A stretch of DNA of 64,000 nt, taken from contig NZ_CAJGZK010000007.1 in the NCBI RefSeq assembly GCF_904846215.1, positions 1-64,000 on the forward strand, read 5' to 3'. Below, piece after piece: positions 1-64,000 of the stretch. The position numbers and the translations under genes are program-made. The first letter of the stretch is position 1. Each line of letters opens with the position of its first letter. The DNA comes from Psychrobacter glacincola (lineage in GTDB: Bacteria; Pseudomonadota; Gammaproteobacteria; Pseudomonadales; Moraxellaceae). The notes beneath the pieces were generated by a model. That model made no database searches, was not told the DNA's origin, and worked only from the letters and a program-made list of their open reading frames with translations.

Positions 1-71
1 ATGTCATCAAAGCTGTTCATGCTACCAGCCATTTGCTCGGCCAGTTTTTTAATGTCAGATTGAGTAGTCAT
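1..71 (-). CDS. N-terminus of a gene cut by the window edge, possibly an IS256-family transposase
   Basis: Only the first 23 complete codons are inside the window, reading leftwards from ATG at 71-69; the peptide begins MTTQSDIKKLAEQMAG. A good ribosome binding site (AGGAGA) lies 7 bases before the ATG. About 30-50 bases further upstream, at roughly 94-120, is a GTTACACACTTTTT stretch that resembles the outer ends of IS256-family elements, which sit at this distance from their transposase start. The transposase reading is therefore an inference from the end-like sequence and a loose memory of similar N-termini. The visible coding part alone does not prove a family. Confidence 0.4.
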   Translation of the reverse strand, partial: MTTQSDIKKLAEQMAGSMNSFDD

Positions 72-320
72 TGCTTATTCTCCTGTTAGTGGATTATAAG
101 CAGTTACACACTTTTTAGGAAAGGCTCGGCGTATCCTCATTTTAGTAATAGACTTCTTGTATAAGTCGGTGCCTTAGCAATACCTATTTACGAATCATCA
201 AACACACTCTAATATAAGTGGTTCTATTATACCAGTCTGTTTTAAGTAGTCTGTTAATAGGTTTGAGGGGTGAAATGACTGGTTCCCTTGAGGTATACCA
301 ATTGGAATCAAATAGAATAG

Positions 321-545
321 CTACTCCAGCTTACTTTTTACCTTAAATGGATCCGAGAATTGCAGGATTAAAAAATTAACGACCGACAATATTATTGCGA
401 TCTCATACCGCCCATAGGCCACTGAAATGCCAATAGCAGCGGTATTCCATAAACTTGCCGCCGTCGCCGTTCCTTTTACACTATCACTGCCTTTAGAAAT
501 AGCACCCCCACCACAACGATTTATATTCAGCCATATAGATTTCAA
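321..545 (-). pseudogene. MgtC/SapB-family C-terminal fragment
   Basis: The 74 residues contain the family-typical run GTATAASLWNTAAIG followed by GRYEIAIILSVVNFLIL, which match the middle and end of the conserved MgtC/SapB membrane domain. MgtC-type proteins are normally about 150-230 residues, with several membrane helices before this motif. Here the first helices are missing and no frame with matching sequence continues upstream. I read it as an N-terminally truncated remnant rather than a working gene. The break may relate to the possible insertion-sequence end at the left edge of the window. A short independent membrane protein cannot be excluded. Confidence 0.55.
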
Positions 546-603
546 TTTTGTACTGTATGTCGAAAACAGTAATCTGCTAAAACAGATGGATTAAAACATG
601 TCT

Positions 604-1128
604 TTAATGTTTTTTGGTATCACCAACAATCTTATCCATAACTGCAAATAATAAGCCAGAGAATACAAACGTCATGTGGATGATCACTTTCCACATTAAT
701 CTATCAGCATCGCCATCGCTCATCTCTTTGGGTATATCCATAAATGACTTCAGAAGATCAATGGCAGAAATGGCAACAATGGCACCGATGACTTTAAGTT
801 TTAGACCAGAAAAATCGATTTTTCCCATCCATTCAGGACGATCCTCATGATTAGCGGTATCAATCTTTGAGACAAAGATTTCATAGCCACTAAATATGAT
901 GATGAGCAATAAGCTTGCAACCAATGATATGTCTATAAGAATCAGTATGCCCACTATGACATCAGCTTCAGAAGCACTAAACACATGGATGATCATATAC
1001 CATAGTTCTTGGAAAAATTTGATAAACAATAAAATGATACCGATCACTAACCCCAAATAAAATGGTGCGAGTAACCAGCGACTATTAAATATGGTTTTTT
1101 CTAATGTGTATTCAGCTTTCTTTAGCAT
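604..1128 (-). CDS. yqhA: YqhA/UPF0114 family inner-membrane protein
   Basis: The 174-residue protein matches the TIGR00645/UPF0114 (YqhA) family along its whole length. Shared landmarks are the N-terminal SRWLLAP, then KFFQELW, FSGYEIFVS, a GKIDFSGLK segment, and a C-terminal MWKVIIHMTFVFSG. Four hydrophobic segments (about residues 17-38, 58-82, 110-128 and 143-165) indicate an inner-membrane protein. Length is normal for the family, whose molecular role is not established. The ATG at 1128 is preceded by a purine-rich AAGAGATACCC stretch. The neighbours (TerC family, MgtC remnant) are also membrane proteins linked in other bacteria to metal or stress handling, but no operon with them is visible. 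Confidence 0.85.
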   Translation of the reverse strand: MLKKAEYTLEKTIFNSRWLLAPFYLGLVIGIILLFIKFFQELWYMIIHVFSASEADVIVGILILIDISLVASLLLIIIFSGYEIFVSKIDTANHEDRPEWMGKIDFSGLKLKVIGAIVAISAIDLLKSFMDIPKEMSDGDADRLMWKVIIHMTFVFSGLLFAVMDKIVGDTKKH

Positions 1129-1572
1129 GGGTATCTCTTATTTTTAGCAATATGCGTTATAAAGGGTGATGATTATTTTAAGTAATAGAGAGTGATACTT
1201 GAGAGAAAATAGGTTGTACCAGTTGCTTGATATAACCTGTCATTAATAACGCTTTAAGATACAGCCTTTTTTTCTTAAGGTTATCAATATATAGTAAATC
1301 CAGAATAAAAGAGATACAACCCATATCATGAAAGAGTTTAGGTAAATTATTCATCCTGGCGATTCCATGATCATTAAATTTATATTTAACAATGGCAGTT
1401 CAATGCCTGTATAGCGCATCGAACGTATTCCCTTAACAGGGTTTATGACGAATGACTTTGAATAGAAAAAGATCGTTTAAGGCGGTTCCATTGAGGTATA
1501 ACCCAAGGGAACCAATAATACGTCCAGTACCAACTTAATATTAAGTACCTACCTAGTTAGTCCTATAATTGC
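1129..1572. other. Intergenic region with a repeat remnant and a hairpin
   Basis: No convincing gene lies in these 444 bases. Two structures do. At about 1290-1319 is a fragment matching one end of the interspersed repeat family (TATAGT, then CAGAATAAAAGAGATAC), with no second half nearby. At 1484-1513 an inverted repeat (GGTTCCATTG ... CAAGGGAACC) encloses a GGTATAA loop. A similar GGTTCCCTTGAGGTATACC sequence occurs near 281-299. Confidence 0.5.
1290..1319 (+). repeat. Solo end fragment of the interspersed MITE family
   Basis: The sequence starts TATAGTAAATCC and continues AGAATAAAAGAGATAC, closely matching the left end of the copy at 12582. The core and right half are absent, so this is a deletion remnant or an abortive copy. 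Confidence 0.5.
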
Positions 1573-2577
1573 TTATATCTGCGCCTGCGGATTATTTTTA
1601 GCATAACGCCATGACATCCATGCAGTAATAATTAGCACTATTGCAATAAAGCCTAAAGAAGCTGCAATTGGAACATGATAAAGATCAAGTAGAAGCATTT
1701 TTATACCAATAAAGGTCATAATCACGCCTAGCCCATATGGTAAGTAGTGCATTGTGGCTGCTGCGCCAGCTAACAGGAAGAACATAGCACGCAAACCCAA
1801 AATAGCGAATAAGTTAGCAGTTAAAACAATGAATGGGTCGGTGGTAATGGCAAAAATAGCAGGAATAGAATCAACTGCAAAAACAACATCAGAAATTTCG
1901 ACTAAAATTAACACTACTAACATGGGTGTCGCCCACAATAGACCGTTTTCACGTACTAAAAACTTTTCGCCTCGCAGCGTGGACGTAATGCGCATATGTC
2001 TACGCAGCCATTTTAATAGCTTCATTTCTTCAAGGTCGACAGGTTCGTCGTGGCCACCTTTTAAAAACTTATAACCGGTATAAACCAAAAACGCACCAAA
2101 GATATAAAGTACCCATGAAAACTCTTGGATTAGCCATGCGCCTGCAAGAATAAAAATAGTACGTAAAACAATAGCGCCTATCACGCCGTATAATAGTATA
2201 CGACGCTGCAACGCAGGTGGAACAGCAAACGCGCCAAAAATCATAAGCCAGACGAACACGTTATCAATCGCTAGGGATTTTTCGATTAAATAACCAGTTA
2301 CAAACTCTAAGGTTTTTTGGTTAGCAACTGCCGTACCCAAATTTGTATTTAAATACCACCATAATCCGCCTGCGAATAAAGCAGATACACTGACCCAAGC
2401 GATACTCCATAGTGCAGCCAATTTAATAGATACAGGTTGGTGCTCATCTTGTACTGCGTTTACATCGGAATTCTCTGGCGGATCTGTATGCTTAAAGCCT
2501 AAAAAGTCGATCAGCAGCATGACTGCGACCATTGCAAAAAAAATGGCATATAGCCAAGGGGTGCCGATGGTTTCCAC
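1573..2577 (-). CDS. TerC/Alx family integral membrane protein
   Basis: A 334-residue TerC-family protein. Nine or so hydrophobic segments are visible, and the two signature acidic motifs are present: EKSLAIDNVFVWL near residue 100 and EISDVVFAVDSIPA near residue 225. In this family those residues are associated with metal binding, and E. coli Alx is linked to manganese homeostasis and alkaline response. I chose the GTG at 2577, giving VETIGTPWLY at the N-terminus, because it aligns with the family start and follows an AGGA site by 6 bases. An upstream in-frame GTG at 2637 would add 20 unlikely residues. Its 5' side contains a 25-bp sequence also found near 296-320. Confidence 0.85.
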   Translation of the reverse strand: METIGTPWLYAIFFAMVAVMLLIDFLGFKHTDPPENSDVNAVQDEHQPVSIKLAALWSIAWVSVSALFAGGLWWYLNTNLGTAVANQKTLEFVTGYLIEKSLAIDNVFVWLMIFGAFAVPPALQRRILLYGVIGAIVLRTIFILAGAWLIQEFSWVLYIFGAFLVYTGYKFLKGGHDEPVDLEEMKLLKWLRRHMRITSTLRGEKFLVRENGLLWATPMLVVLILVEISDVVFAVDSIPAIFAITTDPFIVLTANLFAILGLRAMFFLLAGAAATMHYLPYGLGVIMTFIGIKMLLLDLYHVPIAASLGFIAIVLIITAWMSWRYAKNNPQAQI

Positions 2578-3032
2578 AATATTCCTTAAGTATAGACAAC
2601 AGGGATCAGATTCTATTTGGTTCCAATTGGTATGCACTCATACTAGTAACAGAACCTTAAAAAGAAACTTTAATATACACATTTTACTTATTTTCACCTA
2701 CATTAATTATGTCCGCTGCCGTCAAATCCGTACAAACAAACTTGGGTTGTTTTGATCCGGCGGCTCAATAATAATGCTCGTTGTTCCTATAGCAGCGCTT
2801 ATGGAAAATAATAATAATAATAATAAAACTCACTACGTGTACACAACGAAGTACACTAAAACTATCTCAGGGATTAAGATCGTTTCTATCATTCGCCTAC
2901 AGCCGAATACTCAAGTCCTCACTAGGGAACCATGCTCATTCCCATAACAGTCATTATAGTAAAATATTTTAGAACGTAAACAATGCAGACTTATACAAAC
3001 GGTCTAATGCTGATAAAAATGAGGAATGAGCC
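2578..3032 (-). promoter_or_regulatory. Long leader/upstream region of the TerC gene with a hairpin and an AAT microsatellite
   Basis: There is no gene here. On either strand 2712-2765 can fold into an imperfect hairpin (GCTGCCGTCAAA ... TTTTGATCCGGCGGC). A (AAT)n microsatellite of about seven units lies at 2803-2825. TerC/Alx genes in other bacteria can have a structured, Mn- or pH-responsive leader (yybP-ykoY type), but I cannot find that riboswitch's conserved GGGGAGUAG-like motif here. Regulation is therefore only a possibility. Confidence 0.3.
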
Positions 3033-3071
3033 AAAAAAAATCATCAGCCGCGCGACTGATGATTTTTTTAT
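3033..3071 (-). terminator. Rho-independent terminator of the amino-acid ABC operon
   Basis: The stem AAAATCATCAG / CTGATGATTTT with a CCGCGCGA loop is flanked by A-runs on one side and T-runs on the other. It can end transcription on either strand. It lies 30 bases past the stop codon of the minus-strand ABC ATPase gene. Confidence 0.85.
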
Positions 3072-3101
3072 AGCTTAGTACATTACCACTGAATAAGCGG
3101 C

Positions 3102-3845
3102 TTACAGCTGAATGCGCTGCAAAAATGCCTGCGTACGAGGATGTTCTGAATCCTCAAATAACTGCTTGGCGCTGCCCTCTTCGACGACAACACCATCTTC
3201 AATTAACACCACATGATCTGCAACATCGCGAGCAAAATTAATCTCATGCGTGACTACGACCATCGTCCAGCCTTCAGAGGCCAATTTTTTCATCGTCTCA
3301 AGGACATCTTGTACCAGCTCAGGATCAAGCGCGGACGTTGGTTCATCGAACAACAATAAGGACGGCTCAATCGCAAGCGCACGGGCAATACCAATACGCT
3401 GCTGCTGACCACCAGATAGCTGAAACGGATAAAGATCCGCTTTATCTGACAGACCAACCTTTTCCAATAACACTAAAGCCTGCTCGCGGGCTTGAGCTTT
3501 ACTTTGTCCTTGTACGACGGTCGGCCCAAGCATTAAATTCTCAAGTGCAGTCTTGTGCGGAAATAAATTATAAGACTGAAATACCATGCCCGACTTACGT
3601 TGCAGTGCCAGTAAGGTTTTTTTCTTAGGCTTAGTGGCAAAATCTACCATCAAACTGCCATCGTCAAAAGCAATAACGCCTTGATCTGGAATTTCCAATG
3701 CATTAAGACAACGTAAAAAAGTCGTTTTACCTGACCCAGACGGCCCTAATATTACGACCACTTTGCCTTTATTAATAGTCAAGTCGATGCCTTTAAGCAC
3801 TTGATTGCTGCCAAAGGCTTTGTGAATGTTGGTGACTTTGATCAT
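3102..3845 (-). CDS. tcyN: Amino-acid (probably cystine) ABC transporter ATP-binding protein
   Basis: This 247-residue protein is the ATPase that powers polar amino-acid uptake together with the two genes upstream. Walker A is GPSGSGKT at residues 34-41, the signature LSGGQQQRIGIARALA follows near 142, and Walker B with D-loop is LLLFDEPTSALDPE near 165. The ATG at 3845 is chosen because AGGA lies 6 bases before it and MIKVTNIHKAFG is a normal family start. A 14-residue upstream extension is possible but unlikely. It is the last gene of a binding protein-permease-ATPase operon with a terminator just after it. Assignment to cystine rather than another polar amino acid is inferred from the binding protein and permease. 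Confidence 0.85.
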   Translation of the reverse strand: MIKVTNIHKAFGSNQVLKGIDLTINKGKVVVILGPSGSGKTTFLRCLNALEIPDQGVIAFDDGSLMVDFATKPKKKTLLALQRKSGMVFQSYNLFPHKTALENLMLGPTVVQGQSKAQAREQALVLLEKVGLSDKADLYPFQLSGGQQQRIGIARALAIEPSLLLFDEPTSALDPELVQDVLETMKKLASEGWTMVVVTHEINFARDVADHVVLIEDGVVVEEGSAKQLFEDSEHPRTQAFLQRIQL

Positions 3846-3914
3846 AAAGGTTCCTGTTGTGCGGATGATGCTGAAGCTGTTCTGCAATCAGTCAAAAAGC
3901 TATTTCGTACTTAG

Positions 3915-4652
3915 CTATTTCGCTACGTAGCGATCAAGTCTGGTCTCAAGCTTACCTTGAATAAAGGTTAAAAATAAACAAATACCCCAATAAATCACTG
4001 CCGCTTCGGTATAAACCAACATAAACTCATAGTTACGCGCCGTGATAATTTGAGCTTGTTTAAACAGCTCCGTTACCAGTACCAATGAGGCTAATGAAGT
4101 GTCTTTTACTAGGCTGATGAAAGTATTGGATAACGGCGGTACCGATACCCTAAGCGCTTGCGGCAAAATCACATGGCGGAAGGTTTGTAGGTAGGTTAAC
4201 CCGACCGTTGAGCCTGCTTCCCATTGACCTTTTGGAATAGATAAAATCGAGGCGCGTACCGTCTCTGATGCGTAAGCGCCAATGTTTAATGAGAAGGCAA
4301 TAATCGCTGAAGGAAACGGATCAAGCTTAAGCCCGACACTAGGTAATCCATAAAAGATAATAAACAGCTGCACGAGCATAGGTGTCCCACGAATCGCAGA
4401 GACATAAATCCGCGCGAGCCGATAAACAATCTCATGCCACCAACTAGCACGTGGCACGATACGAATGAGCGCCACCGACAGCGCAATTGCCATACCAATC
4501 GCAAATGAGATCAACGCCAGCGGTATCGAATAATAGATACCGCCTTTGAGCATTGGCCAAAACGAGGTTATGACAATTTGCGCCCGATCCGGATCCATAA
4601 ATGGCAATAATGCCAGTAATTCAGCCAGCACTGACGTGATAGAAGCTAGCAT
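3915..4652 (-). CDS. tcyL: Amino-acid (probably cystine) ABC transporter permease
   Basis: A 245-residue HisM/TcyL-type permease. About five membrane helices are visible, with the family's cytoplasmic coupling segment ([20 protein letters not shown] followed by ILPQALR) near residues 155-180. Other landmarks shared with E. coli YecS/TcyL are [17 protein letters not shown] and [18 protein letters not shown]. The start codon overlaps the stop of the binding-protein gene (TAATG), which indicates translational coupling. The N-terminus is about 20 residues longer than in E. coli YecS. The protein forms the membrane channel of the importer, probably as a homodimer. Confidence 0.88.
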
Positions 4653-5488
4653 TATTTTTGTTGACTTATATCAGCACCAAAGAATTCTTCGCTCAGCTTG
4701 GTCAATGTACCATCGGCTTTTAATGCTGCCATTGCTTCATCTAATTTTGCCACCACAGCATCATCGCCTTTTAACAATACGATGCCTGAACCCGTCTGCT
4801 CACTGGCTGGAGCGACCAATTTAATCTCAAGGGCACTGTCTGGGAATTTTTTAAGATAATCCAATATCGCCAGATTGTCATTCATTGTGAAGTCAGCGCG
4901 GTCTTGTTTGACCAATTGAATCGCTTGTGCCATACCATCAACAGGGACGATTTCGGCTTCGTAGCGTTCTGCCAACTCCCCATAATTACTGCTTAGCGAC
5001 TGTGCTGAACGTAAGCCTTTCAAAGCTTCCCACGAGCTATAACGATTGTCGTCAGTCGGTGCTAGTACGACGGCGCCTGACCAGCTATAGGCGGTAGATT
5101 TATCGTATTTGGCTAGACGTTCAGGCGTCGTTAAGCTGACTTGGTTGGCCACCATATCGAAACGTTTTGAGTCTAAGCCTGCCAGCATGGCATCCCACTG
5201 AGTTTCCTTAAATTCCACCTCAACGCCCAATTTATCAGCGACTGCACGAGTCACTTCAACATCATAACCCGTCAGCTTGCCACTCTCATCATGGTAAGTG
5301 AACGGTGGATAAGTACCTTCAGTACCAACGTTGATGGTGCCACCATTATTGATACGTTGCAGCAAATCAGAGCCACCTGTCGCGGTACTGTCCGTCGCAT
5401 TGGTATCGGTTTCATTGGTGTTAGACTGACCACAAGCGGCAAGCAGTATCGTACTGGCAGCGAGGGCTAAAAGGTTACGACGTTTCAT
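4652..5488 (-). CDS. tcyJ: Cystine-type amino-acid-binding lipoprotein of an ABC importer
   Basis: A 278-residue type 3 periplasmic binding protein. The N-terminus is a lipoprotein signal (residues 1-19, lipobox LLAAC), so it should be tethered to a membrane. The mature part reads like E. coli FliY/Tcy[45 protein letters not shown], and the end [10 protein letters not shown] Thr/Asn-rich linker (residues 22-38) follows the lipidated cysteine. It is the first gene of the operon; AGGATGCCTT lies just before the ATG. The cystine specificity is inferred from similarity to FliY and was not tested. Confidence 0.82.
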
Positions 5489-6009
5489 AAGGCATCCTTA
5501 TAAGATGAATGAATAATACAAAAATATAACTGGAGCAAAACTATATAAGCAAAAAAATAACTAACTCATGAAATATAGAGAGGGCGATAAAGCCTATGTT
5601 CTATTATTTTTGTCTTTGGTTGCTCAATTTGAGGATAGTAAGCCTATTTTTCAATGCTACTTTTGGCATTAGGTTTAATTTTTAAGCATTTTTCCAGTAA
5701 TATTCATGTTTAATTAGAGTTGCTAGTCAGCGCTCATACTTATAGTCAGTTGAGTAGCAAGCTTAAAAGGCAAACTTAAAAGGCAAACAGTAGCTAAGTC
5801 ATATACTAACGCACTTCAGAAAGAATAAACGTACAAAAACAGTGAGCATGCGTAAGATTATTAGGTGGTGTTCTAAAAAGTATGCTGTCATCAGGCATAG
5901 CCATAATTAACATATAAGCCCTTGTTTTATATATTAATTTAAGCTGATAAACGTTATACTAGTCTTGGTATTGCCTTCTCTGAATCTCCCAATATTGAGA
6001 CCATAATTA
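5489..6009. other. Intergenic region between divergent genes
   Basis: No gene is visible in these 521 AT-rich bases between two divergently transcribed genes, so both promoters should be here. A tandem duplication of TTAAAAGGCAAAC occurs at about 5763-5789. No operator could be recognised. Confidence 0.4.
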
Positions 6010-6804
6010 ATGATGCGAAACACGTTACAAAATTTACTTTATAACAATAATTACGATCAACCAGACACCTCGGCTGCTGCTTTCAATACCTTGCCAAGCA
6101 TCATACAACAAGTGCTGTTACAACAGCAGCGTATTGTCTTAATTGCCAATAATCCCTCAATAAATACAGCGAGCTTAGAGGCGCTATTGCAGCCGACAGA
6201 TATGTTGGTTTTGTTTAATGACTTTATCCATGCTGATTTTTTCGCTAACAATCCTATCGTCCGAGATTTACCAAAATTGTTATTTTTTAGGCAAATTGGC
6301 GACAGCGCGTTGCATTTTGGACTACCGCCTCGTAGTAATAATTTGACTGCCATGTTAGATATGGCAAAGCAGGCACCATTAGGCATATTGTTTGGAAACA
6401 CTGATTATCAGTTTCCCCTGCCAGCTGACGATCCAAACCCTAATGATGATCCAATCACAGCCAGCCGAATACTAGATATCCCAAAACTACTAAATGATTT
6501 GCTGCATAGCGATGAGCATTGTCGCGTGCTATCAGAGCAGCATAGTGTGGTAGCGGATTATCCTATTTTTGCTGATATTCATTCATCCGCGCCGACCTCA
6601 GGATTTCTATTATATCGGCTATTATTAGCAGCGCGCTTAGAAGTGCAACAGCGACAAGACGTTGAGACGCCGCTCTCCATAGTCATGTTAGGCTTTAATG
6701 ATGAGGATAGAACCGCACACTTTTGGGAAGGGCATAATTGGGCATTTGAGAGACGAGAGCTTGCCACGCCGTTTGATAGTGTTGAGATTATTCGTCAGTA
6801 TTAA
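6010..6804 (+). CDS. Protein of unknown function beside glycosyltransferases
   Basis: I do not recognise this 264-residue protein with certainty. It has no signal peptide or membrane segment. Residues 42-75 alternate strand and helix (VLIANNPSINTAS ... MLVLFNDFIHADFF), a pattern like the nucleotide-sugar-binding start of sialyltransferase-like (GT29-type) folds. That resemblance is weak and is only a suggestion. It reads opposite to, and ends 37 bases from, the last gene of a minus-strand glycosyltransferase cluster, so a role in the same glycan pathway is plausible. The ATG pair at 6010/6013 has no strong ribosome site; the nearest is GAGA at 5998. Confidence 0.6.
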   Translation: MMRNTLQNLLYNNNYDQPDTSAAAFNTLPSIIQQVLLQQQRIVLIANNPSINTASLEALLQPTDMLVLFNDFIHADFFANNPIVRDLPKLLFFRQIGDSALHFGLPPRSNNLTAMLDMAKQAPLGILFGNTDYQFPLPADDPNPNDDPITASRILDIPKLLNDLLHSDEHCRVLSEQHSVVADYPIFADIHSSAPTSGFLLYRLLLAARLEVQQRQDVETPLSIVMLGFNDEDRTAHFWEGHNWAFERRELATPFDSVEIIRQY

Positions 6805-6841
6805 TAAATCAGTATCAATAAAATGAACTTATAAACCATAT

Positions 6842-7864
6842 CTAGACATAAGGCGCATCCGGATAGTGCGCCGCTGTAACCTCAGCGGCACTTGGCTGTC
6901 GATTGATACCAATCGGCACTGTCTGCATATCTCGCCAATCAATTAATTGCAGCTGCGCAAACTCTGCTAACCATCCCGACATTGGCCAATGCTGCCATTT
7001 CTCATAAAAACGATTGGCATTCATAACGATGCTATCTAGATGATTGAGTGGCGGTCTATAAACACTATGCTGCTGATGATAAATCACATCGTTGGTTAAA
7101 TAAAAATCAATGTTTGACGCCTGCGCCATAAAAGCAAAATCCGTATCTTCAGCGCCATAACCGACATAACTGGTATCAAAGCCGCCAATTTGCTCAAACT
7201 GACTGCGCATTATCGCAAAGCAAAGACTCCAAAACGCACCATAATCTTGCGTCTGTTTAATAGAGGTATAGCACTTTGTGTCCTGCTTTGAACCCTGCTG
7301 CTCTAGATCCTGCTGTTGCAAATAGAAGTTGTCACGATAAGGGTTAAAAACGGATAGTTTGTTTAAATAATCGCACGCTAATACTCCTTGTTGTAGCTGA
7401 TGACTTTCATCATCTGTTAAAGGACGCGTCAAATAACGCGGTTGACCCATCAATAAGGCGTTGGGATGCGCTTGTAATTTACTATATAGCTGCTCAATAA
7501 AGGTGGGCGCGACGATACAATCCACATCCAAGAAAATCATAGCATCATGTGTGGCACGCGCTGCGCCAAGGTTACGGTTACGACCAATATCGAAGGAAGC
7601 GCTATCTGCTACTCCATTCTCAGTCGTTGCAATCTTAACAATATTTAAATCGTATTGTGCAAGACATTCAGGCTTGGCATCGTCATTAACGATAATAACT
7701 TCTGCTGGTTGTACACTGCCCTGCGCCAAACTACTGAGTAGATTGGAGAGGTGACGATTGCGCCCATAGCAGGTGGTAATCACACTCAAAGGCACGCTAA
7801 CGGGAGTGGTGCTATGCGTAATGGTACTATGAGTGGCGTTTTGCGCTGTGGTTGTCGTTGTCAT
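6842..7864 (-). CDS. Family 2 glycosyltransferase with galactosyltransferase-type C-terminal domain
   Basis: A soluble 340-residue GT-A enzyme. The N-terminal nucleotide-sugar fold starts at PLSVITTCYGRNRHL (about residue 25). The metal-binding DxD-like motif is FLDVDC near residue 113, and the C-terminal acceptor domain GGFDTSYVGYGAEDTDFAF near 235 is typical of Glyco_transf_7C galactosyltransferases. It is the last gene of a four-gene minus-strand glycosyltransferase group. The Thr-rich first 20 residues look non-essential, and the start may lie further in. Donor sugar and acceptor are unknown. Confidence 0.8.
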   Translation of the reverse strand: MTTTTTAQNATHSTITHSTTPVSVPLSVITTCYGRNRHLSNLLSSLAQGSVQPAEVIIVNDDAKPECLAQYDLNIVKIATTENGVADSASFDIGRNRNLGAARATHDAMIFLDVDCIVAPTFIEQLYSKLQAHPNALLMGQPRYLTRPLTDDESHQLQQGVLACDYLNKLSVFNPYRDNFYLQQQDLEQQGSKQDTKCYTSIKQTQDYGAFWSLCFAIMRSQFEQIGGFDTSYVGYGAEDTDFAFMAQASNIDFYLTNDVIYHQQHSVYRPPLNHLDSIVMNANRFYEKWQHWPMSGWLAEFAQLQLIDWRDMQTVPIGINRQPSAAEVTAAHYPDAPYV

Positions 7865-7914
7865 AGATATTTTATTTACCCTTGTTATTGACCTATTATT
7901 TTTCAGGTTTCTTA

Positions 7915-9183
7915 TTATTTTTCAGGTCTTAAGCCCAACTGCGGCAATAACCATTCTTGAAACCAAGCTTTAACAGAAACATAGTCAGCAATACTATCCA
8001 TAAAATTTTGCGCCGCCATACTAGGTTGAATATCCGTTAAAGCAGCCTTTTCATTATTAATAGTTTCGTTGCTAATTGAGTCATTGTTAATTGATAGAAA
8101 AGATGATGTGTCCTGATTACTCAAATTTGAAGTTTGAGTGATAAACTGCGCCCAACTTAAAGCGCGTCCTTGCTCAATAAGCGCCTCCGCCATGACTTCT
8201 TGCTCACGATGCGGGCGCTCATCTGGTAATACCACGAGTGGCGTTGCATAGTTATATGCTTGAGCAATACCGTTCAAACCACAAGCCATCAAAAGCAAAT
8301 CACTATAGGCAATAAATGGTGACACATCATCCACGTGAGCGGCAATATCAACACAATCACGCACCTCATCATTAATAGGTCCAAGCGATACAATCAGTGC
8401 ATTTGGTAATGCACAGCGCAGCTCTGGGAGCTTGGCATCAATAGCATCGTGACCTCCATACCCCTTAATAACGGTGACTATGTGATCTTTATTATTGTTA
8501 TCTTTGTGATTGTTATTTTTAGCCGATTTATTAACACCGTCCAAACGTGAGTACAGACGCTTATGAATATCGCCATTCGTAGTGAGCGTGATCAGCTTAT
8601 CTATAAAGTCGGGAAACGTTGACAGCTTATCTATCTTATTCGGCATAAAATCGAGATATAGCGTTTTTTGGCGTACCCAGTCTGGCGTTACTGCCGCTTC
8701 AAGTTGGCGTGGATAAGGGGCTAATAATCCAAGCGCGCCAGCAAAGGCGTTCAGGTGCGGCGCATCATCACGCTCACCTGCTAGCCTTACGTATAAATAA
8801 GGCACGCTTGCCGTACGGCAAAGCATCGCCACTTCGACGCTGACATCAATAATCATCAAGTCAATCTGACGCTGACGGATCTGCTCGAGCAACTGCCAGC
8901 TGCGTGTCTGCACATGACGATTACCTACTGGTGAATAGTGCAAACTACTCGGCTGCCAATATTCTCCAGCTCGCCCTGATATCACATCTTCTGGCAGCTG
9001 ATCCTCGGCACTTAACCGCACTATTTGCTCGTCAGTTATGGTGCTAAAACAGTAGCTATCAATGGGCAGACTGGTAAACACTGTCATCTGCTGGCGAAAC
9101 CCAAACGGCAGTAAGGCAGCCAACTTATCTGCTTGGCGGCAATGACCTGAACCATGATGATGAGCATAGTAGCCGATACGCAT
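7915..9183 (-). CDS. GT28/MurG-like glycosyltransferase
   Basis: A 422-residue GT-B protein. The N-terminus MRIGYYAHHHGSGH has the glycine-rich acceptor-side loop seen in MurG/GT28 and related UDP-sugar transferases. The C-terminal half contains ALIVSLGPI, then YSDLLLMACGLNGIAQAYNYATPLVVLPD near 295-325, corresponding to the donor-binding region with the G(L)xG..E/Q turn. A low-complexity Asn/Lys/Asp stretch (about 224-236) is a linker. A second Ser/Asn-rich insert near 355-380 is unusual. It sits between a GT4 and a GT2 gene in the same orientation. Substrate unknown. Confidence 0.72.
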   Translation of the reverse strand: MRIGYYAHHHGSGHCRQADKLAALLPFGFRQQMTVFTSLPIDSYCFSTITDEQIVRLSAEDQLPEDVISGRAGEYWQPSSLHYSPVGNRHVQTRSWQLLEQIRQRQIDLMIIDVSVEVAMLCRTASVPYLYVRLAGERDDAPHLNAFAGALGLLAPYPRQLEAAVTPDWVRQKTLYLDFMPNKIDKLSTFPDFIDKLITLTTNGDIHKRLYSRLDGVNKSAKNNNHKDNNNKDHIVTVIKGYGGHDAIDAKLPELRCALPNALIVSLGPINDEVRDCVDIAAHVDDVSPFIAYSDLLLMACGLNGIAQAYNYATPLVVLPDERPHREQEVMAEALIEQGRALSWAQFITQTSNLSNQDTSSFLSINNDSISNETINNEKAALTDIQPSMAAQNFMDSIADYVSVKAWFQEWLLPQLGLRPEK

Positions 9184-9281
9184 AAAGGGTGCCCCAAAAC
9201 TTGCCAGTTAAAAAAATGACACTTAAATATAGGTAAATTACATGACTTGCACTGTAATATCGATAACCTAAAACTGAGCGC

Positions 9282-10487
9282 TTAAAAAGACAATTCATGC
9301 GTTTTAGTACTGTCATTACTTGCTAATGCTTGCTCATATAATTGCAGATAACCATCGACCATCGCGGCGACGGAACAGAATTGCTCAGCACGCAGGCGAC
9401 ATGCTGCGCGTGAGATATGTTTGATATCATCAAACGCTTGAATAAACGCACCTCTATCCACTTTGGGCACAATAATGCCTGTCGCTGGCGTGACAATCTC
9501 AGCGCTTGCACCGACATCAAAGCCAATGACTGGCGTACCGCAAGCCAAACTCTCCGCCAAGGTTAAGCCATAAGGCTCATCCCAAGTACTGGTAAATAGC
9601 ATGGCGGTGGCTTGACTTAAGTGTTCGTTGATTTGATCTTTACTCAGATGACCGACGTAATTGAATAATGCTGGCGTACCATTACTTTTATCTTCGTCTA
9701 ATAATGGCGCCACGTACTGATCAAAATATGCTTCATTGCTCTTGGGCCCTGCAATAATCAAGCGTTTACCTGCTGCTTTGCAATACTCCATCGCCAAATG
9801 TGTGCCTTTCTCAACACAAATGCGTCCATACCAAAAGTAAATTTCCTCTTCAATCGGTCGCATGTTGGCTTTAAACGACTGTACATCGATACCGTTATAG
9901 ACCACGTGGGAAGGTACGAACTCATCAAATAGCTGCTGCTGATGACCACTAATCGCCGTGAACTGGGTTTGCGTACCTTGACGTAGCGTCAATAATGCCA
10001 AGCGCAATTGCGGAAAAATTGGGGTATGAAAGGTCGTAAAGAAGCGCGCGCCAAAGGCTTGACCCAGCATCATCGGTATATGATGCAAGCTATGATTGTG
10101 CACCACATCAACCCTGCCCTGCTCATCACGGCTGATGATATCGCGCATGGCTTGCTGATAGACCAAATACTGATATAGCTCTTCGCGGCTCATACCGACG
10201 GCGTCATGCTCATCCTCGTAGACCAGCGCATCAAACTGCACACGTGTCATGAATGGTATCAGCGTCGCATCTGTCCGACTATCCGCATGCGCATAAAGTA
10301 ATACCTCATGTCCTTGAGCGACCAATTCATCGCAAATAAGCTGGGTAATCATTTCAAGACCACCTGCATATGGCTGCGCGATTGGGTACAGACAATGGGC
10401 AATAATAGCAATGCGTAATGGCGTTTTCGTTTTTTTGACATTACTATCAATGATGTTTGAGAAATTAAACTCAGGGCTAGATTGCAT
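9282..10487 (-). CDS. Family 4 glycosyltransferase
   Basis: A 401-residue retaining GT-B enzyme. N-terminal acceptor fold: IAIIAHCLYPIAQPYAGGLE (about residues 25-45), with the GGLE motif of GT4. C-terminal donor fold: YFWYGRICVEKGTHLAM near 218, and the EX7E motif in EPYGLTLAESLACGTPVIG near 305. No membrane helix is seen; such enzymes usually work at the inner face of the cytoplasmic membrane. It is separated from the upstream membrane GT2 gene by an interspersed repeat and from the downstream GT28-like gene by about 98 bases. The product is probably a cell-surface glycan or glycolipid, inferred from context only. Confidence 0.82.
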   Translation of the reverse strand: MQSSPEFNFSNIIDSNVKKTKTPLRIAIIAHCLYPIAQPYAGGLEMITQLICDELVAQGHEVLLYAHADSRTDATLIPFMTRVQFDALVYEDEHDAVGMSREELYQYLVYQQAMRDIISRDEQGRVDVVHNHSLHHIPMMLGQAFGARFFTTFHTPIFPQLRLALLTLRQGTQTQFTAISGHQQQLFDEFVPSHVVYNGIDVQSFKANMRPIEEEIYFWYGRICVEKGTHLAMEYCKAAGKRLIIAGPKSNEAYFDQYVAPLLDEDKSNGTPALFNYVGHLSKDQINEHLSQATAMLFTSTWDEPYGLTLAESLACGTPVIGFDVGASAEIVTPATGIIVPKVDRGAFIQAFDDIKHISRAACRLRAEQFCSVAAMVDGYLQLYEQALASNDSTKTHELSF

Positions 10488-10513
10488 GACGAGTCCAGTA
10501 TAAATGAAGTAAA

Positions 10514-10651
10514 TATAGTCAGAGAAAAGTAATATCGATACATCAAGTACTGCTGAGATTAATTTTTCTAGCTTGCTGTGCCTATGCAGACAGAGGCTGC
10601 AAAAAATTTATACCAGCAGCACTGTAGCGTTTTTGAGATATTTTAACTATA
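10514..10651 (+). repeat. MITE copy 1 (alpha subfamily)
   Basis: Begins TATAGTCAG and ends AACTATA, with TA duplications at both ends. Arms AGTACTGCTG and CAGCAGCACT enclose the conserved core (GCTTGCTG ... GACAGAGGCTGC). It fills most of the 235-base gap between two glycosyltransferase genes and so lies in their shared transcript or promoter. Confidence 0.9.
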
Positions 10652-10722
10652 TGGATAAATTAACAGGTATTAAATCAAGCTAAAAATCATAGCTATAGCT
10701 GATACCAAATAAAATAAATACG

Positions 10723-12561
10723 TTATGTTGTGACGCGAGACTGGGATGGTTTCTTAACAACTAAGTGGTTATCCGCTACTACTTTATTTTCAATACTAAT
10801 CTTTTCGTAACCGTAATTAGCGACCATCACCTTGGCAGCCCAAAGTTTTAGCAGACAAACCACCATTGCACAGCCGAATAATAGCGGCGAATATAATGGT
10901 GAAAATGGCGATACGATAATGGCTGTTATCACATTTAATGTGAGTAGCAATTTGGGCAGTGCTATCAGGTTAGCCACATATACTGATTTGCGTGTACGCA
11001 CACACTGTTGCTTCGGCGTACAGATGAATGGTTTTTCTTGTCCCCACAGCACTGGCCACCATGATAAAGCACCCAGCTCCCAAAAATTTAAATGTACTGC
11101 CCAAGCGCGCAAACGTCTAGCCACACTTGGCGCAGCGCCATTGTTGGTTTGTTGATTAAGCGGGGCACCATCTTTCATATACGCCCATAAACGTCTGACC
11201 AAAAATATTGCGTAGCTCGCATACACGATGTATAGCAGAGCGAGAAAATCATGTAGATTCAAACTGGCGGTAAATAATAGCGCAGCTATAATCATGAGCA
11301 ACGTCACTAGCTGCAATACGATAAAGATACCGGTAAAGTTCACCCAAGCACTAAGCTGAGATAAATGTGCACGCGTATAAGCTAAACGCTCACTGAGTTT
11401 CTTTTTTGTAGCGGATAAGTTTGTGGCGGGTAAACTTGTTGAAGGTAAGTTTGATGACCCAGTAGAAAAGAATGTCGCAGTAGAAAAATACGTATTAAGC
11501 ACCTGCATGTTGCCGTAAATCCAGCGCTGACGCTGGCTCATCAGGTCGTGTAAGGTAGTCGGCAGCAAACCTGTCGCGATGACCTCAGGGATGAATTGAC
11601 TACGCAAGCCGCGACTATGCATCAGTACTCCCATCTGCGCGTCCTCGGTAATCGACGCACTTGACCAACCGCCTAAATCCAATAACGCACGTCGGCGAAT
11701 GACCGCATAAGTCCCAGTCGATAGCGCACGTTTGCGATTAAACGGACGGTATAAATGGTGATTGAAATAGTGGTTTAACTCGCTATGAATATCGACTCGC
11801 CCCGCGTCACGATAAAATTGTGGAAACTGCAATAACGCATGGGTCGGATAGCGCTCGATAGCATTGGCAATCGATGTTCGCGCTTTTGGTAGCGCCTGAT
11901 AGTCACTATCGACTACCACTATATGGCTGCAATTGGGATCCATAAGCCCCAATGCTAAATTAAGTGCACCAGCTTTGAAACCTGCTACTGAATCGATATG
12001 ATAAAAATGTACATTGTGACGCGCATCAAGACTGGCGCAGAACTGAGCTAATGGCTTGTAGAGCGTTGTTTGAGTATTATTATTATCGACAATTAAAATC
12101 TCATCGTCGCCTGCTTTGATTGCTAATAACGACTTAATCGTCTCAATCACCATCTCTGCCGGTTCAGCACAGGTCATCAATTGAAAGCTTAAACGGACAG
12201 AGTTTTTTGAGGTATGATCGCGGCAATCCATATGAATATTTATAGCCTCTCTAGCATGGTCTTTAATACCAGCATAGCCATCAATATCACTATAATCTTT
12301 TAGAGCACGATTACCTTTTAATGTCCTATTTTTATATAAGCCAACTTTATATAAGCCAGTTTTTGGTACGGCATATTTTGATAAGTTGCCTCTCAAAGCA
12401 TTGAAATCGCTTTTATCGTCGCTAAGCGTACTATCGTTAGGAGTCTGATCGCTAAGAATGCCATCGCTAAATAAATAAGCATTTAGCCTATTTCTCATCA
12501 CAGGAATTGAGCTCAAAAAAATTGAGCTTATGCCAGTATGGACTCCCTTATGGACGGTCAT
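10723..12561 (-). CDS. Membrane-bound processive family 2 glycosyltransferase
   Basis: A 612-residue cellulose-synthase-like GT2 enzyme. The catalytic set is complete: VVDSDYQ (DxD) near 218, TEDAQMG near 305 and QRQRW near 340. Four or more C-terminal membrane helices follow (about residues 400-425, 432-452, 490-510 and 545-575), expected to form a glycan channel. The first ~130 residues are unusual: polar, with an internal duplication (TGLYKVGLYKN), and without family similarity that I can see. The real start could be later. It heads the minus-strand glycosyltransferase group. The polymer it makes is not evident. Confidence 0.8.
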   Translation of the reverse strand: MTVHKGVHTGISSIFLSSIPVMRNRLNAYLFSDGILSDQTPNDSTLSDDKSDFNALRGNLSKYAVPKTGLYKVGLYKNRTLKGNRALKDYSDIDGYAGIKDHAREAINIHMDCRDHTSKNSVRLSFQLMTCAEPAEMVIETIKSLLAIKAGDDEILIVDNNNTQTTLYKPLAQFCASLDARHNVHFYHIDSVAGFKAGALNLALGLMDPNCSHIVVVDSDYQALPKARTSIANAIERYPTHALLQFPQFYRDAGRVDIHSELNHYFNHHLYRPFNRKRALSTGTYAVIRRRALLDLGGWSSASITEDAQMGVLMHSRGLRSQFIPEVIATGLLPTTLHDLMSQRQRWIYGNMQVLNTYFSTATFFSTGSSNLPSTSLPATNLSATKKKLSERLAYTRAHLSQLSAWVNFTGIFIVLQLVTLLMIIAALLFTASLNLHDFLALLYIVYASYAIFLVRRLWAYMKDGAPLNQQTNNGAAPSVARRLRAWAVHLNFWELGALSWWPVLWGQEKPFICTPKQQCVRTRKSVYVANLIALPKLLLTLNVITAIIVSPFSPLYSPLLFGCAMVVCLLKLWAAKVMVANYGYEKISIENKVVADNHLVVKKPSQSRVTT

Positions 12562-12581
12562 GGTTAATCCTTTGATGAATG

Positions 12582-12729
12582 TATAGTCAGTTCAGAATAA
12601 AAGAGATACGATTGTAATAACGTGCTATTGGCTATAATTTTTTCTTGCTTGCTGTTCGCAGGCGTGACAGAGGCTGCAAAAAATTTATAGCCAACAGCAC
12701 TGTATCGTTTTTAAAATGAATCGACTATA
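12582..12729 (+). repeat. MITE copy 2 (beta subfamily), left of gdhA
   Basis: Ends TATAGTCAG / GACTATA with TA duplications. Arms GTGCTATTGGCTATAA and TTATAGCCAACAGCAC. The core centre TTCGCAGGCGT is shared only with the copy at 15059-15208, which is inverted and lies on the other side of gdhA. Confidence 0.9.
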
Positions 12730-12943
12730 TCGATGCTATAGCTGACAACTTTAGGTAAGCCAAAATAAACCTAGAGAATTGATAATAGCCAAAAGGACGA
12801 ACAATGATTATTTATAATCTGTCTAATAAAATAGATTAATGTAACTTCAGGTAAAAAATGTAAAAACAGTTATAAATTAGGTGCTTATAAGCCAAAAAAC
12901 TTTAGTAAGCGTCCTTTTAAAAAATGCCAAATATTTTTTACAC

Positions 12944-12990
12944 AAAAAAATACCGCCGCTATCCTATTAGAGATAGAAGCGGTATTTAAA
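12944..12990 (-). terminator. Terminator of gdhA
   Basis: On the minus strand a stem TACCGCTTCTATC / GATAGCGGCGGTA with an 8-base loop is followed by seven T. It lies about 55 bases beyond the gdhA stop codon. One bulge or mismatch is present in the stem. Confidence 0.85.
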
Positions 12991-13043
12991 ACTAGAGTGG
13001 AAAAGCTAAGAGAATTTATCGTCTTAGCTTAAAATACCATAGG

Positions 13044-14390
13044 TTAGTTTAAGATACCATAAGCGACTAAGGCATCGGCAACACGTTTAAAGCCGACGAT
13101 ATTGGCACCAGTCATATAATCGATATAGCCTTTATCAGTTTGATGGTATTTTTCTGAGGCTTCAGCAGCACCGTCATGAATATTTTTCATAATGTCTTTT
13201 AAACGCGCATCGATCTCTTCAAAAGTTTTGTACTGACGTACTGAGTTCTGTGACATCTCAAGACCAGATACTGCTACGCCTCCTGCATTCGCCGCTTTAC
13301 CCGGAGCATAGTGCACACGGTGCAAGCGGACATGATCAATTGCTCCTGCAGTCAATGGCATATTAGCCCCTTCAACCACATATTTAATGCCGTTTTCAAC
13401 CATCAGCTTAGCGTCATCCTCATTCACTTCGTTTTGCGTGGCTGATGGGATGGCGATATCACCTTTGATATGCCAAGGCTTTTGTCCAGCGAACCATTCA
13501 CCACCATAGACAGCAACGTAATCCGCTAATGGCTGGCTTTTTGTTTTCTGCGCTTTTAGCCAGTTGATCTTTTCTTGATTTAAGCCCGCCTCATCATACA
13601 AGGTACCTTGTGAGTCAGATACGGTGACCACAACACCGCCCAGCATATGAGCTTTTTCAGCAGCATGTAAGGAGACGTTACCCGCACCTGAAACCAATAC
13701 CTTTTTACCTTTAATATTTTCGTTTTGAGCCGTTAGCATATTTTCTAAGAAGTAAACTGCGCCATAGCCCGTCGCTTCTGTACGCATCAAACTACCGCCA
13801 AAACCCACGCCTTTACCGGTCAATACACCGCCGTATTCGCGCGTCAGATTCTTATACATGGCAAACATATAGCTGATTTCACGTCCGCCGACGCCGATAT
13901 CACCAGCTGGCACGTCGGTATCTTTATTGATATATGGATGCAGCTCACGCATAAAGGCATAGCAAAAACGACGTATTTCAGTGTCTGATTTGCCTTTTGG
14001 ATCAAAGTCAGAACCACCTTTAGCGCCGCCCATCGGTAAGCCTGTCAAAGCATTTTTAAAGATTTGCTCAAAGCCTAAGAATTTCAAAACCGATTGATTG
14101 ACGGTTGGGTGAAATCTAATACCACCTTTGTAAGGACCTAACGCATTACTAAACTGGACACGCCAGCCGCGATTGACCTGTACTTTACCTTTATCGTCTT
14201 CCCAATTGATACGAAATCCCATCACACGGTCAGGCTCAACAAGGCGCTCAAAAACTTTAAAAGTATCATATTCGGGATGAGCGTCATATAGTGGAGCAAT
14301 CGTGATTGCAACTTCTTTTACTGCCTGAATAAACTCAGGTTGATGGGCATAACGTGCTTCGATTTTTTCGATTGCCTGACTGATACTCAT
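13044..14390 (-). CDS. gdhA: NADP-type glutamate dehydrogenase
   Basis: A 448-residue hexameric glutamate dehydrogenase, which makes glutamate from 2-oxoglutarate and ammonia in the cytoplasm. Seen: substrate-binding PYKGGIRFHP near residue 90, the catalytic-lysine segment GLPMGGAKGGSDFDPKGKS near 117-135, GDIGVGGREI near 165, and the cofactor Rossmann motif VSGAGNVSLHAAEKA near 233. Length is normal for the small hexameric enzymes. AAGGAGC lies 6 bases before the ATG. It is a monocistronic unit with its own terminator. It is bracketed by two inverted, nearly identical MITE copies (12582 and 15059). NADP rather than NAD use is inferred from length and family. Confidence 0.93.
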   Translation of the reverse strand: MSISQAIEKIEARYAHQPEFIQAVKEVAITIAPLYDAHPEYDTFKVFERLVEPDRVMGFRINWEDDKGKVQVNRGWRVQFSNALGPYKGGIRFHPTVNQSVLKFLGFEQIFKNALTGLPMGGAKGGSDFDPKGKSDTEIRRFCYAFMRELHPYINKDTDVPAGDIGVGGREISYMFAMYKNLTREYGGVLTGKGVGFGGSLMRTEATGYGAVYFLENMLTAQNENIKGKKVLVSGAGNVSLHAAEKAHMLGGVVVTVSDSQGTLYDEAGLNQEKINWLKAQKTKSQPLADYVAVYGGEWFAGQKPWHIKGDIAIPSATQNEVNEDDAKLMVENGIKYVVEGANMPLTAGAIDHVRLHRVHYAPGKAANAGGVAVSGLEMSQNSVRQYKTFEEIDARLKDIMKNIHDGAAEASEKYHQTDKGYIDYMTGANIVGFKRVADALVAYGILN

Positions 14391-14781
14391 ATAAGCTCCT
14401 TAAGGTAGAAATTAAAATAGTGCTGATCTATATCGGCGCTTTATCGTATGCCCGCAAACGATAGGATAGTAAGCGTAGAAGTAGAATTGATGTCGCTGCT
14501 ATATGCTGTTTGGTATAACAACTGGTGGGATTAGAATCCAACGATTTGCGCCTCTAAATCATGATAAATAAGCCCGAACTATTTTTATCTCATAACTTTA
14601 TATTATTTTTCTTGATGGGTAAGTCTATTAAATATCGGCATCATCAAAAGTTATGGATAGGTTTTTATCATATCTGAAAATAGTGCGTAGCAAAAACTTA
14701 ATAATGAAAAAAAGGCGCTTAGCTCAGAAAGTTTTAGACGACTCAAGCAAATATTGAAGCATTTGCCTTTAACAATGAACA
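14391..14781. other. gdhA upstream region
   Basis: These 391 bases hold no recognisable gene. The gdhA promoter must be on the minus strand near 14400-14500, but I cannot point to convincing -35/-10 boxes. A short AACAATG tandem repeat lies at 14771-14790. Confidence 0.35.
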
Positions 14782-14943
14782 ATGAACAATGATTTCATTA
14801 GCACTGCCAACAGGCGTCAATGCAGAGCGCGTTCGAGGTATGCAGCTTTTATTGTCACTGGCAAAAATGATGTGATAAATGCTATTAAAGAAACATCAAT
14901 GCTGTTTGATACCGCATCTAGCCATCAATCGCTTTATCAATAA
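14782..14943 (+). pseudogene. Possible coding relic of 53 codons
   Basis: An open frame runs from ATG 14782 to TAA 14943. Its second half (YAAFIVTGKNDV, then INAIKETSMLFDTASS) reads like real protein, while the first half is Arg-rich and unlike protein. No ribosome binding site precedes the ATG. It may be the tail of a decayed gene; I do not recognise the family. Confidence 0.2.
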
Positions 14944-15058
14944 CACTTTAAATGAAAATAGGCACCCTGTCTTATAAAAATTATTTAAGGTATTGCACAC
15001 TGTCTATATGCAATAAGTCGTCAGCACCTTTAAATAATAGAATAGCCATTCACAATGA

Positions 15059-15208
15059 GATAGATTCGATTCATTTAAAAAACGATACAGTGCTGTTGGC
15101 TATAAATTTTTTGCAGCCTCTGTCACGCCTGCGAACAGCAAGCAAGAAAAAATTATAGCCAACAGCACGTTATTACAATCGTATCGCTTTTATTTTGAAC
15201 GGACTATA
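15059..15208 (-). repeat. MITE copy 3 (beta subfamily), right of gdhA
   Basis: Its reverse complement is nearly identical to copy 2 at 12582, including the core centre TTCGCAGGCGT. The gdhA-distal end is intact (ACTATA at 15203-15208); the other end is eroded. Confidence 0.88.
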
Positions 15209-15261
15209 GTAACACATCAAAGCATTCTCTTTTGACGTGGCAACGCTTATTCTAGAGCTGC

Positions 15262-15846
15262 TTAAACTGCCTGCCACTGCTGCCGATTGAGCTTATATAG
15301 CACATGCTCAGCGAGCCGATGATTTGACTCAAGCGCAGGATGATAAAAATTGTCTTGCGTATCAGTCATGCCAATACGCGCCATAAGCAGTTGTGAGCGC
15401 TGATTAATCACAGCAGTAAATGCAACCACCTCATCAAGCGCCAGCTCGCTGAAAGCAAAACCTAAAGACGCACGAGCGGCTTCAGTTGCATAGCCTTGTC
15501 CCCAAAACTCCTTACGCAGTCGCCAAGCAATCTCAACACAGGGAGCAAAAGACATCTCAGCATGTGTCTGATTTAAGCCGACAAAACCAATAAAGGCATC
15601 ATTATTGTCTGAACCCTCTTTTAAGCTGAGCGCCCAAAATCCCCAACCGTTCTCTTCAATCAGCTGCTGGCATTTATTTGCAATGATATCGCTCACTGTC
15701 GCTGATAATAACTTAGGGAAATACTTCATCACTTCTGGATCAGCATTCATAGCAGCAAATACTACAAAATCGCTCGCTTGCCATTGTCTAAGATAAAGAC
15801 GCTCTGTTTCTATATAGGATTTCATCGGATACTCTATAACACTCAT
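15262..15846 (-). CDS. GNAT-family N-acetyltransferase (RimJ/RimL-like)
   Basis: A 194-residue acetyl-CoA-dependent acetyltransferase. The N-terminal IETERLYLRQWQASD is typical of the RimJ/RimL-like branch. The acetyl-CoA pyrophosphate loop is EFWGQGYATEAARA near residue 115, and the late HVLYKL strand closes the fold. Substrate (protein N-terminus, antibiotic or small amine) cannot be told from sequence. ATG 15846 has an AGG 8 bases upstream; ATG 15825 (MKSYIETERL) is a reasonable alternative because it matches the usual family N-terminus. It stands alone with a MITE behind its stop. Confidence 0.8.
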   Translation of the reverse strand: MSVIEYPMKSYIETERLYLRQWQASDFVVFAAMNADPEVMKYFPKLLSATVSDIIANKCQQLIEENGWGFWALSLKEGSDNNDAFIGFVGLNQTHAEMSFAPCVEIAWRLRKEFWGQGYATEAARASLGFAFSELALDEVVAFTAVINQRSQLLMARIGMTDTQDNFYHPALESNHRLAEHVLYKLNRQQWQAV

Positions 15847-15991
15847 TAAATTGCCTGTTGATATAATTTTTCAAGCTATTCTTATTATGGCTACCCAGTT
15901 TAAGAATCCATAATCATTATGGCTAATGATTATGGCTGCTAGTTATCATTAGTAACTTAGCAGCCATTGTAATCATCTAGCCTTTCTCCTA

Positions 15992-16047
15992 GTATCGTTT
16001 GATAAGTATCGTTTGATAAGTATCGTTGAATAAGTATCATTGAATAA
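15992..16047. repeat. Four tandem 14-bp units
   Basis: Units are GTATCGTTTGATAA (twice), GTATCGTTGAATAA and GTATCATTGAATAA, head to tail. They lie about 93 bases before the start of the DsbA-family gene and would sit in or near its promoter. Confidence 0.9.
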
Positions 16048-16139
16048 GTATATTGGTTCTAGTCAGCTTGGCATAAAAGAAGCGTGCCTCAAACAGCACT
16101 TCGTTAAATCAAAAACAGACAATAAATTAGGTGGAAGAT

Positions 16140-16808
16140 ATGGAAAATTCAAAACAGTTAATATTAGAGCAGCCACTACGCATCGATATCGTATCAGACG
16201 TGGTTTGCCCTTGGTGTGTCGTCGGCTATCGTCAGCTGGCAGCAGCATTAGAGCAGACCCATACTGCCCATGAGATACAATGGCATCCGTTTGAGCTAAA
16301 CCCTAATATGCCAAGCGAGGGTCAGAATATGCGTGAGCATATCATGGAGAAATATGGTTCAAGCCAAGCCGAGTCCGATGCCAGCCGTGCCAGAATAGCC
16401 GAGGCAGGTTCTGAGGTCGGCTTTGAGTTTAATTTTACTGATGACTTGCGTATGCACAATACCTTTAATCTGCATCAGCTTTTGCATTGGGCTGAGCAGC
16501 AAGGACACATGCATGAGTTAAAACAGGCATTATTTACCGCGCATTTCACCGATAATAGAAACCTCTCTGATATCAGGGTACTTGCCGATATTGCTGCAGA
16601 GATTGGGTTAGATAGCAAAGAAGCGTTAGCGGTTTTAGAAGACCAGCGCTTTGCCAATGACATACGTGAGGTAGAGCAGCATTGGCAGCGGCAAGGTATT
16701 CAAAGCGTCCCTGCCATCATTTTTGATGAGCAGCACTTGGTTAGCGGCGCGCAAGGCGTGGAAAATTATGTCGATATTTTAGAGCAATTAGCCAATATGA
16801 AAGAGTAA
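16140..16808 (+). CDS. DsbA-family oxidoreductase, FrnE/2-hydroxychromene isomerase-like
   Basis: A 222-residue thioredoxin-fold protein of the FrnE type. The redox motif CPWC is at residues 23-26 after a short strand (IDIVSDVV). The helical insertion (about 60-170) and the cis-Pro region SVPAIIFDEQHLVSGAQG near 190-207 complete the DsbA-like fold. There is no signal peptide, so it should be cytoplasmic, unlike true DsbA. I start at ATG 16140, which follows GGAAG; an in-frame GTG at 16131 would add three residues. FrnE homologues have been linked to oxidative-stress tolerance in other bacteria; the partner here is unknown. Confidence 0.85.
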   Translation: MENSKQLILEQPLRIDIVSDVVCPWCVVGYRQLAAALEQTHTAHEIQWHPFELNPNMPSEGQNMREHIMEKYGSSQAESDASRARIAEAGSEVGFEFNFTDDLRMHNTFNLHQLLHWAEQQGHMHELKQALFTAHFTDNRNLSDIRVLADIAAEIGLDSKEALAVLEDQRFANDIREVEQHWQRQGIQSVPAIIFDEQHLVSGAQGVENYVDILEQLANMKE

Positions 16809-16910
16809 ATTGAACGTTTAACTCTTTTCAAGCATTTTAGTAAAACTCAGAGGAAACTTAGGCAGAGCATAAACATTGCAATGCCGAATCTGTCTATTAG
16901 GATGTTTTAT

Positions 16911-17048
16911 ATGAATAAAGACAAACCAATCACCCTATCAGATGCAGCAGAAGCCCTCGTTTTAGATAAATTAAGCCTTTATAGTCAAAATACTCTAAAA
17001 ACGCTACGGTGCTGCGGGTATAAATTTTTTGTAGCCTCTGTCGGCTAG
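16911..17048 (+). CDS. Small ORF whose 3' end is formed by a MITE insertion
   Basis: A 45-codon frame starts with ATG 16911, 8 bases after AGGA, and begins MNKDKPITLSDAAEALVLDKL. From codon 24 onward the sequence is MITE DNA (copy 4), which also supplies the stop. Removing the MITE and one TA copy gives a 30-residue frame that ends in a TAG inside the following terminator hairpin. The peptide is not recognised. The good ribosome site and protein-like N-terminus suggest a real small gene or the head of a decayed one. Confidence 0.4.
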   Translation: MNKDKPITLSDAAEALVLDKLSLYSQNTLKTLRCCGYKFFVASVG

Positions 17049-17116
17049 CTACAGCAAGCAAGAAAAATTGATACCCGCAGTACATAATATGTCGATATTA
17101 CTTTTTACTGACTATA
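16980..17116 (-). repeat. MITE copy 4 (alpha subfamily)
   Basis: TATAGTCAA / GACTATA ends with TA duplications. The arms carry GCGGGTAT and ATACCCGC, a change on both sides relative to other alpha copies. The core centre is TAGCTAGCC paired with GGCTAC, shared with copy 5. Inserted in a small ORF. Confidence 0.9.
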
Positions 17117-17118
17117 TA

Positions 17119-17157
17119 TGAATGCCGCTCCAATCTAGGAACGGCATTTTTATATTT
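17119..17157 (+). terminator. Rho-independent terminator after the DsbA-family gene and small ORF
   Basis: Stem AATGCCGCTCC / GGAACGGCATT with a short AATCTA loop, followed by TTTTATATTTT on the plus strand. It directly follows the MITE. Confidence 0.75.
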
Positions 17158-17205
17158 TCTATCTCATAGCACTAGTGATATCACTGCTATTGTTAAGACT
17201 GATGC

Positions 17206-18381
<1,176 letters not shown>

Positions 18382-18457
18382 TGATTATTTTATATTACTT
18401 CCCTGCTAATGATAATATAGCATATTTGCAAATATCTTTTACACAGTGGTAATAATC

Positions 18458-19324
18458 ATGAAGTGGGATGGTATCAGTGAGTTTGTTTACGTGGCAGAAC
18501 TTGAGAGCTTTACTAAAGCGGCAGCAAAGCTTGCTATCTCGACGGCGCAAGTGAGCCGGCAGGTCACTGCATTGGAGAAGCGGCTCAATACCAAGCTACT
18601 ATATCGAACCACGCGCAAAGTGTCGCTAACAGAAGAAGGACGCGTGTTTTATCAGCATTGTCGCAGCATCCTTGATGGACTCGATGCCGCAGAACAAGCC
18701 GTCAGTAATTTGCAATCCAAACCGCAAGGTCGAATCAAGCTGACTGCCCCTGTCACCTATGGAGAGCAGCAGCTATTGCCGCTGGTAAATGATTTTATGA
18801 TGCAATATAGTGATATCGAAGTGACGGCTTTTTTGAGCAATCAGAAGATTGATTTGATTGAAGGGGGTTACGATTTGGCAATACGTATCGGTAAGCTGAG
18901 CGACTCTACGATGATGGCCAAAAAACTCAGTCACCGTACCAATTTTGTCTGTGCAGCGCCCATTTATTTTGAAAAATACGGCCAGCCAAAAACCTTGGAT
19001 GAGCTCAATCAACACAGCTGCTTATTGGGTACATTAGATTATTGGCATTTTAAAGAGAGGGATACAGAGCGCAATATACGCGTGAGCGGTAAGATACGTT
19101 ATAACAGCGGCTATAGCTTGGTTGATGCGGCGCTAAAGGGGCTTGGTATCGTACAACTGCCGGATTACTATGTGCAAAAATATCTAGCAACCGATCGTTT
19201 GATGACGGTATTGGACGAATATCGAGAGCAAGAAGAAGGGATTTGGGCAATCTACCCGCACAACCGTCATCTATCACCAAAGATCAGATTATTGGTTGAT
19301 TATCTGGCAGAGCATTTGGCTTAA
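18458..19324 (+). CDS. LysR-family transcriptional regulator
   Basis: A 289-residue LysR regulator. The N-terminal winged helix-turn-helix spans about 1-60 (MKWDGISEFVYVAE, SFTKAAAKLAISTAQVSRQV). The substrate-binding domain covers about 90-285 with VTYGEQQLLPLVNDF and IRIGKLSDSTMMAKKL. I start at ATG 18458, the usual family start; an in-frame GTG at 18446 adds four residues. Divergent placement next to frmA suggests that it regulates formaldehyde dehydrogenase. The effector is unknown. An IS5-family element begins 10 bases after its stop codon but does not disrupt it. Confidence 0.88.
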   Translation: MKWDGISEFVYVAELESFTKAAAKLAISTAQVSRQVTALEKRLNTKLLYRTTRKVSLTEEGRVFYQHCRSILDGLDAAEQAVSNLQSKPQGRIKLTAPVTYGEQQLLPLVNDFMMQYSDIEVTAFLSNQKIDLIEGGYDLAIRIGKLSDSTMMAKKLSHRTNFVCAAPIYFEKYGQPKTLDELNQHSCLLGTLDYWHFKERDTERNIRVSGKIRYNSGYSLVDAALKGLGIVQLPDYYVQKYLATDRLMTVLDEYREQEEGIWAIYPHNRHLSPKIRLLVDYLAEHLA

Positions 19325-19331
19325 AAAAGAT

Positions 19332-20194
19332 TAGGGCGTGTTGAACATTCATAACTTCAGCCAGATATAAGCGCAAGCGAGCGCTACCGTATTCTCATAA
19401 CTCTGCTTGAGCTTATCAAATCTGGTAGCAACCGCCCTATACTGTTTTAGCCTAGCAAAGGCATTTTCCACTAAGTGGCGTACTTTATACAAGTCCCAGT
19501 CCATATGATCGTTAGAGGACTTCGTGTTTCGCTTCCGAGGGATGTTATCACGCGTCCCTGCTTGTTCAATATGCGCGCGTAGTGCATCAGAATCATAGCC
19601 TTTATCGGCACATAAAACCTCTGTATCGCTCAAATCAACCTTGTCTATCAAATCAGGTGCGACTTTAACATCGTGGGTCGTACCATCTGACAAGACAAAG
19701 GTGATGGGATTGCCATGCGCATCAACTGCTAAGTGAATCTTGGTCGCGCGTCCTGCCACACTTTTACTAATGGATTGTAGGTTCTCGTTACCACCACTAC
19801 TGTGCTGATGTGCTTTGATATGAGTACCATCAATAAAGACCCACTCAAGATCTGAGTCTTTGATTAATAAAGCAAACAGCGTAATCAGCTTATTACTCTT
19901 AAACCAGCGCTGGTAAGCTTTGTAGACGGTATTAGGCTTGCCAAAGTAAGCTGGTAGATCCCGCCAAGGACAGCCAACACGCATGCGATAAAGCACGCCT
20001 TCAACCGTTTGTCTAAGATTTCCTTTGTCATAGATATTAAGTTCTAGTAAGATAGGTTTCAGTCTTGTCCAGTGTTCATCTTTGAGCATGGTGCGAGGCA
20101 TAGCGAACGATATCTTTTTTGTGTGAGAACTTAAAGATTAACCGTTCGCTATTTTTTTTGCTATCAATTTGGCACCAATGTTCAACACGCCCTA
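19332..20194 (-). mobile_element. Intact IS5-family insertion sequence with TA duplication
   Basis: Perfect 16-bp or longer terminal inverted repeats GGGCGTGTTGAACATT and AATGTTCAACACGCCC lie at 19334-19349 and 20177-20192. Each is flanked by TA, which I take as the target duplication. The element is 859 bp with one transposase gene filling it. The inward repeat overlaps the transposase stop codon. It sits between lysR and a DUF4031 gene and appears complete. Confidence 0.93.
19349..20101 (-). CDS. IS5-family DDE transposase
   Basis: A 250-residue single-frame transposase. The N-terminal domain LKDEHWTRLKPIL followed by RMRVGCPWRDLPAYFG is typical of the IS5 group. The catalytic acidic residues are in FIDGTHIKAH (about residue 92), LCADKGYDSD (about 160) and LVENAFARLKQYR (about 213). 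The frame is uninterrupted and both terminal repeats are present, so the element may be active. The plus-strand side of its promoter lies at 20110-20170. Confidence 0.93.
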   Translation of the reverse strand: MPRTMLKDEHWTRLKPILLELNIYDKGNLRQTVEGVLYRMRVGCPWRDLPAYFGKPNTVYKAYQRWFKSNKLITLFALLIKDSDLEWVFIDGTHIKAHQHSSGGNENLQSISKSVAGRATKIHLAVDAHGNPITFVLSDGTTHDVKVAPDLIDKVDLSDTEVLCADKGYDSDALRAHIEQAGTRDNIPRKRNTKSSNDHMDWDLYKVRHLVENAFARLKQYRAVATRFDKLKQSYENTVALACAYIWLKL

Positions 20195-20262
20195 ATTGTT
20201 AATTTAAGAAACTGATAATTAGTAGCGTATAGCCACTATTGAATCATATTTACAACAATAAA

Positions 20263-20550
20263 TTAAGCATCATCAGAGCGTGACATTTGATATTGCAACT
20301 CTACTTTGAGCTTCTTTGCACATTCTATAATCTTTTTTCGATCGGCAGGGATAGCACCATACTCAATGGCAGTTTCGCGCATTTGCACCGTCACATCATA
20401 ATGCGGATAACTGGCATGACGGTGAAATAAGCGTTTATCTACTTCTATCAAAGCGGCAAAATCATGTAGCTCTTGCAAGGTATCTGCCAGCATATGGCAC
20501 CACTTATAACCTCTGAACTCTATCTGCATAAAATCTACGTATATCGCCAT
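20263..20550 (-). CDS. DUF4031 domain protein
   Basis: A 95-residue protein. It begins MAIYVDFMQIEFRGYKWCHMLAD, the invariant opening of DUF4031, and continues with TLQELHDFA, HYDV and a middle IPADRKKIIECAK. Full length for the short members of this family. No function is established. It lies alone between the IS5 element and the transglutaminase gene and is followed by a serine/aspartate-rich end. Confidence 0.8.
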   Translation of the reverse strand: MAIYVDFMQIEFRGYKWCHMLADTLQELHDFAALIEVDKRLFHRHASYPHYDVTVQMRETAIEYGAIPADRKKIIECAKKLKVELQYQMSRSDDA

Positions 20551-20620
20551 ATAACCGACCTTTCATCCCTTGCATAAAACTCACTAAGTATTTTTACTCT
20601 AGTACGTTCATAAAGCACAA

Positions 20621-22882
20621 TCAATATAACCTTGGTAAATCACTTATGTTTTCTTTTAGCTGCTTTAGTACTTTTTGGTACTCATTATCCCTAATATCTT
20701 GTGTGCTTAAACGCCCATAACGCAGCTGGCGATAATCCTGTTTAATCTGCTCAACTTTTATCTGAATCGCTGTCAAATCGTTGCTTCCTATCAGCTTATT
20801 TACAGCGCGATTTTGAATAGTTGTCTCAGCATCTATAGCAGCTACCGTTGCCAAGCGTTCAAGCCATGCCAACTGCCCTTCGCTCTCATGACGAGCCAGC
20901 GCTTTATCCGCTTTGCTAAGACGCTTTGATAATTGAACAAGCGGTAAATCGGCTGGGTGCCAGCGTTTGCGTCGACGTTGCCAGATAAAGAAGACCAAAA
21001 TAGCCATGACGCTAATGGCACTCACCGACAACCAAATAATTTGTTCCATCATTGAGCGGATATTGAACCACTTAAGTAGTGAGTCAGCTTGCTTGTCTTG
21101 ATCATAGCCAACGACGTCCTTTTGCCAATAGTAACTTGCTTGGTCAGATAAACGGCGCAAGGTTTGTAGCATTTGATACTGCTGATAGCTGATTTGCGCG
21201 CCAGCCCCATCACCAAACATCGTAGCGCCTTGTGCCTGCGTCATCGTATTCATGCCTTGCTCAACGCGCTCAGGTGCTACAAACGCAGTCGGATCGACAC
21301 GAAGCCAACCTTTACCCTCAAGCCATACCTCAGTCCAAGCGTGCGCGTCCATCTGCCGTACTTCCCAAACATTGCCGCTACGACTCAGCTCGCCGCCTTG
21401 ATAGCCAGCCACTACTCGCGCAGGAATACCAGCTGCCCGCAGCATAAAAGTAAAGCTTGAAGAATAATGCTCACAGAATCCTGCTTTGGTCTCAAATAAA
21501 AACTCGTCGATACGATTGGTATTGAGCCGTGGCGGCGATAGCGTATAGCGAAATTCTGTCTGATGAATCCAGCGCTCGATAGCGGCCATATAGCGTACAG
21601 GATCTGACCCTGACTGCGCAAAAAGCTGCTGAGCCAACGCTCGCGCTTGTGGATTGCCACTTTTGGGCAAGGCAAGATTTAGTTGTCGTGCCTCATCAGT
21701 GAGAATAGGATCAATCTGCATCGACGCAAACTGCGACACATCGTAGCGCAGCTGCTGCGTGACAGGCTGGTCTTTTAATAAAGTAAAGTCCGATGTGATA
21801 CTGATATCTTGTTGCTGTGCAAACGGGTAATCGAGTCCAAATAGCCAGTTTTGCTGAGTAGGTTCTAAGATAATCTGATAGTTATTGGGAGCAGATTTCA
21901 CTGCATCAGGAACAGTCGAAAACGCATTTTCAATCCAAGTAGGTATAGGTAACGTAGGCTGCCATGCTCGCTGCTGCGGGCTTTGACGCCAAGTAACGCC
22001 ATCAAAATCGCTAAACACCAAGCCTCGCCAATACAACTCCTGCTGCGGGGGTCGATTGTCTGTAAATTCTACGCGAAAAGCCAATTCGGTCGACTGACCC
22101 AAATTCGCAAAGTCACCTGGCGACATGCTATCAGAGACACCTGTGGTTGCTTGCTGACCTGATAACTGTACTGACCATAACGGCGGCAAGCGCGGAAAGA
22201 ATAGAAACAGCACCACCAATAATGGCAATGCTCCAATGCCCAATACACCCAAAGTGCGCAGACGACCATCACCGCGACTATTGCCATCATCGTTTAACGC
22301 AATAAACGCCAATAATATAATGACCGCGCCAATAATGACCTCCAAGGTAGTGATTAATCCTTGGTCCATTAAAAACAATGCTGCGAGTACGAATAGCGAT
22401 AAATTCAACACTACATAGGCATCACGGCGCTGATACAATTCCCACAGCTTACTGATAAGGCATAGCACTAAAAATGCCACGCCCATATCCAGCCCAAACG
22501 CAGTATTGTAGGTCAGCCATAGACCTACCAGCCCTAATAAGAAACCAAGCATTTGCATGGCTTGATAGACGCGTTTTAAATGACGACCTTTTTTAAACTT
22601 CGCTTTAATACGTGGCAGCTGCGCAATAATACTGACCACTGCAAAACCTATTAACCATAAGGGCAAGTGCGCCGCATGAGGTAAAATAACGATGACTTGG
22701 GCGATTAATACCCAGTAATAGGCTGGTAGCGCTAAGAGATGGCGATACCATTTTCTAGTATTGTCCCGTTCAGTATCAGAGCGAATGCTTTGACCCACTG
22801 CCAACTGCTCAAAGCTTGCTATAGACGCTTCTATAGGTAGGTTTTTAGAGGAGGCTTTAATCAAGTGTTGAGAGTCGTTCAT
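20621..22882 (-). CDS. TgpA-like membrane transglutaminase (DUF3488/transglutaminase)
   Basis: A 753-residue inner-membrane protein. Six or more N-terminal helices (about residues 35-220) belong to DUF3488. A periplasmic transglutaminase-like domain follows with catalytic Cys in AGFCEHYSSSF (about 475), His in MDAHAWTEVW (about 515) and Asp in VDPTAFV (about 533). Then come a helix near 625-645 and a cytoplasmic DUF4129-like tail. Start ATG 22882 overlaps the stop of the DUF58 gene (ATGA), proving translational coupling. Pseudomonas TgpA is essential for growth; the substrate is unknown. It is the last gene of the MoxR-DUF58-TgpA unit. Confidence 0.88.
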   Translation of the reverse strand: MNDSQHLIKASSKNLPIEASIASFEQLAVGQSIRSDTERDNTRKWYRHLLALPAYYWVLIAQVIVILPHAAHLPLWLIGFAVVSIIAQLPRIKAKFKKGRHLKRVYQAMQMLGFLLGLVGLWLTYNTAFGLDMGVAFLVLCLISKLWELYQRRDAYVVLNLSLFVLAALFLMDQGLITTLEVIIGAVIILLAFIALNDDGNSRGDGRLRTLGVLGIGALPLLVVLFLFFPRLPPLWSVQLSGQQATTGVSDSMSPGDFANLGQSTELAFRVEFTDNRPPQQELYWRGLVFSDFDGVTWRQSPQQRAWQPTLPIPTWIENAFSTVPDAVKSAPNNYQIILEPTQQNWLFGLDYPFAQQQDISITSDFTLLKDQPVTQQLRYDVSQFASMQIDPILTDEARQLNLALPKSGNPQARALAQQLFAQSGSDPVRYMAAIERWIHQTEFRYTLSPPRLNTNRIDEFLFETKAGFCEHYSSSFTFMLRAAGIPARVVAGYQGGELSRSGNVWEVRQMDAHAWTEVWLEGKGWLRVDPTAFVAPERVEQGMNTMTQAQGATMFGDGAGAQISYQQYQMLQTLRRLSDQASYYWQKDVVGYDQDKQADSLLKWFNIRSMMEQIIWLSVSAISVMAILVFFIWQRRRKRWHPADLPLVQLSKRLSKADKALARHESEGQLAWLERLATVAAIDAETTIQNRAVNKLIGSNDLTAIQIKVEQIKQDYRQLRYGRLSTQDIRDNEYQKVLKQLKENISDLPRLY

Positions 22883-23925
22883 AGTGATTTTGCCAACCTT
22901 AGCAAGCAAACTTGTGCAAAGCTGTCGCCCTCGCCCATCATTGCCGCAGAGGACACATCAGACGGCGCCTCATTTGGTAAGCGCATATTAAACGGTACGC
23001 CCAATTGCCCGAGCGTTAGTGCCCCGTGCGCCAGTTGTGCCAGCTTCTGTTCATGATGCGCGGCTGGCATATCGGCATAATCTAACGTTTGCTCATGACC
23101 GACAGGATCGGCAAAATGCTTGGTAAGCATACCCTGACCACGCGCCACATGTCCCCAAGATACCCGTGCCAGCGACTCCCCTTCAATATAGCTATCTAGC
23201 CGCTCAAAGTCATCTTGACCTTGCCGATACTGCGCACCGGTAGGTAAATCCTCCTGACTTGCGATTGCATACTGAGCTTGCCAATCGAATGCTTCAGGTT
23301 TTGGATACACCCAAGCCGTACGTGCAAAATACACGTAAGACCATGCGCGCATAATACCCAAAGGATAAACGGTTTTTATGGTCAATCTTGGTAATTCAAG
23401 CTGTCCACGTACGTGCGTCTGTACAGGCAGTCTGATAATTTGCTCATCTTGCAACCTTGTGACCATTATTGAACTTTGATTTTCTATGCGGTTATTGTGG
23501 CGGATGCTATTTTTGTTGGCTTTATTTTTCTTCTGTTCAGCAGCCTGCTTAAAGCTAAATAACAACTGCCGCCTTGGTTGACGATTCTCACTGCGCAGCT
23601 GCAAGGTGACCCAAACAGGCGCGCCCGCTTCTGCCATAGTCACATCCAATAAACGCACCTTTAAGCCTGAGATATGCGCAAAGGTCACATGAAAACTGAT
23701 AAGCCAAACGCTGATCAGATAAAAGCACAAGCCCAGTACCAAGTTATTGCCATAGTTAATACCAGCAATAAAAGTAATAATCAGCAGCACCGCAAACAGC
23801 AACCCTTCGCGGCTAAAAAAGATATAAACGTTACGAAGATTAAGTACAGCGCTGTCACTGGTTGGCGCGCGCGAAGCGAACCATCGATTGGCCGCTGAAG
23901 TAAAAGCTTTTGGCAAAAGGCTCAT
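22879..23925 (-). CDS. DUF58 domain membrane protein
   Basis: A 348-residue protein with two adjacent N-terminal membrane helices (about residues 38-78). A DUF58 region lies at its C-terminal half; the family motif is seen in RYDSYIEGESLARVSWGHVARGQGM-type sequence near 240-265 (RLDSYIEGE, VSWGHVARG). DUF58 proteins pair with MoxR AAA+ ATPases, whose gene is just upstream. The stop overlaps the start of the transglutaminase gene. A MITE lies between this gene and moxR. A Lys/Asn-rich insert around 135-155 looks flexible. Confidence 0.85.
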   Translation of the reverse strand: MSLLPKAFTSAANRWFASRAPTSDSAVLNLRNVYIFFSREGLLFAVLLIITFIAGINYGNNLVLGLCFYLISVWLISFHVTFAHISGLKVRLLDVTMAEAGAPVWVTLQLRSENRQPRRQLLFSFKQAAEQKKNKANKNSIRHNNRIENQSSIMVTRLQDEQIIRLPVQTHVRGQLELPRLTIKTVYPLGIMRAWSYVYFARTAWVYPKPEAFDWQAQYAIASQEDLPTGAQYRQGQDDFERLDSYIEGESLARVSWGHVARGQGMLTKHFADPVGHEQTLDYADMPAAHHEQKLAQLAHGALTLGQLGVPFNMRLPNEAPSDVSSAAMMGEGDSFAQVCLLRLAKSL

Positions 23926-24004
23926 GGCTACCCTATCGTTACCATAAAATTGACAATATTATTAATATTCGGCGAAAAGGTTTGATGACGATATGCTGAA
24001 CAAC

Positions 24005-24141
24005 TATAGTCAGAGAAAAGTAATATCGATACATCAAGTACTGCTGATATTAATTTTTCTTGCTTGCTGTAGCTAGCCGACAGAGGCTACAAAAAATTTA
24101 TATCAGCAGCACTGTAGCGTTTTTGAGATATTTTAACTATA
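24005..24141 (+). repeat. MITE copy 5 (alpha subfamily) inside the MoxR operon
   Basis: TATAGTCAG / AACTATA ends with TA duplications. Arms AGTACTGCTGATAT and ATATCAGCAGCACT. The core centre TAGCTAGCC with GGCTAC matches copy 4. It separates the moxR stop from the DUF58 start, so it would be transcribed as part of the operon. Confidence 0.9.
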
Positions 24142-24202
24142 TCTAAAAATTCCATTTCAGTATTCAATAATTTGAGACGAGCAGTTACCGGATGATAAAC
24201 GT

Positions 24203-25207
24203 TTAAACAATAACCGCCACTTCTGCCAAAATACGCTGAGCGATGGTTGGTGTTGCTTGCCCACCAGTCAAATGCGCAGGTACAAAGCGCTGACCAAGAC
24301 GATGATCCGTAACTGCAGCAAACACCGCTTGGACATCTTCAGGGGTCATTTCCATATGCCCCGATACATAGGCATAAGCCTGAGCGGCACGCTGTAACGA
24401 CAATGCACCGCGCGGCGACAGACCATGATACTCGTGACTTTCTCGTGTTTTTGCGACCAGTCTTTGCAGATAATCTAAGACCACATCCGCGACATAAACT
24501 TGCTTGACGCCTTGCTGCGCCAACAACACAGCCCTTGTATCAAGCACTGCCTCTAAACTATTCAAAAGCTCGCGGCGATCTTGACCTTTTAATAGCTCCC
24601 GCTCTGCCGCAGGCGATGGATAACCGAGCGACAAACACAATAAAAATCGATCTAGCTGCGACTCAGGAAGTGGGTAAACACCCGCTTGCTGCAAAGGGTT
24701 TTGAGTGGCTATCACAAAAAATGGCTTTGGCAAAAGATAGCTTTGCCCATCTTGTGTCACCTGCCGCTCCTCCATCGCTTCAAGTAAAGCGCTCTGAGTT
24801 TTGGGACTTGAGCGATTTATCTCATCAGCAAGCAGCAGCTGAGTAAAGATAGGACCTGCTCGAAACTCAAACTGCAGCTTGCTTTGATCGTAGATACTCA
24901 TGCCCAATATATCAGCCGGCAGCATATCATTGGTGAACTGAACACGGCTAAAACTTAACCCTAACAGCTGCGCTAACCCTTGTGCCAGAGTGGTTTTTCC
25001 CATACCCGGCAAGTCTTGTAGCAGTAAATGTCCGCCTGCTAAAATGCCGCTAAGCGCAAGCTTAACTACCTGTGATTTGTCCAGCACGATTTGATTCAAT
25101 TGCGCCATTAATTGGAAGATTTCTTGCTGGTTATGAGTATAATCAGCCGCACTAACTGTCTGAGTGGGTGTTTCTGGTATCAGCTTATGTTTCGATGAAA
25201 GTGGCAT
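24203..25207 (-). CDS. MoxR-family AAA+ ATPase
   Basis: A 334-residue MoxR ATPase. Walker A is LPGMGKTTLAQ near residue 64. Walker B is LLLADEINRSSPKTQSALLEAMEE near 126-149, where the ADEINR run is the MoxR signature. Sensor 1 is FFVIATQNPLQQAG near 168, and the SPRGALSL motif near 267 belongs to the lid. MoxR ATPases act as chaperones for metal insertion or complex assembly, with DUF58 partners. First gene of the MoxR-DUF58-transglutaminase set; AGTGGC around the start gives no strong ribosome site. The leader of about 25 residues before the fold is polar. Confidence 0.9.
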   Translation of the reverse strand: MPLSSKHKLIPETPTQTVSAADYTHNQQEIFQLMAQLNQIVLDKSQVVKLALSGILAGGHLLLQDLPGMGKTTLAQGLAQLLGLSFSRVQFTNDMLPADILGMSIYDQSKLQFEFRAGPIFTQLLLADEINRSSPKTQSALLEAMEERQVTQDGQSYLLPKPFFVIATQNPLQQAGVYPLPESQLDRFLLCLSLGYPSPAAERELLKGQDRRELLNSLEAVLDTRAVLLAQQGVKQVYVADVVLDYLQRLVAKTRESHEYHGLSPRGALSLQRAAQAYAYVSGHMEMTPEDVQAVFAAVTDHRLGQRFVPAHLTGGQATPTIAQRILAEVAVIV

Positions 25208-25275
25208 ATTGGTGGCTGCATTATGGGCGATTATGGGTTTAACTTATGAGGAAAACAAGAGGTCTCAGGCAAGCG

Positions 25276-25731
25276 TTATTTATCATTTTCAACGATCGGG
25301 GCAGCTGCGCGAAGGGTAGACAAATAGGCAATCACGTCCGCACGTTCTTTGGCATCAGGCATAGGATCTGCTAGCATCTTAGAGTCTGGCATGGCTTTTT
25401 CTGCATCGGCAATATAAGTATCAAGTGTTTGAGCATCCCAAACCCAACCTGAGGCTTTTAGTCCTTCACTATAAGTATAATCTGCAAGCTTCGCTGCCGG
25501 CGCGCCATAAATATTCATCAGCTGCGGACCTTTTTTATTGAGACCGGGATTTAGCTGATGACACTGACCACAAGCGTCTTTATATATCAGAGCGCCGTTA
25601 TCAGCATCACCTTCTGTATATAGTGGCAGCGTAACAGGCGCACGATAATCAGGCGGTATTTTCTCACAAGCACTTAGCAGCAAAGCGGCGACAAGCATAC
25701 CGACCAGTTGATATTTTTTGACTATAGACAT
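25276..25731 (-). CDS. Class I cytochrome c lipoprotein
   Basis: A 151-residue precursor. The lipoprotein signal ends in LLLSAC (cysteine at about residue 22), so the protein is membrane-anchored on the outside of the cytoplasmic membrane. The haem motif is CGQCH near 54. The distal methionine ligand is probably in DSKMLADPMPD near 117, and ADVIAYLSTL at the end is the usual C-terminal helix. This layout fits mitochondrial-type c cytochromes that carry electrons to oxidases. It sits 69 bases downstream of moxR's start and is transcribed in the same direction, but is probably a separate unit. Confidence 0.85.
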   Translation of the reverse strand: MSIVKKYQLVGMLVAALLLSACEKIPPDYRAPVTLPLYTEGDADNGALIYKDACGQCHQLNPGLNKKGPQLMNIYGAPAAKLADYTYSEGLKASGWVWDAQTLDTYIADAEKAMPDSKMLADPMPDAKERADVIAYLSTLRAAAPIVENDK

Positions 25732-25851
25732 GGTGTCATCTTTAATTAATAGGTATTGATGTCGATGAGTCTACATCAACCATCCTATAATGCAAAGGGT
25801 GATAGACATCGATAGCCGTCTGTAGACTATAAACGCATAGTATTGATATAG

Positions 25852-25990
25852 TATAGTGAGTTTACTACAAAAGTGTTATAGCGCTATTGGTATGAATTTT
25901 GCGCAGCCTCTGGGAACGCAGCACGCCAGTAAAATTTGTACCAATAGCGTGTTTAAATTTTCATAACATTTTTATTTTCGTCTAACTATA
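25852..25990 (-). repeat. MITE copy 6 (divergent, delta)
   Basis: TATAGTGAG / AACTATA ends with TA duplications, arms GCGCTATTGGTA and TACCAATAGCG, and the GCAGCCTCTG half of the core. The other half has diverged (CAGCACGCCAGTAAAATT instead of CAGCAAGCAAGAAAAATT). Probably the oldest copy in the window. Confidence 0.8.
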
Positions 25991-26011
25991 TTGATGAATA
26001 TAAAACAAGGC

Positions 26012-28105
26012 TTAACTCTCGTTAGAGACTGTGATGGTGTTACTCGGCGCTTCTAGATAATTGCCTTGTAGGTAACGTGCTCCCACACTCCATGCAACAG
26101 ACATGGTCGCGGCATCTTCAATATAAGGCATTAATACATCAACGCCACTCTCATTGGTACGTACGATAATTGATTTGACCGTCTCTAAATTGTCAGCGGC
26201 ATCAATCCCCTCGACATAATTACGGGCTAAGCGTACCATATTTGGACGAACAAGATTGGCAAGCTCCACAGATTTGACAGATGAGCCAAAATTGTTGATG
26301 CCAAGCTGGCAGTTTATCTGATTGAGCGCGGTAAATTGAGATTTCGCTACCGTTAAATAATCCGAGATGTCTTTTTCATTGAACTGCAGTGTCAACGCCC
26401 CAGCTTTACCACCGATGGCATTGATGAGCTGGCTTGCAACACTCGGCAGTTTTTTATCGATTAAAGACGCACTGGTTAGCTGTACCAGTAACCGCGCCTC
26501 TGAATGGGTTTTACGCACTTCATTGATTCTTTTACAGGCATTAATTAGTACCCAACGGTCTATTTTTTCTAATAATTGATGAGATTTGGCAACTGCCATA
26601 AACTGATCTGGGGTCAATATGGTATTGTCCGCATTTGCTAGCGGTAAGCGCAGGTATACTTCAAAGAAGTCACTACGGTCGTTATTGATGTCATATATTG
26701 GCTGAAACAATAACTGAAAACGATTATTTGTGATGGCATCGACCAGAGATTCTGCCAGTGCATGATCATCACTATTGGCGTGTTCACTGGCATCATACAA
26801 ATGATATCTTCCACCATTATTGGAGGTCTCAATCATAATTTGATTGATGGCATCCATGGCGCGCTCAAGGAGTACTCTTGGCTCAGGGGTGTTTTTTTCA
26901 ATTTTAACAATAGCAATACTTGCCGTCGTACTGGTTGTACGCTTATCTACCTCAATAAGCATATTACTGATACTTATACCAATCTGTTCAGCCAGCTTTT
27001 CAAGCGCAGCTGTCGTCTGATTTTCGACCAAAATAGTAAATGCCTTATCACTAAAGCGGCTGACATGACCATCGGCTACCAGCTCATCTAGGGTATTCGC
27101 GACTTGTTTTACCGTGCTGTCAATACCTTGCAGACCTAAACTGTTTCTAATTTTGCCGACATTATCGAGTTGCACATACAACAGTGCCGCCGTCAAAGTG
27201 CCCTTTTTGGCCTGCTCATAGGCTGCCGTCAGCTGCTCTTCAAAGCTGTGGCGATTATCAATGCCCGTTAAGCTGTCTTTACGCTCAGCCTCAGCCAAAC
27301 GTTTGGCAACCTCACTGCTATTGCTGTTATTTTGTTGAATGATTATCTGGGTGACCGGCTCACCATCTAGTGTCGCTATTGCCAACTGTAATTTTGCTTC
27401 AAACGTACTGCCATCTGTACGTCGACTCTCAAAATTAAACTCAACGTCTTTACGGTTCCCTTTGTCGAACTGACGCAAAAACTGTTTAACGGCTTTGACA
27501 TTGTCACCACCCGCAATCAAATCAATCACAGGTATGCCAATGATGTCGTTCATCTGCTCAAAACCAAATAACTGCAGATACGGATCATTGGCAAAGATAT
27601 GAATGCCTTGATCGATATAAGCGACTGCACTTTTCGAGTTTTTAATCAGGACGTTTGCGCGCTGTTCTGCCTCAGATAGCACAGAGTGCAATGTCTTGAG
27701 CTGTTGGCGACTGTGCAAGTTTTCGTGCAATAAGCGAATAGCCATGATGACTGCCATTTCTTGCTCTGCATAGAGTGCCTTAACCATCGTACCATTCACG
27801 ATAGAAGGCAAGCCTTCGTCATTCTGAGCGTTGGCTACCGTGTCTTTATTTATCAAACAAACTAAGGGCAAATCAATATTTTGCTCTTGAATGATAGCAA
27901 CCACATCGGTAAAACTCATATCGTAGGCTTGACCGAAAACCAAGACATCCCAAGACTGTCGTAGCGATTTCAATAACTCTTCTTTATCATCCAAAAAACC
28001 TAAATTCACGCTGTCATAGTACGAACCTAGCAAGTGTACGAGGCGCTCAGCATAGAGCTGATCAGCATCGATAACCAATAAGTTTAAGAGAGAATGAGTA
28101 CGCAT
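26012..28105 (-). CDS. fimX: FimX-like regulator with degenerate GGDEF and EAL domains
   Basis: A 697-residue protein with the FimX order: receiver-like domain (about 8-125), coiled linker, PAS (about 155-265), GGDEF (about 285-435) and EAL (about 455-690). The receiver lacks the canonical phospho-Asp setting. The GGDEF signature is replaced by FSDKAF and the EAL motif by EVYL, so no cyclase or phosphodiesterase activity is expected; in Pseudomonas FimX the degenerate EAL binds c-di-GMP and promotes type IV pilus assembly. Length nearly equals P. aeruginosa FimX (691). The upstream gene encodes a PilZ-like protein, and a MITE lies between. Role in twitching motility is inferred. Confidence 0.85.
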   Translation of the reverse strand: MRTHSLLNLLVIDADQLYAERLVHLLGSYYDSVNLGFLDDKEELLKSLRQSWDVLVFGQAYDMSFTDVVAIIQEQNIDLPLVCLINKDTVANAQNDEGLPSIVNGTMVKALYAEQEMAVIMAIRLLHENLHSRQQLKTLHSVLSEAEQRANVLIKNSKSAVAYIDQGIHIFANDPYLQLFGFEQMNDIIGIPVIDLIAGGDNVKAVKQFLRQFDKGNRKDVEFNFESRRTDGSTFEAKLQLAIATLDGEPVTQIIIQQNNSNSSEVAKRLAEAERKDSLTGIDNRHSFEEQLTAAYEQAKKGTLTAALLYVQLDNVGKIRNSLGLQGIDSTVKQVANTLDELVADGHVSRFSDKAFTILVENQTTAALEKLAEQIGISISNMLIEVDKRTTSTTASIAIVKIEKNTPEPRVLLERAMDAINQIMIETSNNGGRYHLYDASEHANSDDHALAESLVDAITNNRFQLLFQPIYDINNDRSDFFEVYLRLPLANADNTILTPDQFMAVAKSHQLLEKIDRWVLINACKRINEVRKTHSEARLLVQLTSASLIDKKLPSVASQLINAIGGKAGALTLQFNEKDISDYLTVAKSQFTALNQINCQLGINNFGSSVKSVELANLVRPNMVRLARNYVEGIDAADNLETVKSIIVRTNESGVDVLMPYIEDAATMSVAWSVGARYLQGNYLEAPSNTITVSNES

Positions 28106-28161
28106 AGAAAGCCTTTTTAATCTTATAAAATAATATGAGTCGCCGATGCGCTGTAGTCAAA

Positions 28162-28299
28162 TATAGTCAATGAAAAGTAATATCGACACATTATGTACTG
28201 CTGGTATCAATTTTTCTTGCTTGCTGTGCCTACGCAGACAGAGGCTGCAAAAAATTTGTACCCGCAGTACCGTAGCGTTTTTAGGGTATTTTGACTATA
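28162..28299 (+). repeat. MITE copy 7 (alpha subfamily)
   Basis: TATAGTCAA / GACTATA ends with TA duplications; arms GTACTGCTGGTA and TACCCGCAGTAC (one mismatch). Lies between fimX and its upstream partner gene in a 369-base gap that has no other visible feature. Confidence 0.9.
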
Positions 28300-28474
28300 G
28301 ATGAAAAATACCAGAATATTAAGAAACAGCATCGTGGTTATTGTTGTCATTATAAACAATAATGCAACCGACTGCTGCTTAACTTACTATGGCAATTGTT
28401 AAATGGTACGAACCAATAGCTGTATTTTATTACATGGCTATCAGAGTGTTTAAGGATCAGAACTTTTAAGTAAA

Positions 28475-30205
28475 TTAACGCGATTGAGCCTGCATTACTT
28501 CATATTGGCTAAACTCATCGGTCATCATTAGACTACGACCCAAGCGCAAAGATTTCTGTTGGTCATTAATACGCATAATAACCTTATCATCTGTTTTAAA
28601 ATGAGAGGTCGGCAATAATACACTGTGAGCCGTTTGCAGCCGTTCATCATCTCCAATAACAAACGCTGGCACAAAATGCTGACTGCGATCCTCTCTATCT
28701 TGTAGACAAATTCCACAGGCAATCATCTTATGACCAAGGACTTGCCACTCAAGTTTAGGCTTTTCGCTATCCAAATCAAGCCAACGCACCACTCCCATAG
28801 ACCATTTAGACGGGGTAGCAATATCTTTGCGGCATAGTAAAAAAAGGCTCATTATTTGCAAAGGTGGTGCGATGGAAATGAGATCATCAATATTATCAGA
28901 TGGCTCAGATGAATCTGGTAACAAGCATTCTGGTAACAAGCATAGCGTACGAAAGTGTGACAACGGATTATCACCCTCAAATATATTCGCCCCTAATTCT
29001 TTATAGCTAGCAGGGGTTTTTGGTAAGGTGTCATAACGCGGCTGCTGATACTTTGGCAGGTTTTTAGATGCTATTAAACTGCTAAAAACTTCGCCGTTAC
29101 TGATACGGTAATGTATCTCATTAAAACCTGTTATGATCGTCGCCGTTTGCTCTGTATTATGCTTGATAGGAAGGGTGATTTTTGGGTCGATATAACGGTA
29201 GCTTATCGCCATTGAAACAGTATTAATCAGATAGTATTCAACCCCTCTTCGCTCAGTATCGATTAGGGTTTGCATACGCGATTGTAAATACGTCAATAAG
29301 GATTCAAGCTCTATAAATAAGCAGGTATGATGAGCATCATATGGATTGATAGTAGACAATGCGGTTAAATAAGTAGGCGGCTCTTTACTCTGTAGATTGA
29401 CGAACACTCGCGTTGCCGTACGCGGCTCTATGGCAGCAACCATATGTACGCTCCAATCTGGCAGCAAACGCTGTAGCAGTAGGATATGAGGGCGACGCAG
29501 TGCTCGTACATTTAGCAAATCGTGCAAGCATATTTGGCAGTATAAGTGATGGATAGTATCAGCTTGCTGAGTTGGGAGATAAACACTCAGTACGATAGCT
29601 GAGGCTTGCTGCTGGCATGCGATACGATACAGCTTGTTTATATTAGCCCATGTATAGGCTGGCGGCTTTTGATAGCAAAGCGCATCTTCAAACAGCAGCT
29701 TTTGATAAATAAGCAGTGTTTGGTAAATGGCAATCGCCAAGGTAACAGGGGACCATCTTTCGCTGGTAAAATAACGACGCCATAGACGGCTAGAAGGTGC
29801 TTGCTGCTTATCCTTTAAAGAGGCAGTTTCGCGGTGTATCACGCCGTCATAGGTCATAATCAATGAATAATACAGCGATTTTACCTGAGCCACATAGCCA
29901 AGCTGAGCCTCATTAAGCGCACCTGGCTCATAAATATACTGTTGGCGAAGCGCGGCAATCAGCTGATTGGCGGCGTCAATGACAATCTTAATCAATGACA
30001 GGCGCGCTCTATCATCCATAGAAGTCAGACGCAATTCTGTCAATACTTTTTCTATTTGCTCGACTTGCTGCGCCTCTGTTTGCGCTGGCAATAGTGCCGC
30101 CCATTTACGTAAATGGGGCTTATTACTGCTCGTAGGCTTATCGCAAGCCTCTAACAAAGGGGGTTCAGCTGCTAAATACTTTTGAAAGGTCGATGAATTT
30201 ATCAT
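28475..30205 (-). CDS. Large protein with PilZ-like C-terminus, partner gene of fimX
   Basis: A 576-residue cytoplasmic-looking protein, mostly helical over residues 1-400 and with no membrane segment. The C-terminal part contains WSMGVVRWLDLD (about 470) and then LEWQVLGHKMIACGICL, resembling the second half of PilZ c-di-GMP-binding domains. An RxxxR-type start of the PilZ motif is probably LLCRKDIATPSKWS. The gene directly precedes fimX in the same direction, as a PilZ-like gene does near fimX in other gammaproteobacteria. I start at ATG 30205, 7 bases after AAGG. A 15-bp duplication encodes CLLPECLLPD near 430. Confidence 0.6.
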   Translation of the reverse strand: MINSSTFQKYLAAEPPLLEACDKPTSSNKPHLRKWAALLPAQTEAQQVEQIEKVLTELRLTSMDDRARLSLIKIVIDAANQLIAALRQQYIYEPGALNEAQLGYVAQVKSLYYSLIMTYDGVIHRETASLKDKQQAPSSRLWRRYFTSERWSPVTLAIAIYQTLLIYQKLLFEDALCYQKPPAYTWANINKLYRIACQQQASAIVLSVYLPTQQADTIHHLYCQICLHDLLNVRALRRPHILLLQRLLPDWSVHMVAAIEPRTATRVFVNLQSKEPPTYLTALSTINPYDAHHTCLFIELESLLTYLQSRMQTLIDTERRGVEYYLINTVSMAISYRYIDPKITLPIKHNTEQTATIITGFNEIHYRISNGEVFSSLIASKNLPKYQQPRYDTLPKTPASYKELGANIFEGDNPLSHFRTLCLLPECLLPDSSEPSDNIDDLISIAPPLQIMSLFLLCRKDIATPSKWSMGVVRWLDLDSEKPKLEWQVLGHKMIACGICLQDREDRSQHFVPAFVIGDDERLQTAHSVLLPTSHFKTDDKVIMRINDQQKSLRLGRSLMMTDEFSQYEVMQAQSR

Positions 30206-30369
30206 TACCATCCTTAGCAATTGCGTAAGTTATCTATCAGGGTATAAGGATATACTCTTAAAAAAGAATATTGTTATCACACCTAACCATTCGTCTCTTT
30301 ATCATGATCAGCTATAACTTTTCCTTATCATTTATTTGCCAAAATAAACAGCCTATCATAGTGCACACT

Positions 30370-31377
30370 TTATTTATTATTGTAAACATTAATTGGTACT
30401 TTAAAAGGTTTATTTGGCAACTCTCTGACCAGTTTAGGGACTAGGTAGCCAGGTAACTTAGCCAATAATAACCAATAAAGCTCGATGGCTGAGCGCTCAT
30501 CATGATCAAAATGAGCTGCGCCCGCCACTTTATCTAGCACATGTAGATAATAAGGCAATACGCCCGCCGAAAATAAACGCTGACTCAATGCTGTTTGGGC
30601 ACTAACGCTGTCATTGATACCCTTTAAAAGCACCGCTTGATTTAACAAGGTAATTCCTGCAGCACGCGCGCGCTGCAAATACTCTGCTGTCAACGCATCA
30701 ATCTCATTGGCATGATTACCATGAATGACCATGACGATTTGGCAGCGGCTCTGGGCCAAACGCTCTAATAGCGCATCATCAAGCCTTGCTGGAATCACGA
30801 GCGGCAGACGGCTATGTATACGAATGGTTGTCAGTTGCTCAATCGCCTCCAAGGTATCTAGCCAAGCAAATAGACGTCTATTGGTCACATTTAATGGATC
30901 GCCGCCGCTTAAGATAACTTCATTAATCTCAGGATGGGCGCTGATATAATCGATAATATCCTGTTTTGCGCTGGCAGTTGGCATATTGGCACTATAGTCA
31001 AAATGCTGGCGAAAGCAGTAACGGCAATGAATCGCGCACGCACCGGTGATGGTTAATAGCACTCTTGACTGGTATTTATGCAGCACACCTTTGACGGGGT
31101 TATGTGCATTTTCGGCTAATGGGTCAGCCACATAGCCTGCTACTGCCATTTGCTCTTTTTGATTGGGCAATACCTGTCTCAATAAAGGGTCATCACGATC
31201 GCCAACGGTCATTTTTGCTACAAAGGCACGCGGTACTCGCAGCTCAAAATGCTCAGGTACGTAAACCTCTGAGCGCAGTGATTGTAGCTGTAATATCTCA
31301 AGCAGCTCATCAATAGAGGTAATGGCTTCGGATAATTGCGTTTGCCAGTTTTTTTGTGTGATTAAATGGTTTATCAT
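30370..31377 (-). CDS. epmB: EF-P beta-lysylation radical SAM protein EpmB
   Basis: A 335-residue member of the lysine 2,3-aminomutase family. The radical-SAM cluster motif CAIHCRYCF (Cx3Cx2C) is near residue 115, followed by HFDYSANMP. Also seen is the PLP-lysine region near the end (HVLDKVAGAAHFD, about 285). It is shorter than catabolic lysine aminomutases, as expected for EpmB, which makes (R)-beta-lysine for EF-P. It is divergent from efp, 193 bases apart, which strongly supports the call. EpmA is not in this window. AGGTTGTC lies just before the ATG. Confidence 0.93.
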   Translation of the reverse strand: MINHLITQKNWQTQLSEAITSIDELLEILQLQSLRSEVYVPEHFELRVPRAFVAKMTVGDRDDPLLRQVLPNQKEQMAVAGYVADPLAENAHNPVKGVLHKYQSRVLLTITGACAIHCRYCFRQHFDYSANMPTASAKQDIIDYISAHPEINEVILSGGDPLNVTNRRLFAWLDTLEAIEQLTTIRIHSRLPLVIPARLDDALLERLAQSRCQIVMVIHGNHANEIDALTAEYLQRARAAGITLLNQAVLLKGINDSVSAQTALSQRLFSAGVLPYYLHVLDKVAGAAHFDHDERSAIELYWLLLAKLPGYLVPKLVRELPNKPFKVPINVYNNK

Positions 31378-31570
31378 GACAACCTAATACCTGTGCCCAA
31401 AAGCCGATATTATACGCTGTTAGGGCGTCGCCTATCAAAGCATACGTCCTATCCTCTATATACTAAAATGGCTCATGCTTTTAGCACAGTAGATCTGGCA
31501 CTCATTTTTCGCTGGTAACATTTACCACCTTTTTTATAAACTATTTTTTCTGAATTTCTAGGAGTTTTCC

Positions 31571-32143
31571 GTGGCAAGTTTTTCTACCAATGAATTTAAA
31601 TCTGGTCTCAAAGTCATGCTCGATGGCAACCCTTGTGCCATTCTTGAAAACGAGTTTGTCAAACCAGGTAAAGGGCAAGCCTTTAACCGTGTTAAATTGC
31701 GCAATCTTCGTAGTGGTAAAGTACTGGAACAGACTTTTAAGTCAGGCGATAGCTTAGAAGCTGCTGATGTCATGGACACTGAAATGAACTATCTGTATAA
31801 TGATGGTGAATTTTGGCATTTTATGCATCCTGAGAGTTTTGAGCAGATTCAGGCGGACAAAACAGCGATGAGCGATTCGGTAAAATGGCTAAAAGAAAAC
31901 AGCAATGCACTATGTACCATCACTTTATTCAACGGTGCTCCTCTTTCAGTAACACCGCCAAACTTCGTTGAATTACAAATCACTGAAACCGATCCGGGCG
32001 TACGCGGCGATACTTCAGGTGGCGGCGGCAAACCTGCAACATTAGAGACGGGTGCGGTAGTACGTGTACCATTATTTGTACAGCAAGGTGAAGTGGTGCG
32101 TGTGGATACTCGTACTGGCGATTATCAAACGCGCGTTAGCTAA
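31571..32143 (+). CDS. efp: Elongation factor P
   Basis: A 190-residue translation factor that relieves ribosome stalling at polyproline. The N-terminal KOW-like domain carries the modified lysine in the loop KPGKGQAF (residue 34 region). Domain 2 starts near 65, and the C-terminal domain has [19 protein letters not shown] near 145-165 and the end GDYQTRVS. The start is GTG 31571, with TAGGAG 7 bases upstream. The divergent neighbour epmB modifies that lysine. A strong terminator follows the stop. Length is normal. Confidence 0.96.
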
Positions 32144-32180
32144 AGCTATTAATAGATAGCTCTAGTCTGTCTGTCAGAAC

Positions 32181-32220
32181 AAAAAAGCTTAACCGCTCTT
32201 CGAGCAGTTAAGCTTTTTTA
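32181..32220 (+). terminator. Rho-independent terminator of efp
   Basis: Stem AAGCTTAACCGCTC / GAGCAGTTAAGCTT with a tight TTC loop and one mismatch, flanked by A6 and T6. It can work on both strands. Confidence 0.88.
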
Positions 32221-32279
32221 ATGGCTATTGTTTAGTGGGTGATGAATAGGTTATGGATAATAACGGCGTAGCTCAAATA

Positions 32280-32419
32280 GATAGAGTCAGTGAAAAATAA
32301 TATCGACACATTAGGTACTGCTGGTATCAATTTTTCTTGCTTGCTGTGCCTACGCAGACAGAGGCTGCAAAAAATTTGTACCAGCAGTACCGTAGCGTTT
32401 TTAGAGTATTTTGACTATA
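32280..32419 (+). repeat. MITE copy 8 (alpha subfamily)
   Basis: Arms GGTACTGCTGGTA and TACCAGCAGTACC are perfectly complementary. The left end has a one-codon-like slip (TAGAGTCAG). The right end stops one base before the stop codon of the histidine kinase at 32421. Confidence 0.9.
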
Positions 32420-32420
32420 C

Positions 32421-34232
32421 CTATTCTTCTAGTGATTGCCGATGCATCAACCAATATTGAACCAACGCATTAAGCTGCTCTTGCTTAAAGGGCTTGGTAC
32501 AATAATCCTGCATGCCTACATCAAGATATTTCTTACGTTCACCATCCATTGCATTGGCAGTTAACGCAATAATAGGTGGCAAATCCTGAGGGGCATAGAG
32601 CTCATGGAGTTTGATGGTTGCCTGTACGCCATCCATAATCGGCATATGATGATCCATCAAAATCACATCATAACGATCAGGATATAATGCAAAAATTTCG
32701 ATAGCTTGTTGGCCATCATTGACATGAGTGACCGTATGACCACCATTATTAAGGGCTTTTTTGGCAATTATAGCGTTCACACTGTCATCTTCGACCAACA
32801 AAATATGACCCACCAGCTCATCGCTTGGCAACGTTATCGTAAAGTCATTTGCCGTTTGCCATGTCTCATAATCTTCTGCAGCAATACACGGTAGCGGCAA
32901 TAACACTCTAAAAGTCGTCCCAACGCCGACTTCGCTATCTACTTCGATATAGCCACCCATTAGCTCAACTAAAGACTTACAAACAGACAATCCAAGCCCC
33001 GTCCCACCATAAAGCCTGTGAGTGTATTTATTTGCTTGGTCATAAGCATCAAATATTGCCTCTAATGATTCAGACTTAATACCGACACCAGTGTCTGTGA
33101 TCTCAATGCATAACGTCATGTCTTGATGAATCGTTGTGCTATTTTTAGCATCAATGGTAAAATCTGGAACACTATTTTGAGTTTCTTTACCATGATCACA
33201 ATCCTTATTATCTAGACAAGGATTGTCTTCCATATGTTTGACATCAATCGTCACACGCCCGCCTTCACGGGTGAATTTGATCGCATTATTGACCAAATTT
33301 GCCATGACCTGCTTAAGACGTACGGGATCCCCTTTAATATAAGGCGATAGCGACTCAGTATAATGATAGTCTAAAACCAAGCCGCGTTGGCGAGCTTTGA
33401 TGGCAAATAAGCTGACAACCTCATTACAGAGGCTAGATAGATTCATCGGGATAGAATCGATGGTCATTTTACCGGCTTCAACTTTTGATAAGTCTAAAAT
33501 ACCATTGATAATCGCGAGCAAATGCTCATTTGAGACCTTTATATTCTCGATATACTCTCTTTGTTCAACGCTCAGCATGGTATCGCTCAGCATCTCAACC
33601 ATACCGATGATACCGTTCATCGGTGTGCGTATCTCATGACTCATATTGGCCAAAAACGATGACTTCATCTCATTGGCATATTTGGCATTACGCTGTTGTT
33701 CTTGTAGCTGTAAAGCATCGGCTGCCATCATCGCAAACTGAGCCAATAAATCCGCTTGTTTGTCAGTAAAATCATGGTGAGGCTGCATATCCATCAAACA
33801 TAGCGAGCCCAAACGATAGGTTTTACCGTCTTCATGCATAATGATAGGAGCACCCGCATAAAACTGTATCTTAGGCCAATCGGTAACCAATGGATTTTGA
33901 TTAAATCGACTGTCTTTGGTTAAATCTGGCACCACAAAAACGTTATTTGAGAGCACGGTATAATTACAAATAGCGACTTTACGCGTCGTCGTACAAACAC
34001 CACCAAGTCCATGGACAGATTTTAGATACTGGGTGTTCTCATCCATAAAGGTAATGGTCACCACTGGCATATTAAAAAACAGTTTGACAAGTTCAGTTAA
34101 GCGCGCAAAAGAAGGTTCTTCATTATTATTGAGCACCTGATATTTTTTGAGTTTATTAATACGCTCAACTTCATCTATAGCGATGGGATAACTATTCTCT
34201 AGCAAGTTGGATGTAGACAAGATGGACTCCAT
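32421..34232 (-). CDS. Hybrid sensor histidine kinase/response regulator with GAF domain
   Basis: A 603-residue soluble hybrid kinase. Residues about 30-175 form a GAF domain ([33 protein letters not shown]). The HisKA phospho-site is [10 protein letters not shown] near 198. The ATPase boxes are [17 protein letters not shown] and [14 protein letters not shown] receiver at about 475-595 has [10 protein letters not shown], phospho-Asp in [12 protein letters not shown] and the conserved Lys in CTKPF. No membrane helix, so it senses an internal signal. There is no separate regulator gene next to it; output probably passes to a phosphotransfer protein elsewhere. A MITE abuts its stop codon. Confidence 0.9.
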
Positions 34233-34241
34233 AAATTCATA

Positions 34242-35132
34242 TCAGAGGCTTGGTTTAACAGCCGCCTGCTTAAGCAATAATTGTAATGCCTCACTCACCA
34301 TAAGCATGGCAACCACTGAGGTGACGACGACCGCCGAGCCATAACCACCGCAGTGCAAGCCACCTGTTTGACCGCTTTTGTCTACGCGGGGTGGTTCTGT
34401 CGAATAAACACACTTGATACCGAATTTCTCTTTTAAGGCACTATTGATGCCTTTTTCATGGCGTAATTTATTACGTAATTTGGCCAGTAACGGATCTTGA
34501 TAGGTGTCACGTAAATCGCCAACTCTAATTTGACTTGGGTCTATTTTACCCCCTGCCCCGCCAGCGCAAACCAATTTTAGTTTGTTGAAGCGGCAATGCA
34601 AGGCAATAGCAAGTTTGGCATCCATATCATCGACACAATCTAAAATCACAATCGGAGCCGTTTGAGCCGTCATTTTTGCTTGTGCGCGGCTGGGCAGCAA
34701 TGTGGCGACGTTTTCAGTGGTCAAAAAATCATCAACCAAATGCAGGGTAACTTTCGGATTTATCTCACGGATACGGGCTGCCATCGCCTCAATTTTACTT
34801 TGCCCAAAGGTACTATCTAAAGCGGGTAGCTGCCTATTGACATTGGATACTACCAATATATCCAAATCAATTAACGTAATAGTACCAATAGCCGTACGCG
34901 CCAAAGCTTCTGCTGCCCAAGAACCCACACCGCCGACACCAATAACATAGACATGTGCAGCAAAAAATGTATCTACTGCGGCATTACCGTACAGTGTCTG
35001 AGTGCCTTTAAAACGACGCTCATATTGCGCGGCCTCACTATCGGGTACTGTCAATGCTTCCGGTACAAGTATCTGCTCTTCAATAGGCTCTCGCTGGATA
35101 ATATCTGACTGCATGTGTATATCTTCATTCAT
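34242..35132 (-). CDS. tcdA: tRNA threonylcarbamoyladenosine dehydratase
   Basis: An E1-like (ThiF/MoeB-fold) enzyme that converts t6A37 to its cyclic form in tRNA, using ATP. Seen from ATG 35132 (296 residues): YERRFKGTQTLYG near 30, the nucleotide-binding VYVIGVGGVGSWAAEALAR near 55, DLDILVVSNVNRQ, the CAGGAGGKIDPSQIRVGD segment, and the C-terminal TGGLHCGGYGS-type loop. Earlier in-frame starts exist but would overlap the tatD-like gene and add non-family sequence; ATG 35114 is the alternative. The first 25 residues are an acidic extension. Gene overlap or proximity with the TatD-family gene suggests co-transcription. Confidence 0.88.
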   Translation of the reverse strand: MNEDIHMQSDIIQREPIEEQILVPEALTVPDSEAAQYERRFKGTQTLYGNAAVDTFFAAHVYVIGVGGVGSWAAEALARTAIGTITLIDLDILVVSNVNRQLPALDSTFGQSKIEAMAARIREINPKVTLHLVDDFLTTENVATLLPSRAQAKMTAQTAPIVILDCVDDMDAKLAIALHCRFNKLKLVCAGGAGGKIDPSQIRVGDLRDTYQDPLLAKLRNKLRHEKGINSALKEKFGIKCVYSTEPPRVDKSGQTGGLHCGGYGSAVVVTSVVAMLMVSEALQLLLKQAAVKPSL

Positions 35133-35202
35133 AACGATGTAGAAACTCTTAAGAATCTTATTGTTAAACCATTTGTATAGTAGTCGGTATTCGCTAAAAA
35201 AT

Positions 35203-36258
35203 TCAAAGCGTATAAGACCACTTAGTCTGCAAAGCATTGCAACTATTGAGCCACAATTGCTGAGCGAGAATAGCGACGGGAACATTTAGTAATTCGCTCA
35301 AGCTATATAATACATAAAACAAATTTGCAGGAATATTTCTATTATGTATAAGCGTATCGCCCCATTCATTCTCTTTATCTTGTGCAAACACCGATGCGCT
35401 ACTGTATGACGCACCCTCTAAATCATCTACCGTCTGGTATAGGATAGGCATCATATCTGGACAATCCGTTTCAATTACCAAGCAGTCGATACCATAGCTA
35501 TCGACTGCCGCTTGGATAGCAAGGCGCAGCTTTTTCGCGTTCGGATTGGTTATTTGACCGGTCACGCCAAGCTTAAACCCTAATTTTGCAAATGCTTTGG
35601 CTTCTTGTACGCCGCCACTAAAACTGTGGGCAATACCACCCAGTTTATGCGCATCGTAATCATGCGCCTTTAGTAAAGCCAGCGCTTCGGCATGAGCCTT
35701 ACGAATATGTAGCATAACGGGCAGTTGATGCGCCACTGCCATATCTAGCTGCGTACTAAAAAACCGCTGCTGTTTGGCAAATATATCAGGCTGCTTCATG
35801 ACATTGGTAAAAGTATCTAAACCGATCTCACCTATTGCTAAAGGGCGCTTGGTATTCAACATTTGCGCCATTTCTTCCAAATGAGCGTCTTTATGCTGCT
35901 CAATATAAAAAGGATGCAAACCTAGGGCGATATGCACTTTAGGACAATACTTTTCTTGATTTAGACAATCTTTTGCCTCCAACTGACAAGGCACTTTTAG
36001 CTGCTGCTGAGTCTCATAAAGCCGCGAAAAATGTCGATATAGATAGCCAACCAAGACTAAATGACGCACGCCTTTATCATAGGCAAATTGTGCCTGCTCA
36101 TCTCTATCCTCATTAAACACCGGAGCATCAAAATGCGTATGGGTATCAATCAAGGGGAAAGTATCCGCTCTTACTCTAGAATTGATACCTGATGCGCCAA
36201 TCGCCATCATCCATAAACTCCAAAATTCATCATTGGTATGATAAGTATACTTTTGCAT
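35203..36258 (-). CDS. TatD-family metal-dependent hydrolase
   Basis: A 351-residue TIM-barrel hydrolase. Metal-binding motifs: DTHTHFD near 40, GLHPFY near 117, GEIGLDTF near 145, HIRKAH near 185, HSFSGG near 210 and ETDCPDM near 268. These cover the full TatD set (DNase/exonuclease-like). The protein is about 80 residues longer than E. coli TatD: it has an N-terminal extension of about 30 residues and inserts near 85-105 and 283-300 that are rich in polar residues. The start is uncertain; ATG at 36205 or 36202 (MMAIGASG) are alternatives. It lies upstream of tcdA in the same direction. Confidence 0.82.
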   Translation of the reverse strand: MQKYTYHTNDEFWSLWMMAIGASGINSRVRADTFPLIDTHTHFDAPVFNEDRDEQAQFAYDKGVRHLVLVGYLYRHFSRLYETQQQLKVPCQLEAKDCLNQEKYCPKVHIALGLHPFYIEQHKDAHLEEMAQMLNTKRPLAIGEIGLDTFTNVMKQPDIFAKQQRFFSTQLDMAVAHQLPVMLHIRKAHAEALALLKAHDYDAHKLGGIAHSFSGGVQEAKAFAKLGFKLGVTGQITNPNAKKLRLAIQAAVDSYGIDCLVIETDCPDMMPILYQTVDDLEGASYSSASVFAQDKENEWGDTLIHNRNIPANLFYVLYSLSELLNVPVAILAQQLWLNSCNALQTKWSYTL

Positions 36259-36259
36259 T

Positions 36260-36298
36260 AGCTACTTTTTAAATAGCTACTTTTTAAATAGCTACTTT
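36260..36298. repeat. Tandem 15-bp units upstream of the TatD-family gene
   Basis: AGCTACTTTTTAAAT occurs twice and a third unit is partial, immediately before the start codon of the minus-strand gene. Confidence 0.85.
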
Positions 36299-36303
36299 AC
36301 ACG

Positions 36304-36459
36304 TTACTCACTATCTGGGTTTTTAGCCTTTTTTATAGAGTCATCATTTTTAGGCAATCGTTTATCCGCCTTTTTGCTACTCCGTCTTGGGATCAGCAAT
36401 AGAGCAACACCCATGGCGCTTAATGCCAACCACTTTTTCTTATTACCAGTGCTTGCCAT
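36304..36459 (-). CDS. Small 51-residue single-helix membrane protein
   Basis: A short frame from ATG 36459 to TAA 36304, with AAAAGG 8 bases before the ATG. The peptide has a Lys-rich start (MASTGNKKKW), one hydrophobic helix (LALSAMGVALLLI, residues 11-23) and a strongly basic/polar tail (RRSSKKADKR ...). This positive-inside pattern and the good ribosome site support a real gene, though I do not recognise a family. It is upstream of, and co-directional with, the TatD-family gene, with the tandem repeats between. Confidence 0.55.
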   Translation of the reverse strand: MASTGNKKKWLALSAMGVALLLIPRRSSKKADKRLPKNDDSIKKAKNPDSE

Positions 36460-36725
36460 GATAGTTACCTTTTAAAATTAGCTGACGAATAACAGCTAGA
36501 CGATGCTTTACAAATAAAACTTGATAGATTTAATCCATTTGAACAAAGATACCGTACTGTCATTAGGAGCGTTATATACCTATGTTAGCTGTTTTTATTA
36601 TACGCCTATAGCTAAGGTGTATGTTTATCTATTATATGAATATACAAACTAAAGTACGGCGTATGTCATACACCGTACTTTTGAGGATAGTAAAACTTTA
36701 AGAGAGATATGAAAGCGGCATTTGC

Positions 36726-36881
36726 TATAGTTGACCCACTTTTAAAAAAGTACAGAACGACTGGGGTTGATTATCCGCAGCCTCTGTCTGCATAGGCACA
36801 GCATAATCACAGCAAGCAAGAAAACTTAACCCCAGTGGTGATTGATAATATTTGTATTTCTTTTATTTACGACTGACTATA
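36726..36881 (-). repeat. MITE copy 9 (gamma subfamily), left of gspD
   Basis: TATAGTTGACCCAC / GACTATA ends with TA duplications; arms CGACTGGGGTTGATT and CTTAACCCCAGTGG. It carries an extra GTGATTATGCT segment in the core (as reverse complement) that only the copy at 39339 shares. Inverted relative to that copy, on the other side of gspD. Confidence 0.92.
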
Positions 36882-36883
36882 AG

Positions 36884-36918
36884 CACTAAAAGCAGCGCTA
36901 AAAGCAGCGCTAAAAGCC
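36884..36918. repeat. Tandem 12-bp repeat behind gspD
   Basis: AGCGCTAAAAGC or AGCACTAAAAGC is repeated about three times immediately after MITE copy 9. Confidence 0.8.
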
Positions 36919-36952
36919 TAGTTAACCTGTTAGAAAACCACCATCAAAGCGC

Positions 36953-39211
36953 TTAACGGCTTAATGGATAAGTTGTAATACCTGTGCTTGGGCTATCAAC
37001 ACGAGTAAAACCTTTTGCGGGTGTTTTTGGCTTTTGATCACGTTTGGGAATCAAAGGATTGAGTGGCATGAGCTCGTAATCGGCACTAATATCACCATTC
37101 CAACCTTCGGTACCACTTAATGGCAGCTGTTTAATTGTACCGTTTTTATCGATGACCAGCTGAAGGACGCGCATCTGATTATATTTACGCTCTGTCACGC
37201 TTGCTACTGCGCCGCCATCACGTAGGATAGTCGGCTGTAAAAATATGATTAAGTTGCTTTTTTGGCTATTGTCATTGTCCGAGCGGAACAGTCGACCGAT
37301 AAGGGGCACATTACCCAAACCTGGCACTTTTTGTTGGCGCGTAGTAGAGTTATCACGCATCAAACCACCTAAAGCAATGGTCTGCTGATCATCTGCCAAA
37401 ATGGTGGTATTGATAAGACTTTTATTGGTGATAAGACCGCTGGCATTCCCTGCACTGCCTGGCACAACTGAGGAAACTTCTTGTGATACCTCTAAACGTA
37501 CGGTGCCGTTTGCACCAATATGCGGGATGACGTTTAGATTGATACCAATATCTTGGCGATCAATGGTCTGAAAGGGATTGGTCGAGGAGTCACTACCCGT
37601 GGTGTAAGAGCCTGTCACAAACGGCACGTTCTGACCGACTAAGATACTCGCTTTTTCATTGTCCAAGGTCAAAATCGATGGCATAGACAGTAGATTGGCA
37701 CTGGTAGAAGAATCAAGCGCTTGCAAGATAGCCCCATAAAATTGCGCATTACCTTTGCTGTCTTTACTACTACTGCCAATACCTAACAAAGCACCAGCAA
37801 TGGAGCCTGCTGCTGCGCTTATGCCTGTCCCACCGGACAAAGCAGCGGCTGCAAGCGAAACCGCACTCGCACCCACGTTATTAAAGTTCACCACGCCATA
37901 ACCACTATTGGCATTACCCAGCGCCCACTGAACCCCAAGCTGCGTCGCATCATCGCCTGACACTTCAACAATCGCCGCTTGAATCAATACTTGCGAGCGG
38001 CGGCTGTCTAACTGATTGACGGCATCTTCAATCTCAAACATCAACTCAGGCGCTGCATTAACAATGACGGCGTTCTGAGTTTCGTCCGCGATGATACTAA
38101 AGGGTCGACCACCGCTACCGATACTTGTACCCGCTGAACTGTTATTCGGTAAAGGCGTGGCAGCGGTACTGCCTATATTATTGCTACCCACCTTACTATT
38201 ATTAGTGCCACCAGTCAGCGATGATCCTGTAGTAGCGGCATCGTTCAAGGATGCTGACTCTAATGTTGACGAAGCGCCAGAGCTATTGATAGATTGACTG
38301 GCAAGTAGACCGCGCAGCATCTCGGCAATGTGACCGGCACTGGCATATTTTAGGCGAAAGACACGCAGACCACTTAAGCGCCTTGAGGGTGTTGTGTCCA
38401 ACCGATTGACCATTTCTTGAACTTTGGCAATCATCTCAGGACTGCCTTTAACCAGCAGTCTGTCGCTCGCCGTGTCGGCAATGACCTTTAGCTGATTACT
38501 GCCACCTTGCGCTTGCCCGCTACCAGCACTCGCCACCAGCGCGCTAATCAACTCCATCATACGCTCGGCATCAACATGACGTAGTGGTATCACTTGTAAG
38601 CTGTCATTCACATTGCTGTCTAAATCACGGATAAGCGCTGTCAGCTGATTTAGGCTATCAGCACGATCAGACAGCACCAAGGCATTGACCCCAGTCACAG
38701 CAGCCGCATGTGCAGACGGCGGCATGAGCGGTCTGATGATACCTAACACTTCTGCCGCTTGGGTATTGGTCAGATAAATCACCCGCGTGGCCAAGGTCTC
38801 ACCGACGGTCTCACCACGTAAATCCACAGCGATACCAGTTTGTTTGGCAACACTATCAGGAACCAGTTTAATCGTTGTACCTGAATCGATAGCAGCAATA
38901 CCGTTGACTTGCATCACGCTCAAAAACAGCTGATAAATCTCATCACGCGACAATGGCTTATTGGAAATCACAGTCACATTACCGTTGATGCGAGGATCAA
39001 GGACAAAGTTTTGATTGGTAATCGTCGCCACCTCATTGATAAAGGCTTTGATATCGGCATCTTGTAAATTGACCTTCCAGCTTTCAGCACTCACCAGCCC
39101 AGTACTAGCCGCCCATAGTGGTATGGCTAAGCAAAGAGGACGGCACAGTCGCATCAAACGCTGCAAAATATGATGCAAAGGTGTGACTGAAAAATTATGA
39201 GAACTTACCAT
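36953..39211 (-). CDS. gspD: Type II secretion secretin GspD
   Basis: A 752-residue outer-membrane secretin precursor. A signal peptide lies at about 20-42 (LCLAIPLWAASTGLVSAES) after a longer-than-usual cytoplasmic N-terminus. Then come N0 (WKVNLQDADIKAFINEV), N1-N3 (including VIYLTNTQAAEVLGIIRPLM, IPLRHVDAERMM), a Ser/Gly/Asn-rich N3 insert around 305-370, and the secretin core starting at VLIQAAIVEVSGD (about 410). The core ends with the VPGLGNVPLIGRLFR motif near 640. Downstream of gspN and gspC but separated from gspC by a MITE. Flanked on both sides by sister MITE copies. Length is above average because of the inserts. Confidence 0.95.
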   Translation of the reverse strand: MVSSHNFSVTPLHHILQRLMRLCRPLCLAIPLWAASTGLVSAESWKVNLQDADIKAFINEVATITNQNFVLDPRINGNVTVISNKPLSRDEIYQLFLSVMQVNGIAAIDSGTTIKLVPDSVAKQTGIAVDLRGETVGETLATRVIYLTNTQAAEVLGIIRPLMPPSAHAAAVTGVNALVLSDRADSLNQLTALIRDLDSNVNDSLQVIPLRHVDAERMMELISALVASAGSGQAQGGSNQLKVIADTASDRLLVKGSPEMIAKVQEMVNRLDTTPSRRLSGLRVFRLKYASAGHIAEMLRGLLASQSINSSGASSTLESASLNDAATTGSSLTGGTNNSKVGSNNIGSTAATPLPNNSSAGTSIGSGGRPFSIIADETQNAVIVNAAPELMFEIEDAVNQLDSRRSQVLIQAAIVEVSGDDATQLGVQWALGNANSGYGVVNFNNVGASAVSLAAAALSGGTGISAAAGSIAGALLGIGSSSKDSKGNAQFYGAILQALDSSTSANLLSMPSILTLDNEKASILVGQNVPFVTGSYTTGSDSSTNPFQTIDRQDIGINLNVIPHIGANGTVRLEVSQEVSSVVPGSAGNASGLITNKSLINTTILADDQQTIALGGLMRDNSTTRQQKVPGLGNVPLIGRLFRSDNDNSQKSNLIIFLQPTILRDGGAVASVTERKYNQMRVLQLVIDKNGTIKQLPLSGTEGWNGDISADYELMPLNPLIPKRDQKPKTPAKGFTRVDSPSTGITTYPLSR

Positions 39212-39268
39212 ATTGATGATTACCTACAGTGATGGCGCTTGGTATGTACTGAATTCAATGAATGTTGA

Positions 39269-39331
39269 ATTTAATGATTACTGGATTTAACGATTACTGG
39301 ATTTGATCAGTCATGATTTAATGATTACTCA
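39269..39331. repeat. Four degenerate ~15-bp tandem units upstream of gspD
   Basis: GAATTTAATGATTACTG, GATTTAACGATTACTG, GATTTGATCAGTCAT and GATTTAATGATTACTC follow one another between the gspD start and MITE copy 10. Confidence 0.8.
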
Positions 39332-39338
39332 GTTGTGT

Positions 39339-39494
39339 TATAGCCGATCCTAAATAAAAGAAATACAAATATTATAAAATACTACTGGGGTTAATTTTTC
39401 TTGCTTGCTGTGATTACGCTGTGCCTACGCAGACAGAGGCTGCGAATAATTAATCCCAGTAGTTCTGTACTTTTTTAAAAGTGGATTAACTATA
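39339..39494 (+). repeat. MITE copy 10 (gamma subfamily), between gspC and gspD
   Basis: TATAG / GGATTAACTATA ends with TA duplications; arms TACTACTGGGGTTAATT and AATTAATCCCAGTAG. The right 30 bases match the left end of the IS630 element at 49170 in 23 of 30 positions. Contains the GTGATTACGCT core insertion shared with copy 9. Confidence 0.92.
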
Positions 39495-39565
39495 GTCATC
39501 ATATCGCTCATCATACCAGCCAACACATATTTATTTTACAGAAGCATTTTTGTCACTGATATGAG

Positions 39566-40471
39566 CTAAAACTGCTGGCGAATCGTAATGACTTGATCGC
39601 CACGTTGTACCTCTATTTGTGCTTCCCCTGTTTGCTTCACTTGTTGTAATACGCGAGCATCTTGAGCAGGATCACCACCGACACTTTGCCCGTTGACTTT
39701 CAGCACTCGATCACCAGATTCAAGTCCCAAGCGATTGCGTATATTAGCAGGCATCGCTGCCGTGACTTGATAGTTATCGCCACCTGCCATGACACCCATT
39801 CTACTCAAATAATTAGCAGGATTTTCTTGTAATTCAGTCACCGCTTCATCAATTGCAGATTTGGGATCGTTGTTGCTAGGCGCTCCAGCAGCTGGTTGAC
39901 TATCAGTATTGGGTTGGTCAGGCAAAGACGCATTAGGTAACATATTACCATCTTGCAAGCGCTGGTTACTGACGCCGCCTGCCATCATTGCACTTTGATC
40001 AAGTGGCATGGCTTCTACCATCCGAATCACCGTTTCCTTGTCAGTGGCATCAGCGATAATAATCTCGTTCCAAGCAACTGCGACCAGAGTGTAATCACTG
40101 TCTTTTAAGGTGTCACCGATTCGGTAGTTTTTGACTTCACCGTTGACATCTAAGAGTGCTGAAGACAGACTCTCTGGTATGGCGAGTAAGACGCCTTTCA
40201 ATGCAATATTAGGCGGCGGCTGTACCACAGCAGCGATAGGATCAGGGTCGGCAAAAATAGCAAATAAACTACTATAATCTGGAGCAGATAAAGCGTTATC
40301 CTGTAAAGGCACGAGTGGTAATGCCGGTGCTAACGGTGGCGCAAGCAGTAGCCATAAGAGCCGCGCTGCCGTCCAGCTTAACCAAGCGATGGTGAGTAAT
40401 AGCAGCCAAGCGGCAAAGCGGTTGAAAACATTCAACACAGGTTTCAAACTTGTAGGGAGCGTCATCATCAT
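39566..40471 (-). CDS. gspC: Type II secretion protein GspC
   Basis: A 301-residue inner-membrane clamp protein of the type II secretion system. It has a short cytoplasmic N-terminus, one membrane helix (about 16-42) and a Pro-rich stretch. The homology region follows near 62-150 (YSSLFAIFADPD, NIALKGVLLAIPES, YRIGDTL), then a Gln/Asn/Pro linker near 170-205 and a C-terminal PDZ domain (GDNYQVTAAMP, GLESGDRVLKVNGQ). The homology region contacts the N0 domain of GspD. Its start abuts the gspN stop codon. A MITE and tandem repeats separate it from gspD, which may uncouple or modulate gspD expression. Confidence 0.92.
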   Translation of the reverse strand: MMMTLPTSLKPVLNVFNRFAAWLLLLTIAWLSWTAARLLWLLLAPPLAPALPLVPLQDNALSAPDYSSLFAIFADPDPIAAVVQPPPNIALKGVLLAIPESLSSALLDVNGEVKNYRIGDTLKDSDYTLVAVAWNEIIIADATDKETVIRMVEAMPLDQSAMMAGGVSNQRLQDGNMLPNASLPDQPNTDSQPAAGAPSNNDPKSAIDEAVTELQENPANYLSRMGVMAGGDNYQVTAAMPANIRNRLGLESGDRVLKVNGQSVGGDPAQDARVLQQVKQTGEAQIEVQRGDQVITIRQQF

Positions 40472-41311
40472 CTAGCGTGCCCCTAGCCCATTTAGCAATG
40501 GTTGACGCACACTAACCACAGGCGTATCCTGCGGCGCTTGTCCTTTGTATTCAGGCATACTCTCGAGCAGACGCTGCGTCAAGCTGACATCCAACATATT
40601 ATCACCATCGAGATACAAGTCGCCTAAACGCTTATCTTGATTGTTGACAAGATTGATATGCAGCAGGTTTTTATTATTCTTCTGCTCAGCACTGAGCTCA
40701 GCACGCAGCGCTGGTATGGTGATATAAAAGACCTTACCCCCACTAGGGTAGCCAAGCTCGCCGCCAACCCATGTTAGCTGACCCGCCGCTTGACTAAACC
40801 CAGAGAGATTTTTGCTAGATTCATTGGTTGAACCATTATCGGCTGTATCTGAACCAGACTGACGTTTTAGTGAGATATTATTGACCTGAATTGGCGTATT
40901 TGGTAATTGCCAATCGACGACACGAGTCAGAGTCTCAGGCGCAATTTTACCGCTCATGTCTTTTATTTCCCAAGAGTTTGCACCTATTTTCACCTGCCCA
41001 TTTAGGCGAGTTTGCTCTGATAAAATATCAACCTCTGCACCAAACTTACCCAATAATAAATGCCACGGCTGCCACGACCATTCAGCCGCACCAATCAATG
41101 GCGCTGCTGACAGAGGGATCTGCCAAATCGCAGCACCCTGCCATACGTTACCAGACACGTGCTGCACATAAGGCGTCTCTGGCGCATACTTTTCAAGCAG
41201 CCATGCTGCGGGCATCTGCAAAACAGCAAATAGCGCAAATAAGACAAGCCCGACCAACCACCATAGCTTACGGCGGGGACGCTTATGAGACGAGGCGGAT
41301 ACTTGGGTCAC
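40472..41311 (-). CDS. gspN: Type II secretion protein GspN
   Basis: A 279-residue protein with an N-terminal membrane helix (about 15-34, LWWLVGLVLFALFAVLQM). A periplasmic domain follows, with the GspN-typical AAWLLEKYAP, VWQGAAIWQI and AEWSWQPWHLLLGK motifs. GspN is an accessory component present in some type II systems only. It is the first gene of gspN-gspC-gspD. The remaining gsp genes are not in this window, so the system is split over the chromosome, as is usual in Moraxellaceae. Confidence 0.85.
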   Translation of the reverse strand: MTQVSASSHKRPRRKLWWLVGLVLFALFAVLQMPAAWLLEKYAPETPYVQHVSGNVWQGAAIWQIPLSAAPLIGAAEWSWQPWHLLLGKFGAEVDILSEQTRLNGQVKIGANSWEIKDMSGKIAPETLTRVVDWQLPNTPIQVNNISLKRQSGSDTADNGSTNESSKNLSGFSQAAGQLTWVGGELGYPSGGKVFYITIPALRAELSAEQKNNKNLLHINLVNNQDKRLGDLYLDGDNMLDVSLTQRLLESMPEYKGQAPQDTPVVSVRQPLLNGLGAR

Positions 41312-41377
41312 GATGGCATAACTCTTATATCAGATAAAAACGTCATTATCATAGCAAACAATAGCATACAGATGACA

Positions 41378-41433
41378 GCAAAAAAGCCAGTATCTTTTCA
41401 TCCAAATATTGGCAACAAAGATACTGGCTTTTA
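41378..41433 (-). terminator. Terminator of the H-NS-like gene
   Basis: Minus strand: stem AAAAGCCAGTATCTTT / AAAGATACTGGCTTTTTT with a loop of about 20 bases and a T run. Located between hns-like gene and gspN, so it insulates the secretion operon. Confidence 0.7.
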
Positions 41434-41528
41434 CCTACCTATAATCGTTTGATCTAATCATCAATCAAACAAATCTCTACTGACAGAGCGCTAGTTACCA
41501 AATAACAGAGCGACTATCCATTAGAAAA

Positions 41529-41852
41529 TTAAATAGCAAAATCTTCAAGATGACGACCTGCAGCTAATGCCTCTACCAACCATGTTGGTTTACGTCCGCG
41601 ACCAGTCCAAGTTTTTTCGTCATCATCGGTATTGCGATATTTAATGCTGCGCTTCTTTTCTAGTTTCTCGCCCGCTTGCAAAATATCCTCAATACTGGCA
41701 TTGCTCTCTTCAGCGATTCTTTCAAATTGCGTATAAGCATCATACAAGCGCTGGTGTTGTTTTTGAGCAATAAGTTGCTGCGCATTTTCAGTAATAGCAC
41801 GTAGCTCATCAACGTTTAAGTTATTTAAATCAATAACGTTACTTTTGTTCAT
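41529..41852 (-). CDS. H-NS-family nucleoid protein
   Basis: A 107-residue H-NS-like protein. Residues 1-65 are helical and charged, as in the H-NS oligomerisation domain. The C-terminal DNA-binding motif is TWTGRGRKPTWL near 80, preceded by KYRN, and is a close match to the H-NS consensus. It should silence AT-rich DNA and acquired genes. I start at ATG 41852, 7 bases after GGAA; an in-frame GTG at 41864 would add four residues. It is monocistronic with a terminator behind it. The 260 bases upstream are very AT-rich, as often seen for autoregulated hns genes. Confidence 0.85.
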   Translation of the reverse strand: MNKSNVIDLNNLNVDELRAITENAQQLIAQKQHQRLYDAYTQFERIAEESNASIEDILQAGEKLEKKRSIKYRNTDDDEKTWTGRGRKPTWLVEALAAGRHLEDFAI

Positions 41853-42129
41853 AGTATTTTCCACATTAAAAGAAAGGGTATAAATAAATAGTATTTATAC
41901 TAAGAATAGATTTATCAAGAGTTACTAAATACAGTAATTATTCAATGATAAATCTTTCAAATATTGATAAACATTTGATTGTTTAATGATAAATACTGTG
42001 TTGATTCTTAAAATTGTAAGCAGTGCTAATATAAACAAAAATACTGACAATAACAATGACTTATCGTCATTTTATATAAAAACCAATAAATGATGCTTAA
42101 TTTAACGACAATCAATGACATTAAATAAA
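41853..42129. promoter_or_regulatory. AT-rich upstream region of the H-NS-like gene
   Basis: No gene. The stretch is strongly AT-rich and holds TTAATGATAAAT-like repeats (TTCAATGATAAAT at 41941, TTTAATGATAAAT at 41981), which suit H-NS autoregulation. Exact promoter elements are not clear. Confidence 0.35.
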
Positions 42130-42267
42130 TATAGTCAAAATACTCTAGAAACGCTACGGTACTGCTGGTATGAATTTTTTGCAGCCTCTGTCTGCATAGG
42201 CACAGCAAGCAAGAAAAATTAATATCAGCAGTACTTGATGTATCGATATTACTTTTCTCTGACTATA
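42130..42267 (-). repeat. MITE copy 11 (alpha subfamily)
   Basis: TATAGTCAA / GACTATA ends with TA duplications; arms GTACTGCTGGTAT and ATATCAGCAGTAC. Lies between the hns-like promoter region and the ssb terminator. Confidence 0.92.
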
Positions 42268-42296
42268 GCTTTATTTATTAACCTTTCTTTAAATAT

Positions 42297-42326
42297 AGAA
42301 AAAGGGTCTACTTACATAGACCCTAT
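42297..42326 (-). terminator. Terminator of ssb
   Basis: Stem AGGGTCTA / TAGACCCT with a 6-base loop, followed on the minus strand by TTTTTC. It lies about 38 bases after the ssb stop codon. Confidence 0.8.
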
Positions 42327-42363
42327 CTAATTAATTATCTTTACAAACCATCTCTTATAACCA

Positions 42364-43020
42364 TCAGAACGGAATATCATCGTCTACAGGACCATCTGGC
42401 ATCGCTGTAGGCTTCGACTGTGCTGGTGCTTGAGTCGGCTTATTAAATTGATTCTGCTGAGCTGGCGCATTTTGATTGTTAAAGCTATTTTGATGACCAC
42501 CCTGTGACGCACCGCCACCTTGGTTATAGCCGCCTTGTTGAGCTGGCTGATTGCCTCCTTGTTGACCATAGTCGTTCTGGCTTCCTTGGTTACTAAATCC
42601 GCCGCCCTGATTACCATAGCTACCTTGATTGCTTTGGCCACCTTGGTTATTGCTACCAAAGCTACCAGCATCATTACTACCACCTGTGGAGCCATCTAAC
42701 ATTTGCATTTGCTCAGCACGAATTTCAGTGATATAACGGTCTTGCCCATTGGGATCTTGATATTTACGGGTGCGCAAGCTGCCTTCGATATAGACTTTGC
42801 TGCCTTTACGAAGATACTGCGCGGCGATTTCACCCAAGCGATTGAACAATGAAATACGATGCCATTCCGTTGCTTCTCTTTTTTCACCGCTTTGCTTGTC
42901 TGTCCACTGCTCTGATGTCGCAACCGAAATATTGGTCACGCTACCGCCGTTATTGAATTGACGTGCCTCAGGGTCTGCACCGAGGTTACCGATGATGATA
43001 ACTTTATTAACACCGCGCAT
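42364..43020 (-). CDS. ssb: Single-stranded DNA-binding protein
   Basis: A 218-residue SSB. The OB fold occupies residues 1-113 ([20 protein letters not shown], then the [28 protein letters not shown] segment). A long Gly/Gln/Asn-rich linker runs from 118 to about 205, built from imperfect NQGG and QQGG repeats. The acidic tip DDDIPF at the end binds partner proteins. The linker is longer than in E. coli. The order uvrA - MFS - ssb is conserved in Moraxellaceae as far as I recall. AAGGACG precedes the ATG. Confidence 0.95.
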
Positions 43021-43128
43021 GATATCGTCCTTTTACTTATGAATAATTTTATTATCAGCTTTAATCGAGTCTTTAATATAAAGCATTAATCTTAGCAGTA
43101 ATATACTTTTACTTTAACCATTTTTCTG

Positions 43129-44493
43129 TTAAATATCTAGGGGGCTTTGCGCCAGATGCGACAGCTCCTGTCGCGAAGTATCTGTGAGCTGTGTTTTGTC
43201 CAACTTTAAATAGGCAACTTGTTCTTTTGCCATGACCACCAACTCATCAACACCATCTACTGCCAGCACTTGCCGTGACCAGTCCTGAATATTGATATGC
43301 TTTGGTATCGTCACTGTGGTACTTGATAAATATGGTGGATCAGCAATAGGAATAATCAGCAATAAAGAGGCCGCCATTATGATAGCCAATAAACCCCAAG
43401 CCAGTACGTTAGGCTGACTTAATAGTAATCCACCCATCGCACCGCCAACAAACGCACCAAAGAACTGACTGGATGAATTTAACCCCATCGCGGTCGCTTT
43501 ATTGGCGACTGGTGCGCGCTTAGATATCCATGAAGGAATCGTCGCCTCAAGTAGATTAAAGCCCATAAAGTAGAGCAGTAAACCTAATATAATACCCACA
43601 CCAACCTGACCACCGAGCGCCAATAAGGCTAAGGCGACTGTCATCAGTGCAATGGCACCCAAAAATACTTGGCGCATTTTACGTTTCTTTTCGGCGATAA
43701 TAATAAAAGGTATCGCGACGGCAAAACCGATGAACAGTAAAGGCAAATAGACCAAGCCTTGCTGACGTACCGACAATCCTAGTACCTCATTGAGCTGATG
43801 TGGCAAAATCACAAAGATGGCCGTCATGGTCAGATGCAGGGCAAAAATACCAATATGCAATCGATTTAAATCACCAATTTTTAGGACTGTCGCCAACTGC
43901 TGGCCAATCGATTTATTGTCTAAATTGTGCTTAAGCACCCGTAGCGGCGTCGGCACAAAAAGTAACAATAACATCGCCAAAACCGCAAAGCCTGCGGTCA
44001 ACCAAAACAGTCCAGAAATACCGAGTGAGCCGACTAATAAGGGGCCAAAGGCAAACGCAAGCATGATAGAGGTGGCAATGGTCAAACCCATCGTCGCCAT
44101 CGCTTTGGTGCGCATCTCCTCCCGAGTCACATCAGCAAGTAACGCCATTAATACCGCAGAAACCGCACCACTGCCTGCCAGCGCCCGACCAATGATGACC
44201 TCATAAATATCCGTGGCATTGGCGGCGATGATACCGCCGAGGCCAAATAAGATGAGACCTAAAAATATAATCGGCTTACGTGGAAACTTATCCGCAGCAA
44301 GGCTCATCGGGATCTGAAATATCGCCTGCCCTAGCCCATAAATACCGACTGCCAAACCAATCAGAAACGGCGTCGCATGCGAATAATTATCACCATACAC
44401 AGAAAATACTGGCACAATCATAAACAAACCGATCATCCGCAAGGCAAAGATGCCACCGACCCCGAGGATTGCCCGTTTTTCTACGCTATTCAT
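43129..44493 (-). CDS. Major facilitator superfamily transporter
   Basis: A 454-residue MFS transporter with 12 predicted helices over residues 10-385. It is followed by a soluble C-terminal domain of about 65 residues (HINIQDWSRQVLAVDGVDELVV ...), which looks like a small alpha/beta (HMA- or ACT-like) fold and is unusual for drug/H+ antiporters. The loop 2-3 motif AADKFPRKPIIFLG near 66 is the standard MFS A motif. Related proteins are annotated as YajR-type transporters, which also have a C-terminal cytoplasmic domain; the match here is an inference. Located between ssb and uvrA. Substrate unknown. Confidence 0.82.
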   Translation of the reverse strand: MNSVEKRAILGVGGIFALRMIGLFMIVPVFSVYGDNYSHATPFLIGLAVGIYGLGQAIFQIPMSLAADKFPRKPIIFLGLILFGLGGIIAANATDIYEVIIGRALAGSGAVSAVLMALLADVTREEMRTKAMATMGLTIATSIMLAFAFGPLLVGSLGISGLFWLTAGFAVLAMLLLLFVPTPLRVLKHNLDNKSIGQQLATVLKIGDLNRLHIGIFALHLTMTAIFVILPHQLNEVLGLSVRQQGLVYLPLLFIGFAVAIPFIIIAEKKRKMRQVFLGAIALMTVALALLALGGQVGVGIILGLLLYFMGFNLLEATIPSWISKRAPVANKATAMGLNSSSQFFGAFVGGAMGGLLLSQPNVLAWGLLAIIMAASLLLIIPIADPPYLSSTTVTIPKHINIQDWSRQVLAVDGVDELVVMAKEQVAYLKLDKTQLTDTSRQELSHLAQSPLDI

Positions 44494-45145
44494 ACTTGCC
44501 TCACTGGTTCATCATTGCTGGTTTATCACGGCTGCACTGCTGATATATCACTGCCGCTATACTTTCTATCAATACCGCTATGATTTCTATCACTACCGCT
44601 CTGTCAAGCTATCATTACCGCTCTATCAAGGCTTTAGCGTACAAATTAAGCTCACTAGTATAAGACATTCGCCGTCTGCTTGCCGAGACTTTTGCCCTCC
44701 TACTTCAGCATCATAGCGGACACAGACTTAAGCCATTAATATTACGCGATAATTTTGTTACCAAGTGCATCTCATCAGTCATCACACCTTGAATAATGCG
44801 GCCATCATGACAATAAAGTGAGATGTTGAGAACGTTGTTGTCTAAAAAAACTTTATGATGAATCTTTTGATAAAACAACGTTGCTCGGCTAAATCTATAA
44901 CAAACCACTCATATTAGTTACCCTTTATTTAGATTACCTTTATCCATTTCAAGTATTAAAAGCATGATCTAAGATAGACAAGCATTACTATCGCTTTGTG
45001 AGAACTGCATATTTTTATAAAGCCATAGTAATTTGAATAGCATCTTTAAAATTATCCACGTTTTTGATGAGTTATTTGACTCATATTAATTACCCTTTTA
45101 AATTTTTTGAAAATACCATTTTAGCAAATAGGAAACCTATCACCG
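44494..45145. other. uvrA / MFS intergenic region with degenerate repeats
   Basis: No strongly supported gene is present in these 652 bases. Upstream of the MFS gene, 44529-44632 holds several degenerate units containing TATCA(C/A)TACCGCT. Nearer to uvrA a 20-bp sequence, ACTCATATTAGTTACCCTTT, occurs at 44907-44926 and again with one change at 45079-45098, a direct repeat 172 bases apart. The uvrA promoter is expected between 45000 and 45140. I see no LexA-type palindrome. Confidence 0.45.
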
Positions 45146-48052
45146 ATGGCACATGAGTATATTAAGGTTCGCGGCGCACGCACTCATAATCTAAAAAATA
45201 TCGACTTAGACATTCCACGAGATAAATTTGTGGTGATTACGGGTTTATCAGGCTCTGGTAAATCGTCATTGGCATTCGATACCTTGTATGCTGAAGGGCA
45301 ACGTCGTTATGTCGAGAGCTTGTCGGCGTATGCGCGTCAGTTCTTATCTCAAATGGAGAAACCAGACGTTGATAGTATTGAAGGGCTGTCCCCTGCGATT
45401 GCTATCGAGCAAAAATCAACCAACCATAACCCACGCTCTACGGTCGGGACGATTACCGAGATTTATGATTATTTGCGTCTGCTTTATGCACGCATTGGTA
45501 CGCCCTATTGTCCAGAGCACGGCGAGCCGATGGTGGCGCAGTCGGTGACTGAGATGGTCGATCAGGTTATGGCATTGCCCGCTGATACTAAGATAATGAT
45601 TCTTGCGCCAGTCATCCGTGAGCGTAAAGGCGAGCATACGGTATTGCTTGAGCAATTAATTGGGCAAGGGTTTGTACGTGTGCGCGTCGATGGTGATGTC
45701 TACGATACTGACGAGCTACCGACATTGGATAAAAAGAAAAAACACACCATTGAAGTGGTGGTCGATCGCTTTAAAGTCCGTGATGACTTGGGTAATCGCG
45801 TTGCAGAAAGTTTAGAGACCGCTCTACGTTTGGGTCAAGGTTTGGTCACGCTACACTTTATGGAGGGTAATCCCAAAGAAGGCGGCGATGAAAACCAAGT
45901 GATGTCAGCTAAGCACTCTTGCCCTGTTTGTGATCGTGCGGTCTCTGAGCTTGAGCCGCGTATGTTTAGTTTTAACAACCCTTATGGCGCCTGCCCAAGC
46001 TGTGATGGTCTCGGTAAACGTCAGTATTTCTCTGCAGAAAAACTCATTACCCATCATGAGAAATCACTCAATCAAGGCGCAATCAATGGTTGGGATAAGC
46101 GTCATGCTTATTACTTTGGTTTGTTATCTACCGTCTGTAATCATTTTAAAATTGACATGGACAGTCCATGGCAAGAGCTGCCAAAAGCGCAGCAAGATAT
46201 CATTATGCAAGGCTCTGGTAAAGAAAAGCTGACCTTTAACTTTACCGATGAGCGCGGTCGTAAAACCAACAAGACTGTACCTTTTGAAGGCGTATTACCT
46301 TATTTAGAACGTCGCTATGCTAAAACCCAAAGCAATCTCGTCCGTGATGAGCTGGCGAAATATCTGGCAGATACCACTTGTAATGTCTGCGATGGCGCGC
46401 GTCTTAATGAAATATCACGCAATGTCCGTGTTGAGAATCACACCATCGCCGAAATCGTCAAACTGTCTATCGGTGACGCAGCTGACTATTATAAAACGCT
46501 AAAAATTGGCGGTCATAAAGGCGAAGTCGCTGAAAAAATCTTTAAAGAAATTAATGAGCGCTTAAATTTCCTCGTCAGTGTCGGTCTTGATTATTTATCC
46601 CTTGCCCGCTCTGCCGAAACGCTATCAGGCGGTGAAGCGCAACGTATTCGTCTTGCCAGCCAAATTGGCGCGGGTCTGATGGGCGTGATGTATGTCCTTG
46701 ATGAGCCATCTATTGGTCTACATCAGCGCGATAACGATCGCTTGCTAAAAACCTTAACGCGGCTGCGTGATTTGGGTAATACGGTGCTGGTCGTCGAGCA
46801 TGATGAAGATGCGATTCGTCAAGCGGATCACGTTATCGATATCGGTGTTGGCGCGGGTGTACATGGCGGACATATCATCGCTCAGGGTACGGTCGATGAC
46901 ATCATGGCAAATAAAGAATCGCTGACTGGACAATATATGTCTGGTAAGAAAAGAATCGAGATTCCTACTATTCGTCATAAAGCTAAAACGATAGATATGG
47001 AAGTCAAAGGCAAAGCCAAGCCCAAACAAGTTCCTATGACGATTGAGCTAAAAGGCGCATCTGGCAATAACTTGCACGATGTTGATTTGACCTTACCTAT
47101 TGGCATCATGACTTGTATCACAGGTGTTTCTGGCTCTGGTAAATCAACTTTGATTAATCGTACCTTGATGCCATTAGCCGCCACGCAGTTGAATAACGCC
47201 TCAACGCTGATTGCGGATAAGCATGACAGCATCAGTGGACTTGAGCATTTGGACAAAATGGTCGATATCGATCAAAGCCCAATTGGTCGTACGCCGCGCT
47301 CAAACCCAGCGACTTATACTGGCGTGTTTACGCCAGTACGTGAAATGTTTGCCCAAACACAAGAAGCACGCGCTCGTGGTTATAAAGCGGGTCGCTTTAG
47401 CTTCAACGTAAAAGGCGGGCGCTGTGAGATGTGCCAAGGCGATGGTCTTATCAAAGTCGAAATGCATTTCTTACCTGATATGTATGTGCCGTGTGATATC
47501 TGTGAAGGCAAACGCTATAACCGCGAGACTTTAGAGATTCATTATAAAGGCAAAAGCATCGCTGACGTCCTAGATATGACCGTTGAAGATGCGACTGAGT
47601 TCTTCTCAGCCATTCCAGCGATTTATCGTCGTCTGCAAGCTTTAATGGATGTTGGTCTTAGCTATATTCGTCTTGGACAGTCTGCACCGACGCTATCAGG
47701 TGGTGAAGCACAACGTGTTAAATTGGCGCGTGAGCTTGCCAAGCGTGATACGGGACAGACGCTGTATATCTTGGATGAGCCAACGACTGGTTTGCATTTT
47801 CATGATATCGATAAGCTGCTGCATATTCTGCATACCTTACGTGATAAAGGTAATACTATCGTCGTCATCGAGCACAATCTTGACGTCATCAAAACGGCTG
47901 ATTGGGTGATTGACCTTGGCCCTGAAGGCGGTAAAGGTGGCGGACTGATTATCGCTGAAGGTACGCCTGAGGAAGTGGCGGAAGTAAAAGGCTCATATAC
48001 GGGTGAGTTTTTAAAGCCGATGCTTAAGCAAGCAATGAAAGAAGTGAGTTAA
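45146..48052 (+). CDS. uvrA: Excinuclease ABC subunit A
   Basis: A 968-residue UvrA, the damage-recognition ATPase of nucleotide excision repair. First Walker [10 protein letters not shown] near 31. The first zinc module is CPVC ... CPSC near 255-283, with signature [16 protein letters not shown] near 490. The second Walker A is GVSGSGKST near 655, the second zinc module CEMC ... CDIC near 755-785 ([18 protein letters not shown]), and the second signature [15 protein letters not shown] near 850. Length is slightly above E. coli's 940. GGAAACC lies 10 bases before the ATG. A terminator follows. Confidence 0.97.
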
Positions 48053-48074
48053 TACAAGTTAGTTAACTTTTGAT

Positions 48075-48108
48075 AAAAGGCTACTCTTTAGGGGGTGGCC
48101 TTTTTTGT
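48075..48108 (+). terminator. Terminator of uvrA
   Basis: Stem AAAAGGCTAC / GGTGGCCTTTT (one bulge) with a TCTTTAGGG loop followed by T6. Confidence 0.78.
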
Positions 48109-49229
48109 TGGGTGAGGTTTTATATTCAATGCTAATATAGGCAATATTTTAAGAACATCTGTAAGGCAATGAGTAATGGCAAATGTAGAGAACCTCGAAA
48201 AAAAGCTTGTAAAGCTTATCGAAACTGACAACCCTTTTGCTGTTGCCCTCACAGGTGAATGGGGTATTGGTAAGACTTATTTCTGGAATAACTTTCGTGA
48301 TAAAAATAGAGAATCCTTTTCTGGTAAAAAGTATGCTTATGTATCTTTGTTTGGATTGGATTCGCTAGAGAGTCTCAAATTAGCAATCGCCACTGAAGTG
48401 CAAACAGATGCGGCTTACGATTCACCTTTGAGTGTCGATATTTCAAAGCATTTTAAGAAATTATTTGGATTCGTAGGTGGTGGAAATATCGGTGCATCAG
48501 GAGATATGCGCTTTGGTATTAATATTGGTAATAAACTCGTTACCAATATCATCATGTCTCATCTAAAAGACACATTAGTTTGCTTAGATGATATAGAAAG
48601 GAAATCAGATAGCTTACCAATGTCAGAAATATTGGGTTTGGTAAATTACTTAAGAAATGAGCGTAAGTGTCAAGTATTGATGATAATGCATGACGAAGAA
48701 TCAGAAGATAAAGACTATTTTGACAAATATAAAGAAAAGGTGTTTGATGAAGTCTTAATTTTAGACGACTCATTGTCAATTATTAAAGATAAGATTAGTG
48801 ATATCGAGACATTTCCTATCTACGAAAAATTTTATCAAACTATTGGTGTTAGAAACCTTAGATTTTATCAGCGTGTTCAGAAAACTTATCACGAAATAAT
48901 AAAACACTCATCATCTTTATCAAAGCTAAGCAAAGAAGAGATACTCAGACAAGTATTAATTATAAAGGCCGTATATGATATGCCTGATTTGTTCGGTATC
49001 GATATGAAACTATTTCAAACCTACTTTTCTGACCGTCATTTAGATGAGCGTATTGAAGCCAGAAGATTTGGTAGCGAAGAAGAAAAAGCAAGGTTAAATG
49101 ATAAAATTGATAAAGCGAAACGAATCATAGAAAAATTTCATAAAAAATTTAGATTGGAAAGCTGGGCTATAGTAAATCCTTTATAAAGATAGTACAGTAG
49201 TTTTAAAACAAGCGAAAAGTAAAAAGATT

Positions 49230-49571
49230 ATGACTTACTCAGCAGATTTCCGTGCTCAAGTGATTAAAAGTGTCGAAAAACAAGGCATGAGTATCAGGCA
49301 AGCTTGTGCATTCTATGACATTAGTAAGGCCACGCTACAGAATTGGCTCAAAGATCCTAGTATCAAACTAACTCGCAATAAACCACCCAGTAAAATACCT
49401 AATGAAGCGCTATTAATAGATATTGAACAGTATCCAGACGATTACATGTACGAGAGAGCACAGCGTTTTGACTGTAGTAAGTCGGGTATCAAGGCCGCTT
49501 TAAAACGTCTTGGCATTAGCCAAAAAAAAGACCTTAGCGCATCCAAAAGCTTGCCCCCTAAAGAGAGCTAA
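49230..49571 (+). CDS. IS630-family transposase, OrfA (helix-turn-helix part)
   Basis: A 113-codon frame beginning MTYSADFRAQVIKSVEKQG, with the helix-turn-helix MSIRQACAFYDISKATLQNWLKD (about 22-45). The useful protein ends near SQKK, where eight A at 49522-49529 allow a +1 shift into the OrfB frame. The last residues of the zero frame are probably not made in the fused product. This start has no strong ribosome site. Confidence 0.85.
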   Translation: MTYSADFRAQVIKSVEKQGMSIRQACAFYDISKATLQNWLKDPSIKLTRNKPPSKIPNEALLIDIEQYPDDYMYERAQRFDCSKSGIKAALKRLGISQKKDLSASKSLPPKES

Positions 49572-50070
49572 GTATCAAAGAAAACTGGGCGACTACATCG
49601 CTCAAGGCTATGCAATTGTATACATGGATGAGAGTGGCTTTGAGGCCGAGACCATTCGCTCTCATGGCTATGCACCTATTGGAACCCCTTGCATTGATCG
49701 CTATAACTGGCAAGGCAAAAAGCGCACCAACGTTATTGGTGCCTTATATAAAAAAGCGTTATTTGCACTTGATTACTTTGAGAAGAATATCAATGGAGAT
49801 ATATTTTATAACTGGTGCAAAACCACGCTAATCCCGAGCCTTAAACGTAAGTGTGTGATTGTTATGGATAATGCCAGCTTTCACAAACGGGTTCAGAGGC
49901 TGCTAAATAGACATGGTCATCGCCTACTATTTCTACCGCCTTACAGCCCTGATTTAAACCCTATTGAGAAAAAATGGGCACAGGCTAAGTTTCTACGACA
50001 AGGATGGATGGAAAATAATCTAACTAAACTGTTCCATGATATGGGATGTACTAATTTTATTGTGGATTGA
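49510..50070 (+). CDS. IS630-family transposase, OrfB (DDE catalytic part)
   Basis: The catalytic half of the transposase, in the +1 frame relative to OrfA. It reads KKTLAHPKACPLKRAKYQRKL after the A8 run, then the catalytic residues D in YMDESGFEAE, D in VIVMDNASFHK and E in NPIEKKWAQAK, the DDE set of IS630/Tc1-type enzymes. The frame has no convincing start of its own, so it should be made by frameshifting or transcriptional slippage on A8. A simple mutation in one A is the alternative. The stop TGA is inside the right inverted repeat. Confidence 0.85.
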   Translation: MALAKKKTLAHPKACPLKRAKYQRKLGDYIAQGYAIVYMDESGFEAETIRSHGYAPIGTPCIDRYNWQGKKRTNVIGALYKKALFALDYFEKNINGDIFYNWCKTTLIPSLKRKCVIVMDNASFHKRVQRLLNRHGHRLLFLPPYSPDLNPIEKKWAQAKFLRQGWMENNLTKLFHDMGCTNFIVD

Positions 50071-50658
50071 CTATAGCAATTACAATGAGTCTTACTGGTA
50101 TCCGTCAGGAGTAGATGGTGATGATATTTTCTATGAATATCTTGGCAATATCTCACTATCCTATTCTTCCAATGTAGATAATAAAGATAAATATCATACG
50201 TTATTCGATGATTACTTCCATAATAAGACTTATGATGATAAAAATTTTGACCTGAGTCTGTTAAACATAAACAAGTCAGAACTCAGGGGTATTCTTTGGA
50301 AACCTCTAAGCGATGAGAGAGACCGAAAATCATATATCGCTCATGTTATAAGTTATCCAGCATTTAGACATCATATTATTTCTTTAAAGTTCATCGAGGA
50401 TTGGAACACCCTGTCATGGAATTATTCAAATAGATATATCAGCCCAACAATCACTTTTAATAACCTAATTTATATTATGAAGAAAGACATACTACGCCAA
50501 TGGACATTGGAGCTACTGAAAGAAAAAATAGAAGAAAACCCTAATAGTCGAGCGCCAATTGAAATGTGGTTGAATATTACCGATAATTTAAACTATATTT
50601 AAATCATAAGGGAAGGCAAAATTTTGTCAAATTGGCCTTTATAGATAAATTATCTAAC

Positions 50659-50940
50659 CTAGATAAACTCTTTCTCAACATTCATCACCCGTGCATCTAC
50701 CGTCCGCTCTATCTTTTCCTCGATTTGGCTGCATTGCGACTCGACCTCACGTTTGGACAGCCCGACGATCACAAACGCCCACTCGCTGGCCTCATGCCGA
50801 TCACGCTCACCGCTCTCACATACCGCGACACTTGGCGTATTGCCAAAGCGAGCATGCAAGCCGCCCATACGTTGGCGCTTCTCTTTTAACGAGCCACAAC
50901 CGGGTAGAGTAAAGCTTAAAGTTAGAATGACGATATGCAT
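50659..50940 (-). CDS. DUF503 family protein
   Basis: A 93-residue protein with the DUF503 hallmarks: MHIVILTLSFTLPGCGSLKEKR at the N-terminus, then the RFGNTPSVAVCESGERDRHEASEWAFVIV strand-helix-strand segment, and a charged C-terminal helix. Members (YlxP-like in Firmicutes) are short and of unknown function, often near ribosome or translation genes. Ribosome site AAGGAG precedes the ATG. The gene is GC-richer than the KAP/IS segment next to it, marking the edge of the acquired piece. Confidence 0.8.
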   Translation of the reverse strand: MHIVILTLSFTLPGCGSLKEKRQRMGGLHARFGNTPSVAVCESGERDRHEASEWAFVIVGLSKREVESQCSQIEEKIERTVDARVMNVEKEFI

Positions 50941-51032
50941 GCCCTACTCCTTATTTAAGTATCTTACTTATCAGCTATCGTTGTCTCGACTGAGTAAACG
51001 ATTTCTATAATCAAAAGCTAACAGAGTAGCCA

Positions 51033-51401
51033 TTAATCTCCCAATACCCACTCATTATTTAGCTTATATACCTTAAAACCTGTCTTATTGGTTTGGCTAT
51101 TACCCGCTATCGACTGCGTGACATCAGCGCTACAGAGATAGGCGTTTTCACCCTCAATGGTATCGCAGTCGATATTCTCAATGCGCTCAAGCTTTGGCAT
51201 CATGCTCTCCATCATCCCGCTCATGACTTTTGCCATCTTATCATTGCCTGCATTAGCCTTTGCGTCTTCTACTATCTTGGTCGTTTGCTCATATTGTGCT
51301 TCAATCAGCCCTTCAACCGTACTTTCAGGAGGCGCATTAGAACACGCGGCAAAGAATGGGATAAATACCACAATCAATACCCATTTTTCGAAATTTCCCA
51401 C
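51033..51401 (-). CDS. Small lipoprotein of unknown function
   Basis: A 122-residue precursor with a lipoprotein signal (VFIPFFAAC, Cys at about 20). The mature part has an acidic helix (VEGLIEAQYEQTTKIVEDAK) with Met-rich MAKVMSGMMESMMPKLERI near 55-73, then an NTF2/DUF4878-like strand region ending with GFKVYKLNNEWVLGD. That ending resembles lipoprotein domains in which a short beta sheet follows the helix. Function unknown. The ATG has GGAGTACG just upstream. Confidence 0.65.
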   Translation of the reverse strand: MGNFEKWVLIVVFIPFFAACSNAPPESTVEGLIEAQYEQTTKIVEDAKANAGNDKMAKVMSGMMESMMPKLERIENIDCDTIEGENAYLCSADVTQSIAGNSQTNKTGFKVYKLNNEWVLGD

Positions 51402-51505
51402 GTCGTACTCCTGATATGTTTATAAAGTTTAAGGTGCGGATAAGTCAGACAGTACAATCGGGATACTGCTATGATGTGCTTAATAATGATGGTTGCGAGA
51501 TAAGC

Positions 51506-51715
51506 ATGTGGCAGGCGTATTTTTTTATATTACCTATTGGGCTTGGCATTATAACCTTGGTTGTCAGTCTGATATTTTTATTTGCCTATATCACATCCAA
51601 TGATAATGCCACACGCTTACCAGCATTTAACTGGTTTAAGCGCTTAATCGTGGTGGCATTTTTATTGCTGAGCATGGGACTATTTATGACTTTCAAATAC
51701 TTTTGGGGTCGATAA
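51506..51715 (+). CDS. Small membrane protein with two helices
   Basis: A 69-residue protein from ATG 51506 with two hydrophobic segments (about 4-30 and 47-65) separated by SNDNATRLPAFNWFKR. GAG lies 8 bases before the ATG. An upstream in-frame ATG at 51416 would add 30 residues that overlap the divergent lipoprotein promoter and look non-coding. No family is recognised. Transcribed divergently from the lipoprotein gene. Confidence 0.5.
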   Translation: MWQAYFFILPIGLGIITLVVSLIFLFAYITSNDNATRLPAFNWFKRLIVVAFLLLSMGLFMTFKYFWGR

Positions 51716-51742
51716 AATCAGCCTTTAAACATTCAATATTTT

Positions 51743-52381
51743 TCAATTAACCATTTTTTCTAATTCTAATAATTCCAAATCCTGACGCTTTGGCTCGCCA
51801 TTATTCCCATCATTTGGAAACGGCATTTTATTACCATTTAGCTGATAGCCGCGGCGCTGATAATAAGACAATAGCTCTGGACGATGGCTTAAAATAGACA
51901 TGGTCAAACGAGCCGGTTTTTTATCCGTTGCTTGACTATCAGTGGCTTGCTTATCTGATTGCAAATGACGAGCCGCAAATGTCTCAGCTGCTTGCAAAAT
52001 TACATCACCAACGCCCTGCCCTTGTAGCTCAGGATGGACGGCAAACATACCGATGTAAGCGCTTTTATTATAGCTACTCTGATTTGAGCCAGCATTAATT
52101 TTCATATCTACGCCAATACAGCCTAATAACTCACCTGTTTCTTCGCCATCACGCTCGCCCGTTGTGGTTTTTGGATAGACGAACAGATAATGGGTGGGAT
52201 TAGCGATGGTACTAGCCAGCTCATCTTGAGTGATACGAATACCGCCGACCAAATCTGCCTCATTGGTCCAGCCTTCTGTCTGCCGATAACAACGGTTCAA
52301 TAACTGCTCTAGTGCGTCAATATCTTCAATGTCAGCTTGACGTAAAAACACGGATTCTTTATTTAAGTAGGCTTTATTCAT
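51743..52381 (-). CDS. GNAT-family acetyltransferase
   Basis: A 212-residue GNAT. N-terminal VFLRQADIEDIDALEQLLNRCY is the usual first strand-helix. The acetyl-CoA motif A is AYIGMFAVHPELQGQGVGDVILQAAE near 110-135 (pyrophosphate loop QGQGVG). RPELLSYYQRRGY near 178 is the late conserved Tyr region. A low-complexity insert (DKQATDSQATDKK) appears near 150-163. Substrate unknown. The start ATG follows AAAGGGAAAGAAT. Confidence 0.82.
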   Translation of the reverse strand: MNKAYLNKESVFLRQADIEDIDALEQLLNRCYRQTEGWTNEADLVGGIRITQDELASTIANPTHYLFVYPKTTTGERDGEETGELLGCIGVDMKINAGSNQSSYNKSAYIGMFAVHPELQGQGVGDVILQAAETFAARHLQSDKQATDSQATDKKPARLTMSILSHRPELLSYYQRRGYQLNGNKMPFPNDGNNGEPKRQDLELLELEKMVN

Positions 52382-52473
52382 ATTATTCTTTCCCTTTTTT
52401 TATACCTATATTAAAAAAGCTGACCCAATGAAATAGCTCAGCTTTGATAGTAATATTTATCCGTTTTCAGTAC

Positions 52474-52617
52474 TATAATCAGTCCTAAATAAAAGAAATA
52501 CAAATATTATCAATCACTACTGGGGTTAATTTTTCTTGCTTGCTGTGCCTAGCCGACAGAGGCTGCGAATAATTAACCCCAGTAGTTCTGTACTCCTTTA
52601 AAAGTGGATCAACGATA
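52474..52617 (+). repeat. MITE copy 12 (gamma subfamily), overlapping the Rieske-FAD reductase stop codon
   Basis: Starts TATAATCAG and ends GGATCAACGATA (eroded ACTATA); arms CACTACTGGGGTTAATT and AATTAACCCCAGTAG. Its right 9 bases encode the last two residues and the TGA of the reductase gene on the minus strand. Confidence 0.9.
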
Positions 52618-54270
52618 ACGCGATAACGCCTGCGCTTGCTCCATAATATCAAGCCCTGCGTTAACCTGTGCCCGCGTTGGCGCGTGCCCACAGCGTAATA
52701 ACTCAGAGAATGCCACCAATTCTTTATCACGCCCAAGCGAGCTTGCTGCACTGGCACGTGTATTCTCACCCTCGTCATCAAAATAATATTCGATATAATT
52801 AAAAGTATCTGGCGAGCCAAGCAAAATGCCATACTCTGGCGTCGCAGCGTGTCCGCTATAACGCAGACTTTTGCCGTATTGCATCGTCCAAAAAAAAGGA
52901 ATACGCTCCGCTAGCGAGTTGACATTGTCATCCTTTAATATCGCTGCTGCCGTGACCATGCCATGTTGCAATGCCACGCGCCAATGCTCAATACGCATGC
53001 GTCCCAGTTGATTACTTGCTTTGGCAATATCGCCAAGCGCATAAACGCCATCGCGCAGTTGTAGATGTTCATCAACTTGTACGCCATCCGGATGATTGGT
53101 ATCCTGTAATAACTCCATACGCGGTGCGACACCCGTGCCCAAAATCACGATATCGGCATCGATTTGCTCACCATTGGCTAATTTGACGCCACACACTTGT
53201 GAGAAGTTATCTTCGTCATTAGTAGTATTATTTTCAGCTGCCGTAATTTCAGCGACGCTGGCGTCAAACACGAACTGAATACCTTTTTCTTTATGCAATT
53301 TAATCAACGCATTACTGACCACTTCTGAGACGATATTACCCATCACGCGATGGTCTTGACCGATAACAGTGATAGAGGCAGTAGTACCCGACTGCGCCAG
53401 TGCTGACGCGACCTCCATACCGATAAAGCCCGTACCGACGATGACCACGCGCTGATCATGACTGGCGGCTTTGATTAATTTGGCATCTTCCATACTACGC
53501 AGGGTATAGACACCATCAAGGGTCGCGCCTTTAATAGGTGGAATCTTGGGCTCAGCGCCTGTTGCCACGACTAAGAAGTCTGCTGTCTGTCTATCCTCAT
53601 TGCCGTCATTATCTGTCATCACGATAGTGCGCTCATTGGATATTACTTCGCTGACCGTTTGGTTTAGATGCAGCTCAATATTGTGTTTATTCGCCCAATC
53701 TGCACCACCCAGTAAGAGCTTTTCTTCTGGCATATTCCCTGCCAAAAATGCCTTGGATAATAAAGGTCGATTATAAGGGGCTTTATCCTCGGCGCTCACC
53801 AAGGTAATCTTGCCGCCGTAGCCAGTATTACGCAGTTGATGGGCGGTCATAAAACCTGCACCGCCACCACCAACGATAATGGTATGAGTGTCAGTCAGCT
53901 TATCATTTTTAACCTGCTTATCTATCTTGGCTGAGGTATCAACCGTCAAGCTATCACCATTGTCTGTGATTTGATATTGGGTCAAGCCTTCTGTCGCTAA
54001 TGGCTCTAGTAGCGTGCCGTCACGACTATCAAAAGTTGCATGATGCCAAGGACAAATCACCCGATTACCGCAACGTAAACCTGTGCCCAAATCTGCCCCA
54101 GCATGCGGACATTTACCATCAAATGCGCTAAACTCATCCTCATCACGGGTAATTAAAATGATACTATCGTCGTCCTGTTTATAGGATTTCATGCCGCCAC
54201 TGATGATGTCGGCTTTGTTTATAGTGACTGTATTTATAGTAGCTGTATTTATAGTAGCTGTATTGGTCAT
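52609..54270 (-). CDS. Rieske-type [2Fe-2S] and FAD/NAD(P) oxidoreductase fusion
   Basis: A 553-residue protein. N-terminal Rieske domain (about 20-110): CPHAG near 54 and CPWHHATFD near 74 are the two Cys-x-His pairs. A ferredoxin/putidaredoxin reductase-type flavoprotein follows: FAD motif GGGGAGFMTAHQLR near 133, NAD motif VGTGFIGMEVASALAQSG near 278, and IVILGTGVAPR near 390. The order resembles AIFM3-like NADH reductases. The first 20 residues are an 18-bp tandem duplication in DNA (NTATIN repeated), an odd N-terminus. The start may be later. Last two residues and stop come from a MITE. Confidence 0.88.
   Translation of the reverse strand: MTNTATINTATINTVTINKADIISGGMKSYKQDDDSIILITRDEDEFSAFDGKCPHAGADLGTGLRCGNRVICPWHHATFDSRDGTLLEPLATEGLTQYQITDNGDSLTVDTSAKIDKQVKNDKLTDTHTIIVGGGGAGFMTAHQLRNTGYGGKITLVSAEDKAPYNRPLLSKAFLAGNMPEEKLLLGGADWANKHNIELHLNQTVSEVISNERTIVMTDNDGNEDRQTADFLVVATGAEPKIPPIKGATLDGVYTLRSMEDAKLIKAASHDQRVVIVGTGFIGMEVASALAQSGTTASITVIGQDHRVMGNIVSEVVSNALIKLHKEKGIQFVFDASVAEITAAENNTTNDEDNFSQVCGVKLANGEQIDADIVILGTGVAPRMELLQDTNHPDGVQVDEHLQLRDGVYALGDIAKASNQLGRMRIEHWRVALQHGMVTAAAILKDDNVNSLAERIPFFWTMQYGKSLRYSGHAATPEYGILLGSPDTFNYIEYYFDDEGENTRASAASSLGRDKELVAFSELLRCGHAPTRAQVNAGLDIMEQAQALSRYR
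54213..54270. repeat. Tandem 18-bp units at the start of the Rieske-FAD reductase gene
   Basis: About three units containing TATTTATAGTAGCTG encode the repeated TATIN pattern at the N-terminus. Sequence differences between units are small. Confidence 0.8.
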
Positions 54271-54441
54271 AAGTCATCCTTAGCGGTTATTATTATTCCT
54301 GTTTAAAGCATATTGAGACTTATCGATAGTAGCAAGCTCCCTTCACTGATGCTGTTCTTTTGTATGTTTGCCACGTTGCAAAACGTAATTACTGCCTTTT
54401 TAATCCCTATTAATGTTATACAAAATGTAAAAGGCTACTCT

Positions 54442-55635
54442 ATGACTGTTCAAGACCATGATATTACCACTGCCACTGATACCGCCAAGTTACCGCAGCC
54501 TATGCAGCCGCCGTTAAAGCAAGCTACTTATAAAGCGCATACCACAGATTTCGTCGTTAATGAGCTGTTACCTTTGGAGTTCACGGGCGAAGGTGAGCAT
54601 TTATGGCTACATATCCAAAAGTCAGGGATGAATACCGCCTACCTTGCAAAACTGCTGTCTGAATGGGCGGAGATTCCATTACGTGATGTCGGTTTCTCAG
54701 GGCTGAAAGACCGTCATGCACTAACGACGCAGTGGTTTAGCCTGCGCATACCAAAAAAACAACTGCCAGACTCTGAGTTTGCGCCCGTAGATATCAGCGC
54801 CAATGAGTCAGTCACTATCCTTGAGCAGCAGTGGCACAATAAAAAACTCAATCGCGGTACGCACCGCGCCAATCAATTTATTATTACCTTGCGTGATATT
54901 GAATTTGCGGATATTGATAATTCTTTCTCGAATCCTGAACAACTGTTATCTACTAAGCAAGCTGTCGAGCAACACTTAACAACTATCAGCCAAAGCGGTG
55001 TGCCCAATTATTTTGGGCCGCAGCGCTTTGGTCGCAGTGGCAACAATATTAGAGAAGCATTGTCACTGTTTGCCCGTCCCGTACCTGAAGCCCGTCCGCC
55101 GTCTAATAAAGGCAAACGCAAACGTGTGCCGCGAGAGCAAAACACCATGGAGCTGTCGGCAGCGCGCAGTTTGATATTTAATAAAATATTGGCAGTACGT
55201 GTCGGTGATGGCAGCTGGAATACCGGACTGGCAGGTGAAGTCTTCAATCTAGATGGCTCAGGCTCGATATTTGCAAGCGACGAGATAGACGATACCTTAC
55301 AAGGACGTCTTGAAGCGGGTGATATCCATCCGACTGCCGTACTATGGGGCACAGCTAATGACAAAGTCAGTGGTCAAGCAGCAGCTATGGAAACTGATAT
55401 CGTCGCGCAAAGCCCATTATTAACTCAGCTAGCCACAGGTTTAGAGCAACGTAATATCAAGGCGCAAAGGCGAGCACTGCGCTTACCTATTGAGGCATTA
55501 AGCTGGCAATGGCAAGACATAGAAGGTGGACAGATACTGGTATTAAACTTTACTTTGACGACCGGTAGCTTTGCGACCAGCGTATTGGCAAGTTTGGTAC
55601 AGGAATTAAGTACCTCGTCATCCTCTATATCATAA
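54442..55635 (+). CDS. truD: tRNA pseudouridine(13) synthase TruD
   Basis: A 397-residue pseudouridine synthase that modifies U13 of tRNA-Glu. The catalytic aspartate is in GFSGLKDRHALTTQWFS near residue 82. FVVNELLPLEFTGEGEHLW near 35 and VPNYFGPQRFGRSGNNI near 190 are family motifs. An insert around 215-235 is Arg/Pro-rich (PSNKGKRKRVPREQ). The start ATG 54442 is preceded by AAGG 8 bases before; an upstream in-frame start at 54313 would add 43 hydrophobic residues not found in the family. It is slightly longer than E. coli TruD (349). Confidence 0.92.
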   Translation: MTVQDHDITTATDTAKLPQPMQPPLKQATYKAHTTDFVVNELLPLEFTGEGEHLWLHIQKSGMNTAYLAKLLSEWAEIPLRDVGFSGLKDRHALTTQWFSLRIPKKQLPDSEFAPVDISANESVTILEQQWHNKKLNRGTHRANQFIITLRDIEFADIDNSFSNPEQLLSTKQAVEQHLTTISQSGVPNYFGPQRFGRSGNNIREALSLFARPVPEARPPSNKGKRKRVPREQNTMELSAARSLIFNKILAVRVGDGSWNTGLAGEVFNLDGSGSIFASDEIDDTLQGRLEAGDIHPTAVLWGTANDKVSGQAAAMETDIVAQSPLLTQLATGLEQRNIKAQRRALRLPIEALSWQWQDIEGGQILVLNFTLTTGSFATSVLASLVQELSTSSSSIS

Positions 55636-55668
55636 ATGACTGAAGATTGAAAAGAGCAAAGTACTGAT

Positions 55669-57189
55669 TTATTTGCTAGCGGTATAAAATGAGATGATCG
55701 TGCTATTTTCTGTCGTTAGTACGTCATTGGCACTGACGACTTGATTGCGCCCAAGATCTTTGGCTTGATATAATGCTTTATCAGCGATACAAATCAAGCG
55801 CTGGCAGATGTCAATGGGCAATTGCGCCTTTGCAATTTCTGTGGCGACGCGTTTTCTTCTATGGGCAATTCTTCGTTGAGAGCTGTTGTGTTTTGGGCTA
55901 CTTTTTTGCAACCCTTTAATAGATGGCCAGTCTTTTTTTGAATGGTTTGGCGACTGCACATTCTCTTTTGCCTCAGCAGCTCTATATTCACGTTGAATAT
56001 GAGCGCGCTCATCATGCGTCAAGGTATAAACCCCTAAGCTTGCCGTAACATTAAAATCTGCATGGTTGTCACCACTGATGACCTGCTCAGCAATATCTCG
56101 GCGCAGTTGTTTGGCAATCATCATGGCGCTATCGTGCGACGTATCTGGGAGCACGATTAAAAACTCTTCTCCGCCATATCGACTCACGATTGCCTCTTCT
56201 GTCAATGAATTCAATAAGGTCTGTGCAATCTCAGACAACACCTGATCGCCAACATCATGACCATAATTGTCATTGATGTTTTTAAACCAATCTAAGTCTA
56301 ATAATACAATACTAAAATCCTGCTGATCCCCCATTGCCAAAAGCGCTTGCTGCATTTGCGTCAAGCCGTAGCGACGACTCTTTAACTGTGTCAATTCGTC
56401 ATGATTGGCATACTGCATAATCTCAGCTTTACTGTTATCCAATATCAACAGCAGCGTGCGAAACATATAGATGATAAAGATCGCTTTTGGCAGCGACATA
56501 TAAATATGGGTGCTGCGCCAAAAAAACGCAGAAGAAAAACGCAGTTGATTAAACGTATCCCAGCTAAGCGTCCCATTTTGAAATATGGACGCAGAGATGG
56601 AATTTTCGATAGCCGTGGTCTCGCTATAGGTCAAATAGCTATAGCTATCCAAGGGAAAAGACGTCATCGTCATTTGTTGTAGATTGGGAATCGTAAAGCC
56701 AAAATAGGGAATCAGCGTGACCAAAAAAATCAGCATACTATGAGCCAAAAAAGCCTTCCACACATAGCGGCGCCGTATAAGCATCATACCGAGCATCGCC
56801 CCGCCCACCAGCGACACCCCAGCAACCAAGCTGCTATGCCCCATCACCAAAATAATCACCGCAATATAAGTGCTATAGAGTGTGATTAAGACCGCTTGCC
56901 ATGTATGTAGCGACCCATGACCCGTTTTGATAGGCGATAAGCGACTGACCATCCATAAAAAGAAGAGTCCAAGAAGCGTAATGCCAAGCCATAAAGGATA
57001 CAACAACGCCATATCAACATAGGCGCCATAGGTATCTTTACGAAACCAAACATATAAGCACCAAAGCCAATGTAAGGTAATTTCCATCAACACAAACAAG
57101 GCTAGCAGCAATGCTCTATCAGCAGCCTGCCACTCGAAAATCACTCGAGAGAGTTTTCTATAGCCTAGATGAGATATCGAAAAAGCCAT
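55669..57189 (-). CDS. Membrane-bound GGDEF diguanylate cyclase
   Basis: A 506-residue protein. About eight N-terminal membrane helices (residues 22-255) form a sensory module of the MASE type. The cyclase domain starts near 270 (YANHDELTQLKSRRYGL), with LDLDWFKNINDNYGHDVGDQ and the active-site RYGGEEFLIVLP near 345 intact, so it should make c-di-GMP. No RxxD inhibitory site is evident immediately before the active site. A basic low-complexity insert (SKKDWPSIKGLQKSS ... HRRKR) splits the domain near 420-455, which is unusual. The AGG site before ATG 57189 is weak. Confidence 0.87.
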   Translation of the reverse strand: MAFSISHLGYRKLSRVIFEWQAADRALLLALFVLMEITLHWLWCLYVWFRKDTYGAYVDMALLYPLWLGITLLGLFFLWMVSRLSPIKTGHGSLHTWQAVLITLYSTYIAVIILVMGHSSLVAGVSLVGGAMLGMMLIRRRYVWKAFLAHSMLIFLVTLIPYFGFTIPNLQQMTMTSFPLDSYSYLTYSETTAIENSISASIFQNGTLSWDTFNQLRFSSAFFWRSTHIYMSLPKAIFIIYMFRTLLLILDNSKAEIMQYANHDELTQLKSRRYGLTQMQQALLAMGDQQDFSIVLLDLDWFKNINDNYGHDVGDQVLSEIAQTLLNSLTEEAIVSRYGGEEFLIVLPDTSHDSAMMIAKQLRRDIAEQVISGDNHADFNVTASLGVYTLTHDERAHIQREYRAAEAKENVQSPNHSKKDWPSIKGLQKSSPKHNSSQRRIAHRRKRVATEIAKAQLPIDICQRLICIADKALYQAKDLGRNQVVSANDVLTTENSTIISFYTASK

Positions 57190-57294
57190 AAGGGGCTACC
57201 ACAAAGAATGAAAGTGATTGAGTCAAAAGCAGAGCAATCTATCCGGTGTTATGATTGATACTAAATCTCAACCTATCCTTGAGTGTGGCAATTT

Positions 57295-57335
57295 TTGACC
57301 GATTTATCAATCCGTTTAATTGATTCATCGGTCAA
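57295..57335. repeat. 41-bp inverted repeat between two minus-strand genes
   Basis: TTGACCGAT-tt-ATCAAT and ATTGAT-tc-ATCGGTCAA are complementary around CCGTTTA, with only a two-base internal loop. It lies 20 bases past the PHP gene stop and upstream of the GGDEF gene. No T-run follows on either strand, so it is not a classical terminator; it may be an operator or an RNA-stabilising hairpin. Confidence 0.6.
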
Positions 57336-57355
57336 TAAATACAGCCGTTGTCTAT

Positions 57356-58237
57356 TTAAGATAAAGTCGCAAAAGATTGCCAGATACCTTGCTGCTCGGG
57401 ATGTATCTTGGGTACATCGCCCAAGCGCCTCCATGGCATATTACTACCATGAAAGTCGCTACCTATTGATACTGCAAGCTTGTGCTCAGCAATACTACGG
57501 TCAACCATTTTGCGCGTGCTGACAGGCTCGCTATTGGCAGGTAATTCACAAGCATCACCGCAAAGCAGGGCAAACTCTTCAATAAGCTTACGGACGCGCG
57601 TCGCTGACAGCTGATAACGCGTCGGATGTGCTAGCACCGCTTTGCCGCCACATCCTTGTATCAGCTCAATGCCGCGCTGCATTGTCAGCGCCTCAATCGC
57701 CACATAAGCCGGTTTGTTATCCGCCAAATACTTATCAAAGGCTTTTTGTACGGTCTTGACCTCGCCGCGCTCAAACAATACCTGTCCGATATGTGCACGC
57801 CCAACTGCTTGCGGATTGCCACTGGCTTTAGCAAGAACAGCTTGCCACAGCTCATCGTAATCGATAGTAAGCAACGTACTGAGTTTTTCAGTGATACGTT
57901 GACCACGTGTGGCACGGCTGTCTTGCAGCTGCTGTAGTGTGGCGTGCATTTTTTCGCGGTCCGTAAAATCAAGACCAAGTACATGAATGATTTTATTGGT
58001 CGATTTATTTTTACCATAGCCGCCGCTCAAGGTATGTTCACAGCTGATTTCTACGCCATTGATCAATTGTATATTGCAAGATTCAGCCATGGCGCGCGCT
58101 TCATCGATACCGAGCAAGGTATCATGATCGGTCAAAGCTAGTACATTAATCCCAACGCTATGGGCGCGTTGTACGACTTCTGCCGGTGCATAAGTGCCAT
58201 CAGAGCGGGTACTGTGGCAATGTAAATCAATTTTCAT
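57356..58237 (-). CDS. PHP-domain phosphoesterase, YciV/RNase AM type
   Basis: A 293-residue PHP-fold metalloenzyme. The metal-binding motifs are IDLHCHSTRSDG at residues 3-14, LALTDHDT near 37, HVLGLDF near 95, GRAHIGQ near 150 and the C-terminal SIGSDFHG near 270. Homologues hydrolyse 3',5'-bisphosphonucleosides or trim rRNA 5' ends (E. coli YciV/Rnm). I start at ATG 58237, 9 bases after AAGG. The gene is divergent from yciB and near yciI, recalling the yci clusters of other gammaproteobacteria. Confidence 0.87.
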   Translation of the reverse strand: MKIDLHCHSTRSDGTYAPAEVVQRAHSVGINVLALTDHDTLLGIDEARAMAESCNIQLINGVEISCEHTLSGGYGKNKSTNKIIHVLGLDFTDREKMHATLQQLQDSRATRGQRITEKLSTLLTIDYDELWQAVLAKASGNPQAVGRAHIGQVLFERGEVKTVQKAFDKYLADNKPAYVAIEALTMQRGIELIQGCGGKAVLAHPTRYQLSATRVRKLIEEFALLCGDACELPANSEPVSTRKMVDRSIAEHKLAVSIGSDFHGSNMPWRRLGDVPKIHPEQQGIWQSFATLS

Positions 58238-58391
58238 AAAGCGAGCCTTAGAGTTTTGAATATTCTTGAGTAAAATAAGGTTAAAAGCGCCAAAGCAGGT
58301 CATATCAGAGGATTATCGTGTTGATTGCTTTTTTTTGGCGCAGTAGACGTGTAAACTAGCGCATACGTTTTGGTTGGATATTTTATTTGCT

Positions 58392-58943
58392 ATGAAAGCC
58401 TTATTAGACTTCATTCCTTTAATCGCGTTTTTTATTGCCGCTCGTTACAATGGTATTTTGGCGGCAGCCGGCGCATTACTCGTTGCCACTATTATCGTCT
58501 ATGCGATTCACTTTGTGCGTCAAAAAGGCAAATTCGACAAACAACAATGGGTCGTTTTATTGTTAACCATCGTTTTTTGCGGTGGCACTTTGCTGTTACG
58601 TGACGATATTTATTTGCGCTGGAAATCACCGATTATTAACGGTATTTTTGCCCTAACGCTATTGGTCAGTGCCGCAATCAACAAGCCTTTGATGCAACTG
58701 GCAATGAAAGATGTCTTTTTGCTCACGATGAGTGGTTGGAAAAAACTGACTATCGCTTGGGCATTGTTTTTTGCCATGATGGCTGTCCTACATTATATCA
58801 CGGCATTTACCATGTCTGATGAGGCTTGGATCAACTTTAAAACTTATGGCTGGATTCCGCTTATGTTGGTATTCGTAGTTGCTCAATTTTTATTATTAAA
58901 AAAGCATCTAAACCCTGCATTAACGGATAAGTCTGTTAAATAA
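58392..58943 (+). CDS. yciB: Inner membrane-spanning protein YciB / septation protein A
   Basis: A 183-residue protein with five hydrophobic segments. MKALLDFIPLIAFFIAAR at the start, LLRDDIYLRWKSPIING near 65 and WINFKTYGWIPLMLVF near 145 match YciB/IspZ. It is an inner-membrane protein linked to cell-envelope synthesis and septation. I use ATG 58392 because it aligns with E. coli YciB; a TTG at 58374 would add six residues. Neither has a strong ribosome site (GGA is 15 bases before the ATG). Confidence 0.9.
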   Translation: MKALLDFIPLIAFFIAARYNGILAAAGALLVATIIVYAIHFVRQKGKFDKQQWVVLLLTIVFCGGTLLLRDDIYLRWKSPIINGIFALTLLVSAAINKPLMQLAMKDVFLLTMSGWKKLTIAWALFFAMMAVLHYITAFTMSDEAWINFKTYGWIPLMLVFVVAQFLLLKKHLNPALTDKSVK

Positions 58944-59098
58944 AAAAGTTACATCATAGCTGACATCTTGTAGTAGATATTTTGTTATTTCTGAATGCCA
59001 ATGAGAACCATGATGGTTTATTAAGTCCGATGAGACAAATGATGCATCATGGTTCTCGATTCAAATGCTTTATTTTTATTATTAATTGAGGAAGCAGC

Positions 59099-59452
59099 AT
59101 GTCCTTATTCGCCATTATCGGTCACGACGTAGCAGGCAGTAGCACGCAACGTCAGCTGACGCGCCCAGAGCACGTTGAACGCTTACAAGTCTTGAATCGT
59201 GAGCAGCGGTTGATTATCGCAGGACCAACCCCCATCGAGCACGGCAAAAATGAGATGTCAGGCAGCCTTATCATCGCTGATTTCGACTCGCTTGCGGCGG
59301 CTCAAGATTGGGCAAGCGCTGAGCCGTATCTGCGTGACGGTGTCTACAGTCATGTCGACATCAAGCCATTTATCCAAGCATTACCAGCAGTGACTGACAA
59401 CTCCGTAGCCAATCTAAAAAACACACCATCAGATGAGGTAACATCATCGTGA
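59099..59452 (+). CDS. yciI: YciI-family protein
   Basis: A 117-residue dimeric alpha/beta-barrel protein of the YciI family. Seen: MSLFAIIGHDVAGSS, RPEHVERLQVLNREQRLIIAGPTP, then the His/Asp-type active-site region GSLIIADFDS, and AEPYLRDGVYSHVDIKPF. The last 20 residues are an acidic, non-conserved extension. GAGGAAG precedes the ATG. Stop overlaps the next gene's GTG start (GTGA), so the two are co-translated. Biochemical role unknown. Confidence 0.88.
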   Translation: MSLFAIIGHDVAGSSTQRQLTRPEHVERLQVLNREQRLIIAGPTPIEHGKNEMSGSLIIADFDSLAAAQDWASAEPYLRDGVYSHVDIKPFIQALPAVTDNSVANLKNTPSDEVTSS

Positions 59453-59949
59453 TTCAGCGGTTACGCTCATTAAAAAAGCCTATTCATAAGAGTGGTTCTG
59501 CTAGCATTGGTTCTACTAGCATTGGTTTTGCAAGCATCATATTCATGGCTGCCGTATCGGTGCACGCAGCACCAACACTGACTGCTCAAACCGAACCTAC
59601 AGCAAGGATTGCACCTGCACTAATTGCAGCCAACAATGCCTCTCAAACTCAAACAGCTACTCCGGTGACAGAAGTAGCTACCGCAACAAAGCCTGCGACC
59701 AATATTAACGATACCTTGGCAGCACAACTTCAGCCATCAAATAAAGCCTTATCTGCCGCCAATCAAGAATTGCTAAGCCGTAATGCCCAGCTGCAGCGCC
59801 AAGTCAATGATTTGCACACTCAAGCAAACGTCTTGGTTTATGAAAGTAAAGGTCAATTGTTTTTATATGGCGCATTTACCGTTTTGATTAGCCTATTGGT
59901 TGGTATTTTTATCTCATGGCTGGTGTTTGTCCGCCGTGAACGCTGGTAG
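59449..59949 (+). CDS. Membrane protein with coiled-coil, unknown function
   Basis: A 166-residue protein starting at a GTG that overlaps the yciI stop. It has a signal-like hydrophobic segment (about 26-42, ending AVSVHAAP) and a Thr/Ala-rich periplasmic linker (45-90). A Gln/Leu coiled coil near 95-128 ([18 protein letters not shown]) is followed by a C-terminal membrane helix (136-158) and a basic end (VRRERW). I do not recognise a family. A 15-bp duplication encodes GSTSIG-like repeats at 16-28. Sits between yciI and mnmC in one operon. Confidence 0.7.
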
Positions 59950-60002
59950 CCGTTATTTCTCCCGCTAACATTGAGTGGCAAACTGATGACACTGGTAATA
60001 AA

Positions 60003-61991
60003 GTGCCGGTATCAGGCGAGTTTGGTGATGTGTATTTTTCGCACGCAGACGGTTTAGCAGAATCGCGCCATATATTTTTGGAGAACAACCAACTTTCAGA
60101 ACGTCTAGCAAATCTTTCAGCGAAACAATGCTTTACGATCTGCGAATTGGGTTTTGGTACAGGACTTAACTTGCTCGCGACTTGGCAGCTTTGGCGACAG
60201 CTTCGATTAACACACCCGCACTTAGCAAGCGCCCGTTTGCATTTTATTACCACCGAAAAGTACCCCATACCCTTTAGCGACTTAGCAAAGATACTTGCTC
60301 CATGGCCACAGCGTGCACCTGAACTGGCAGCATTGATTGAGCAATTTTTAGCCAGCTATCCGCCCCTTATCGCTGGTTGTCATCGGCTAAGTTTTATTGA
60401 GGATAATTTAACCCTTGATATCTGGTTGGGCGACGCTAATGACAGCTTAGCAAGTTTGGGGTTTGAGACTGCTATTAAACGCCCTTATATTGATGCCTGG
60501 TTTTTAGATGGACTTGCGCCTTCTTGCAATGAGATATCATGGACAGAGCGTATTTTTAGCCAGATGCAACACTTGTCACGTGCTGGCACGACTGTTGCTA
60601 CCTATAGCTGCGCGAGTATCGTCAAACGTGGATTGCAGTCGCAAGGTTTTGTCATTAAAAAGAGCAAAGGATTTGGGCCTAAGCCTGCGATGCTTACGGC
60701 CGTTATGAGCGAGATGTCATCTCTAGATGAGCGTATTTCATCCTTATCCAATAAGGCGCCTTTGTCCAATTATCCTAGTAATGCAGTCGTTATTGGTGCT
60801 GGCGTGGCAGGACTACTGACTGCATGGTCGCTTGCCAATCGTGGTATAAGCGTCACGGTGCTCGATAAAGACGCGCCGTTAGCTGGTGCATCCGGTAATC
60901 CACGCGCCCTACTTGCCCCCAATATGACGCCTATTCATCATGTCTATGAGCATCTGCATTCTATTGGCTATTTATACAGTGGTCGATTATATCGATACTT
61001 TAATCAGCAAGCCGCTATCCAAAAGTCGCCATTGATACTTGAGCAAACTGGCACGCTAGATTTGTTGATAAAAACCAATATTGGTACGGCGCAGATTGCA
61101 GACTATCCAGATAGCATGGCAACCACCATCAGCACTCAAGAAGCATGCGATATAAGCGGTTTAAACAATAAGGGTTTGGTTAATAACCTGTATCTGCCAC
61201 AGGCGGGTTTGGTCAATCCACAAGCCTTGAAAACTGTTATCCTTGCGCACCCCTCTATTACCTATCAGCAGCTTCAAATTACCAATATTGAAGAGACTCA
61301 AGATAACGTCGTTCTGACAGGCGTTGAAGGTGATGATAGCGATGAAAGTGTTAACCAAAAATCTGTCACGATCACTACCGACCATGTTGTGATTTGCGCA
61401 GCTTACGAAAGCCATCAATTGGATAAACGTATCGTTAAGTGCCGTACCATCCGTGGTCAACTGTCTTGGTTTACCCCAACTGCTGAGCAACTGACCAAGC
61501 TGCCTAAATTACCGCTTAAATACAGTGGCTACTGTGCGCCATTTATCGGACAAAGCGGTGATGGGGAGCTGAACCCAATTAGCAAAAGCCAGCCACAGTT
61601 TTTACTTGGGGCAAGCTTTATAGATGGTGATGCCAATACTGATATCCGAAGTGAAGAAAATCAGCAAAATTATGATAAATTGCTTGAGGATATTCCTGAA
61701 TTAAGCGATATCTTGCCAGATGATATCCGTGCATGGCAGGCGCGTGCTGGCATTCGCACCCAAACACTTGATTATCATCCACTGGTCGGTCTGCTTGCGC
61801 AAAGTCAGCGTTTATGGACCATGTCAGCAATGGGTGCAAAAGGTTATGCCTTAGCACCCATATGTGCCGAAGCCTTAGCAGATATGATGTTAGGCTGTTT
61901 TACGCCATTGTCTAGCGTTATGTTGACGCGCTTATCGCCCAATCGGGTACGGCTGCATAAAGTGCAAAAATCACATAAAAGATCGCTTTAA
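60003..61991 (+). CDS. mnmC: Bifunctional tRNA 5-methylaminomethyl-2-thiouridine modification protein MnmC
   Basis: A two-domain tRNA wobble-uridine enzyme. The N-terminal methyltransferase has the SAM motif [18 protein letters not shown] near 47 and [11 protein letters not shown] near 165. The C-terminal FAD oxidase begins with [19 protein letters not shown] near 260, and [18 protein letters not shown]-like sequence lies near 590. From GTG 60003 the protein has 662 residues, but homology to MnmC (ISPANIEWQ, compare E. coli IQPANLEFN) continues upstream in the same frame to about 59943. No ATG, GTG or TTG exists there, so the true start may be CTG 59943 or ATT 59955. Co-directional with yciI. 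Confidence 0.9.
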
Positions 61992-62192
61992 CCTTGAGCT
62001 AAGCCACTCTACTCATTAATAAATGATTTTAGCTTAAGCGGTAGCCGAGTCTTGTATTTGTGACAACATACAAGCATACTCAGCAAAAATGGCAGATGGC
62101 TTACCTTGGTGGTTACCGTAAATATTCTATTAGATAGTACCGCTAATGATAGACTGTCCTTAGCGTTTAAAATGCTTGAACAATCATTATAA

Positions 62193-62822
62193 ATGGATAG
62201 CTATCTTATTATGAAAACTTACTTTTTTACTTTTATAAAGTCAAAACCTTACTTTCAAGCTGCAGCTGCCGTTTTTTTAAGCCTATCACTATTGAGTGCC
62301 TGCCAAAAAACACCCGAGCCTGAAACAGCTAATGAGACAACCACAGAAGCGGCAACACAAACGACGCCAGTCACCTCTAATATTAATGCACCGACAGTTG
62401 CTGATGAAGAGGCCTCTACTACAACTCCAGAAACAGATATTAGCTTAAAAGAGCTAGAAGGCAATCTTGGCACAACTGATACCTCAATCGATAACCCCGC
62501 TCCAGCGCCCAATCCAGAGCAAGCCATCAAAGGTGCCCAAATCACCGATGTTCGCTATAAAAGCGCCGCAGGCGAATCGTTATCCGTTACCTTTGAGACC
62601 TCGGCAGCAGGTATGCTTAATGCCATCATCACCTTACCGAACAAACCCAAAATGACCTTGAGCGCACCTGAAGGTCAAGGGAACAATCCTACCTATCGCT
62701 CAAGCAATGGTCAGATTCAGCTGGTCAGTCATGCTGGCGGCGGCACGATAGATTTCATCCAAAATAATAAAATGACAAGCTTTGATGCTGTTAGTGCCGA
62801 TGCAGAAGTCATCACAGAGTAA
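62193..62822 (+). CDS. Lipoprotein with a possible MliC-like C-terminal domain
   Basis: A 209-residue precursor. After an unusually long basic N-terminus, a hydrophobic signal ends in SLLSAC (Cys near 37), so it should be lipidated. A long Thr/Glu/Pro-rich linker (38-110) follows, then a small all-beta domain (VTFETSAAGMLNAIITLP, NNPTYRSSNGQIQLVSHAGGG, about 125-200). That pattern resembles MliC/PliC lysozyme inhibitors but lacks their disulphide cysteines. The start could be ATG 62211. A terminator follows the stop. Confidence 0.6.
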   Translation: MDSYLIMKTYFFTFIKSKPYFQAAAAVFLSLSLLSACQKTPEPETANETTTEAATQTTPVTSNINAPTVADEEASTTTPETDISLKELEGNLGTTDTSIDNPAPAPNPEQAIKGAQITDVRYKSAAGESLSVTFETSAAGMLNAIITLPNKPKMTLSAPEGQGNNPTYRSSNGQIQLVSHAGGGTIDFIQNNKMTSFDAVSADAEVITE

Positions 62823-62847
62823 GCGTTATAATCATAGCAACAGGCAA

Positions 62848-62890
62848 TAAAAAGGCGGCAAACGTTGATATCGTTGCCGCTTTTTTTGCT
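62848..62890. terminator. Bidirectional terminator between convergent genes
   Basis: Stem GGCGGCAA(A)CG / CGTTGCCGC(C) around TTGATAT, flanked by A5 and T7. It serves the plus-strand lipoprotein gene and the minus-strand DUF4112 gene. Confidence 0.88.
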
Positions 62891-62916
62891 ATTGATGTGA
62901 CTTATTTTACCTTTGA

Positions 62917-63591
62917 TTAAGCAAACCCCGTTGTTTTTCCAAACAAACTCACCAGCCAGCTTATTACCGTCCACAAGCCCCAAGCGATAATAACAATCAC
63001 CATGAGCCCCAACATATCAGGAATATGCAGATACAGCCAAGCAATCACTGGATTGCGCCAAAAAGCCCCAAAGCGACTCTGCTGCTTATCTTCGAGTGAT
63101 TGATGCAAAAATGGTCGATCCATATGGATGGTTTCAGTGATGCCATACTCGTTTTGCAAATGTTCATGGACGATACCCAACGTTTTACGACTGGGACGGA
63201 TAAAGATATCAAGCAGCGTCCCGATACCCGGTACGATACCAACGACCATATCGATAAGCGCCAATCTGACAGCAGGTGTCATTTTATGCGCCGGTACACC
63301 CAGCTGACGACCCAATATAAACGCATAACTTGTCAATGCCAGACCCGCCAAGTCACCTGCCAGCGGAATGGTCGAAAGTGCGGCATCAGCGCCCATGCCT
63401 TGTTTGGTAAAAGGCACACGCACCAGAGAATCCATGGTATTGGCAAACTTTGCCAGCTTACGCTCAGTAGCAATGACTTGCTCGCGTGTGAGCCCATGCT
63501 CAGCAAGTCTTGCCTCATAATCACGCTTAGGCGTATCATGCGCGGCTGATTTTTTGGCTTTTAATCTCGAAAATTTATTAAGCTTATCCAT
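62917..63591 (-). CDS. DUF4112 domain membrane protein
   Basis: A 224-residue protein. The DUF4112 region covers about 45-155: [26 protein letters not shown], then helix-loop segments [29 protein letters not shown] second membrane helix near 190-215 ([20 protein letters not shown]) ends the protein. The N-terminal 35 residues are charged and form a cytoplasmic helix. The function of the family is unknown. Its ATG overlaps the ubiA stop by 8 bases (63584-63591), suggesting co-transcription. Confidence 0.85.
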
Positions 63592-64000
63592 TAAACGTCG
63601 TCCATATACAAGCGATGGCTATAAGAGCAAAGACGTAACGCCCTACCCATATATTGGCTAAAAATGCCTGAAAACAGGCTAAAGCGTTGCGACTGGCACA
63701 AGCGCTGTTTTGCTTGGCAAACATCATGGCAACTAAAGCCAAGCCAAAGACTGGCGTAAGCCCTAAACTGGTCGGTGCAAAATAATGCCACATCACCACG
63801 CCCATGATGATTAAAAACAGCGTCTGTAGTAATGAGATGATAATCACATCATAGCGACCAAATAATATCGCGGTTGATTTGACCCCTATCTTTATATCAT
63901 CCTCGCGGTCAGCCATCGCATATTGAGTATCATAAGCGACTGTCCAGCACATATAGGCAATGAATAATAACCAACACCAAATATCAGGCGCGCCTTGTAT
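63584..64000 (-). CDS. ubiA: 4-hydroxybenzoate polyprenyltransferase, C-terminal part
   Basis: The last 138 residues of a UbiA prenyltransferase; the gene continues beyond the right edge. The second aspartate-rich motif is clear as [21 protein letters not shown], which binds the prenyl diphosphate with Mg. Three or four membrane helices follow (about [45 protein letters not shown]). This enzyme attaches the polyprenyl tail to 4-hydroxybenzoate in ubiquinone synthesis. Overlaps the DUF4112 gene start. Confidence 0.92.

What the first reader, a model, noticed from the sequence alone, without database searches (positions are those of the whole stretch)
48176..50602. KAP P-loop NTPase gene cleanly inactivated by the IS630 element
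Removing 49170-50073 and one TA joins the two parts in frame (…SWA|SNYNE…) into 506 codons with no other damage, so the insertion is recent. The gene is AT-rich and sits alone between uvrA and DUF503. KAP-family NTPases include phage-exclusion proteins (PifA), so this may be a defence gene lost, or reversibly switched off, by transposition.
Basis: partly seen in the sequence, partly recalled or inferred. Interest (0 to 1): 0.65.

Follow-up and report, generated by a model that had tools for sequence, protein, structure and literature searches.

The report
Broken candidate phage-defence gene in hotspot
A bacterial gene of a suspected virus-defence family has been broken for good by a jumping gene at a point where about a third of a kilobase is also missing, and it sits in a chromosomal slot where related bacteria carry different defence genes joined at copies of a transcription terminator.

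Summary
The IS630 element (49170-50073, TA on both sides) and the split KAP NTPase gene are real, and both halves belong to one gene. The insertion is not clean. In 14 of 14 genus orthologues that span the point, 108 residues lie where the window has only the IS; 38 of 38 aligned longer relatives, including other phyla, have 103-115 there. About 324 bp are missing, in frame, so excision would leave a 506-codon internal deletion, not the gene. 'No other damage' and 'reversibly switched off' fall.

The family matches PADLOC's unproven defence candidate PDC-S49; defence is inferred, not shown. All 16 genus copies lie directly after uvrA, in a variable slot that elsewhere holds AbiH, AbiU/AIPR, GmrSD, NACHT or PDDEXK genes. 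Two relatives carry clean IS insertions in the same gene.

Beyond the finding: alleles are mosaics, and the uvrA terminator, found almost only here, is repeated between cargo genes in 21 of 105 genomes. In several pairs cassettes differ exactly at these copies. The slot resembles a Neisseria minimal mobile element with terminators as joints.

The parts
45146..48052 (+). uvrA, conserved left neighbour of the variable slot
   Evidence: ORF of 968 aa; a match at E <= 1e-200 in 105 of 105 genus genomes
48076..48106 (+). uvrA terminator-like hairpin (AAAGGCTACTCTTTAGGGGGTGGCCTTTTTT); repeated between cargo genes in other genomes
   Evidence: 48066-48116 folds at -19.4 kcal/mol, z -4.2; one copy in the own genome; 97 matches in 74 of 105 genomes, 95 of them downstream of uvrA on its contig and strand. 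The general terminator scan did not list it
48107..48175 (+). leader of the KAP cassette, appears to travel with the gene
   Evidence: KAP ATG lies 97-101 bp after the start of a terminator copy in 13 of 16 loci
48176..49168 (+). KAP NTPase gene, left fragment: codons 1-331 (P-loop domain and first helices); the frame reads on into the IS to 49186
   Evidence: PF07693 7.4e-8; PADLOC PDC-S49 4.1e-26; 76% identical to G090
49170..50073 (+). IS630-family element, 904 bp, ends TAGTAAATCC / TAGTCAATCC (right end as reverse complement), TA on both sides; about 324 bp of the gene are missing at this point
   Evidence: ends fixed by other copies; missing 108 codons
49230..49571 (+). IS630 transposase first frame (HTH_Tnp_IS630)
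   Evidence: PF01710 5.6e-18
49510..50070 (+). IS630 transposase second frame (DDE_3), +1 relative to the first
   Evidence: PF13358 3.2e-30; NF033545 108.7 bits, cut-off 100; same frame offset in 5 of 7 copies examined, window included; the exact motif was not found in the other 2
50075..50602 (+). KAP NTPase gene, right fragment: last 175 codons and stop
   Evidence: matches the C-terminal part of the orthologues at 25-34%, and 49% over 37 aa in G100
50659..50940 (-).
   Evidence: ORF of 93 aa; match in 85 of 105 genus genomes

Best explanation
The locus is an irreversibly broken allele of a single-gene KAP-type NTPase family (PADLOC candidate PDC-S49). SHOWN: an IS630 copy stands where 108 codons are missing that all aligned orthologues have, in frame; the gene is one of many alternative cargo genes in the slot after uvrA. 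INFERRED: (1) the deletion came with the IS, most likely by recombination between two IS copies at two TA sites or by a transposase-made adjacent deletion; (2) the intact protein is an anti-phage NTPase in which the N-terminal ATPase drives a response and the variable C-terminal helices sense or act; (3) cassettes, each with its terminator-proximal leader, are exchanged by homologous recombination in uvrA/terminator copies on the left and the next conserved gene on the right, and loss by IS insertion (3 of 16 copies) is part of the turnover.
For: Deletion: 108 residues in 14 of 14 orthologues; Trp-Tyr spacing 118 in 14 of 14 against 10; 103-115 residues in 38 of 38 relatives of 535 aa or more, and 87-123 in all 23 further relatives whose frame runs 100 or more residues past the block; no other copy of the stretch found in the genome. 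The lost part is about five helices with block pLDDT 87-95, its last residues in a block of 77, in the model of an orthologue (mean pLDDT 81, pTM 0.65). TA at the right flank would occur by chance at 9-11% of positions. Defence: PDC-S49 in 38 of 38; the 16 strong genus copies all lie in the slot; other slot cargo includes AbiH, AbiU/AIPR, GmrSD, NACHT, PDDEXK; the ATPase domain aligns with ORC/Cdc6, TnsC and the RADAR protein RdrA (Z about 13) and with Avs4 in Foldseek (E 5e-4). Exchange; segment trees reject each other.
Against: No function was tested. PDC-S49 is only a candidate, and the profile matches the N-terminal half alone. Distant homologues lie near DnaB-like helicase and primase genes on a 109-kb E. 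coli plasmid record and three genes from a CI-like repressor in Campylobacter prophage CJIE4, which may point to replication or lysogeny. PADLOC gave no match for 10 of 18 other cargo representatives, two more matches were weak and one was a short motif; by eye some cargo is not defence-like (lipoproteins, an exporter-like protein). The order of deletion and IS cannot be proved without a close relative: the nearest allele is 84% identical in the N segment and 31% in the C-terminal part.
Confidence: 0.7

Rival explanations
1. One reading: a clean, recent, possibly reversible IS630 insertion into an otherwise whole 506-codon gene.
For: TA on both sides, in-frame join, no other stop in either half.
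Against: All 14 orthologues that span the point have 108 more codons, and 38 of 38 longer relatives have 103-115 there. The insertions in G072 and G100 show what a clean insertion looks like: ATT repeated and no codon lost.
Confidence: 0.03
2. The 108 codons were lost first, in frame, giving a shorter working allele, and the IS later landed by chance at the joint.
For: The deletion is in frame (one chance in three without selection), and its ends fall near the start of a predicted helix and after another.
Against: The IS lies within about 10 codons of the joint in a 506-codon gene with TA at 9-11% of positions; none of the 38 longer relatives, nor of 23 further ones whose frame runs past the block, lacks it (12 of 80 loci were too short to align); the block is well-ordered in the model.
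Confidence: 0.1
3. The family works in replication or lysogeny of mobile elements and is not a defence system; in the slot it is selfish or regulatory cargo.
For: Homologues near DnaB-like helicase and primase genes on an E. coli plasmid record and near a CI-like repressor in prophage CJIE4; ORC/Cdc6/TnsC-like ATPase fold.
Against: In Psychrobacter the gene stands alone in a slot whose other large cargo includes abortive-infection and restriction genes; PADLOC lists the family as a defence candidate. Prophages also carry defence genes (established knowledge).
Confidence: 0.22
4. The left fragment (336-aa ORF with a whole P-loop domain) is still made and works by itself or interferes with other NTPases.
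For: P-loop and Walker B region and leader intact.
Against: The 12 whole genus copies and the 38 aligned relatives all have the C-terminal part; but relatives with short or broken frames exist (12 loci under 400 aa, 5 of them cut by a contig end), so short forms are not excluded.
Confidence: 0.06

Closest known systems
PADLOC PDC-S49 (phage defence candidate; profiles of 619-629 positions)
   Same: The left fragment and 38 of 38 aligned relatives match; single gene; similar full length (whole genus copies 578-627 aa).
   Different: The window copy is broken. The best profile matches only residues 19-264 of the left half; the C-terminal parts differ strongly. No paper in the library holds the name PDC-S49.
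Tmn, a KAP-family NTPase defence system (passages of PMC11846954)
   Same: KAP-family NTPase.
   Different: Tmn has two transmembrane domains by that paper; no transmembrane prediction was run here.
IS630 family insertion sequence
   Same: Two-frame transposase with HTH and DDE_3, TA on both sides, short inverted ends.
   Different: The insertion goes with loss of about 324 bp of the target.
Minimal mobile element of Neisseria (passages of PMC3082526)
   Same: Different whole-gene cassettes between two conserved genes; incorporation attributed there to homologous recombination; no integrase gene beside the KAP genes here (by eye).
   Different: Here the left joint is a terminator that recurs between cassettes, up to 3 copies; no such feature appeared in the passages read.
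Core defence hotspots cDHS1/cDHS2 of Pseudomonas aeruginosa (passages of PMC10250203)
   Same: Fixed core flanks, many alternative immune genes; low GC (there the hotspot, here the KAP genes).
   Different: Much smaller (0.6-8.2 kb in 66 slots), mostly one to a few genes; joints between cassettes are visible. The paper leaves open how such hotspots are built.

Membership tests
KAP family NTPase (Pfam PF07693) | profile match above the curated cut-off | tested here: met
   32.4 bits against 20; 35 of 38 relatives match at E <= 0.01
KAP family NTPase (Pfam PF07693) | Walker A and Walker B motifs (motif names recalled) | tested here: met
   GEWGIGKT and LVCLDDIER in the translation; G27 E28 W29 G30 G32 K33 T34 and D134 D135 E137 R138 invariant in the 38 aligned relatives
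KAP family NTPase (Pfam PF07693) | transmembrane segments inserted in the NTPase domain (from the title of Aravind 2004, seen in the references of PMC11846954) | not tested
   no transmembrane predictor run; residues 82-126 are two helices, mostly of low confidence, in the model
PADLOC PDC-S49 | match to the family profile | tested here: met
   4.1e-26; 38 of 38 relatives at E <= 1e-5
PADLOC PDC-S49 | match over the full length of the profile | tested here: inconclusive
   profile positions 23-274 of 624 only; right half has no match
PADLOC PDC-S49 | protection against phage | not testable with these tools
   needs an experiment
IS630 insertion sequence | HTH and DDE transposase of the family | tested here: met
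   PF01710 5.6e-18, PF13358 3.2e-30; NF033545 above cut-off for the second frame
IS630 insertion sequence | TA target duplicated, short inverted ends (recalled) | tested here: met
   TA at 49168-49169 and 50074-50075; ends TAGTAAATCC/TAGTCAATCC; TA also beside the 3 other copies printed
clean (simple) insertion | no target sequence lost | tested here: not met
   108 codons missing
Minimal mobile element | different whole-gene cassettes between two conserved genes in different strains | tested here: met
   76 slots, 85 clusters of mechanical ORFs of 90 aa or more, KAP included; slot 610-8,190 bp in the 66 where DUF503 was matched; upstream gap MFS-uvrA 535-1,020 bp in 15 KAP-bearing loci. In some genomes DUF503 is far from uvrA or on another contig
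Minimal mobile element | incorporation by homologous recombination | tested here: inconclusive
   cassette differences joint at terminator copies; the process itself was not observed
Core defence hotspot | several different immune genes between fixed core genes | tested here: met
   PDC-S49, PDC-S26, PDC-S31, AbiH, AbiU, GmrSD and NACHT cargo; several of these are only candidates

The most novel reading that the evidence does not exclude
The uvrA-DUF503 slot of Psychrobacter is a cassette array for immune genes without a recombinase of its own. Each cassette starts with a copy of the uvrA terminator and a ~70-bp leader, and the terminator serves as the joint for gain, loss and replacement of single-gene cassettes, while the KAP proteins themselves are reassorted in blocks (N-terminal ATPase, middle, C-terminal), giving combinatorial immune diversity between strains. 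The window shows the end state of one such allele.
Probability: 0.4. Interest if true: 0.7.

Novelty: new variant of a known kind. Interest (0 to 1): 0.48.

Why it matters
The broken gene alone is ordinary: an insertion sequence has killed an accessory gene. The comparison shows two things of wider use. First, a TA-flanked IS630 with an in-frame join can look like a clean insertion and still hide a large deletion, because a two-base target copy carries almost no information. Second, the slot gives a compact, comparable set of loci in which joints between immune-gene cassettes can be read at base resolution, which bears on the question, left open for Pseudomonas hotspots (passages of PMC10250203), of how such hotspots are built and moved. 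The mosaic KAP alleles offer natural chimeras for mapping which segment decides phage specificity, if the family proves to be a defence system.

Tried and rejected
Right half as an unrelated gene: rejected. Missing stretch moved elsewhere in the genome: not found. IS630 freshly multiplied in this genome: the other matches are partial and 83% or less; the nearest whole copies in the genus are 86-91%. Dating the insertion: not possible, no close orthologue; 5.8% of single substitutions in the left half would make a stop, so an open frame is a weak clock. G048 as a fourth broken copy: set aside for the count of IS-broken copies, because uvrA is frameshifted in the same assembly (84% complete), so sequence errors are likely; it is still used for the 108-residue count. 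First tree run failed and was repeated with a fixed model. First structure model was poor (pLDDT 66) and was replaced. Solved-structure search by sequence gave two matches near E 0.7-0.8, taken as chance. The structure comparison covered mainly residues 1-274, so the C-terminal helices are untested. The 38 relatives of alignment A3 were picked for long frames (535 aa or more) from 80 loci; of the other 42, 30 with frames of 400 aa or more were added afterwards: 23 run 100 or more residues past the block and have 87-123 residues in it, 7 end inside or within 52 residues after it with 72-108, and 12 were too short to align. uvrA control for mosaicism was not clean: five of six comparisons between trees of its thirds are rejected at 0.05 (AU p down to 0.0003), but DNA identities of a pair differ by at most 8 points between thirds, against up to 63 points between KAP protein segments. 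KAP segment borders were chosen after seeing the alignment. The terminator-end statistic uses non-independent pairs, and a conserved terminator alone could end alignments there; the extra copies cannot be explained that way. Of the pairs compared, G065/G054 shows the joint only in part and G010/G016 not at all. Cargo proteins were scanned as 18 chosen representatives of 84 non-KAP clusters, picked mostly for size; for 10 slots without a DUF503 match the first 5 kb (or less) were taken and may reach beyond the slot. The share of defence genes is therefore not an estimate.

Full report
OBSERVATION. The IS carries the two IS630 transposase parts (PF01710 5.6e-18; PF13358 3.2e-30), the second frame at +1 to the first; the same offset was seen in 5 of 7 copies examined, the window's included. 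Copies in other genus genomes (seven at 86-91% end to end) fix the ends at 49170 and 50073, with TA on both sides.

THE INSERTION IS NOT CLEAN. The left half hits 20 of 105 genus genomes. Sixteen, the window's own included, are strong and lie directly after uvrA; DUF503 was matched on the other side in 14 of them (one weakly), not in G048 and G051. The other four hits are weak and lie on another contig or about 400 kb from uvrA. Twelve of the 16 are whole (578-627 aa). In all 14 copies that span the point (12 whole, plus G072 and G048), 108 residues stand where the window has only the IS. The distance between an almost invariant Trp and an invariant Tyr is 118 in 14 of 14 and 10 in the window. 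In a wider set of 38 relatives with long frames, from Psychrobacter to Sulfurovum, cyanobacteria and Verrucomicrobiota (by record titles), 38 have 103-115 residues there. Of the 42 other loci of that search, 30 were added later: 23 whose frame runs 100 or more residues past the block have 87-123 residues in it; 7 are cut short near it; 12 were too short to align. The window's genome gave no second copy of the block. In the predicted structure of a whole orthologue (614 aa, mean pLDDT 81, pTM 0.65) the lost stretch (residues 327-434) is about five helices, mostly of high confidence. Excision of the IS would leave a protein without a part that these relatives keep.

HOW THE DELETION AROSE (inference). 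The TA on the right flank has a 9-11% chance at a random break in this gene, which favours an event that uses TA sites: two IS630 insertions followed by recombination between them, or a transposase-made adjacent deletion. An older deletion with a later IS at its joint is less likely. Two other copies, G072 and G100, carry elements with transposases that I take by eye for IS5-like, at different codons, with ATT repeated and no loss. So 3 of 16 copies are broken by IS elements at different places. G048 is also split, but in an assembly with frameshifts in uvrA too, and is not counted.

WHAT THE GENE IS. PF07693 (above cut-off); PADLOC PDC-S49 in the left half (4e-26) and in 38 of 38 relatives. 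The ATPase domain of the model (about residues 1-270) aligns with ORC/Cdc6, TnsC and RdrA at Z about 13, a level that many AAA+ chains in the list share; Avs4 appears in Foldseek at 5e-4. Pfam showed no effector domain shared by the family. Distant homologues occur in 64 plasmid and 5 phage records, none covering 80% of the query, among them a 109-kb E. coli plasmid record where the gene lies near DnaB-like helicase and primase genes and prophage CJIE4. Defence is the most likely role but is not shown.

THE SLOT. In 76 genomes read, the interval from uvrA to the nearest DUF503 match was measurable in 66 and runs from 610 bp (G030, 99% identical uvrA, no ORF of 90 aa or more) to 8,190 bp. The gap on the other side of uvrA is 535-1,020 bp in the 15 KAP-bearing loci examined. 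Mechanical ORFs of 90 aa or more fall into 85 clusters, transposases included. Of 18 non-KAP representatives scanned with PADLOC, 8 matched: PDC-S26 (PDDEXK), AbiH, GmrSD (HEC-06), AbiU (AIPR), PDC-S31, two weak ones (PRTase_III-A, C3a159) and one short motif; 10 did not. Ten of the 18 were scanned with Pfam, which added NACHT and RelA/SpoT. Searches for a uvrA-linked or Psychrobacter defence hotspot found no paper on one (listings only).

MOSAIC ALLELES. Protein identities jump along the gene: G056-G071 89/37/31/26% (N, middle, block, C), G056-G090 43/83/59/65%, G056-G051 88/46/73/89%. Trees of three segments from the 12 whole copies reject each other in six of six tests (AU p from 0.002 down to 8e-125). 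The alleles do not follow the hosts: G056 and G042 have 93-95% identical uvrA DNA but 63/43/32/28% identical KAP segments. uvrA itself shows milder conflict (five of six tests). The window allele is 84% (N) and 66% (middle) identical to G090, but its C-terminal part is at most 33% identical to any over the aligned length.

TERMINATOR JOINTS. The 31-base uvrA terminator (48076-48106; hairpin z -4.2) occurs once in the window genome. In 105 genomes there are 97 matches at up to 3 mismatches in 74 genomes; the reversed control pattern gives none. 95 of 97 lie downstream of uvrA on its contig and strand, 69 within 80 bp and the farthest 5,471 bp away; two (G058, G097) lie on other contigs. Nineteen genomes have two copies and two have three. 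In the slots read, 19 of 76 have at least two (up to 4 mismatches), mostly between cargo genes. The KAP ATG lies 97-101 bp after the start of a copy in 13 of 16 loci, whether that is the first or the second; in the other three no copy was found at that place at this stringency. G051 and G020 differ by a unit of about 590 bp bounded by terminator copies; G042/G098, G084/G033 and G049/G045 show like joints; G065/G054 only in part, G010/G016 not. Among 56 genomes with a first copy, for 1,363 pairs with different first cargo similarity after uvrA ends a median of 3 bp past the terminator, 1,147 within 12 bp; for 113 pairs with the same first cargo 74 run on for more than 100 bp. Pairs are not independent. 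Two extra copies (G002, G018) also carry more than 100 bp of the sequence before the terminator, the end of uvrA included, which fits homologous recombination with donor DNA better than a fixed-site recombinase.

COMPARISON. The slot fits the definition of a minimal mobile element (passages of PMC3082526) and of a core defence hotspot (passages of PMC10250203), with terminator joints as the feature not seen in those passages. PMC10250203 names flank-mediated homologous recombination as a possible way of transfer and calls the building of such hotspots future work. Tmn is a KAP-family defence system with transmembrane domains (passages of PMC11846954). PDC means 'phage defence candidate' (passages of PMC11514479).

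VERDICT. Observation partly confirmed: right gene, right IS, wrong about the damage. The finding as given is ordinary; the mosaic cassette slot around it is of moderate to good interest.

Noticed in passing
uvrA-DUF503 slots of G009, G028, G068, G070, G042, G051 and others: The uvrA terminator occurs two to three times between cargo genes, almost nowhere else in the genomes, and several cassette differences lie exactly at these copies.
   Followed up: partly
G072 (L045) and G100 (L036), slot after uvrA: Clean insertions of IS5-like elements (by eye) in the same KAP gene at two different codons, each with ATT repeated.
   Followed up: yes
G023:C2:207918-208130, G085:C1:325567-325779, G094:C1:289288-289479: Second, partial copies of DUF503 (its C-terminal part) near the slot, as if the right joint were sometimes duplicated too.
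   Followed up: no
L128 (Aggregatibacter actinomycetemcomitans DSM 8324) 6001-7682; also L131 and L171: L128 is matched over residues 1-620 but its open frame ends after 463 codons; L131 and L171 also have short frames. Broken copies may be common in the family.
   Followed up: no
L200 (NZ_AP017612.1) 4995-6689: A KAP homologue near DnaB-like helicase and primase genes of a 109-kb E. coli plasmid record; a phage record of like size (CP054387.1) also holds one. A possible replication link of the family.
   Followed up: partly
window 1292-1351 (minus strand) and other places in the own genome: Partial matches to the IS630 element at 83% or less, so the genome holds older or different IS630 relatives.
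   Followed up: no
G005, G022, G052, G053, G057 slots: An unnamed ~310-aa gene on the minus strand followed by a PDDEXK/PDC-S26 gene on the plus strand recurs in five genomes (in G005 with a transposase between); the unnamed partner (no Pfam or PADLOC match for the one scanned) may belong to that candidate system.
   Followed up: no
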